Positions 1 to 32,856 of a DNA stretch of 32,856 nt are shown one piece after another (positions within the stretch are counted from its first letter, which is position 1; each line of letters opens with the position of its first letter). Source of the DNA: a virus. A program made the translations under genes and the position numbers. The DNA is taken from the IMG/VR virus record IMGVR_UViG_3300021961_005268, positions 1 through 32,856 of that record; one strand, given 5' to 3'. Below the pieces are notes generated by a model that was not told where the DNA came from, made no database searches, and saw only the letters and a list, made by a program, of their open reading frames with translations.

Positions 1-175
1 GGATGAGCGGGTTGTTGAGCAGCTTGACGGCATAGACGTTCGGGTGAGCGAAGCCTGCGTCTCTAGCTGCTGCGGTTTGCGTCATGTCCCGATGCAGATA
101 GTTATCGAGGAACTTCTGCTGCTGTGGTGTGAGGCGCTTTCGTCCATCAGGCAGTGGTTCTCCTACCTTAGGCAT
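1..175 (-). CDS. Terminase small subunit, 5' part (runs off left edge)
   Basis: Translating the minus strand from the ATG at 175-173 gives 58 residues that stay open to the window edge. After a short basic N-terminus comes LTPQQQKFLDNYL, then a TQTAAARDAGF stretch and KLLNNPLI. This is the usual opening of the Terminase_2 family: a 'Q.KF...YL' helix followed by a helix-turn-helix with 'T.AA..AG'. These proteins bind the packaging site of the concatemer and recruit the large subunit. The start overlaps the end of the upstream gene by 8 nt, so the two are probably translationally coupled. The catalytic large subunit should follow off the left edge. The family call rests only on the N-terminal part. 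Confidence 0.72.
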   Translation of the reverse strand, partial: MPKVGEPLPDGRKRLTPQQQKFLDNYLHRDMTQTAAARDAGFAHPNVYAVKLLNNPLI

Positions 176-806
176 CTTGCGTCTCTTTCTTCTTGGCTTG
201 TGTGTAGGGTGCGTTGCGGTGTTCGTATGGATCGTCTGAGAGGTTGACGAGTTTGTAGGATTCGAGTTGTGAGGAGTATGTTTTGTTGTCCTTGCAGGTG
301 TAGGTGATGAGGTATCTTTGGGTCCCGTCTGTGCGAGAGATGTAGGGTGTTACGTTGGTGACTTTGACGTAGAGCTTGGGCTTGGTGTTGTCGTTGTCTG
401 GGAAGGTCCAGAAGATGTCCCCGATGTTTGGGACGTGTTTCAGGCGCACGGACATTCCGTTTGGCCCGATGGGTTCTGCTGCTGCGAGTTGTTCTGGGAG
501 AGCGAAGCTGTTGGCTCTCCGTTGGCGATAGATGTCTGGCTTCTTATGCCCGTGCTTTGCGAGTGACTTCGAGCAGAGGCCTGAGGAGTAGTAGTTCTTG
601 TCTTCGTCTTGGAAGGCGATGACGTGTGTGGTGGTTTGGTCTTTGGCTCGGACGTATTCGGCCACGTCTGTGACGACGAGGAAGAGCGGGATCTTGGCTT
701 TGCCATAGGATGTAAGGAAGGTGTCCCCGACGCTGGGGGTTTCCTTGAGATCGACCTGTCGATCTTTGTTGGTGGATAGCGGCTTGGGGTATTTTCTGGC
801 GGGCAT
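168..806 (-). CDS. Hypothetical protein with two copies of one domain
   Basis: The product is 212 aa and I do not recognise the family. Residues 24-82 and 126-186 align as a repeat: both begin with P-(S/N)-(V/I)-G-D-x-F, continue through a strand-rich '(V/K)VT(D/N)V..Y(V/I)' segment and end with '(N/K)-x-Y-S-S-x-L/Q'. The pattern suggests a small beta-barrel domain, duplicated and joined by a Pro/Ala/Gln-containing linker. The C-terminus is lysine-rich. It is the first gene of the unit that leads into the terminase, is preceded by a good promoter at 887-915, and its stop overlaps the terminase start. A DNA-binding or packaging-accessory role would fit its position but is only a guess. Confidence 0.72.
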   Translation of the reverse strand: MPARKYPKPLSTNKDRQVDLKETPSVGDTFLTSYGKAKIPLFLVVTDVAEYVRAKDQTTTHVIAFQDEDKNYYSSGLCSKSLAKHGHKKPDIYRQRRANSFALPEQLAAAEPIGPNGMSVRLKHVPNIGDIFWTFPDNDNTKPKLYVKVTNVTPYISRTDGTQRYLITYTCKDNKTYSSQLESYKLVNLSDDPYEHRNAPYTQAKKKETQDA

Positions 807-886
807 TGTGTATCTCCGATGCTTGCTGGCGTTTCGGGTGCCATGGCGGTCGCTGCGTTTTGCCCTGCTTCGACTGCCGTTCTGGA

Positions 887-915
887 GTTATGGCATCTGT
901 GTTCGGCTACGTCAA
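887..915 (-). promoter_or_regulatory. Sigma70-type promoter for the terminase unit
   Basis: Read on the minus strand there is TTGACG (915-910), a 17-nt spacer and CATAAC (892-887). The -35 matches the consensus at five of six positions and the -10 at four of six. Transcription would start near 880 and run leftward into the gene starting at 806 and then the terminase. Confidence 0.5.
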
Positions 916-932
916 TCCCGTCCCCGGGACGA

Positions 933-964
933 GTAACCCCGGCCCTACGGCCTCCGGGGGTTAC
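933..964. repeat. Inverted repeat / hairpin
   Basis: GTAACCCC at 933-940 pairs with GGGGTTAC at 957-964. Inside, GGCC-CTAC-GGCC (941-952) can pair again, leaving a short bulge on the 3' side. A perfect palindrome, GTCCCCGGGAC, lies directly to the left at 920-930. Confidence 0.6.
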
Positions 965-996
965 ATCCCTAATAGCCCATTAAGGGCTAGGGATGT
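963..996. repeat. Second inverted repeat / hairpin
   Basis: ACATCCCT at 963-970 pairs with AGGGATGT at 989-996. The pairing continues with AGCCC against GGGCT around an ATTAA loop, with a 3-nt bulge on the left arm. This gives about 13 base pairs and abuts the preceding hairpin. The right arm is followed by GGGTGTT, so GATGTAGGGTGTT (992-1004) repeats a 13-mer found inside the coding sequence at 339-351. Confidence 0.6.
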
Positions 997-1028
997 AGGG
1001 TGTTGGAATGAAAAAAATTCTCAAAAAT

Positions 1029-1044
1029 CCCGAACGTTTTCGGG
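1029..1044 (-). terminator. Possible minus-strand intrinsic terminator
   Basis: CCCGAA (1029-1034) and TTCGGG (1039-1044) form a perfect 6-bp stem with a 4-nt loop. Read on the minus strand the stem is followed by ATTTTTG and then a run of seven T. It could stop leftward transcription entering the control region, but the stem is short. Confidence 0.35.
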
Positions 1045-1045
1045 C

Positions 1046-1229
1046 ACATGGGCCTTCTGTATCAGCGTTCCATTGTTCTGGATTCCAACCGTTTTAACTG
1101 TTTCTGTTCAGTGACTTACGAAAAAAAATAGTTTCGTCCCGATTAAAACGTGCACCTTCATGCGGTTGCTGGCCTATCATTTTTTTGGGGCACATGTAGG
1201 AAAAACAACGACATGACCCTTCTGTATCA
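1046..1229 (+). repeat. Imperfect direct repeat pair
   Basis: ACATGGGCCTTCTGTATCA (1046-1064) and ACATGACCCTTCTGTATCA (1211-1229) match at 17 of 19 positions. They lie 165 nt apart in the same orientation. Each is associated with a nearby GGGCACATG (1042-1050 and 1188-1196). They may be binding sites for a phage regulator or initiator. Confidence 0.55.
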
Positions 1230-1233
1230 ACTC

Positions 1234-1263
1234 CCTACATATCGCTAAAACGGAATATGTAGG
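1234..1263. promoter_or_regulatory. Inverted repeat just upstream of the early promoter
   Basis: CCTACATAT (1234-1242) and ATATGTAGG (1255-1263) are perfect 9-nt inverted arms separated by 12 nt. The right arm ends 14 nt before the -35 box at 1278, a typical place for an activator or repressor site. ATGTAGG also occurs at 993-999 and 1194-1200, and a full CCTACATGTAGG palindrome occurs at 28509-28520. Confidence 0.5.
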
Positions 1264-1277
1264 CCCTCCAGACCCCC

Positions 1278-1306
1278 TTGACATGCTCATTTCGTGCCCG
1301 TAGTAT
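1278..1306 (+). promoter_or_regulatory. Strong sigma70-type early promoter
   Basis: A perfect TTGACA (1278-1283) is followed by a 17-nt spacer and TAGTAT (1301-1306, four of six consensus positions). The expected start site is near 1313. A leader with CTAGCA (1325-1330) and AGGAG (1337-1341) leads into the ATG at 1348. It resembles a phage early promoter read by host RNA polymerase. Confidence 0.7.
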
Positions 1307-1347
1307 GCCCATGTCTTGACGATTCTAGCAGACGACAGGAGACACCG

Positions 1348-1524
1348 ATGCGACAACGTGACGCAGGTAAAACCTTCAAAAAGTGCGAGGAGTGTGACGG
1401 CACAGGGGAGGTTGAGGTTGAGTATGTCCGTGGTTCTGGCCCCAACGCTGACTTGGCGTATCGCTTGGACGTATGTGAGGAGTGCTGGGGTTGTGGGGAG
1501 GTAGAGTGTGATGGCGACGCATGA
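1348..1524 (+). CDS. Small DnaJ-type zinc-finger protein
   Basis: A 58-aa product is read from the ATG at 1348, which has AGGAG six nucleotides upstream; an in-frame start at 1294 would lie inside the promoter and is rejected. Two cysteine motifs, CEECDGTGE and CEECWGCGE, match the CxxCxGxG repeats of the DnaJ central domain and would bind one zinc ion. Phages often carry such free-standing modules, and their role is not settled. It is the first gene of the early unit and overlaps the next one by 14 nt. Confidence 0.75.
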   Translation: MRQRDAGKTFKKCEECDGTGEVEVEYVRGSGPNADLAYRLDVCEECWGCGEVECDGDA

Positions 1525-1681
1525 GGAACCTTTGCCTTCGTGGCTGGAGGAGGAACTGCGGCAGCAGGGTTTAGGCACCAAGCTGCTGGAGCGTGAGTTG
1601 TTCTTGCAGAAGCCAGACAAGCGCGACCCGAGCGAGGTGAGCCGTCCTGCATATGGGAGGGGAGAAGAATGTCAATTCTGA
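1511..1681 (+). CDS. Small hypothetical early protein
   Basis: A 56-aa reading frame begins at the ATG at 1511, inside the end of the preceding gene, and ends at the TGA at 1679-1681, inside the start of the next. The product is acidic and helical near the N-terminus (WLEEELRQQG) and charged throughout, with no recognisable domain. It fits the pattern of chained, overlapping small genes in this unit and would otherwise leave a gap of about 145 nt. The function is unknown. Confidence 0.55.
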   Translation: MATHEEPLPSWLEEELRQQGLGTKLLERELFLQKPDKRDPSEVSRPAYGRGEECQF

Positions 1682-1935
1682 GTGTAACGATCCTGACTGT
1701 CGGCCTGTCTACGGGTTGGCAGGGGTATGTCGGTGTCTATGCCGAGATGGATCACTGCCGAATGGTGCAGGGTCTGATTACCCATGAGGAGCCCGGCGCG
1801 GTTACGACATGCGAGACGCATAGGCTGCACTACCCTGTGCCGATCCCGCCGCCGAGACCTGCTGGGCTGCGTGCGGTGCGTGAGCCTGTTCTGATTCCGC
1901 CGATGAGGCCGAGCAATCTGGGAGTGAGCAAATGA
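1669..1935 (+). CDS. Small protein with hydrophobic N-terminus and proline-rich tail
   Basis: The product is 88 aa, with a strong AGGGGAGAAG ribosome site just before the ATG at 1669. The first 18 residues are hydrophobic and could be a signal anchor, although no positive charge precedes them. The C-terminal half is rich in proline (IPPPRP, IPPMRP). Two cysteines lie in the middle. I do not recognise the family. The start overlaps the previous gene and the stop overlaps the next start by 4 nt (ATGA), so it is part of the coupled early chain. Confidence 0.6.
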   Translation: MSILSVTILTVGLSTGWQGYVGVYAEMDHCRMVQGLITHEEPGAVTTCETHRLHYPVPIPPPRPAGLRAVREPVLIPPMRPSNLGVSK

Positions 1936-2138
1936 CCGAGGAAGTGAAGGAAGGCACGATCCGCGTGGTCGAGTGGATGCTCGACTACGACGCTGGGCCG
2001 CTGATCTTGACGAACAATTTCCGCTGGCGTCTTGATCAGTTCATTGACGGGCAGTGGGTTGAGGTCCCTGCGTTCCATCTCGACCGGGACGGGAACCTGA
2101 AAGAGGGTCGGATTTACCCTGTTGAGGTGAGCAAATGA
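1932..2138 (+). CDS. Small hypothetical early protein
   Basis: A 68-aa acidic product starts at the ATG of an ATGA overlap with the preceding gene. It contains alternating strand-like segments (WRLDQFIDGQWVEVPAF) that suggest a small beta-rich fold. No family is recognised. Its stop overlaps the next ATG by 4 nt. Confidence 0.65.
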   Translation: MTEEVKEGTIRVVEWMLDYDAGPLILTNNFRWRLDQFIDGQWVEVPAFHLDRDGNLKEGRIYPVEVSK

Positions 2139-2215
2139 CCGAGGCGCAAGTAGAGCGGGCCGTGATCGAGGCCTTTAAAGTTGTGTTCAAGAAGATGGAG
2201 CAAGGAAAGCTATGA
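2135..2215 (+). CDS. Very small early ORF (26 aa)
   Basis: An ATG at 2135 overlaps the previous stop (ATGA) and the frame ends with a TGA at 2213-2215 that overlaps the next ATG at 2212. The 26-residue product would be one amphipathic helix (VERAVIEAFKVVFKKMEQ). Overlaps on both sides and the lack of any other reading between its neighbours argue that it is translated, or at least carries ribosomes forward to the next gene. Length alone makes it uncertain. Confidence 0.45.
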   Translation: MTEAQVERAVIEAFKVVFKKMEQGKL

Positions 2216-2400
2216 AAAATCTACTGGACAAGGCATCTGACCTGACTGTGAGCGAAAAGCTGAGCGAGCCGACTGAGGTGCTGTCTTTTCTGCTTGATGC
2301 GATTGAGACGTATTGCCCCGACTACATGCACGGCATCCCCAAGTCTGAGTATGTTGATGCGGCGAAGCGTGCGATTGTTCGGCTGGAGGGCAAGCTGTGA
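2212..2400 (+). CDS. Small hypothetical early protein
   Basis: A 62-aa product starts at 2212 with CAAGGAAAG as the ribosome site. It is mostly helical by eye, with an EVLSFLLDAIETY segment and a basic C-terminal helix (YVDAAKRAIVRLEGKL). No family is recognised. The TGA at its end overlaps the GTG start of the next gene. Confidence 0.65.
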   Translation: MKNLLDKASDLTVSEKLSEPTEVLSFLLDAIETYCPDYMHGIPKSEYVDAAKRAIVRLEGKL

Positions 2401-2711
2401 GTGAAACACCGAAACGGATTTGGGCATTTCACGATGGGCCGCTGGTTGGATATTTCGTCGGGCAAAGCCCCGGCGAAGGTGCTTACGTCGCCGAATACAT
2501 CCGCGACGATCTGGTGACGGCGACGCTGGGTGCGGCGCGCGACAAGGCGAAGGCGCGGATCGCGGCGTTGGAGGCCAAGCTGGCGAAGGCGGTGGATGAA
2601 ACTCTTGATGCGGCAAGTGCCTACATGAAAAAACAATATGGCATTGAAGCGTTGTCTCACCCTGTGGATCGTGCGCGCATCATCGCAGAATTGAAGGGAG
2701 ACAAGACATGA
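2397..2711 (+). CDS. Hypothetical early protein, GTG start
   Basis: A 104-aa product starts at GTG 2397, overlapping the previous stop as GTGA. The N-terminal 40 residues look like a small beta domain (KRIWAFHDGPLVGYFVG). An alanine- and lysine-rich helix follows (about residues 45-75), probably coiled coil. Short phage proteins combining a 'W-A-F' beta segment with such a helix are common, but I cannot name this one. It is coupled to the next gene by a 4-nt ATGA overlap. Confidence 0.65.
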   Translation: MSETPKRIWAFHDGPLVGYFVGQSPGEGAYVAEYIRDDLVTATLGAARDKAKARIAALEAKLAKAVDETLDAASAYMKKQYGIEALSHPVDRARIIAELKGDKT

Positions 2712-3010
2712 CCGACGAGGAACTGGTGAAGCGCCTGCGCGATCTCGGCGACCATGCAGCCTATGAGCCTGACATGCACCACACCGCTGCGGATCAGATC
2801 GACGACCTCAAGCGCGAGAACCAAGAGCTGCGGCAGCAAGCCACGTTCTGGCAGGAGCGCGCCGAGTATTGGCGTGACCTGTGGAGCAAGGCCGCGAACC
2901 GGCTGCTGCAAGTGGACCCTGAACTGTCCGGGCCGATGACGACCAAGGCGGAGGAGATCAGGAAGATCACGCAGGCGTTGAAGAACCCAGACCCGTGGAA
3001 GGATGTGTGA
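2708..3010 (+). CDS. Small coiled-coil early protein
   Basis: A 100-aa product with a heptad-like helix from about residue 28 to 70, rich in Q, E, R and W (RENQELRQQATFWQERAEYW). The N-terminal segment (EELVKRLRDLGDHAA...ADQIDDL) is typical of small lambdoid Ead/Ea22-like phage proteins, which have no firm function. The start lies in an ATGA overlap and the stop in a TGATG overlap with the RHH gene. Confidence 0.65.
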   Translation: MTDEELVKRLRDLGDHAAYEPDMHHTAADQIDDLKRENQELRQQATFWQERAEYWRDLWSKAANRLLQVDPELSGPMTTKAEEIRKITQALKNPDPWKDV

Positions 3011-3219
3011 TGGCAGAAGGCCACTATCTGACAGACGACAGCGACCCCCGCATCTGCATCATGATGGACCAACATGTCTTCGACGCCATAAATGCCCATG
3101 CGAACAGATGTCGAGAGCCCTTCTCGAACGTAGCCCGTGAGCTACTGAGGTGTGCGGTCGAGGACGGGAAGCTGGACGAATACTACCCGAGGAGGATGAA
3201 AAGATGGAAAAGCGCGTAG
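3010..3219 (+). CDS. Ribbon-helix-helix DNA-binding protein
   Basis: A 69-aa product is read from the ATG at 3010 (TGATG overlap with the previous stop); a start at 2995 is less likely. A beta strand (PRICIMMD) is followed by two helices (VFDAINAHANR and FSNVARELLRCAVED), the layout of Arc/MetJ-type RHH domains. In these, the paired strands of a dimer contact the DNA major groove. As the first clear DNA-binding protein in the early unit it is a candidate repressor for sites in the 807-1347 control region, though that link is inferred. Confidence 0.6.
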   Translation: MAEGHYLTDDSDPRICIMMDQHVFDAINAHANRCREPFSNVARELLRCAVEDGKLDEYYPRRMKRWKSA

Positions 3220-3380
3220 ACGCAGAAAGCCTGATGAGACTTATGGAGCGGACATTGAAGTCGCTCGTTCAAGACCTCGGAGACGACGCCCAATTTGTGC
3301 GTGGCTTTCGCTTTGCCACTACTGTTGTAAAAATGGAGGCAGAGAAGCCAGCCACAGGAGACGCATCGTGCAAATCGTAG
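3204..3380 (+). CDS. Small hypothetical early protein
   Basis: A 58-aa product starts at the ATG at 3204, preceded by GAGGAGG inside the end of the RHH gene. The first 40 residues look helical (SLMRLMERTLKSLVQDLGDD) and the tail is unstructured. The family is not recognised. It overlaps the next gene's GTG start by 13 nt. Confidence 0.55.
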   Translation: MEKRVDAESLMRLMERTLKSLVQDLGDDAQFVRGFRFATTVVKMEAEKPATGDASCKS

Positions 3381-3799
3381 TTCCGGCCTACAATGTGAAA
3401 GCGGATCAGGCGACTCGGTATGAGGCGCAGATCGCGGCTATCATGCACATGCACAGGGACAAGGAGATCAATCGCTTTGTGAGCGAGAAGTTACCTGAGG
3501 CTAGGCCTAGGGCGATTGCCCGTGCGAATGTTCCGAAGCTGCCTGATGGCGAGAAGAAGGTTGTTGGCAGCGCGAGGGGGAGAGAGAACAATGCGACGGA
3601 CGAACTTGTTCTGAAGGCTTTGGCTGAGCGTGAGATGTCGATTGCGGATATTTCTGAGACTGTAGGTATCTCTCGCCAACTTGTTCGGCATGTGGTTGAC
3701 AGGCTGTTGTCTCGCAAGGAGATCACGCGGAAGAATCGAAATAAGAAGGTGACGATGTTTCGTCTGTCTGAGGAGAATGGTGATGCCGAAGGAGCTTAG
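3368..3799 (+). CDS. Winged-helix DNA-binding protein
   Basis: A 143-aa product starts at GTG 3368, inside the end of the previous gene. Residues about 76-130 form a likely winged helix-turn-helix: ELVLKALAEREMSIADIS, then a recognition helix in SRQLVRHVVDRLL, then a basic strand-turn (KEITRKNRNKKVTMF) as the wing. The N-terminal half is basic with little visible structure. The domain resembles MarR/ArsR-class regulators. It sits late in the early unit and may control the switch to the minus-strand units. Confidence 0.6.
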   Translation: MQIVVPAYNVKADQATRYEAQIAAIMHMHRDKEINRFVSEKLPEARPRAIARANVPKLPDGEKKVVGSARGRENNATDELVLKALAEREMSIADISETVGISRQLVRHVVDRLLSRKEITRKNRNKKVTMFRLSEENGDAEGA

Positions 3800-3983
3800 G
3801 AAGAAGGATCTTATGAGGATCATGGAGCAGATGCCTGAGAAGATGTCGCCGAGGGATGCGAGCATTATCCTGTGCGCGATTGTGAGCAACTACGGGATGG
3901 AAAAGTCGTTTGCGTTGATTGTGACGGCATCTGCTGTGGCGCTTGGGCTGGCTGAGGTGGTTGACAAGAATCAGGTGAATTGA
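3777..3983 (+). CDS. Small hypothetical protein, last early gene
   Basis: Up to 68 aa from the ATG at 3777; a second in-frame ATG at 3783 (MPKELRKKD) is an equally good start. A basic N-terminus is followed by a hydrophobic helical stretch (ALIVTASAVALGLAEVV) that is borderline for a membrane helix. It ends the plus-strand early unit; the next gene is read on the other strand and converges on it. I see no convincing terminator in the 102 nt between them. Confidence 0.55.
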   Translation: MVMPKELRKKDLMRIMEQMPEKMSPRDASIILCAIVSNYGMEKSFALIVTASAVALGLAEVVDKNQVN

Positions 3984-4085
3984 GTATGTTTCATGCCGGG
4001 AAGGGGCACATACCATTCACATCTTGGGTGGTCGGGCCGCGTATCCAGTCCTGCGCCACAGTCTGATGCGTCGCCGTGCTCCTTC

Positions 4086-4832
4086 CTAGCTTCCCAACTG
4101 CTTGAACAGTTCGCTGATCTTGATGTCGTCTGCGTTGATGCGGGCGATGATTTTTTCTGCGTCTCGCGGTGCGTGACGGAATGACAGTCTGAGGATGTCC
4201 ATCCAGTTGACGTTGTTGCGTGATCTGGTTTCTTCGATCTGGTTGATGATGAGTTTGCGACGCAGGTTTTGCGCGCGTTCGATTGCGAGTAGGCGTGGGA
4301 TTTCTATGTGGATGTGGCTGTCCCACCCGGAGAAATGTTCGGGAAGATCTGAGACGCGGTGGTAGGTTCCCCGTCCAGACTGTGGGAGAAGGTAGTATGA
4401 TCTGTTAATGATGCGGTCGATATGGTCTTCTAGCATCAAGTGCCCTTGGACGACGAGGCTATTGTAGGTTTGCTCGAAGGTTGATTCTCCATCTTTGAAG
4501 TATCTTCGGCGCTTAGCGATGAATGGCCCTGTGTCGATGCCTTCGTCGATTTTGTGGATGGTCACGCCGGATGGTGTGCCGTCGTAGTGGGCCCAGAAGT
4601 TCGGGTGTGCGCCCCTGTTGAGCGGCAGGAGTGACATGTGGACGTTGAAGACGTCGCACTTTGCGGTGTCTAGCACGGCTTTAGGGATGATGTGGCGATA
4701 GCCGAAGCTGATGATGACGCTGTAGGGAGACAGGTCTGTTACTGGATGCGTGACTGTGACTGTCTCGTATCCTTTGGAATTGAGGAGTGGCGCGATTTTG
4801 AAGGCCTCTTGGCCGAGGAGGAGGGCTATCAT
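4086..4832 (-). CDS. Formyltransferase acting on an amino sugar (likely)
   Basis: A 248-aa product starting at the ATG that overlaps the upstream stop (ATGA); a start at 4847 is possible. It has the methionyl-tRNA formyltransferase/GART fold signature: NVHMSLLPLNRG with N63 and H65, and the GIDTGPFI loop with D100, giving the Asn-His-Asp triad that uses N10-formyltetrahydrofolate. It lacks the length and C-terminal OB fold of Fmt, so tRNA is an unlikely substrate. Sugar N-formyltransferases of the VioF/FdtF type have this size. As last gene of the pseudaminic-acid unit it most likely formylates the 4-amino group made by PseC, the role PseH fills by acetylation elsewhere. The substrate is inferred from context. 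Confidence 0.72.
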   Translation of the reverse strand: MIALLLGQEAFKIAPLLNSKGYETVTVTHPVTDLSPYSVIISFGYRHIIPKAVLDTAKCDVFNVHMSLLPLNRGAHPNFWAHYDGTPSGVTIHKIDEGIDTGPFIAKRRRYFKDGESTFEQTYNSLVVQGHLMLEDHIDRIINRSYYLLPQSGRGTYHRVSDLPEHFSGWDSHIHIEIPRLLAIERAQNLRRKLIINQIEETRSRNNVNWMDILRLSFRHAPRDAEKIIARINADDIKISELFKQLGS

Positions 4833-5848
4833 TTGATGTGTTCCCATGTGACGGGTGTGTTTGGTTGCGCGTCTTTCTTGGCTTTGGTGCCTTCGACGAG
4901 CCAGTCTAGGTGGGGTGGCAGGCCGTATCCGGGTCTGACGCTACGGAAATGTTCGGCTGTGATGGTCTCGCCTGCGGAGACTGGTTTGACGAAATAGAGG
5001 GATCTGCGGAAGACTCTGCTTCCTGCTTCCTCTGGTTTGTCCTCGAAGCTGTAGTGGAGTGCGCTTGCTGTGTCGTCGAGATCTTTCCGCAGGGCTGCGA
5101 GTTGTTCGGGTGTGATGGAGAAGTGATCGTCTGGCCCATGGCCGTTGGGGTCGAGGGTGACGTGCTTCTCGATGTATTGTGCGCCGAGGGCAGTCGCTGC
5201 GATGGCTGCTGTGTTGTTCATGGTGTGGTCGGACAGGCCGATGGTGCAGCGAAAGCGACTTGAAAGCTCTTTGATGTTCAGGAGGTAGGAATGTTCGGGT
5301 TGCGCTGGGTATGCGGAGATGCAGTGCATGAGCACGATCTCTTGCGTGTTGCCGAGCTTTGTCCAGTTTGGCTGGGTGCTTTTGACTGTGTTAACGGCGC
5401 GTTCGATATCTGCGAGTGATGCCATGCCAGTTGAGATGAACATGGGCTTCAGGGTTCTGGCAGCGTAGGAGATGAGTGTTGTGTCTGTGATCTCGAAGGA
5501 CGCGATCTTGTAGGCTGGGCAGTCGAGATCGCGGAGGATATCGACGGATGACTTGTCGAATACGGAGGCGAACAAGTTGATCTTGTTCTTGCGTGCGAAG
5601 TCGAAGAGTTCGGGCATCCACCGGAGAGGTGTGTGGGCCTCGGTGTAGAGGTCAAAAAGGTTAACGGATCTGCCTCTCCAGTTAACCTTGAAGTCTGGTG
5701 TGTCTGCTTTGAGTGTGATGGTATCAGGTGTGTAGGCTTGGAGCTTCACCATATCTGCGCCGTTTATGGCGCACTGGATGATGAGTTCCTTTGCGCGATT
5801 GATTTCGCCGCGATGGTTGCCTGAGATTTCTGCGATGATCTTTACCAT
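4829..5848 (-). CDS. pseI: Pseudaminic acid synthase PseI (NeuB family)
   Basis: A 339-aa product, the normal family length. It condenses phosphoenolpyruvate with a 6-deoxy diacylamino hexose to make pseudaminic acid. The NeuB barrel spans about residues 3-250, with IAEISGNHRGEINRA at the start, VKLQAYTPDTITL, and PAYKIASFEITD followed by ISTGMAS. A SAF/antifreeze-like domain covers about 275-339 (FVKPVSAGETITAEHF). ISGNH and the LFDLYTEAHTP segment favour PseI over sialic or legionaminic synthases. The start overlaps the PseF stop by 7 nt, and the stop overlaps the formyltransferase start. Confidence 0.85.
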   Translation of the reverse strand: MVKIIAEISGNHRGEINRAKELIIQCAINGADMVKLQAYTPDTITLKADTPDFKVNWRGRSVNLFDLYTEAHTPLRWMPELFDFARKNKINLFASVFDKSSVDILRDLDCPAYKIASFEITDTTLISYAARTLKPMFISTGMASLADIERAVNTVKSTQPNWTKLGNTQEIVLMHCISAYPAQPEHSYLLNIKELSSRFRCTIGLSDHTMNNTAAIAATALGAQYIEKHVTLDPNGHGPDDHFSITPEQLAALRKDLDDTASALHYSFEDKPEEAGSRVFRRSLYFVKPVSAGETITAEHFRSVRPGYGLPPHLDWLVEGTKAKKDAQPNTPVTWEHIK

Positions 5849-6513
5849 GTCGAGAGCAGTGCCTCTGCTGCGTTCCAGTCTGCTGGTTCGTCGATGTCGA
5901 TGGTGTGCTTGGGCATGATGTAGGCTTTGGTGTGGACGCTGATGATAGGCGTCTCGGAGAGCCAGATGTGTGCTGCTGCCCAGTAGAATTGGCCTGCATC
6001 GTGGTAGGACTTTGCCATGTCTTGGGTGCGCTGGCTCATGGCTGCGGGGCTTCTCGGCATGACATGGTTGTCTTTCATAAGGTGCAGCGAGCGTTCGATT
6101 GGGTGTGCGTATTCGACTGCTGCCATGATGAAGGCTGCGTCATTGGACGACAGGAGGAGTTTGTGACTGCCGATGAGATGTTGCGGCTTGGTGAAGACGG
6201 CTGTGGGGTAGAGGCAGCAGACGGGTTCGAGGTGCTGACAGCCGACTTCTTCGATGGCGTGTGCGATGACGGTCTTGGTTGAGGTGTTGTCGTCGCACAG
6301 ATGTTCGGGCCTGAGGAGGTATGGGATGTCGTTGTCCCTTGCGATGTCGATAGCTTTGGTGTCGTCGGTCGTGACGATGACGTCGTCGAAGAGGCCTGAC
6401 TTCTTTGCGCTATGGATGACGATGTTGAGGATTGGAGTGTCGATGAAGGTTGCGGTGTTCTTGCCCGGGATGCGCTTGGAGCCTGCGCGTGCTGGGATGA
6501 TGCAGATTGTCAT
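5842..6513 (-). CDS. pseF: CMP-pseudaminic acid synthetase PseF
   Basis: A 223-aa cytidylyltransferase that would couple CTP to the nonulosonic acid made by PseI, giving the CMP-sugar donor for a glycosyltransferase. The N-terminal IPARAGSKRIPGKN is the nucleotide-binding signature of the NeuA/KdsB/PseF family. The later stretches VIVTTDDTKAIDIARDNDI and DIDEPADW also match. It overlaps PseC by 4 nt (ATGA) and PseI by 7 nt. The assignment to PseF rather than NeuA rests partly on the neighbours. Confidence 0.83.
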   Translation of the reverse strand: MTICIIPARAGSKRIPGKNTATFIDTPILNIVIHSAKKSGLFDDVIVTTDDTKAIDIARDNDIPYLLRPEHLCDDNTSTKTVIAHAIEEVGCQHLEPVCCLYPTAVFTKPQHLIGSHKLLLSSNDAAFIMAAVEYAHPIERSLHLMKDNHVMPRSPAAMSQRTQDMAKSYHDAGQFYWAAAHIWLSETPIISVHTKAYIMPKHTIDIDEPADWNAAEALLSTW

Positions 6514-7595
6514 GTGTTGGCCTTTACGATGCTGATGACTTCTTCTTGTTCTTGGTGGGTGAGTTGTTGGTGGAGTGGCAGGCTGACGGCTTCCCTGTAG
6601 TAGAGTTCTGCTTCTGGGCAGATGCCTCGTTTGAAGCCCAGTTTCTCGTGGTAGTAGTTGTGGAAGTAGACGGGGATGTAGTGTATCGGCGAGTGGTATC
6701 CGGCTATTACGAGTGCTTCTCTGATGTCGTCTGAGTTCTCGTGACGGATGATGTGCAGATGGTGCGATCTTTCTGAGTCGAGCCTTATGGCTTGGTGCCT
6801 TACGTTGGGCAGTTCATCCATGTAGCGTGTGGCGAGATCGCTTCTTGTTTCGATGAAGCGTCGCAGTTTTTTGAGTTGCGATGAGCCGAGTGCCGCTGCG
6901 AGATCTGTCATGCGGTAGTTGTGGCCTAGACGATACTGATGTCCGTTACGCATGCCATGGCTTCGGAACATGCGCATTTCGTCTGCCACATGCTTGATGT
7001 TGGTGACTGCCATGCCTCCTTCGCCTGTGGTGATCGGTTTGACGGGATGAAAGCTGAAGACGGTGACGTCTGAGTAGCGTGAGCATCCGACTGGGGTTAG
7101 TGGCTTTTGCATGGAGCCTAAGGCGTGGGATGCGTCTTCGATAACGCGTGCGCCGACTGTTCTTGCGAACTCGTCGATGGCTGGCATGTTTGCTGGTTCG
7201 CCTGCCATGTGTGTGACGATGATGAAGTCGGGCGCGACTTTTGTCTTGTCCAGTTTGTCCCACAAGGCGATGGGGCACATGTTGTAGGTGTCTGGGTTGA
7301 TGTCCACGAAGTCCACAGTTGCGCCGCAGTAGAGAGCGCAGTTGGCTGTGGCTGCGAAGGTGATGGGGCTGACCCATACAACGTCCCACTGCTTCATGCC
7401 GAGGGCTTTGCAGGCAGCGTGAAGTGCGGAGGTTGCTGAGTTCATGGCGACGCCGAAGCGTGCATTCACGGCAGCGCAGACATCTTTCTCGAATTGTTCG
7501 ACTGCTGGCCCTTGGGTGAGCATAGGCGAGCGGAGGATCGAGGTGACGGCTTCGATGTCGTCTTCGTCGATCTGTTGACGGCTATAGGGTTTCAT
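6510..7595 (-). CDS. pseC: UDP-sugar aminotransferase PseC
   Basis: A 361-aa PLP enzyme of the DegT/DnrJ/EryC1/StrS family. It would transfer an amino group from glutamate to the 4-keto sugar made by PseB, giving UDP-4-amino-4,6-dideoxy-AltNAc. The opening PYSRQQIDEDDIEAV, with LTQGPAVEQFE just after, is characteristic of PseC. The PLP-binding lysine is K186 in SFHPVKPITTGEGGM. An EDASHALGS segment provides the cofactor-ring aspartate. It overlaps PseB by 14 nt. Confidence 0.85.
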   Translation of the reverse strand: MKPYSRQQIDEDDIEAVTSILRSPMLTQGPAVEQFEKDVCAAVNARFGVAMNSATSALHAACKALGMKQWDVVWVSPITFAATANCALYCGATVDFVDINPDTYNMCPIALWDKLDKTKVAPDFIIVTHMAGEPANMPAIDEFARTVGARVIEDASHALGSMQKPLTPVGCSRYSDVTVFSFHPVKPITTGEGGMAVTNIKHVADEMRMFRSHGMRNGHQYRLGHNYRMTDLAAALGSSQLKKLRRFIETRSDLATRYMDELPNVRHQAIRLDSERSHHLHIIRHENSDDIREALVIAGYHSPIHYIPVYFHNYYHEKLGFKRGICPEAELYYREAVSLPLHQQLTHQEQEEVISIVKANT

Positions 7596-8547
7596 GTGCG
7601 AGCCAGAGTTTGAGTTGTTCGGATGTCATCCAGTGCGGGTTCGTGTCGCTTGTGTAGGAGAAGGATGGTGAGACAGCGACGCCGTCCTTGATGCGTGTGG
7701 GATCTAGGTGCCAGTCGTAGATGGCTGGCAGGATCTTGAAGTAGTCTTGGTATTCGTAGGTGTATGGCGCGTCTTCGTGGCCAATCATTTGTTCGTGCAG
7801 CTTTTCGCCGGGCCGTGTGCCGATGATGTCGAAGGACGCTTCTGGCCGAATTGTTCGGGCTATCTCAACGACCTTCATGGATGGTATCTTGCGAACGTAG
7901 ATCTCGCCACCGATTGAGTCGTTGAGTGCGTGCATGACGAGATCTACCCCTTGTTCGAGGGTTATCATGAAGCGTGTCATGCGGATGTCTGTGATGGGGA
8001 TTTTGGTCCCTACGAAGGATTTGAAGAGGGGGATGACGGAGCCTCGTGAGCCCATGACGTTGCCGTAGCGCACGACGGAGAAGGTTGTGTTGCTGTAGGA
8101 GTTCGAGGCGATGAAGAGCTTGTCCGAGCAGAGCTTCGATGCGCCGTAGAGGTTGACGGGCGATGATGCCTTGTCGGTTGATAGGGCGACGACTTTCTTG
8201 ACGCCGCATGCTGTGGCTGCGTCGGCTACGTTCATCGCGCCGATGACGTTGGTCTTGATGCACTCGAAGGGATTGTATTCCGCTGACGGGACGATCTTCA
8301 TGGCTGCGGCATGGATAACGTAATCGACGCCGCGCATGGCAAGATGGAGACGCTCGCGGTCGCGAACGTCTCCGATGAAGTATTTGACCTGTGGGTGCTT
8401 CTTTGCCATTTCCCACTGCTTCATTTCGTCTCGCGAGTAGACGATGATGCGAGCGGGGTTGAGAGCGGACGCTGCCTTTACGAACGCTTGGCCGAAGGAG
8501 CCTGTGCCCCCTGTTATGAGAACGGTGGCATCAGTCAGCAGGGTCAT
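7582..8547 (-). CDS. pseB: UDP-GlcNAc 4,6-dehydratase (inverting) PseB
   Basis: A 321-aa short-chain dehydrogenase, first step of the pseudaminic-acid pathway. It converts UDP-GlcNAc to the 4-keto-6-deoxy L-arabino sugar. NADP-binding ITGGTGSFGQAF lies at 11-22, followed by VYSRDEMKQWEM, as in FlaA1/PseB enzymes. The catalytic set is D125-K126 in STDKASSP and Y134-x3-K138 in YGASK. Length is normal for PseB, without the membrane domain of the larger WbpM/CapD relatives. The ATG lies 17 nt inside the small upstream gene, so translation is probably coupled. Confidence 0.87.
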   Translation of the reverse strand: MTLLTDATVLITGGTGSFGQAFVKAASALNPARIIVYSRDEMKQWEMAKKHPQVKYFIGDVRDRERLHLAMRGVDYVIHAAAMKIVPSAEYNPFECIKTNVIGAMNVADAATACGVKKVVALSTDKASSPVNLYGASKLCSDKLFIASNSYSNTTFSVVRYGNVMGSRGSVIPLFKSFVGTKIPITDIRMTRFMITLEQGVDLVMHALNDSIGGEIYVRKIPSMKVVEIARTIRPEASFDIIGTRPGEKLHEQMIGHEDAPYTYEYQDYFKILPAIYDWHLDPTRIKDGVAVSPSFSYTSDTNPHWMTSEQLKLWLAHETL

Positions 8548-8698
8548 ACAGGTCCTCGCCTTTCTTGATCGCTTCGACCAGTCGCTGGATCATCAGCGCA
8601 CGATCCTTGTTCCAAGGGGTCTTGGGATCGTTGAAGATCATGTTTGATATGGCGGCTATGCGGTCTAGGCCTTTGACTGTGCTGTCTGAGAGTTCCAT
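8531..8698 (-). CDS. Small hypothetical protein (55 aa)
   Basis: A 55-aa frame starts at the ATG at 8698 in a TGATG overlap with the upstream stop and ends with a TGA at 8533-8531, inside the PseB gene. It reads MELSDSTVKGLDRI, a helical middle and KKGEDLYDPAD at the end. It fills what would otherwise be a 150-nt hole between two minus-strand genes. No family is recognised, and the protein looks soluble and helical. Confidence 0.6.
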   Translation of the reverse strand: MELSDSTVKGLDRIAAISNMIFNDPKTPWNKDRALMIQRLVEAIKKGEDLYDPAD

Positions 8699-8934
8699 CA
8701 GTCCCACCGTGCTTCGTTTTCGAGGACGAGAACGGGCCCGTAGAGCGGGCGACCAAACATGTCGCTGGCCTTCTCGTTGATCGGCAGTTGCTTGAGCAGG
8801 CCTTCCTCATCGACGAGGACTTGCATGTCACCAACATGGATCATCTCGACCCATCCGCCGATGATGCTCTGAGCCTGTTCTAGAGAAGGACGCTCCTCCC
8901 GCGTGGAGAGGGCGCCGAAGAATTGCATAGCCAT
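8698..8934 (-). CDS. Small protein, DUF3846-like
   Basis: A 78-aa product with AGGAGG before its ATG. The centre reads GWVEMIHVGDMQVLVDEEG followed by LKQLPINEKAS and then GPVLVLE. This is the pattern of DUF3846 proteins: a strand, 'VNEEG...LP.N..A', and a final 'G..V(V/I)' strand. They are common in phages and plasmids and have no settled biochemical role. It is the first gene after the promoter/leader at 8941-8991 and heads the unit that carries the Pse genes. Confidence 0.55.
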   Translation of the reverse strand: MAMQFFGALSTREERPSLEQAQSIIGGWVEMIHVGDMQVLVDEEGLLKQLPINEKASDMFGRPLYGPVLVLENEARWD

Positions 8935-8940
8935 CTGTGC

Positions 8941-8991
8941 CTCCTATGTTGCTAGCATGGGAAACTTAGTAACTTATTCCACACAAGTCAA
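8941..8991 (-). promoter_or_regulatory. Promoter and leader of the DUF3846/Pse unit
   Basis: On the minus strand: TTGACT (8991-8986), 17 nt, TAAGTT (8968-8963, weak -10), then CTAGCAAC and AGGAGG before the ATG at 8934. The TGA inside TTGACT is the stop codon of the upstream Toprim-helicase gene. TGGAATAAGTT lies between the two boxes. The same arrangement occurs at 16473-16522. Confidence 0.5.
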
Positions 8992-11198
8992 ACGTTATCT
9001 CGTGCGGTCGTGGGCTGGTATTCACCGCGCGAGAGGGGCCCACCGGGGACGCCGAGGAACTTTGTTGCGCCGCTTGGGGTGAGGGCTTTGAGGATAACTT
9101 GCCCTGTGGAGAGGAGGTAGTCCAGTTCGGTCTTGATGGTGGACTTCGACCAAGGCTTGAGGGCGTTGATGAAGATGTGATCGTTGGACATGGTCTGGAT
9201 GACCTCGTGGACGCCGTTGCGGCCTGTCATCATGACTGCTTCGCCATTGTTCTCACGCAGTTCGATGAATCCGATGAGGGCGTTGCGGCGCATGTCTGTA
9301 TTGCCGCTGGCTGTTTGGGCTGCGAGCAGTTCGATGCTGCAATCCTTGAGTAGGCCTGTGTTCATGTCGCGGACGAAGTGCCGGATCTCGCGGTTGGCTG
9401 GGCCGTTGGATTTGACCACTGCGCCATCGAAGCAGATGTTGCGCGAGAACGGGATGTTGAGGAACTTGCAGAACTCTCGTGCGGTCTTCTCTTCGACCTG
9501 CCAGAGTGCGAAGGCAGCACGGACGCCATCGACGATGGCCGAGGTGCCACGGATCAGATTGCGGGCTTGTTCCGGGGTTGTGATTGGCTCGCTATCCTTG
9601 ATCTTTGCCATGTGATGGTTGACCATGACGGTAGCGCCGGTCTCGGTTGCCATCTGGGCGAGCATGCCCATGAACGCTGCGCCTGCCGCTGGATCTGCGT
9701 TGACATCTGCGTGAACGAAGGAAGCGAGCGGGTCTGCTACGAAGAGTGCGAGGTTCTCGATTTGCAGGATTTGTTCGTAGAGGCGAAGGAACTCCTCCCC
9801 CATGGCGTAGGAGTTATCGACCTTGACCATGATCGGAAAGACGCCGCCGAGGTTCGGCAGGGGGATGATGTAGAGGTTGTGCTCGAAGTTAAACCTGTCC
9901 CCGTTCGGGTCCAGACGCTCGATGCGGCGATGGATCTCGTCCTTGTCGTCCTCGGCGCAGAGAAGAACGACGTTCCCAAAGTGAGAGACTAGGCCACCGA
10001 AGGCGAACTGCATGGGCTTGCCTGATGCGATCTTCATGGCGAGATCGAGGGTCATCATGCCTTTGCCGCTATCGCCTGCGGCAGCGAAGACGACGGGGAC
10101 GCCGAGAGGCAGGGTGCTGTCGATCAAGAAGTGCTGTTCTGGCGCTGGGCCACGGAATTGTTCGGAGATCAGCAGCGAGTTGTCGAGGAGGTTGATGGGC
10201 TTCTTGGTTGCCTTGTTCGGCGCGTTGACGAAAGCCGCGATGTCGAAGCATTCTGAGATAGCGTCGGAGGCGTCCCACTTCTCTGGCTTGCCCCGTGGGG
10301 GCGTCAGCATGGTGATTGAGCGCGCACCGGCCCTTGCAGCGAGTTCCTGCACCAGCTTGGCGACCTTGGCCCCAGAGGCGTCGTTGTCTGGCCAAATGAT
10401 GAGTTCTTTGCCTTGGAGCGGCGAGAAGTCGTAGCTGGGCGCTGACTTGGGCGAGAGCATGCCTGCACCGCCGAGGGTGCATGTGGCGACGTAGCCGAGT
10501 TTGTTGAGGTCGTCGGCGCACTTCTCGCCTTCGACCCAGATGATGCGGTCGGCGGTATTGATGCCGGGCAGATTATAGAGCGGACGGATGTCTGGCATCT
10601 TCGGGTATGGGCTACCCTGAGAGAACTGCCGGAACTCTTTTTTTGGCTTGCCGTCAGAACCGAGGACGGGCTGTCCATCAGCGTCTCTGGCGATGTATCG
10701 CCGCACGATACAGATGATCTCGCCATCGACGGAGGAGTAGATATGTTCGCCATCGTGAGGCGTGTTGATGTCGATCTGCCGGGGAGCAGGCGGGGGAGAA
10801 GACGATACTGTCTCGGGGGGTCTGATGGGATTTTGAGGCGGGGCTACGCGAGGCGGTGCGACATCGCCGATGTAGGTTCTGTAGTGACTGACGACCTCTT
10901 GGAATGTCCATCCGCGTCCTTCCATGAGGACCTTGCAGATGCCGCCAATACCTTCGCCGGATGCGAAGTCTGAGCCCTGCATGAAGTGCGGGCTGTGCAT
11001 AGCGATGTCGATCTTGAGCGACTTACCGGGCTCTCCGTTGAAGGAGCCGATTGTAAACAGTTCACCGGTTCGCTTTCCGTTGGGGAAGGTTTCGAGAAGG
11101 TCTGAGAGTTGCACTGAGCGCGGCACACGCTCGCTGATTAGCTGGGCTAGGTTCTTTTCCCCGCTAGATCTTGTGTTGCCAAAGGGGATGATCGACAT
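8988..11198 (-). CDS. Toprim domain-RepA-type helicase fusion (primase/helicase)
   Basis: A 736-aa replication protein; the ATG at 11198 (MSIIPFGNTR) is chosen because residues upstream of it do not look like protein. A Pro-rich linker (about 115-140) follows an N-terminal domain. A Toprim-like domain follows, with E223 in WVEGEK and D271/D273 in WPDNDASG. A RecA-fold hexameric helicase of the AAA_25/RepA type has Walker A GDSGKG (375-380) and Walker B LFVADPL, then a VNHHMAK sensor segment. The Walker lysine is followed by G rather than S/T. I see no zinc-finger primase domain, so priming activity is uncertain. It ends the replication unit. Confidence 0.75.
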   Translation of the reverse strand: MSIIPFGNTRSSGEKNLAQLISERVPRSVQLSDLLETFPNGKRTGELFTIGSFNGEPGKSLKIDIAMHSPHFMQGSDFASGEGIGGICKVLMEGRGWTFQEVVSHYRTYIGDVAPPRVAPPQNPIRPPETVSSSPPPAPRQIDINTPHDGEHIYSSVDGEIICIVRRYIARDADGQPVLGSDGKPKKEFRQFSQGSPYPKMPDIRPLYNLPGINTADRIIWVEGEKCADDLNKLGYVATCTLGGAGMLSPKSAPSYDFSPLQGKELIIWPDNDASGAKVAKLVQELAARAGARSITMLTPPRGKPEKWDASDAISECFDIAAFVNAPNKATKKPINLLDNSLLISEQFRGPAPEQHFLIDSTLPLGVPVVFAAAGDSGKGMMTLDLAMKIASGKPMQFAFGGLVSHFGNVVLLCAEDDKDEIHRRIERLDPNGDRFNFEHNLYIIPLPNLGGVFPIMVKVDNSYAMGEEFLRLYEQILQIENLALFVADPLASFVHADVNADPAAGAAFMGMLAQMATETGATVMVNHHMAKIKDSEPITTPEQARNLIRGTSAIVDGVRAAFALWQVEEKTAREFCKFLNIPFSRNICFDGAVVKSNGPANREIRHFVRDMNTGLLKDCSIELLAAQTASGNTDMRRNALIGFIELRENNGEAVMMTGRNGVHEVIQTMSNDHIFINALKPWSKSTIKTELDYLLSTGQVILKALTPSGATKFLGVPGGPLSRGEYQPTTARDNV

Positions 11199-11234
11199 TA
11201 TATTGTGCTCACACGCTGACTTGGTTGGGTGACT

Positions 11235-11261
11235 GGCGGGGCTTAGGCCCTGCCTTTTTTT
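11235..11261 (+). terminator. Intrinsic terminator facing right
   Basis: GGCGGGGC (11235-11242), loop TTAG and GCCCTGCC (11247-11254) form an 8-bp stem with one G-T pair, followed by seven T (11255-11261). It acts on plus-strand transcription, although all genes around it are on the minus strand. It lies in the gap between the exonuclease stop and the Toprim-helicase start. Confidence 0.6.
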
Positions 11262-12048
11262 ATTGGCTATCCCAGCAAGTTTTCTGGAACTCGCACATGC
11301 GGCAGGCGAAGTAGTCTTGCGTCTGCGCAATGCGAGGCAGGATGTCATTGGCCTTTGAAGCGGTCAATATGTTTACCGCTCGGTCGCTGATGCGTTGGGC
11401 TAGTTCCGCATCGAAGGGGACGAGTTCGTAGTAGATCTCTGAGTTGTTCTTGTTGACGACAGTAAAGAGCGCCGGGTTCTCTGTCAGGTCCATGTAGGCT
11501 TGATAGATGGCGATCTGCGCTGCGTAGACTGGATTGGCCTTGGCGACACCATGTCGCACGAACTCGTTGAACTTCTTGTCACTGGCTGTCTTGTTCTCCC
11601 AGAGGCACGGGTAGCCGATGACGTTAGGACCGCCGCAGATCACGCCGTCTATGTGCCCTGCGATCTGGTCGTCAGCGATAGAGAAGCCGAACTGCTTGCC
11701 TTTCGAGTCTTGGGTTCTGAGATCGAAGCCTGCCATGCGCAGGACCTTGACCATCTCGTCTTCCAGAACATGGCCGAGCGCGAAGATCCGCAGGGTTTTT
11801 GCCGGGAACTTTTTGTCCTCGTCGATGGGAATGTCGAGATAGCGATATTGGATCTTGCGCGAGCATTCGTCGCCCAAGGAGGACGCGCCGATGTAAGCAC
11901 GTCTGGGTTTCTTTTCGTGGTCCGCGAGGATCGCGGCATCGACCAGAGCCGAGACTTGTTCGGCTCTTGGGTCGCTAGAACGGGATGCTTGAAGCTGGCC
12001 AAGTGCCAGTTGACTCAACGTAGGCGCGCTCGATGTCTGCGAGTCCAT
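11260..12048 (-). CDS. PD-(D/E)XK exonuclease with a Cas4/AddB-type Fe-S cluster
   Basis: A 262-aa nuclease. The start at 12048 has GAGG six nucleotides upstream; TTG 12060 and ATG 12054 are alternatives. The active site is D134 in AGHIDGVI and E151-N-K153 in LWENKTA, with a conserved helix GHVLEDEMVKVL before it. C62 in GDECSRK and a C-terminal CxxCx5C (C249, C252, C258) give four cysteines in the order seen in Cas4 and AddB, where they hold a 4Fe-4S cluster. With the Sak4-like ATPase and ssDNA-binding-type protein upstream it probably resects ends for recombination. It overlaps the preceding gene by 74 nt. Confidence 0.75.
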   Translation of the reverse strand: MDSQTSSAPTLSQLALGQLQASRSSDPRAEQVSALVDAAILADHEKKPRRAYIGASSLGDECSRKIQYRYLDIPIDEDKKFPAKTLRIFALGHVLEDEMVKVLRMAGFDLRTQDSKGKQFGFSIADDQIAGHIDGVICGGPNVIGYPCLWENKTASDKKFNEFVRHGVAKANPVYAAQIAIYQAYMDLTENPALFTVVNKNNSEIYYELVPFDAELAQRISDRAVNILTASKANDILPRIAQTQDYFACRMCEFQKTCWDSQ

Positions 12049-12226
12049 GCTCATCCTCAATCTTGTTGGCTTGTTGGATACCGTGAATGAGGCTGATGAC
12101 CTGCTTCTCTGTCAGATCGCACAGCCTCGTTTCCCATCCGAACTTGCCGAACAGGAACGTGAGTTCTTCCATAGGGCCGTTTTTTTGCACCTTGCTTTCG
12201 ATTGTAGTCTCGAAGGGGTTTTGCAT
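11975..12226 (-). CDS. Small hypothetical protein
   Basis: An 83-aa acidic product, helical by eye, with KVQKNGPMEELTFLFGKFGWE, then TEKQVISLIHGIQQANKIED. No family is recognised. It lies one nucleotide after the preceding gene and runs 74 nt into the exonuclease gene in another frame. Confidence 0.6.
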   Translation of the reverse strand: MQNPFETTIESKVQKNGPMEELTFLFGKFGWETRLCDLTEKQVISLIHGIQQANKIEDEHGLADIERAYVESTGTWPASSIPF

Positions 12227-12227
12227 C

Positions 12228-12518
12228 TCATCTGTCCGGGCTGTGGAGTGGGACGATATTGTTCGGGAGTTCCTCGTTCAGATGGCTCAGTGAAAGCATG
12301 GACTGTCCTCGGATGAAGACATTGGCCGTGCAGTACATGATATCATAGAACTTGGAGAACTTCCGGCAGTGTTCGTCTAACAGGTTGACTGCGCGCTCTT
12401 CGACCATGTCCTTGTCGTAGTCGTCTTCGACAAAGCACATCACAGGGTCAGTGAATGCCCTGATCTCGCCTGACGGCTCACGGATTGTGGTGACGATATG
12501 AACCTCAATCCTTGCCAT
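12228..12518 (-). CDS. Small hypothetical protein
   Basis: A 96-aa product from the ATG at 12518 (MARIEVHIV), chosen over 12539 because the family-like strand pattern starts here and the overlap with the preceding gene is only 14 nt. N-terminal strands (EVHIVTTIREPSGEIRAF) are followed by a helix with ERAVNLLDEHCRKF. The function is unknown. Confidence 0.6.
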   Translation of the reverse strand: MARIEVHIVTTIREPSGEIRAFTDPVMCFVEDDYDKDMVEERAVNLLDEHCRKFSKFYDIMYCTANVFIRGQSMLSLSHLNEELPNNIVPLHSPDR

Positions 12519-12795
12519 TGGTGGCCATCTCGCCGCCAAGGGCGCTGTAAGCAGCCTTGTCGATCCATGAGTCTGCGTGTTCTAGGGTGACGAGGATGCG
12601 TGATGTCTTGAGCCAATCCATCATCAGGGCGACGTGGGCAGGCGTCAGCTTGCCGTGCGTCTCGATGGCGCGCCAGACGATGACGTTCCATCCATCAGCA
12701 ACGCGCTGGTGCATGGATAGGGCGTCGCCGTAGTCACGGGCTCGGTCGCCGTTGATGAGGTCTTTGGCCTTGTCGAGGATTTCGTCACGCTGCAT
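12505..12795 (-). CDS. DUF6378 family protein
   Basis: A 96-aa product that matches DUF6378 proteins found in many phage replication modules. It has an INGDRARDYGDALSMHQRVA motif, a WNVIVW segment, then LMMDWLKTSRI and DSWIDKAAYSALG near the end. The 'RxxDYG' and 'K..R......D...D.A.Y' pattern recalls all-alpha nucleotide pyrophosphohydrolases, so a role in nucleotide handling is possible but unproven. The start lies in an 11-nt overlap with the helicase gene. Confidence 0.7.
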   Translation of the reverse strand: MQRDEILDKAKDLINGDRARDYGDALSMHQRVADGWNVIVWRAIETHGKLTPAHVALMMDWLKTSRILVTLEHADSWIDKAAYSALGGEMATNGKD

Positions 12796-14467
12796 TTGTG
12801 TAGCCCATCTTGTTAATGATGCTGTCGATTGCCTGCCTGTTCCACAGATAGTTCAGCCAGCACGCTGCCTTGTAGCGATCCCATGAGTAGTCCATGGGGC
12901 CGATGAGGACGCCGTGTCGAGCGAGGTGCTCTCGCTGCTTGTCGCTCACTGGCTGGCTGAGCCAACGCTTGGTCTTGTTCGCGCCTGTGCTGTCTTCGAC
13001 CTCACGCAGGAAGTCATCCGCTGCCGCTGTTGCCTGCATTTTCGTGCCGATGGAGACAACGCGAGTTCTTCCGCCCTGCGCCTTGACGATAGCGATGCAG
13101 GTGTCTTCTGCGGTCTCGATGACGATGCCGAAACCGTTGAAGCCTGTCGCCATTTTGCATGCGCCAGTGCCGAACGGGTCGATCCAACGAAATGGTGATC
13201 TGCCGATGAGATCGACTTCGGTCAGTTCGAAGTTGACCAGTGTCTCCTTGTCAGGAGCACGGAAGGAGTGCCCGCAGTTGGGGCATTCGCGCGCGTTCTG
13301 AGGGATGATGAAGTCGCACTCTGGGCACTGCTTCTCAGGCGATTCACCCGGATTTGCGTTGGCTTCCTTGCCGTCGAGATCGACCGCGTCATCCAGTTCC
13401 CCATGGGTCAGGATGCTGGTGCCAAAGTCGATGACGATGCAGTCTTTCTTGATGACGCCCGGGTGGATCTCTGGATCTACAGTCCGCAGACCCCTGCCGA
13501 TCATCTGCACCATGGTGGCCTTGTAGGAGCATGGGCGCGTCAGGATGACGCAGGATACGGGCTGTGCATCGAAGCCTTCGGTGAGAACTGCTACGTTGAC
13601 GACAACTTGTACGTCGCCGAACTCTAGGTCGTGCAGGATCTGCTTGCGCGCATCCTTGGGCGTATCACCTGTGACTGTCTTGGCGTTGATGCCAGCGTCC
13701 ACAAAGGCCTCGCAGACACCTTCTGCGTGAGCGATGGTGGAGCAGAACACGACAGTCTTGCGGTCGCCAGCGAGTTCGCGCCACTTTTCGACGATGGCAT
13801 CATTGATGACGCGCTTGTTCATGATCGCTTCGACTTGGTCCATGTCGAAGTCTGAGGCGAGTTTGCGGACGCCTTCAAGTTCTCCGCGAACACCTACGTC
13901 AATGACGTATGCCTTGGGCGGAACGAGGAAGCCTTCACGGATCAGCGTCGTCAGTTGGATCTGGTGCGAGCAGTTGGTGAAGACGTTCTTGAGGCCCTTC
14001 TTGTCACCACGGTTCGGAGTTGCGGTAAAACCTACAACTTCGGCATTCTTGTTGTCCTTGCGGACAGCTTCGATGACCTTGAGGTATGTATCCGCTGCGG
14101 CATGGTGGCTTTCGTCGATGACGACCATGTCGAACTTGGGCCGCTTGGACAGGTTGTTCTCACGCGAGAGGGTCTGGACCATGGAGAAGATGGCATCGCC
14201 GCTCCAATCCTTCATGGTGCCATCCACGATGCTCGTGGTGATGTAGGGGTTCACCTTGAGGAACTTGGCGCGGTTCTGGGCCACCAGTTCATCGCGGTGT
14301 TGCAGGACAAGAACGCGCTTGTCCTTCTTATGGCGCTTGCCGATGAGGGCTGAGAGCATGATCGTCTTGCCTGCCCCTGTGGGCGCAACGACGATGGTGT
14401 TCTTGTGTTTGTCGAGAGCCTTACAGGCATCTGCGACAGCTGCTTGCTGATAAGGACGCAGGATCAC
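12785..14467 (-). CDS. SF2 DEAD/DEAH-type helicase with a zinc ribbon
   Basis: A 560-aa helicase starting at GTG 14467. It has a Q-motif-like RPYQQAAV, Walker A APTGAGKT (28-35), DESHH (118-122), TATP (148-151) and the C-terminal motif QMIGRGLR, so both RecA lobes are present. After them comes a four-cysteine zinc ribbon (CPEC...CPNCGH) and a C-terminal region of about 150 residues. This layout is common in phage recombination or replication modules (UvsW/RecG-like remodelling or replication restart). It is preceded by a GC-rich hairpin and a CTAGCAAAAGGA leader, so its expression may be set separately from the genes upstream. Confidence 0.82.
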   Translation of the reverse strand: MILRPYQQAAVADACKALDKHKNTIVVAPTGAGKTIMLSALIGKRHKKDKRVLVLQHRDELVAQNRAKFLKVNPYITTSIVDGTMKDWSGDAIFSMVQTLSRENNLSKRPKFDMVVIDESHHAAADTYLKVIEAVRKDNKNAEVVGFTATPNRGDKKGLKNVFTNCSHQIQLTTLIREGFLVPPKAYVIDVGVRGELEGVRKLASDFDMDQVEAIMNKRVINDAIVEKWRELAGDRKTVVFCSTIAHAEGVCEAFVDAGINAKTVTGDTPKDARKQILHDLEFGDVQVVVNVAVLTEGFDAQPVSCVILTRPCSYKATMVQMIGRGLRTVDPEIHPGVIKKDCIVIDFGTSILTHGELDDAVDLDGKEANANPGESPEKQCPECDFIIPQNARECPNCGHSFRAPDKETLVNFELTEVDLIGRSPFRWIDPFGTGACKMATGFNGFGIVIETAEDTCIAIVKAQGGRTRVVSIGTKMQATAAADDFLREVEDSTGANKTKRWLSQPVSDKQREHLARHGVLIGPMDYSWDRYKAACWLNYLWNRQAIDSIINKMGYTNAA

Positions 14468-14495
14468 GGGACATTCCTTTTGCTAGAAGGATGGT

Positions 14496-14520
14496 GGGGG
14501 ATTAGCGGCCCGCGTCCCCC
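14496..14520. other. GC-rich hairpin before the helicase gene
   Basis: GGGGGA (14496-14501) pairs with TCCCCC (14515-14520), and GCGG with CCGC inside. There is no T run on either side, so it is more likely an mRNA processing or attenuation element than a terminator. It lies in the 90-nt gap between the ssDNA-binding-type gene and the helicase gene. Confidence 0.5.
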
Positions 14521-14557
14521 GGCGCGGTCTAGCAGGCAGGAGTTGCCATGCCGCTCG

Positions 14558-15196
14558 TTATCTTTTGGCCCAAGCAGGGACAGCGCCAGATGTCATCATC
14601 TGCGGTTGCTGCTGCACGGGCTGGGGCGCATATGTCTGCTGCTGGAACGCAGGCTGCGCCGGTACATGCTGTGTATATTGCGACCCATCGCGCGGCAAGT
14701 AGCCGTTGTCCTTGGGCGTCATGGCGACCATCAGGCGGTTGGTGTCCTTGTAGCCATTGGTGCCTTTCTTGACGCCGACCTTGGCGCAGATCTCCACGCC
14801 ATTGAGAGCGCCAACGCCGGGTAGGTTGCGTGCCTGTTGGGCCTGCGGCGACATGTCCGAGGGGTCTAGCCCAGCGGCGCTGTCGATCAGGGCCTTGAGC
14901 GTGCGCAGGCCAATCTCCTTGGCCTCGGGCATGCCGGATGCGCCCAGCTTGTCGCCATCGACGAAGACCTTGTCCCAGAACTTGCGGCGGTCGTAGGGCC
15001 CACCAATGACGGTGAACTCCAGATCCATCCACTTGGCCTTGGTTTCGCGCGCGGCTTTGAACCAGTTGCCTGCGCCATACTCTGGCAGGCTGATCTCGCC
15101 CGGCTTGATCGACATGATGGCACGAACGATAGAGCCAGCCGGGATGAGGTCGAACTCACGCTGCTCGCCAGCGGGAACGGAGTTGAGGTTAAGCAT
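14558..15196 (-). CDS. Probable phage ssDNA-binding protein (DUF669-like)
   Basis: A 212-aa product. The first 150 residues look like an OB-type domain: a strand run (GEQREFDLIPAGSIVRAIM), the substrate-face segment WMDLEFTVIGGPYDRRKFWD and a helix ending LPGVGALNGVEICAKVGV. A flexible Gln/Pro-rich linker (about 175-203) and a short GAVPAWAKR tail follow. DUF669-type proteins with this layout lie next to Sak4-like ATPases in many phages and are thought to bind ssDNA during annealing. The acidic tail of bacterial SSB is absent. It starts 2 nt after the ATPase gene. Confidence 0.55.
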   Translation of the reverse strand: MLNLNSVPAGEQREFDLIPAGSIVRAIMSIKPGEISLPEYGAGNWFKAARETKAKWMDLEFTVIGGPYDRRKFWDKVFVDGDKLGASGMPEAKEIGLRTLKALIDSAAGLDPSDMSPQAQQARNLPGVGALNGVEICAKVGVKKGTNGYKDTNRLMVAMTPKDNGYLPRDGSQYTQHVPAQPAFQQQTYAPQPVQQQPQMMTSGAVPAWAKR

Positions 15197-15198
15197 CG

Positions 15199-16059
15199 TC
15201 AGATCCTTTCGCTAGTGGTTTGGGTGGAGGGGTCAACGAAGGTCAAAGGCCGTGCGGCTTGCGGCACTCCTGACCCCATTTTTGCGATGAGCTTTCCGAG
15301 ATGAGGTTCTTCCAGCACATCTAGTCTGCCGCTTCTGTCTTTAGCGGGGTAGCCCCACTGATTGAGTGTTTGGCACACGAATGCCCTGTAGGGGCCTTCG
15401 TCGCCTGCCATGACCGCCATCGTGATGACCTCGTCAACGATGCCGGGGAGTTCGCGGCCAGTCTTGCTGCCCTCGATCTGCAAGTCGTATTGCTTGCGGC
15501 CATACTCGTCAACACTCTCGTCGAGGATGCCAACGAAGATCACGTTCTTCGAGCGGATGTGCTGAAGGTGCGTCAGCCACGCCATCATCTCACGCCCGTG
15601 CATGCCGTAGACTGCGCGGGTGTCTACCTTGCCAGTGCGGTCGCTACGATTGTCAGGCTGCTGCGCGCACCAAGTGAAGCAGAGGCGACCGGCCACAGTG
15701 ATCGAGTCGATGAAGAGCGAATCATACTTGTTCATCATCTGCTCGGGGTCGCCGTAGAGTTGGCAAACGTAGTCGTAATGGGCCTTGGAGTAGGCCTGAT
15801 CCTCTGAGAGCGACGGGTTGAAGCCGCCGAGGAAGCAGGCGAAGTCGCGGCACTCGATCCATGTGCGCGGACGGATGACGTCTACCGGCCATCCTTCGAT
15901 GGCTGCGTCGCCAGCTTCCAAGTCCATGAAGAGGGTGGTGTCGCTGTCGAGTGTGCGGGCGAGAGTTGTCTTGCCCACACCGCTCTTGCCGCAGACCACG
16001 ATCTTGTGGCCGCGACGTTCTGCCATACGCTCTTCGGCAGAGATGATCTTCATCGCCAT
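15199..16059 (-). CDS. Sak4-like RecA-fold ATPase (recombination)
   Basis: A 286-aa ATPase. The ATG at 16059 is chosen because AAGGAGGAA lies just upstream and it starts 1 nt after the previous stop. Walker A is CGKSGVGKTTLA (about 23-34) and Walker B SLFIDSIT (114-121). An LFMDLEAGDAAIEGW stretch follows Walker A, as in phage Sak4 proteins, which are single-domain RecA/Rad51 relatives acting in single-strand annealing. The neighbouring ssDNA-binding-type and exonuclease genes fit that role. Confidence 0.75.
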   Translation of the reverse strand: MAMKIISAEERMAERRGHKIVVCGKSGVGKTTLARTLDSDTTLFMDLEAGDAAIEGWPVDVIRPRTWIECRDFACFLGGFNPSLSEDQAYSKAHYDYVCQLYGDPEQMMNKYDSLFIDSITVAGRLCFTWCAQQPDNRSDRTGKVDTRAVYGMHGREMMAWLTHLQHIRSKNVIFVGILDESVDEYGRKQYDLQIEGSKTGRELPGIVDEVITMAVMAGDEGPYRAFVCQTLNQWGYPAKDRSGRLDVLEEPHLGKLIAKMGSGVPQAARPLTFVDPSTQTTSERI

Positions 16060-16060
16060 G

Positions 16061-16465
16061 TCATTCCTCCTTGATATCGACGCTGAACGAGCCAACGCGT
16101 GTCGTGCGGGCAGGCTCTAGGATGCGCCGAACGTGAGGCGGCGCCATGGTGTATTTGCGCTCATCAACTGCGAGCGTCATCTTGGCATAGTGCTGGGCAT
16201 CCTCTTCGCTCATCTCGTTAAGCGCATTCATCAGGATGCCTTGGTCCCACTCGACCTTCTTGGTGACGACCGCCTTGATCTCCTGATTGCCCTCAGGGAT
16301 GTAGACAGTGCCGAAGTCCTTTCCTGTCGTAGCCAAGATTTCCTTGGCCTTCGTCAGGTAGGCACCTTCGAGTTCCGCGTCGATGCGGTCGATGTCCTTC
16401 TTGAGAGTAGCGATGTGCGACTTCAACGCCTTACGCTGCTCGAACAGATCAAGCATCTTGGTCAT
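16061..16465 (-). CDS. Hypothetical replication-module protein with coiled-coil N-terminus
   Basis: A 134-aa product. The first 45 residues form a charged helix (LKSHIATLKKDIDRIDAELEG), probably coiled coil, followed by a compact alpha/beta part (GTVYIPEGNQEIKAVVTKKV). No named domain is recognised. As the first gene after the promoter/leader at 16473-16522, and immediately upstream of the Sak4-like gene, it is probably part of the recombination machinery. Confidence 0.65.
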   Translation of the reverse strand: MTKMLDLFEQRKALKSHIATLKKDIDRIDAELEGAYLTKAKEILATTGKDFGTVYIPEGNQEIKAVVTKKVEWDQGILMNALNEMSEEDAQHYAKMTLAVDERKYTMAPPHVRRILEPARTTRVGSFSVDIKEE

Positions 16466-16472
16466 GTTGTGG

Positions 16473-16522
16473 CTCCTCGTTGCTAGTGCTCACTACATGG
16501 AATAACTTGTGCGAAACGTCAA
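16473..16522 (-). promoter_or_regulatory. Promoter and leader of the replication unit
   Basis: On the minus strand: TTGACG (16522-16517), then a poor -10 (CATGTA at 17 nt or ATGTAG at 18 nt), CTAGCAAC, and AGGAG before the ATG at 16465. The distance from the -35 to CTAGCAAC is 30 nt, the same as at 8941-8991. The TGA in TTGACG is the stop codon of the DUF1064 gene. TGGAATAACTT is present in the opposite orientation to the copy at 8941-8991. Confidence 0.5.
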
Positions 16523-16887
16523 GAGGTTTTTTTGACCACGTTGATCTCGACGCCGAGGACAGCCTGCATGAGCTTCTTTTTCAGTTTGAACTCAGGGGTT
16601 TCGACGCCCTTCGCGTCCTCGACGATGGGCTCCCATGTGCCGTCCTGCTTCTCGCGCTCGTAGGAGAAGTCGGCGACATAGGTGCAGATGAGGACGCCGT
16701 TGACCGCCAGCTTGTAGCGCGGCTGTAGCTGTAGGCTACGAACAACTTCTGCTCGTTCGAGAGACTTCAAGTATCCGTAGCGTTCGGACTCGAACTTGGA
16801 GGCGAAACGGATGCCATCGACGGTTGTCGGCTTCGCGCCGTATTTATGCCTTGACCGGGCTTGTATGGGATTATATGTTCGCGGCAT
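16519..16887 (-). CDS. DUF1064 protein (PD-(D/E)XK nuclease-like)
   Basis: A 122-aa product from the ATG at 16887 (MPRTYNPIQ); an ORF start at 17034 would place it inside the opposing RHH gene. The pattern RHKYGAKPTTVDGIRFASKFESERYGYLK... is the hallmark of DUF1064 phage proteins (given here in parts: HKYGAKPT, GIRFASKFESERYG). Later come YVADFSYE and VEDAKGVETPEF, where D and E-x-x-K-like residues fit a PD-(D/E)XK core. These proteins may act as junction or structure-specific nucleases, but that is not proven. It is the most upstream gene of the replication block. Confidence 0.72.
   Translation of the reverse strand: MPRTYNPIQARSRHKYGAKPTTVDGIRFASKFESERYGYLKSLERAEVVRSLQLQPRYKLAVNGVLICTYVADFSYEREKQDGTWEPIVEDAKGVETPEFKLKKKLMQAVLGVEINVVKKTS
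16851..16879 (+). promoter_or_regulatory. Probable promoter for the plus-strand RHH gene
   Basis: TTGACC (16851-16856), 17-nt spacer, TATGTT (16874-16879, four of six). It lies inside the start of the oppositely directed DUF1064 gene and would initiate about 26 nt before the RHH ATG at 16912. Confidence 0.45.
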
Positions 16888-16911
16888 GTTTACTGCCTGT
16901 GAGGAACCAGC

Positions 16912-17097
16912 ATGAAAACCAAGTTTAAGTCCGTGGGTCTGGAGATACAAGCCTACGAGAAGCTCAAGGAGCTTGCAGAGCTTGATCGCCGCAGCATCGG
17001 GCGAGAGCTTGCCTTCCTCGTGGACACGCTGCACGCGGAGCGGATGACCAAGAAGCCTGTCCGCGCCCGCGTTGGTCTTGCAGCCGTCAGCGATTAA
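16912..17097 (+). CDS. Ribbon-helix-helix regulator, alone on the plus strand
   Basis: A 61-aa basic product with GAGGAA before its ATG. A strand (FKSVGLEI) precedes two helices (AYEKLKELAELD and IGRELAFLVDTLHA), as in CopG/Arc-type RHH proteins. It is flanked on both sides by minus-strand genes: it starts 24 nt from the DUF1064 start and overlaps the end of the 975-aa virion gene by 11 nt. It sits exactly on the border between the virion and replication blocks, so it is a good candidate for controlling the replication unit. Confidence 0.6.
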   Translation: MKTKFKSVGLEIQAYEKLKELAELDRRSIGRELAFLVDTLHAERMTKKPVRARVGLAAVSD

Positions 17098-20014
17098 GCA
17101 GGGCTGCGCTTCCTAGACCGCCGAGAAGAGAGGCTGCGATGGCAGGGTTCTGCGCGGCCTGTTCTCTTATATTCGGTTGAGCGTTCATGCGCGGCCCGGG
17201 CATGGCCATAGGCTGCGGGATAGCGCCGGGAGTTACCTGAGGCACGGGAGTGGATGCGCGGCGCTGGGCCTCTTGGGCTTGGCGCTGTTGGTTGTAGTTC
17301 TCCACCATGGCTGTTCCTTGGCGTGCGGCCTCTGTGATGCCAGCGTCCAGCGACTGGGTCGTCGTCTGCGCAATCAGGCTGCTCAGGCCTTGAGCGATCA
17401 GTTGCCCAAGGACAGCGGCCTTCTGAGGTCCAGAGGTGCCTGCGGTCAACGCCTTATACTGCTTGTCTAGGTTGCGATAGAACAGGTCGCTCGACAGCAG
17501 GCGACCAATCACGCTGTACTTGGCCAGCTTGCCAAGGTTTTGCAGCGGGCTCACCGCGACGTTTGCAGCGACAAGGCCACCGCCATCCACTGTCTTCGAG
17601 TTGAAGACGAGCACACGACCGAACTTGTTCATGCGCTCTGCCAGTTCTTCTCCGAACAAAGCACTGAGTTTGCCGCTGCTAAACTCGCCTTCGAGCCTCT
17701 TGCCGAAAGCCTTCAGTTGGGCGGGATCAGTCAGGAAGTTGTCGCCAAAGTCGCCGATCAGGTTCTCCATGTAGTAACCACGGATCTTCTGCTTGGCTTG
17801 ATCTTGGTCAGCGAAATACTTCATGAGCCGGTTGATCGCTTCCGGCTTGGTGCCAGAGTTGGCGATCAGTTCTGCGGCCTCCATCTCGGTTACGCCAGTG
17901 CGGTTCAGCTTCTGGATCAGCGCGCTCGCGCGAACTTCCTGCGCTTCCTTCTGTGCATTAGCGACATTTCGTAGCAGGCTGACGCTCGTGCCCATGTCGA
18001 ATGGGCCAGTGAACTGGTCCACCGCGTTGATGAGGCTTTCATCCACCTTAGACAGCGAAGTCGCAGCCATCTGGTTCGCGAGACGGCGGATCTCTTCGAC
18101 AGCAGGGACACCGCCGACCTTGTAGTCGAACAATTCATCGGCAGTCGTGCCCAGCTTCTCAAGTTTGTCGCGGAAGATCGTCCCGCGAAACTTGACCGGG
18201 TCGATGTCGCTGAACGAGCTTGCCATAGCGCGGCGCAGCCATTCACCGGCTATGGCTCGCTTGAGTTCTGTAAACGTCTGGCCTTCGACCTCGACGCCCC
18301 TCAGCACTTCTTCAGCGCGACGGATGAGTTCAGGGTTGTTCGGCTTGACGAGGCGATCCATCATGTTCGCCGGGTTGACCCTGACGCCATTCCTGATCTC
18401 GTTGCGGATGCCGCTCAGGTTGGCGACGTTCGCGATCTCCTCGAACTTTTTCATGCCCTCGCGATAGAACTCACGCGCTTCGCCGAGCGATTGCGCAGCG
18501 GATCTGACCTTGGCGATGCCAGCGGAGTCGAGCGATCTGCCTGAAGACAGAAGAGCATTCTCGACGTTGCTTGCGTTCAGCACCGCGTCGATTTGGGACA
18601 GCAGGGGAGCGCCATAGGTCTGCACGGTGACAGACCCCGGGTTGGACATCATGAAGTCGTTAAGGCTCTTTCGAGCGTTGTAGATTTGCGTGAAGGACGA
18701 ACTCGGTTTCAGCGCAGCAACGCCACGCAGCATCGAGATCGTGTCGCCAATCGTGCCGCTGGGAACAGAGCCCTCGAATTGCCTCAGCCCAGCCTGTGCT
18801 TGACGCGCGACGTTGCCAATCGGAATGACTTCAGCGTTACCGGCAACGTCCCTGATGGCTTCGTCGATCTTCGAGAACTTCGTTTCTGCGAGGTCCTCAA
18901 AGCCTTTGTAGGAGTTGAAGAACGCTTGGTAGAGATCATCGTCGATGAACTGGTTGCGCTTAGTCGCGCGGCCAAGATCATTAGAGATGTCTTCCAGCCC
19001 ACGAATGACTGCGCGTCCAGCTTCCTTCTCGGCTTGCGTGACTGTGGTGTTGGCAGTCTTCGCTGCTTCCAGAAGAACGCGGCCAAGTTCGACCGGATCT
19101 GAAGTGCCAGCAGTAGCGCGAAGATTGTCGAGTTCGCGGATGATCGCTTCATTGTTGCGGATCGTGCGTGGAGATCCACGGAATATTTGTTCTGATGTCG
19201 CCTGCGCACGAGCAAGAAGCGCGTTGGCACCAGCAAGCCCTGCTGCGGGCGTAATGCCGAACATTTCTCGCGACTCGCCGATTGTGCGCAGTTGCTCGTC
19301 TGAAAGCCCGCGTGGCGCGGCCCCACGGAAAGCCATGCCGAAGCCCTTGGCCACAAGGCCAACGATGCCTTCGCCAGCACCAGCGATAGCAGCTTCTTTC
19401 AGTGTGTCTGTAAGGATCTCGCCTGCGTCTTGCTTGGATGCACCAGTAGCTGCTTCGATGGCCTCTTCAGCAAGATTTCCGCCACCCCCGCCGATAGAAG
19501 CGCCAACTACAGCGCCGACGAGGGGAAGAAATGGCATAGCCGCTTGTCCAGCAATCGCGCCGCCGATTGCACCTCCGACCTCAGGCGCGATACCAGCAAG
19601 ATCTGCAAGGTCAGACGAACTAAACCCGCTCTCATCGATGACGATATTCTTTTCCGTGCCAATGTTTAGCTTCGCAGCGCCAAGAGGAGTGAGCGCAAGG
19701 CGACCGCGAGGATCGCGTGTGTAATCGCCTTCGGAAAGTCCAAACCTTGCGAGTTGCGCAATCTCTTCTTCAGGCTTTTCTGCAAGGCTTAAAGCTGCAC
19801 GAAGGCCTGCATCTTGCACGCCTGTCTCGTAGTCGAAGCCATCATACATGCCAGACTTGCGCTCTACTCCGCGCTTTACAACTTCTGGCGGAAGAAAGGC
19901 TGTAGGGTTAGACAAGACCCTGTCGATCTTCAGCCGCTCTTGGACCGTAGGACGATCACCGGCAATCTTGAAGTTGACAGAGCCATACTGCGTCTGAACT
20001 GTAACCGTTCCCAC
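17087..20014 (-). CDS. Large internal/ejected virion protein (likely)
   Basis: A 975-aa product starting at GTG 20014, with GGAGG just upstream inside the end of the preceding gene. Residues about 143-180 are a Gly/Ala-rich hydrophobic segment with GxxxG repeats (VGGAIGGAIAG, VGAVVGASIGGGGG), and long charged helices fill most of the rest. The size, glycine-zipper membrane segment and position at the end of the virion block are usual for podovirus internal proteins that are ejected into the host envelope with the DNA (P22 gp16/gp20, T7 gp16 by role). I see no lytic transglycosylase motif. Homology was not tested. Confidence 0.6.
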   Translation of the reverse strand: MGTVTVQTQYGSVNFKIAGDRPTVQERLKIDRVLSNPTAFLPPEVVKRGVERKSGMYDGFDYETGVQDAGLRAALSLAEKPEEEIAQLARFGLSEGDYTRDPRGRLALTPLGAAKLNIGTEKNIVIDESGFSSSDLADLAGIAPEVGGAIGGAIAGQAAMPFLPLVGAVVGASIGGGGGNLAEEAIEAATGASKQDAGEILTDTLKEAAIAGAGEGIVGLVAKGFGMAFRGAAPRGLSDEQLRTIGESREMFGITPAAGLAGANALLARAQATSEQIFRGSPRTIRNNEAIIRELDNLRATAGTSDPVELGRVLLEAAKTANTTVTQAEKEAGRAVIRGLEDISNDLGRATKRNQFIDDDLYQAFFNSYKGFEDLAETKFSKIDEAIRDVAGNAEVIPIGNVARQAQAGLRQFEGSVPSGTIGDTISMLRGVAALKPSSSFTQIYNARKSLNDFMMSNPGSVTVQTYGAPLLSQIDAVLNASNVENALLSSGRSLDSAGIAKVRSAAQSLGEAREFYREGMKKFEEIANVANLSGIRNEIRNGVRVNPANMMDRLVKPNNPELIRRAEEVLRGVEVEGQTFTELKRAIAGEWLRRAMASSFSDIDPVKFRGTIFRDKLEKLGTTADELFDYKVGGVPAVEEIRRLANQMAATSLSKVDESLINAVDQFTGPFDMGTSVSLLRNVANAQKEAQEVRASALIQKLNRTGVTEMEAAELIANSGTKPEAINRLMKYFADQDQAKQKIRGYYMENLIGDFGDNFLTDPAQLKAFGKRLEGEFSSGKLSALFGEELAERMNKFGRVLVFNSKTVDGGGLVAANVAVSPLQNLGKLAKYSVIGRLLSSDLFYRNLDKQYKALTAGTSGPQKAAVLGQLIAQGLSSLIAQTTTQSLDAGITEAARQGTAMVENYNQQRQAQEAQRRASTPVPQVTPGAIPQPMAMPGPRMNAQPNIREQAAQNPAIAASLLGGLGSAALLNR

Positions 20015-20015
20015 A

Positions 20016-21608
20016 TCAGCCTCCTGTCACGTCAACCGTAGGCACGCCTTCAGTTACAGTTACATTGTATGCGCTGTTTTCGCCAAGCCTTTGGTTGAAG
20101 ACCTTCATCGCGCGGTCATACTCTTCTTGGCTGATGTACTGTGTTGGATCGTTGATCGCGTCCTCGATGAATGGCGTGATGGCTTGGAGCTTCCCTTCAA
20201 AGAGACCACGAGTCTCTCGCACGCGGAAGATTGCCTCCTGCGGGTTGCCGAACAAATCAATCTGACCGAGAAGTTTTTCTGTGTTTTGCACGTCTACGTT
20301 GGAGATGCCGTTCCCTGTTTCTGACGTCAGGAAACGCTTGAACTCTTGGATTATCGAGTCTCTCAACGCTGTTGCTTTTGCCTCAGGAGAAAGACCTTCG
20401 TCTCCGAAAGACACCTTAGGGTCTTTCATACCAGCAGCGGCAAGGACGTTGTTTACTCTGTCAGCAATGAGCGTAAACGCCGGGCTTGGAGACCCTGCGA
20501 TTTCAGCAATAGACGCCTCAAGCGCAGACAATGTTTGAAGCGCGCCATTCGCTGTGTTGTACCCACGCGTCAGAGTGTTGGCTGTTGCGCTTCCATCGAC
20601 GAAAACACCTCTGCCGTCATACATCCCACGACGAATGTCTAGGTTCTGGACAACAGGAATAGTGCCAACATTTTTGATCTCGCCCACTTGACCTGCTGTC
20701 TTTGCTGCTTCTGCGTCGATCTCCATCTGCTTCAAATAGGCTTCTTGTGCAAACTCACGTTGTTCCGCAGCAAGAGCCGCGCGAGCATTTCTGCCAGCTT
20801 CGATCTGATCCAGCGCATACTTGCCAGCGGCAAGACGGTTAGCCCTTGCTTCCTGTTTAGCAGCTTTCAACTCAGGCAAAGCCTTTTCACCAGCCTCGCC
20901 AACAGACCGCAGAATGTTGCCTACGTTGAAACCACTGCCTGCTCTGTTCTGCATGAGCGCAAGACCGAACGCCATCAGTGCGGCGCTCTTGTCAGGCTTG
21001 CCGCTGATGTCGATGCCAGTGACTTCCGCGAACTCTTTCATGTAGTCTTCAGCGGTCTTGTCAGGCTGGACCTCTTGCCCAGACGCTTCGGTGTAAGCGT
21101 CCATCGCGCCTTTGAATGCGTCCTCTGTGGAGAACGGCGCGGGTTCACGCGTGAGTTGTGCGGGCGGCTTTTCGGGCGCTGCGGTTGCAGGGGCTGCCAC
21201 AGTGGTGCGAGGCCTTGGAGCTATAGCGGCGGCAATAGCAGATGCAGGCGCAGTCTCAGGACCTTCAAGAGAGAAGATGTCTGTCTCAGCAGGCATTGCG
21301 CCAATGCGTGCTGCTTCAACGTCGCGCGCTCCTTGGGTAACAAGGCGACCTAACGGTTGAGGCATCGCTCCAGCAATGCCGCTCCTGACAAGATCCCTGA
21401 CTTGATTCTCAGTCAGGTTAGGAACGGTTGGCGGTTCAACATAAAAACCGCTTTGACGGAAGCCTTGAATGATATCCTCAGGCACGCCGAGTTCCATCAT
21501 CTGCATGGGGAAATCGACATTTCCGGTCGGATAGCGCGTCAAAGCGCCCATGACTTCTGGGCCTTCCAGAGCCATTATGCCACGACGTGCCAGCGTCCGA
21601 TCAACCAT
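20016..21608 (-). CDS. Internal virion / structural protein (likely)
   Basis: A 530-aa product. A Pro/Ala-rich low-complexity segment lies at about 115-160 (APRPRTTVAAPATAAPEK). It is followed by a helical region rich in Ala, Glu and Lys (about 250-310) that should form a coiled coil. The C-terminal part looks alpha-helical and ends TVTEGVPTVDVTGG. It lies between two other probable internal virion genes with gaps of 1 and 9 nt. The family is not recognised by name, and the role is inferred from context and composition. Confidence 0.55.
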   Translation of the reverse strand: MVDRTLARRGIMALEGPEVMGALTRYPTGNVDFPMQMMELGVPEDIIQGFRQSGFYVEPPTVPNLTENQVRDLVRSGIAGAMPQPLGRLVTQGARDVEAARIGAMPAETDIFSLEGPETAPASAIAAAIAPRPRTTVAAPATAAPEKPPAQLTREPAPFSTEDAFKGAMDAYTEASGQEVQPDKTAEDYMKEFAEVTGIDISGKPDKSAALMAFGLALMQNRAGSGFNVGNILRSVGEAGEKALPELKAAKQEARANRLAAGKYALDQIEAGRNARAALAAEQREFAQEAYLKQMEIDAEAAKTAGQVGEIKNVGTIPVVQNLDIRRGMYDGRGVFVDGSATANTLTRGYNTANGALQTLSALEASIAEIAGSPSPAFTLIADRVNNVLAAAGMKDPKVSFGDEGLSPEAKATALRDSIIQEFKRFLTSETGNGISNVDVQNTEKLLGQIDLFGNPQEAIFRVRETRGLFEGKLQAITPFIEDAINDPTQYISQEEYDRAMKVFNQRLGENSAYNVTVTEGVPTVDVTGG

Positions 21609-21617
21609 GTTCTTTCC

Positions 21618-22754
21618 TCACTGTTGCCCGTAGACGCCCTGAAGCGCGGTGTAGGCACCAAGTCCAGCAAGATAGGGGTTCGTCGCAGGCTGGGTCTGCG
21701 ACGTGTACTGCGAATAGAGCGATGCGGAAGGCGTGCCAGAGAGGACGCTGTACGCATAGTTGTACGGAAGCAGCGTCTGTTGCAACGGACGCATTTGTTC
21801 CTGCCGCGCGAGATCCAGTTGCTGCTGCCGATATCCACGCTCAGCTTCGCCGTAACCGTACATAGTTGCAAGATCAGCAGGGGCGAGCGCAGAGTAGACG
21901 CGACCAATGTCAGCGGTTGTCCCACCAAGCTGGCCATACTGCTGGCCAAGCTGGCCATACTGCGTGCCGATCTGGCCGAACGATTGTCCCAGACCGCCAA
22001 GCAAACGACCGGCTTCAAGGGCTCGGGTCTGTGCCTGCTGATACGCATTCTGCGACGACTCAAGCGCCTGACCGTAGCCAGCCTGACGCAGTGCCGCTGC
22101 TTGCTTGGCCTTGGTGTCGAGGATCGCGCGCTCGACCTCAGCGGCCTGTAGGCCCTGACGCGATCCACCGAAGGCACCAGCGCCGACCGCCTGAGCAGCG
22201 GCACGCTGGCGAGCCACATCACCCTCACGCTCGATGTCAGCCATCGAACGCTGCACCACCTCTTCGGTGTAGGGCGACATGAACTCGCTGATGTAGTCCT
22301 GCGGACGATACATCCCTGCGCCGCTCGTGACGTAGCCAGCGGCGGGGCCGAAGAACGATGCAGCCTCCCCCAGCGATCCAATGCCGCGATAGAGCGCCTC
22401 ACCGCCGCCAGTGACATACTCGCCTGCCTGACCGAAGAACGGCTGATACCGCTCCATGAAGTCAGGGATGCCATTGGCGTTGGCGTCGGCCTTGAGCGAC
22501 TCCTGAACAAATGACTCTAGACCGAAAGAGGTATATTGACCCGTTGCGGGGTCATAGGTGGTGGGCGTTTGGCCAGCCATCTGATACTGCGGGATCGTGA
22601 ACAGACCCGGCTGTTGCAGGAGGCCACCTTCAAAGCCACCCGGAGCGCCTTCAGCGCCCTCAGTGTAGCGACCAAAGATCGCGTCTAGCAGGCCCTTTTC
22701 GAGCCTTTCCAGATACTCTGGGCGACGCTGAACCTGCTCGATGGTCTCAACCAT
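21618..22754 (-). CDS. Structural protein with a YGQLG repeat (likely internal virion protein)
   Basis: A 378-aa product rich in Gln, Tyr, Gly and Ala. The middle is a long Ala/Arg/Glu helix (DIEREGDVARQRAAAQAVGA), followed by repeats YGQLGQQYGQLGG near residue 270. The C-terminus is rich in Tyr and Ser (YAYSVLSGTPSASLYSQYTS). This composition is usual in virion-associated proteins of marine-type podoviruses, but I know no function. It is linked to the upstream gene by a 1-nt TAATG overlap. Confidence 0.55.
   Translation of the reverse strand: MVETIEQVQRRPEYLERLEKGLLDAIFGRYTEGAEGAPGGFEGGLLQQPGLFTIPQYQMAGQTPTTYDPATGQYTSFGLESFVQESLKADANANGIPDFMERYQPFFGQAGEYVTGGGEALYRGIGSLGEAASFFGPAAGYVTSGAGMYRPQDYISEFMSPYTEEVVQRSMADIEREGDVARQRAAAQAVGAGAFGGSRQGLQAAEVERAILDTKAKQAAALRQAGYGQALESSQNAYQQAQTRALEAGRLLGGLGQSFGQIGTQYGQLGQQYGQLGGTTADIGRVYSALAPADLATMYGYGEAERGYRQQQLDLARQEQMRPLQQTLLPYNYAYSVLSGTPSASLYSQYTSQTQPATNPYLAGLGAYTALQGVYGQQ
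21925..21962. repeat. Short tandem repeat inside the structural gene
   Basis: CCAAGCTGGCCATACTG occurs at 21925-21941 and again at 21946-21962, a 21-nt period encoding the seven-residue unit YGQLGQQ twice on the minus strand. It could change copy number by slippage. Confidence 0.7.
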
Positions 22755-23773
22755 TATGCCATCTCCTCAAGGCGATCCATCAGCTTGTAGGCCTTCTGGA
22801 TGCCACGTTCCTGATCGCCGTTGCCAAGGCCTTTGACGGCATCTTTGGTAAGCACAAACTCACCAGCCATCAGCATTGCCGGAACGTCGTCTTTCTGACC
22901 AGACCCTTCGTGCGGCATGATGCCGCCATTACGACGAGGGAAGTATTCTCCATTCACCATGCCGCCAACCGCATACTGCGGTATGTTGAGCCGAATGTAT
23001 TCCTCCGTGCCGCCAAACGGCCTGCGGGCACGTTGTGTCTCCATCGACTCTTCTTCTTTGCCGCCGAGCTTCGACAGCAGGCCAGAGCCGAGAGAAAAGG
23101 CGAGCGCCTCGCCAACGGGGCTCGACAGGAGATCGAGGATCTTGCCGCCCTGCATCGACGGGAAGGCGTCGTAGAGGAACGAGCCAATGCCGAGCAGCTT
23201 CGGGTTCGCAGTAGGCCCGCGCAGCTTGGCAAGTTGTTCGGCTGCGCGTGTGGCGGTTGAGACAGGAGGAGCAGCAGAAGGTGCAACACCGGGCGCAGCG
23301 CCCTTTGAAGACATCATCGCGGGCACCAGATTGGCACCACCTTCACCGCCACCCATGCCGAACGCCTGCCCCAGCGGGACACCGCCAAGGAATGAGGACC
23401 CAAGGCCTCCAGTGATGCCGCCGATCAGCGCGTTGCGCAGAGCGTCTTTCGGCTTCGAACCAGTCAGGAGCGATGTCACGCCAGTCGTAAGTGCCGCTTG
23501 ACCAAACGGGCTCGCGGCAAGAGAGCCGAGCGCGGAAAACAGAGCGGGCAGAAAGAACTCCTGACGACCAGTCATCGGGTTGTAGCTGCCAGTCGGACTG
23601 CCAACCATGTAGCGCGTCGGATCGACGCCCTGTTGGCCAATAGCAGTCATGATCCCAGCGCGGAGGCCGGGATTTGCATTTAGAACTGGGCCGGGGACGA
23701 CCATTTCGCCGGGGGCAACGTGCGCCATTTGCGTGTCGCCATAGCGCCCCATTGCCGCCATATTTTGCATCAT
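22754..23773 (-). CDS. Structural protein with glycine-rich hydrophobic core (likely)
   Basis: A 339-aa product. Residues about 75-145 are hydrophobic and Gly/Ser-rich (ALFSALGSLAASPFG, ALIGGITGGLGSSFLGG), which suits membrane insertion during DNA ejection. The N-terminal HVAPGEMVVPGPVL and C-terminal DDVPAMLMAGEFVLTKDAV are near-repeats of one theme: both contain a G-E-(M/F)-V-(V/L) strand, as seen in phage structural proteins with paired 'PGEFV' motifs. It stands upstream of the other internal proteins. The exact role is unknown. Confidence 0.55.
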   Translation of the reverse strand: MMQNMAAMGRYGDTQMAHVAPGEMVVPGPVLNANPGLRAGIMTAIGQQGVDPTRYMVGSPTGSYNPMTGRQEFFLPALFSALGSLAASPFGQAALTTGVTSLLTGSKPKDALRNALIGGITGGLGSSFLGGVPLGQAFGMGGGEGGANLVPAMMSSKGAAPGVAPSAAPPVSTATRAAEQLAKLRGPTANPKLLGIGSFLYDAFPSMQGGKILDLLSSPVGEALAFSLGSGLLSKLGGKEEESMETQRARRPFGGTEEYIRLNIPQYAVGGMVNGEYFPRRNGGIMPHEGSGQKDDVPAMLMAGEFVLTKDAVKGLGNGDQERGIQKAYKLMDRLEEMA

Positions 23774-23826
23774 GTCGGACCTCGGATGCAGTGCTGCCCT
23801 AAGTTACCAAAAGAAGCCGTCAATGG

Positions 23827-24240
23827 CTAGGGCGTTGTGGTTACAGTGACGCTGCCAACCCCGCCAGCGCCAGAAATGCTTAACGGAGTTGCCGTGTTCG
23901 TTAATATTCCGACGCTGCCGAGAGAGCCTGAAGCACTGACGCCTGAAGGCATGCCGACGTTGGTGATGACAGTCACGCTGCCGATAGATCCGCTTGCCTC
24001 GACAGACAGCGTGTAAGCTACACCCTCAAGGACAATGTGGACCTCACTGCCAATGCGATACAGATCGCCGGGAACCAGCTTTGTCAGCGATGCCTCTGTC
24101 GGCATGTTCGGGATGTTCGTCAGCGGGTTTCTGACTTCCTCGATCAACTTGCTCAGCGTGTCGATGAACATGTTCATCTGCCGCGCGTCATATTGAGGCG
24201 CAGCCTGAGGTAGGATCTGTTTGACGATCTTGCGCGTCAT
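23827..24240 (-). CDS. Small virion protein with a three-fold beta repeat
   Basis: A 137-aa product. The N-terminal 75 residues include a helix (QMNMFIDTLSKLIEEVRNP) and a compact strand region. After residue 80 there are three similar units, each with '(A/S)-G-(S/A)-(I/L/V)-G-S-V' followed by a 'T' strand, as in GSIGSVTVITN, GSLGSVGILTN and GGVGSVTVTTT. This predicts a short beta-solenoid or fibre-like end. It overlaps the gp10-like gene by 4 nt (ATGA), so it is probably a tail accessory or fibre-anchoring part. It is not recognised by name. Confidence 0.6.
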   Translation of the reverse strand: MTRKIVKQILPQAAPQYDARQMNMFIDTLSKLIEEVRNPLTNIPNMPTEASLTKLVPGDLYRIGSEVHIVLEGVAYTLSVEASGSIGSVTVITNVGMPSGVSASGSLGSVGILTNTATPLSISGAGGVGSVTVTTTP

Positions 24241-26096
24241 CGTCTGCCGTCAGGCCTCAGGTCAAGACGCGGGAAGCCAAGACGCCACGCAACTCCGGTC
24301 GTGTTGCTCGTGATCTTGAACGACATCTGCCGACCGCGAAGACGCAGGAAGATCTGGTCAGTGTAGGTCTCGTTGCCGCTCACAACAGATGTTCGGGTTA
24401 CGGTGCCTGAGTCACTGCCGTTGGTTGAGTCGTCGCTGTAGTTTCGCGCTGTCATTGTCATGGTGACAGATGGCGTAGCTGCCGTGGACTTGGCGAACGA
24501 CAAATCTGGGATGATGCGACGGATGAACATGAACTGATCGCCGTCGCCGATGTCGAAGTCGGCTGACTCGACATACGAAGTGATCGCCGTGGCAGGGCTT
24601 GTGCTGCCGTCGTCCAAGCCGAACTCGTGGTTGTAGAGGTAGCTGTCAGTCCCTGTCGCCTGCGGATATGACCGCTCACCAGCGCCAACATCATTCCACG
24701 CTGTGCGCGCTAGATTGCCGTAATACCAAGACTGCTCGGCATAGTTGTAGATGACGTAGCGATCTACCTCGTTTGAGTTGGCAGAAGGATAGAACCACCA
24801 GATCTCAGATTCGGTCGCCAAAGAACCAGCGTGGATCTTGAATGACTGATTGCGGTTCAGGTCGTTAAAGACATACTCACGCACGCTGCACGGGATCGGA
24901 GTGATGCGGCCATCGTAGACGTAGAAGTTCTCGCGACCCATCCAGAAAACGATGTCGTTCACAGCCGTGACTGCGTTCGGGCCAGCGATCTGGGTGTTAT
25001 CGCCGATCTGGGCGATGCCGAAGGTGTAGGGAGGCCCAAGGTATTGCAGTGAGTGCAGCGTCCTGTCCGTCCACACGAGCGTCTGACGAGATGTGCGCAC
25101 AGCGGTAACGATCTCAGAACCAGAGCTAAGACGAAGATCTCCAGAGGTGTTTGACGTTGTGGGCGTCCAGTCAGTCACGCTCTCTTGGCTCGACCAGCGA
25201 ATGAGTAGCGGATCTTGGTCAGGGGAACCCAACGGGTTAGCGCCGAAACAGATGACATGGCGATCAACCTCGGAAACCAGAACTTTTCTGGCCACAGTCG
25301 GAGCGCCAATCGCACCGCTCAAGTCTGACAGCGCAACGCCTCTGCCACCAACGCTGGCATCCCAGTAGTAGACGCCCTCGTCAGCTACGTTGAACAGGAG
25401 ATCTTCGCCGTAGTCGTCAGCGAACCACAGGCGCAAAGTTTGACCGGCAAGGTTTCCTGAGGCTGAGCCCCATGTAAACCGACCCCAAGTGCCAGCGCCC
25501 CAGCCGGGTCCAAGCACAGTAGTGTTTAAACCTACGTTTATCTGGTAGGCCACTTGGATCGCAGATCCACCGCCAGAAACGCCGCCAGTAGAGGCGCTGC
25601 CTGTGGTCGTGATCGTGTAGGTGCTGCTATTGATGACGGTCGTGACCGTGTGCTCTTTGTTGATCTGGTCGGAGGTGATGCCGTCAAAAGCCGTCGCACC
25701 AGAGATCGTGATGTAGTCGCCAATCGTCGCGCCATGCCCTGCATCTGTGACCGTAATGATGCCGCTGGCGGGAGAGCCGGTCGTGAGTGCATCCGTTCCC
25801 AGCGTGACTGTCCTACGGATTGGCGTGATGTCCGTGTAGCTGCCGCCAAGCTCAAGGTAGGCTTTGCTTTCCGTCCCAATGAACAGATAGTTTTGAGAGG
25901 CGAGAGTAACGAAGTTGTGCAGCTTCCGCGCTGTGCCAATGAACGCAGACGATGTCGCTTTGGCCCAGCCGCCGATTTTCTCGACATAGCCTGAACGAAA
26001 GCGCACTTTGTCGCAGTCATACCAGCCACCCTCGTTAGAGTAGCGGGTTCCTTCGCGTCGAATGCCCGGCTGGAACTGTAGCTTGGTTAGCGGCAT
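24237..26096 (-). CDS. P22 gp10-like tail / DNA stabilisation protein (likely)
   Basis: A 619-aa product, longer than P22 gp10 (472 aa). The opening (LTKLQFQPGIRREGTRY, then WYDCDKVRFRSGYVEKIGGW) matches the start of the phage stabilisation protein family, whose beta-rich subunits plug the portal and connect it to the tail needle. Repeated 'W...' beta motifs through the sequence, such as DLLFNVADEGVYYWD, suggest a propeller. A Gly/Ser/Thr-rich insertion (about 100-170) resembles an extra beta domain. It is the most upstream structural gene in the window before the opposite-strand nuclease. Confidence 0.7.
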   Translation of the reverse strand: MPLTKLQFQPGIRREGTRYSNEGGWYDCDKVRFRSGYVEKIGGWAKATSSAFIGTARKLHNFVTLASQNYLFIGTESKAYLELGGSYTDITPIRRTVTLGTDALTTGSPASGIITVTDAGHGATIGDYITISGATAFDGITSDQINKEHTVTTVINSSTYTITTTGSASTGGVSGGGSAIQVAYQINVGLNTTVLGPGWGAGTWGRFTWGSASGNLAGQTLRLWFADDYGEDLLFNVADEGVYYWDASVGGRGVALSDLSGAIGAPTVARKVLVSEVDRHVICFGANPLGSPDQDPLLIRWSSQESVTDWTPTTSNTSGDLRLSSGSEIVTAVRTSRQTLVWTDRTLHSLQYLGPPYTFGIAQIGDNTQIAGPNAVTAVNDIVFWMGRENFYVYDGRITPIPCSVREYVFNDLNRNQSFKIHAGSLATESEIWWFYPSANSNEVDRYVIYNYAEQSWYYGNLARTAWNDVGAGERSYPQATGTDSYLYNHEFGLDDGSTSPATAITSYVESADFDIGDGDQFMFIRRIIPDLSFAKSTAATPSVTMTMTARNYSDDSTNGSDSGTVTRTSVVSGNETYTDQIFLRLRGRQMSFKITSNTTGVAWRLGFPRLDLRPDGRR

Positions 26097-26205
26097 GGCC
26101 CGTCCCCTGATCCTGCGGCATTATACACCAAAGCATGTGGGATGCTACAGCGACGCATCGGGCTACGTCTTGTTGCTGCAACACGGCATATGGTATTGAT
26201 GCGCC

Positions 26206-26568
26206 ATGAAATCCATCGAGACCATATCTCGATCAGGCGAGTATCTCGTCGCTCACGTCCTTGAGACGCATGACATCCGCGTTTCTCATGCCAATGTGTC
26301 AGGCCACGATCTGTGGTGCAGGACCCCAACAGGCAGGTTGGTGAGTGTGCAAGTCAAGACCAGCGCGACAGAAGTCCCACATCACACCAATACGGTCTAC
26401 GACTTCTCGAACAATAGTATGAGTTGGACCCCAAACGTCTATGCCTTTGTCGCCTTGGACAAAGGCCTTTTTCTTTGCGAGGCGTCGATGTCAAAGCGCA
26501 GAAAAATCCGCGCTGACAGCTTCACCAAGGAAGCTATGGAAGAGAGTATCAAGAAGTTCTTCTACTGA
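26206..26568 (+). CDS. PD-(D/E)XK endonuclease-like protein, alone on the plus strand
   Basis: A 120-aa product. SGEYLVAHVLETHDIRVS gives the first helix with a candidate glutamate. GHDLWCRTPTGRLVSVQVKT gives the D...QVK core of small PD-(D/E)XK nucleases, with D45-like and K64-like positions. An aromatic-rich segment follows (YDFSNNSMSWTPNVYAFVAL), as in the 'group I intron endonuclease'-like family. No strong ribosome site precedes the ATG. It lies between the tail gene and the endolysin, opposite to both, and its end overlaps the endolysin by 7 nt. A free-standing homing endonuclease or DNA-processing enzyme is possible. Confidence 0.6.
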   Translation: MKSIETISRSGEYLVAHVLETHDIRVSHANVSGHDLWCRTPTGRLVSVQVKTSATEVPHHTNTVYDFSNNSMSWTPNVYAFVALDKGLFLCEASMSKRRKIRADSFTKEAMEESIKKFFY

Positions 26569-27125
26569 CCCATTCCCTTGACAGCAGAGGCAATGCGACC
26601 GACCCATGTGCGCTTGCTCGCCATCTCAAGGGCCTTATGCAGCGTCTCCTCGTTCCGGCGAAGCCAGCCACGACCGAAGGTGTCGAACGTGCGGAGGCCA
26701 CGATAGAAAGCCTCACGCGCATCGGCCATGTCCTGAACGATCTCCTTGGGGTCTTTCTTCTCGACAGCCGCCAAGGTCGCAGATCCAATGCCGCCATCAG
26801 GCGTCACGCCTACAATCTTCTGTAGCGCCTTTGCCGCGCGGCCAGTGCCAGAGTTGACGGCCCAGTCGAACACCGCCCAGTCCACGCCACCGGGAAGGTC
26901 ATCGCCACGCACCTTGTCCCAGTACAGCTTCTTGTACAGCGGAGCTACGTCCTTGACGGTCAACTTCTTCATCGCATCAGGTGCGGCAGGCTTGCCGATC
27001 CACTCTTCCCACACCTTGCGGGTCACGCCCAAGTTGGTCTCACCACCGGGGTCTTTGGGGTGATTGACGTATCCTCCCTCGTGCCTGAGCAACATCTCCA
27101 AGCAGTCGTCAAAGTTCTCTTTCAC
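26562..27125 (-). CDS. Endolysin, glycoside hydrolase family 108
   Basis: A 187-aa product from GTG 27125 (GTGA overlap with the preceding stop). LLRHEGGYVNHPKDPGGETN with E16 in HEGGY is the catalytic hallmark of GH108 N-acetylmuramidases, and the following GVTRKVWEEW fits. Residues about 95-165 form the helical C-terminal domain seen with this family (KALQKIVGVTPDGGIG). It cuts peptidoglycan at the end of infection. No signal peptide is visible, so a holin should release it. It lies directly after the spanin-like and holin-like genes. Confidence 0.85.
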   Translation of the reverse strand: MKENFDDCLEMLLRHEGGYVNHPKDPGGETNLGVTRKVWEEWIGKPAAPDAMKKLTVKDVAPLYKKLYWDKVRGDDLPGGVDWAVFDWAVNSGTGRAAKALQKIVGVTPDGGIGSATLAAVEKKDPKEIVQDMADAREAFYRGLRTFDTFGRGWLRRNEETLHKALEMASKRTWVGRIASAVKGMGQ

Positions 27126-27460
27126 TTCTTTCTCCTGAACAAGTCTACAAAACTGCGCGCCATCTCACCCGGAGATGGCAGAACCCAGCCCACGACCAGC
27201 GCGATCCATACCCAAATTGGGATGTCTTCGACATTGTTGATTGTCACGCTCTCGACCGAAGCCGCTTCGATCTGTTTGGTCGTTGTGACGATATCCCGGC
27301 CAGCTTCAGTTCTCTCTTGGTTGGCCACAACCTGCTGGGTGTTTTCCTTGCCTGCCTGAACATTCGCCGCCACATTCGGCCCGCCACCACCCAACATGCC
27401 CAGCGGCAACGCGCCACATGCGGCGAGGAACAGGAACAGGAGGAGGAGATTAATCCTCAT
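27122..27460 (-). CDS. Unimolecular spanin-like protein
   Basis: A 112-aa product from the ATG at 27460 (MRINLLLLFLF); an upstream ORF start adds no sensible sequence. Residues 5-15 form a signal peptide ending in LAAC, with lipidated C15 predicted by the lipobox. A Gly-rich segment and an exposed helical region (QAGKENTQQVVANQ) follow. A C-terminal membrane helix lies at 81-95 (PIWVWIALVVGWVL), and the basic tail ends LFRRKK. One polypeptide anchored in both membranes is the definition of a u-spanin, of which T1 gp11 (131 aa) is the model. It joins the membranes after peptidoglycan is degraded. Confidence 0.65.
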   Translation of the reverse strand: MRINLLLLFLFLAACGALPLGMLGGGGPNVAANVQAGKENTQQVVANQERTEAGRDIVTTTKQIEAASVESVTINNVEDIPIWVWIALVVGWVLPSPGEMARSFVDLFRRKK

Positions 27461-27788
27461 GGCTCCGCTCGCGCGTGCGAACGTATGCACTCGCGCCCAT
27501 GAAGGCAGCAACCACAGCGGCCTGAGATGTGTAGAACATCGTCATCAGGCCGTTCAGAACCTCAACCCTGTCTGTCGGTAGAATCGGCAGAATCAGACCC
27601 AGCGTCAGCAAGACCATCGAACCCATGGCCACCCATGCCATCTGTCTTTGTTGATCCTGTTGCTTGTCCCAGTTGTCTATGCGCAGCAGTTTCTCGTGCC
27701 GGTTGATCTCTGAGTTGCTGACAGTGCCGTCGCCGTCCAGATCAGCGACATCCAGCAGGCTGTTGGGTTCCAGTTTCTTCGGGGTCAT
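27450..27788 (-). CDS. EF-hand protein with two membrane helices (holin candidate)
   Basis: A 112-aa product from the ATG at 27788 in an ATGA overlap. Residues 16-27, DLDGDGTVSNSE, match the 12-residue EF-hand calcium loop at positions 1, 3, 5, 6, 8 and 12. A charged helix (about 30-48) and two hydrophobic helices (about 51-70 and 78-101) follow, ending in a basic tail. The size, membrane topology and place directly before the spanin-like and endolysin genes make it the best holin candidate. The EF-hand is unusual for a holin and raises the question of calcium sensing. The holin role is inferred. Confidence 0.6.
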   Translation of the reverse strand: MTPKKLEPNSLLDVADLDGDGTVSNSEINRHEKLLRIDNWDKQQDQQRQMAWVAMGSMVLLTLGLILPILPTDRVEVLNGLMTMFYTSQAAVVAAFMGASAYVRTRERSHED

Positions 27789-28255
27789 TTGTTCTGCTCC
27801 ACATAGAGCCACAGGACGGCAGTAAGGAAGGCCGTGACACTTGATATCATAAGGAAGATCAAAAAGCCCGAGATTATCATCTCCTTGATCTCTGCCTTGC
27901 GGTGTTCGTGCGCCGCTCTGCGCTTGCGAATCTCTGCCTCTGTCCTCAAGAACTCTTCCCACCCGCTCTGGCCGTAGCTGAACTGGATGTAGGTTCTGAG
28001 TTCGTTGCGCTGTGCTTCGATCTTCTTCTTGGCAGCGAAGACCTCCATGGCCTCTGCCTGAGCGTTGCCGCTGAATGCCTTGTACCAAGGAGGATCTTCC
28101 GCCTTCCTCTCGAAATACTCCAAGTCAGATATGGCACTAGCCCATTGGGAGAGTTGGCCTCCCATGTCCTGTAGCTCACGACCTATCTCAATGCCCTTCT
28201 TGATGGCAGAGTAGGCGCTGCTTGCTAGAGCTATGGCACTGACTGGATCAAGCAC
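27785..28255 (-). CDS. Helical protein with C-terminal membrane anchor
   Basis: A 156-aa product from GTG 28255. The first 30 residues are small and hydrophobic (LDPVSAIALASSAYSAIKKG). A long charged helix region follows (about 70-125), with a clear transmembrane segment at about 127-151 (IISGFLIFLMISSVTAFLTAV). It is overlapped by the EF-hand gene (ATGA). Similar tail-anchored proteins of unknown function occur beside lysis genes in phages. It could act as an antiholin or pinholin partner. Confidence 0.6.
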   Translation of the reverse strand: MLDPVSAIALASSAYSAIKKGIEIGRELQDMGGQLSQWASAISDLEYFERKAEDPPWYKAFSGNAQAEAMEVFAAKKKIEAQRNELRTYIQFSYGQSGWEEFLRTEAEIRKRRAAHEHRKAEIKEMIISGFLIFLMISSVTAFLTAVLWLYVEQNK

Positions 28256-28259
28256 ATCG

Positions 28260-28502
28260 TTACTTCCCCACGCGCTCCATCAGACGGTCGATCTTCGTGT
28301 CCAATGCTTCGAGGCGTGTTATTACCCGGTTGATGTCAGCGTGAACCTCGGCCTTGGTCACATAGTCCTTGGCGACTTCTTCGCGGGTTCTGTTGAGAAG
28401 TATCTGTAGGCGTTGCAGTTCGTCAGCCCATGACTTGAGAAACCAGCCAATGATGCCAAGGATGAGCGTGAGAGCGGAGTTCCAGAACAGTTCTACTTCC
28501 AC
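28260..28502 (-). CDS. Small membrane protein with coiled coil
   Basis: An 80-aa product: an N-terminal membrane segment (about 6-22, WNSALTLILGIIGWFL), then a charged coiled coil (LQRLQILLNRTREEVAK... INRVITRLEALDTKIDRLME). The reverse layout, coiled coil then membrane helix, is seen in hemolysin XhlA-type phage proteins. It sits 4 nt before the tail-anchored gene and probably acts in lysis or membrane association. The function is unproven. Confidence 0.6.
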   Translation of the reverse strand: MEVELFWNSALTLILGIIGWFLKSWADELQRLQILLNRTREEVAKDYVTKAEVHADINRVITRLEALDTKIDRLMERVGK

Positions 28503-28508
28503 GATGCA

Positions 28509-28520
28509 CCTACATGTAGG
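28509..28520. repeat. CCTACATGTAGG palindrome at the end of the HldD gene
   Basis: A perfect 12-nt palindrome spans the stop codon region of the HldD-like gene. It matches the arms of the inverted repeat upstream of the early promoter (1234-1263) and may be an operator for the same regulator. Confidence 0.5.
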
Positions 28521-29250
28521 ACAGCGTTTTGGTCATGTCGGCACAGGTGTACCGCTGATAACCTTTCAATGTTGGCATTGGAACCTCCACGATCTCTGCT
28601 CCGGTCTCTTGCGCCACAGACCGCGCAACTTCCATAAAGGAAACCGCCGCGCCTGTTCCCAAGTTATACACGCCAGAAACGTCTAAGTCAAAGAAGGCTC
28701 TGTGAACTTCGATGACACGCTCGACAGGCACGAAGTCTCGCTTGATGTCTTTGCTCCCCTCAAAGATCTCGATCCTGCCGGTGGCCGCTGCCTGCCTGCG
28801 AAAGCGCGTAAATGGCGAGGCTTGGATCTTCTCTCCCTCATGCGGGCCATAGACGTTGAAGTAGCGGAACAATTGCACAGGCATCGGCCAGTCGCGGTCG
28901 ATGGCATAAAGTTCGATGATCCTCTTCGAGATGGCGTAGTCGTTCATGGGGTTAGCCATCTCCTCGCGAAAGATCTTGCCATCTCCGTAGACAGCAGCGG
29001 TCGAGGCGATCTGGATCGGTATCCTACACAAGGCGCACTCGTGTAGGAGATTCTTGGTGAAGTTGACGTTCCGCTCTGCCAGCAGCTTCCAGTCTGTGCA
29101 TTGGGTGTCGGTGATCGCGCCGAGGTGGATGACGCGTGAGATGCCAGTGAGATCAACCTTGCCGTCGCCCCACTCGTAGCCTCGCGCGCCGGGGAAAGCG
29201 GCCATCATGTTCTTGCCGATGAAGCCCCTATGCCCAGTAATCAGGATCAT
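28510..29250 (-). CDS. HldD-like epimerase (ADP-heptose 6-epimerase family)
   Basis: A 246-aa short-chain dehydrogenase from the ATG at 29250 in an ATGA overlap with the kinase; host HldD is about 310 aa, so this is a short version. ITGHRGFIG (4-12) binds NADP, and S83-T84 with Y105-x3-K109 (YAISK) supply the catalytic set. The early IHLGAITDTQCTDW and late GYQRYTCADMTKT segments match HldD, which converts D,D- to L,D-heptose. Context with HldA- and HldC-like genes supports the call. A related GDP-sugar epimerase cannot be excluded. Confidence 0.72.
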   Translation of the reverse strand: MILITGHRGFIGKNMMAAFPGARGYEWGDGKVDLTGISRVIHLGAITDTQCTDWKLLAERNVNFTKNLLHECALCRIPIQIASTAAVYGDGKIFREEMANPMNDYAISKRIIELYAIDRDWPMPVQLFRYFNVYGPHEGEKIQASPFTRFRRQAAATGRIEIFEGSKDIKRDFVPVERVIEVHRAFFDLDVSGVYNLGTGAAVSFMEVARSVAQETGAEIVEVPMPTLKGYQRYTCADMTKTLSYM

Positions 29251-29984
29251 AGTTCTGGCACTTCCTTCGGATTCAAGGCGTAGGTTCCCACATGCGAACA
29301 AGTGATTGCGGCGCAGCGATTGGCAAAAAGCATTGAAGAAGTGATGTCCGAGCCCTTGGTCATGGCATAAGCAAACGCTGCGAGGAACGTATCCCCAGCC
29401 CCGCAGACATCGACCACATCGACAGGAAGACCAGCCGCAACGGTCGTCATGTTGTGAGTTGCCCCATCAGGGCCTCTCGTCACGATAAGGTTCGTGGGCC
29501 GCGATATGAGCGCCGCCTCTTCGGCAGCGTTGATCTTGAACCACGCTGGCCCAAGTCCGCCCAAGTTCCGCTTCTTCGTATCGATGAAGCAGTTCTTGAA
29601 TCGTGAAAGCCAAGCGATGTCATTCTCTGTCAGAAAGCCCTTATTGTAGTCAGACACGACCACCGCGTCGAAGTCGGCAGAATCATGCTGCCGCACATCC
29701 CTATAGGTCTTGTCAGGCACATGGTCATCGTCAACCCGTAGGAGTTGAGTGCCGGTCTTCTCGTCGATGTAGCGGGTTTTGACAGAGATGCCATTATCAG
29801 GCACCTCGGATATCACCTCGACGCCAAAGGAACGCAGGTTGGCCGCGACGTTGAGCGCCATGCCGACCCGGATCTCGCTTCCGTGCAACGTCAGCAGCGT
29901 GGCCGATGACTCCGGGTTGATCCGCTTGATCGTGCCGTAGCGGTAGACGTCGTGGCACGCATCTCCGATGACGAGGAACCTCAT
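29247..29984 (-). CDS. PfkB-family sugar kinase, HldA-like
   Basis: A 245-aa product. The N-terminal VIGDACHDVYRYGTIKR and PESSATLL, with GMALNVAANLRSFG, are the HldE kinase-domain pattern. VSDYNKGFL and the anion-hole loop VDVCGAGDTF, with catalytic D198, complete it. The host HldE kinase domain is about 315 residues, so this is a compact form. It would phosphorylate D-glycero-D-manno-heptose 7-phosphate at C1. In host bacteria this domain is usually fused to the nucleotidyltransferase; here the two are separate genes. It is coupled to both neighbours by 4-nt overlaps. Confidence 0.75.
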   Translation of the reverse strand: MRFLVIGDACHDVYRYGTIKRINPESSATLLTLHGSEIRVGMALNVAANLRSFGVEVISEVPDNGISVKTRYIDEKTGTQLLRVDDDHVPDKTYRDVRQHDSADFDAVVVSDYNKGFLTENDIAWLSRFKNCFIDTKKRNLGGLGPAWFKINAAEEAALISRPTNLIVTRGPDGATHNMTTVAAGLPVDVVDVCGAGDTFLAAFAYAMTKGSDITSSMLFANRCAAITCSHVGTYALNPKEVPEL

Positions 29985-30328
29985 ATCTGACCGTCCCCCG
30001 GCATGACGCGGTGGTTATCTTTCGGATCGTCGAAGGTCGATACCTCAGACACGGTGCCTGCCTCAATGCAGATCAGTTGGTGCGGCACGAGTGGTGGGTT
30101 GCGCCACACGGCGCCAGCGGTGAGTTCCTTCGTGCTGACCTTCGCCGTCTCGGTGTCGATCCAGCGCACCATGAAGCGACCGGAGCGCACGAACCACGTC
30201 TCGTCCTTCTTGGCATGGAAGTGCATCGAGCACTTGCCGCCAGCCTTAAAGACCAATTCCTTTCCACAGTACGTCGGCTCGTCTGCCCAGATCTTCTCGC
30301 AGCCCCAGCCCTTGTCCACGACACGCAT
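29981..30328 (-). CDS. Cupin, mannose-6-phosphate isomerase type II-like
   Basis: A 115-aa product from the ATG at 30328, with GGGAG upstream. The [20 protein letters not shown] opening and the cupin motif [13 protein letters not shown] match the C-terminal cupin of type II phosphomannose isomerases. Metal ligands would be H36, H38, E43 and H83. Free-standing versions lie in sugar-nucleotide gene clusters, including heptose ones, where they may isomerise or epimerise an intermediate. Its first 83 nt overlap the end of the HldC-like gene in another frame. The exact reaction is unknown. Confidence 0.7.
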
Positions 30329-30698
30329 CAATCACTCCCGTTGTTGATTTGCCTTCGACGTACGGGAGAATGACGACCTTGGCGAGTCCGTGCCCCACCA
30401 CGTCCTCGGCCCTGTAGTCTCCTCCCTTGGTGATGATATCAGGCTTCACGCGCTTGATAAGCCCAAGAGGCGTGTCCTCGTCGAAAATGTACACGGCATC
30501 GACGCAGCGCAACGCGAGCAGCATCCGCTTGCGGTCTTCCTGCGTGTTGATCGGTCGGGTGTCGCCCTTGAGCCGACGCACAGAGGCATCCGAGTTCAGG
30601 CCGACGACGAGGTATTTGCCCAGCGCGCGCGACTGCTCAAGGTAGGCGATGTGGCCGACATGCAGGATGTCGAAGCAGCCGTTGGTGAAAACTAGCAT
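30246..30698 (-). CDS. Heptose nucleotidyltransferase, HldC-like
   Basis: A 150-aa product, close to the usual 150-170 of stand-alone HldC/RfaE domain [15 protein letters not shown] (4-16) is the cytidylyltransferase signature with H13 and H16. [16 protein letters not shown] and [11 protein letters not shown] also match RfaE domain II, which makes ADP- (or GDP-) heptose from heptose 1-phosphate. The core ends near STTGVI. The last 20 or so residues are encoded where the cupin gene overlaps, so the original stop may have been lost. It is the first gene of the heptose cassette. Confidence 0.8.
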
Positions 30699-30728
30699 AA
30701 AAGTTCATTGTTGCCGTTAAAGTTAATA

Positions 30729-31865
30729 TTAATCTTCTGCAATTTCATGCGCAAAAAACCCGCCCGCAGCAAACTGATACCAATCAGTATTGGACCCAAC
30801 TTGAACAGGACTGCTTCTGTTTGTTGCATCTCCAAGGCCAAGTTGGCCACTGCTGTTATTCCCCCATGTCCACAAAGTGCCGTTAGTTTTGACCGCCCCA
30901 GATAGATTTCCGCCGCTACTTGCATAAAAATTAACAGCTGCGCTGCCGCCGCCAATTTTCTCCCAATTCGTCAATGCTCCTATTTGAACGGGGCTACTGC
31001 TATCTGTGGTAGTGCCATCGCCCAATTGTCCTCTGAAGTTTCTTCCCCAAGACCACAAAGTTCCATCTGTTTTTACTGCCATAGTATGATATGAACCACA
31101 GGCAACTGCCGCCCATGTCGTTAAGGCCCCAATTTGAACTGGGCTGCTACGATTGGTTGTGGTCCCATCACCAACTTGACCAAAAAAGTTACGTCCCCAA
31201 GCCCATAAAGTACCGTTTGTTTTTACGGCTGCGCAATGAAGATTTCCCATATCAACTTGCGCCCAGTCTGTAAGCGCACCCACCTGAACTGGGCTGCTAC
31301 TGTTGGTCGTGCTGTTATCTCCAAGTTGACCGTTATTATTGAGACCCCACGTCCATAAAGTGCCATCAGTTTTGATACAGCTAGAAGACTGACCACCCGC
31401 AGCGGATTGCAGCCAGTCTGTTAGTGCGCCTATTTGTGTAGCAACATTCGTAGTCCCACTAGGTAGCTGTCCAGAATTGCTATATCCCCAACCCCAAAGG
31501 GTGCCGTCTGTTTTTACCGCAAGAGAATGCCTCTGACCCGCAGAGCATTGGGCCCAATTAGTGGCTACGCCAACTTTTTGAGGGGTGTTAAACCCGCTTG
31601 GTGAGTTGCTTCCTTGGCCGCACTCTCCTTGAGTATTTCTCCCCCAAGCCCAGATAGTGCCATCTGTCCGAACAGCAACAGCATGTGTTCCTCCACCAGC
31701 TACTTGGTACCAATCTGTATCCACGCCAAGTTGAACTGGGCTGACTCTAGTGGTATTTGATCCATCCCCAACTTGGCCATAATTATTTAATCCTTGGCCA
31801 AAAATTATATAATTCTCTTCGGCGGCGACAAGAGATGCAAGCAACGCTTGAATAATACCACTCAT
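30729..31865 (-). CDS. Seven-bladed RCC1-like beta-propeller, likely tail spike or receptor-binding protein
   Basis: A 378-aa product with seven repeats of about 50 residues. Each has the pattern '(L/I)W.WG.N..GQ(L/V)GDG...SPVQ(I/V)G....W..V..G..H..AVKTDGT', as in RCC1/BNR-type propellers. The N-terminal ~15 residues (MSGIIQALLASLVAAEENY) differ and could be an attachment segment. The DNA is clearly more AT-rich than neighbouring genes. Propellers of this kind serve in host recognition or glycan binding in phage tails. The position near tail, glycan and lysis genes fits, but the role is inferred. It follows the small gene at 31867 by 1 nt. Confidence 0.75.
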   Translation of the reverse strand: MSGIIQALLASLVAAEENYIIFGQGLNNYGQVGDGSNTTRVSPVQLGVDTDWYQVAGGGTHAVAVRTDGTIWAWGRNTQGECGQGSNSPSGFNTPQKVGVATNWAQCSAGQRHSLAVKTDGTLWGWGYSNSGQLPSGTTNVATQIGALTDWLQSAAGGQSSSCIKTDGTLWTWGLNNNGQLGDNSTTNSSSPVQVGALTDWAQVDMGNLHCAAVKTNGTLWAWGRNFFGQVGDGTTTNRSSPVQIGALTTWAAVACGSYHTMAVKTDGTLWSWGRNFRGQLGDGTTTDSSSPVQIGALTNWEKIGGGSAAVNFYASSGGNLSGAVKTNGTLWTWGNNSSGQLGLGDATNRSSPVQVGSNTDWYQFAAGGFFAHEIAED

Positions 31866-31866
31866 A

Positions 31867-32301
31867 TTACACCCCCATTAACGCGTCTATGTCTTCATGG
31901 GTATTGGCTAAATTGATTTTATCAATAGTGCTCTCAAACACTATGCGTGCATCCTCAACGGCAATAGCGTCATATTGTGTTTCTGGATATTGATCTGTTT
32001 CTTTCATTACTTCGGCCTGAACTGCCATTTGAAACTTTAACTTTTCCTCTATTGTTAATGAGTTTTTTCTTTCGTAAATGGTCAATTCGCGCTTGCCCCA
32101 CACAATCTGTGCTGGCGTCACGTCAATGTAGAAGTTGTGCGTCGTTACCATCTCGCGATTGGGCACAAGATCAGGCATGACCTCGACAGCCTCGCGCCAG
32201 CCCGGCTCTTCGGCGAGTTTCTCATCCGATGGTTTGTAGTCCCATACGTCGGAAACTTGCCCGTTCTTGACCAGAATCCAAAAGCCCGTTTTCGTAGGCA
32301 T
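31867..32301 (-). CDS. Small tail-associated or chaperone-like protein
   Basis: A 144-aa product from the ATG at 32301. Strand-rich N-terminal half (GFWILVKNGQVSDVWDYKP) and a helical C-terminal half (EEKLKFQMAVQAEVMKETDQ...) recall phage tail-fibre assembly proteins, which often lie directly before a fibre gene. The base composition changes near 32100: the 5' part is GC-rich like the neighbouring minus genes and the 3' part is AT-rich like the propeller gene. It overlaps the preceding glycosyltransferase by 80 nt in another frame. Function not proven. Confidence 0.6.
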   Translation of the reverse strand: MPTKTGFWILVKNGQVSDVWDYKPSDEKLAEEPGWREAVEVMPDLVPNREMVTTHNFYIDVTPAQIVWGKRELTIYERKNSLTIEEKLKFQMAVQAEVMKETDQYPETQYDAIAVEDARIVFESTIDKINLANTHEDIDALMGV

Positions 32302-32856
32302 GGCGTAATTCCCTCTTCACGTCGTTGAAGACAGATATCCAGTCTTCATGTCCCTTCTGCCGAAACAGCCTCACGCTGTCGTACCACTCAGTCCCATTCC
32401 CCGGCTTGGCCCACAGGTAGTACGGCAGAACCGGGACCACGATCCACGTCGGGATGCCCATAGCACCAGCCAGATGAGCCACCGACGTGCAGGACGTTAC
32501 CACAAGATCGCAGGATGCAATAGCCATTGCAGTTGCGCCCCAATGTGAGAGATCAACCTGCTGCACCCACGAGGGCCGATGCTCCGCACCCTCGTCACGC
32601 TGCAAGCTAATATAGTCTGCGTCGAAGTCATTCACCGCATTGAACAGTAACTTCGGCGGGAAGATCCGATGTTGCTCATGCTCGAATTGCGGATTGCCCT
32701 GCCACCTCAGACCGATCCGCAGCCTGTCGACGCGAGCGACATTTGGCTTGCGAATGTAGGCCGAGCCGTCGATGTCGCGGTACTGCCAGCCCAGCGGCAC
32801 GCTCGCCGTCATGCTCGGCACCCAGAAGTCATGCACGACGCCAAAAGCAGCCTCGT
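32222..32856 (-). CDS. Heptosyltransferase-like glycosyltransferase, 3' part (runs off right edge)
   Basis: The frame is open to the window edge, so the GTG at 32836 is probably not the true start. About 211 residues are visible: a donor-site region LRIGLRWQGNPQFEHEQHR, then ISLQRDEGAEHRP, and the C-terminal core IASCDLVVTSCTSVAHLAG with GIPTWIVVPVLPYYLW. The 'D.V....TSVAHLAGAMG.P.W' and 'RLFRQ' segments match the C-terminal half of the GT9/TPR-linked glycosyltransferases that use ADP-heptose or related donors. Its place beside the heptose cassette suggests it adds the sugar that cassette makes. The acceptor is unknown. Confidence 0.7.
   Translation of the reverse strand, partial: EAAFGVVHDFWVPSMTASVPLGWQYRDIDGSAYIRKPNVARVDRLRIGLRWQGNPQFEHEQHRIFPPKLLFNAVNDFDADYISLQRDEGAEHRPSWVQQVDLSHWGATAMAIASCDLVVTSCTSVAHLAGAMGIPTWIVVPVLPYYLWAKPGNGTEWYDSVRLFRQKGHEDWISVFNDVKRELRHAYENGLLDSGQERASFRRMGLQTIG

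Follow-up and report, generated by a model that had tools for sequence, protein, structure and literature searches.

A non-coding interval of 541 nt (positions 807-1347) parts a leftward unit, made of gene 168-806 and the terminase small subunit gene (terS), from small early genes that run rightward, and the question is what such an interval does for the phage. An earlier note on this DNA had suggested replication initiation, DNA packaging or a transcription switch. We analysed the 32,856-nt IMG/VR virus record IMGVR_UViG_3300021961_005268 over its whole length, hereafter the window, which is a linear fragment. A circular genome was considered and rejected: the two ends join in frame by chance, and the joined protein would be half terminase and half sugar-transferase-like, as judged by eye.

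Layout, repeats and outward promoters

The terS gene (2-175, minus strand; phrog_51, E 5e-8, and relatives) is cut by the window end, leaving its N-terminal part. The terminase had rightly been named as a neighbour of the interval, although gene 168-806 intervenes. This first gene of the leftward unit (minus strand, 212 aa) has homologs at the equivalent position in loci L126, L139, L154 and L168; it is a tandem duplication of a domain of about 100 aa that is single in those homologs, and Pfam and PHROG searches with it gave no match. On the other side, the first early gene (1348-1524, plus strand) encodes a 58-aa Cys-rich (CxxCxGxG) protein, with related proteins in the early block of most relatives.

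Elsewhere in the window, the stretch 4086-8547 is a nonulosonic-acid-type sugar cluster in a phage, with Pfam matches to NeuB, a cytidylyltransferase, a DegT aminotransferase, a Polysacc_synt_2 dehydratase and a formyltransferase. Genes of epimerase, PfkB kinase and cytidylyltransferase-like type form a second sugar block (28510-30698), which hints at heptose activation. Next to it, 30729-31865 encodes a protein of a type uncommon in phages, with six RCC1 repeats (Pfam E 2e-68), which is perhaps a tail or surface protein.

Two outward promoters flank the repeats of the interval, one recognised by consensus and the other by homology as well. The rightward early promoter (1278-1306, plus strand; TTGACA-17-TAGTAT, 10/12 in the promoter scan) is a good sigma-70 match. 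The leftward one (887-915, minus strand; TTGACG at 910-915, 17-nt spacer, CATAAC at 887-892) is weaker and was missed by the scan; it was read from the sequence and has a counterpart at the equivalent position in L154, GGGATTGACG-N17-CATAGT. The suggested transcription switch is supported in that homologous outward promoters split the early plus-strand unit from the terS-side minus-strand unit in the window and in relatives. With two outward promoters between opposed units, the interval is, by its sequence, a divergent control region. The promoter at 1278-1306 would drive the early genes rightward, and that at 910-887 would drive gene 168-806 and terS leftward. The layout resembles the divergent early/late operator regions of phages, which also place repeats between two outward promoters, but a repressor-operator pair of the kind found there was not found here.

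Repeat search and inspection of the sequence recovered every repeat described in the earlier note. From left to right, the interval holds an inverted repeat with a stem of just 5 bp (CGTCC-CCG-GGACG, 919-931), followed by two hairpins detected by both repeat search and folding. Hairpin 2 (933-964) has 8-bp arms, GTAACCCC and GGGGTTAC (933-940/957-964), and hairpin 1 (962-997) has 10-bp arms, TACATCCCTA and TAGGGATGTA (962-971/988-997), with an inner AGCCC/GGGCT. A composite direct repeat follows on the plus strand, first as TTTTCGGGCACATGGGCCTTCTGTATCAGC (1037-1066) and again at 1183-1231 with both halves present and extra bases between them; the 19-nt cores (1046-1064 and 1211-1229) match at 17 of 19 positions, 165 nt apart. 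Last comes an inverted repeat with 9-bp arms, CCTACATAT and ATATGTAGG (1234-1242/1255-1263, in all 1234-1263), which contains two of the four copies of ATGTAGG in the interval (993, 1194, 1234, 1257).

This density exceeds chance. Among 300 dinucleotide shuffles, none had a 17/19 direct match, none had three inverted repeats whose arms reach 8 bp or more, and two had a perfect 10-bp arm. Elsewhere in the window, 58 stretches of 541 nt each fell short on all three measures. In folding, the 110-nt segment starting at 936 ranked third of 596 by z (-4.2). Compared with a 97%-identical sister (L002), positions 835-1033 and both 19-mer copies are free of substitutions, although a clean run of 200 nt also arose in 109 of 5000 random placements and is thus just mildly unusual. 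Since the cores of the composite repeats are intact in the sister while bases just outside them change, the composite repeats (1037-1066 and 1183-1231) resemble protein sites and are probably bound by a protein of the phage's own.

We considered whether the hairpins could instead belong to a structured RNA on the leftward transcript, either a 5' leader or a small RNA. The minus strand does fold strongly (z -3.0), but the fold of the plus strand is almost as strong, and an Rfam search gave no match. Because the leftward promoter starts left of the hairpins, these would lie outside both transcripts. We regard a role as RNA as very improbable. The hairpin block between the two starts is probably untranscribed and hence would act as DNA.

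The homologous site in relatives and its candidate reader

The primase-helicase gene of the window (8988-11348, minus strand; phrog_239, E 1e-28; AAA_25, E 1e-27), which we propose as the initiator, has hundreds of relatives in IMG/VR, and many of these records extend to terS. Upstream of terS they share one order: early genes running away, a promoter, an array, a hairpin pair, a TTGAC promoter and terS. The homology of the interval is anchored by L126, L139, L154 and L168, since these share the homolog of gene 168-806 between the region and terS. Closer relatives were sought with a hairpin pattern scan and a profile scan of the same gene, which returned just the sister and the distant L126/L139 group. 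A search for terS in the genome collection found no relative and a search of phage records found no DNA match to the window; the primase in phage records is at most about 40% identical, and one phage WO homolog of the primase-helicase is annotated as similar to RSF1010 RepA.

The double hairpin is conserved: 83 of 85 related loci have it, where shuffles predict 31 of 85, and its stem sequences vary among lineages. By position, hairpin 2 of the window is the equivalent of the relatives' hairpin of a G-run, ATATA and a C-run. The array consists of about 150 nt of 7-8 nt repeats with fixed geometry, one cluster per locus, and surpasses all shuffles in most relatives tested; that of L105, taken alone, is not significant. 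The repeat unit, or iteron, depends on the lineage: ACGTCAA, ACGTTAA, ACGGTAA, TCGTCAA, ACTCCAA/G, AGTCCAG, ACTTCAA, ACTTACC or TTGTCAC.

Iteron sequence covaries with one residue of the primase-helicase. For the C-terminal part of the window protein (8991-9413, minus strand), modelling predicts a winged helix (pLDDT 82) with the recognition helix STIKTEL. All 17 records whose iterons contain CG have Lys at the third residue of the helix motif T-[IVL]-X, whereas the 9 remaining records have G, I, L, R, N or D there. This position, found by searching after the fact, separates the two sets best of 764 single columns. On a tree of the helicase part, iteron and residue each change five times, and they change jointly in four of four supported independent pairs (4-5 independent switches; sign test p 0.125). 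The near pair G031/G041, with helicases 96% identical, illustrates this: ACGTCAA becomes ACTTCAA as Lys becomes Asn. Identity over the whole winged helix failed to separate pairs with the same iteron from pairs with different ones, and was dropped as proof of covariation because it does not discriminate.

The fold itself is predicted. Winged-helix proteins dominate the fold matches of the C-terminus and, alone, support the fold only; Foldseek gave no match at E<=0.001, and a search of the C-terminal sequence against solved structures gave nothing meaningful. The P4 origin-binding domain is absent among the fold matches shown, which is uninformative either way.

Two other DNA-binding families were tried as readers of the iterons and rejected. 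Proteins of the 16912 family are near-identical in G023 (TTGTCAC) and G024 (ACGTCAA), and those of the Fis-like HTH family 5 are near-identical across three iteron types; both are unlikely readers, because they stay the same while the iterons differ. The 16912-17097 product itself is a small ribbon-helix-helix-looking protein that many relatives keep, encoded opposite to the replication genes and preceded by its own promoter-like sequence; neither it nor the 3010 protein had a Pfam match. Both had been named for gel shift in the earlier note, and the C-terminus of the primase-helicase is the better binder candidate for the region. We consider the array of the relatives to be probably a replication-initiator binding site, on evidence that is good, not decisive. 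In these relatives the C-terminal winged helix would read the short repeats and the enzyme would be loaded there in the manner of P4 alpha.

Three known systems frame this proposal. In P4 alpha a C-terminal winged helix binds origin repeats, RSF1010 combines iterons with the short stem-loops ssiA and ssiB recognised by its primase, and pRN1-type replicons have a stem-loop without iterons and a replication protein with a C-terminal winged helix (PMC4234260). As in P4 alpha, primase and helicase are joined in one protein here (phrog_239 and AAA_25; Toprim at just E 0.08), a C-terminal winged helix is predicted, and the relatives of the window phage have short iterons. The helicase of P4 alpha is of the SF3 type, whereas the one here is RecA-like (AAA_25) and has no SF3 family match. 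Also unlike P4, the array of the relatives lies far from the primase gene, between the early and terS units and accompanied by hairpins, and the window phage is without a clear array. Iterons plus hairpins in the relatives recall the oriV of RSF1010 (IncQ), and by this analogy the conserved hairpin pair may, like the ssi hairpins, offer exposed sites for priming or assembly. RSF1010, however, uses three separate proteins with RepC as the iteron binder, and no RepC-like protein was recognised among the part of the window proteins scanned with Pfam and PHROG. The window version comes close to pRN1/BIP-1 in its modelled C-terminal winged helix, its large stem-loop and its lack of iterons, but pRN1-type proteins combine an archaeo-eukaryotic prim/pol with SF3 while the Pfam and PHROG matches in the window are of other types, and the pRN1/BIP-1 stem-loop sits behind the replication gene, unlike in the window.

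The window is an odd member of this set. An iteron array comparable to those of the relatives was searched for in its control region and no convincing one was found: its best 7-mer, ATGTAGG, has four copies and its best 6-mer, AAAACG, has five, compared with 5-9 in most relatives. The window helix has the Lys (STIKTEL), and a CG-containing site is therefore predicted. A 6-mer search of 1000-1280 restricted to CG gave four copies of AAAACG, equalled in 0 of 400 shuffles. Without that restriction the result weakens (5 of 400), and the sister, 97% identical, has lost one of the four copies. AAAACG stays a candidate iteron of the window. Hairpins and promoters persist in the window although its repeats are degenerate, so its site is probably a divergent or relict form of the initiator site of the relatives.

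A further motif, AAATTRTTCGG, is dispersed in the relatives, before terS and elsewhere (for example L109:4472, 5973 and 6622), and may be a shared regulatory site. In the window it is not above chance, and it is absent from 807-1347.

Terminase sites often lie near terS, and a packaging signal (cos or pac) in the interval would fit its closeness to that gene; we found no further support for it. In the window phage gene 168-806 stands between the region and terS, the motif upstream of the relatives' terS is the dispersed AAATTRTTCGG, and the changing iterons track the primase, whereas terS is well conserved. We regard packaging as very improbable here.

Strand asymmetry and the position of replication start

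Raw GC skew was dropped, being dominated by gene direction in relatives, and four-fold sites were used instead. At these sites the plus strand of the window is rich in G and T both to the left and to the right of 807-1347 and irrespective of gene direction, with a keto excess of +0.60 to the left (minus-strand genes), +0.38 in the plus-strand early genes and +0.62 in the minus-strand genes at 4086-8547. There is no sign change across the interval. The sister contig does show such a change, at a gene boundary at terS+3.3 kb, which is some 4 kb to the left of the interval and beyond the window; in five relatives the sharpest rise lies at terS+2.3 to +4.7 kb. The asymmetry is very strong, largely independent of orientation and decays from the switch point (window, G009, G021-G024); in all six genomes examined for this decay the switch point is 2.3-4.7 kb downstream of terS. 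G and T are enriched on the far side of the switch, which is the usual leading-strand signature, though another process that treats the strands differently could in principle produce it.

In the sister G001 (IMGVR_UViG_3300025687_004282, L181:7651-7862), seven GGGTCCCT repeats lie in one direction, several of them 18 nt apart. They are intergenic and coincide exactly with the sharp sign change (AT skew about -0.9 within a few kb), and are candidates for an origin or a late operator. Not every genome has GGGTCCC clusters at the switch: G021 and G009 have none, and the GGGTCCC sites of G023 overlap a promoter and may be operators.

Replication initiation at 807-1347, one of the options of the earlier note, has only homology to the relatives' arrays in its favour, and the window's want of a clear array and a skew switch elsewhere argue against it. 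That note had also counted skew placing the origin elsewhere among the signs against the idea, and the sign change some 4 kb to the left in the sister partly answers to this.

These results bear on a purely transcriptional account, under which the repeats are operators of a phage regulator that switches the early and late promoters, and replication starts near the asymmetry switch. The two flanking promoters, the constant sign across the interval, the sharp switch in the sister and in the five relatives, and the GGGTCCCT array at the switch point of the sister are all in keeping with it. On the other hand, the iterons of the relatives covary with the primase-helicase and not with the two DNA-binding families tested, and the GGGTCCC clusters are neither general nor, in G023, clearly other than operators. 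We consider this account possible, if unlikely. Two readings fit these data: forks start at the switch and the initiator binds the array upstream of terS as an element apart, or the array has a regulatory role only. P4 likewise has two separate sites, ori and crr.

Meaning for the phage group

The reading that we prefer, and hold with about even confidence, is that 807-1347 is a divergent early/late control region built around a conserved structured DNA element, whose homologous site is the binding site of the initiator in relatives. We further speculate, and think it rather doubtful as a whole, that in this uncultivated phage group the specificity of the winged helix has repeatedly switched together with the origin iterons, and that the window lineage has lost its iterons and keeps enlarged hairpins, with initiation moved, or measured, about 4 kb away.

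Should the covariation hold up, the group would supply a natural series of matched initiator and origin pairs, in which one residue of the recognition helix tracks one part of the iteron. Ideas on changes in origin specificity could be tested on such a series, and it would help origin prediction in phages known from metagenomes only. The window would then be an end member of the series, with its hairpins remaining and its repeats gone.
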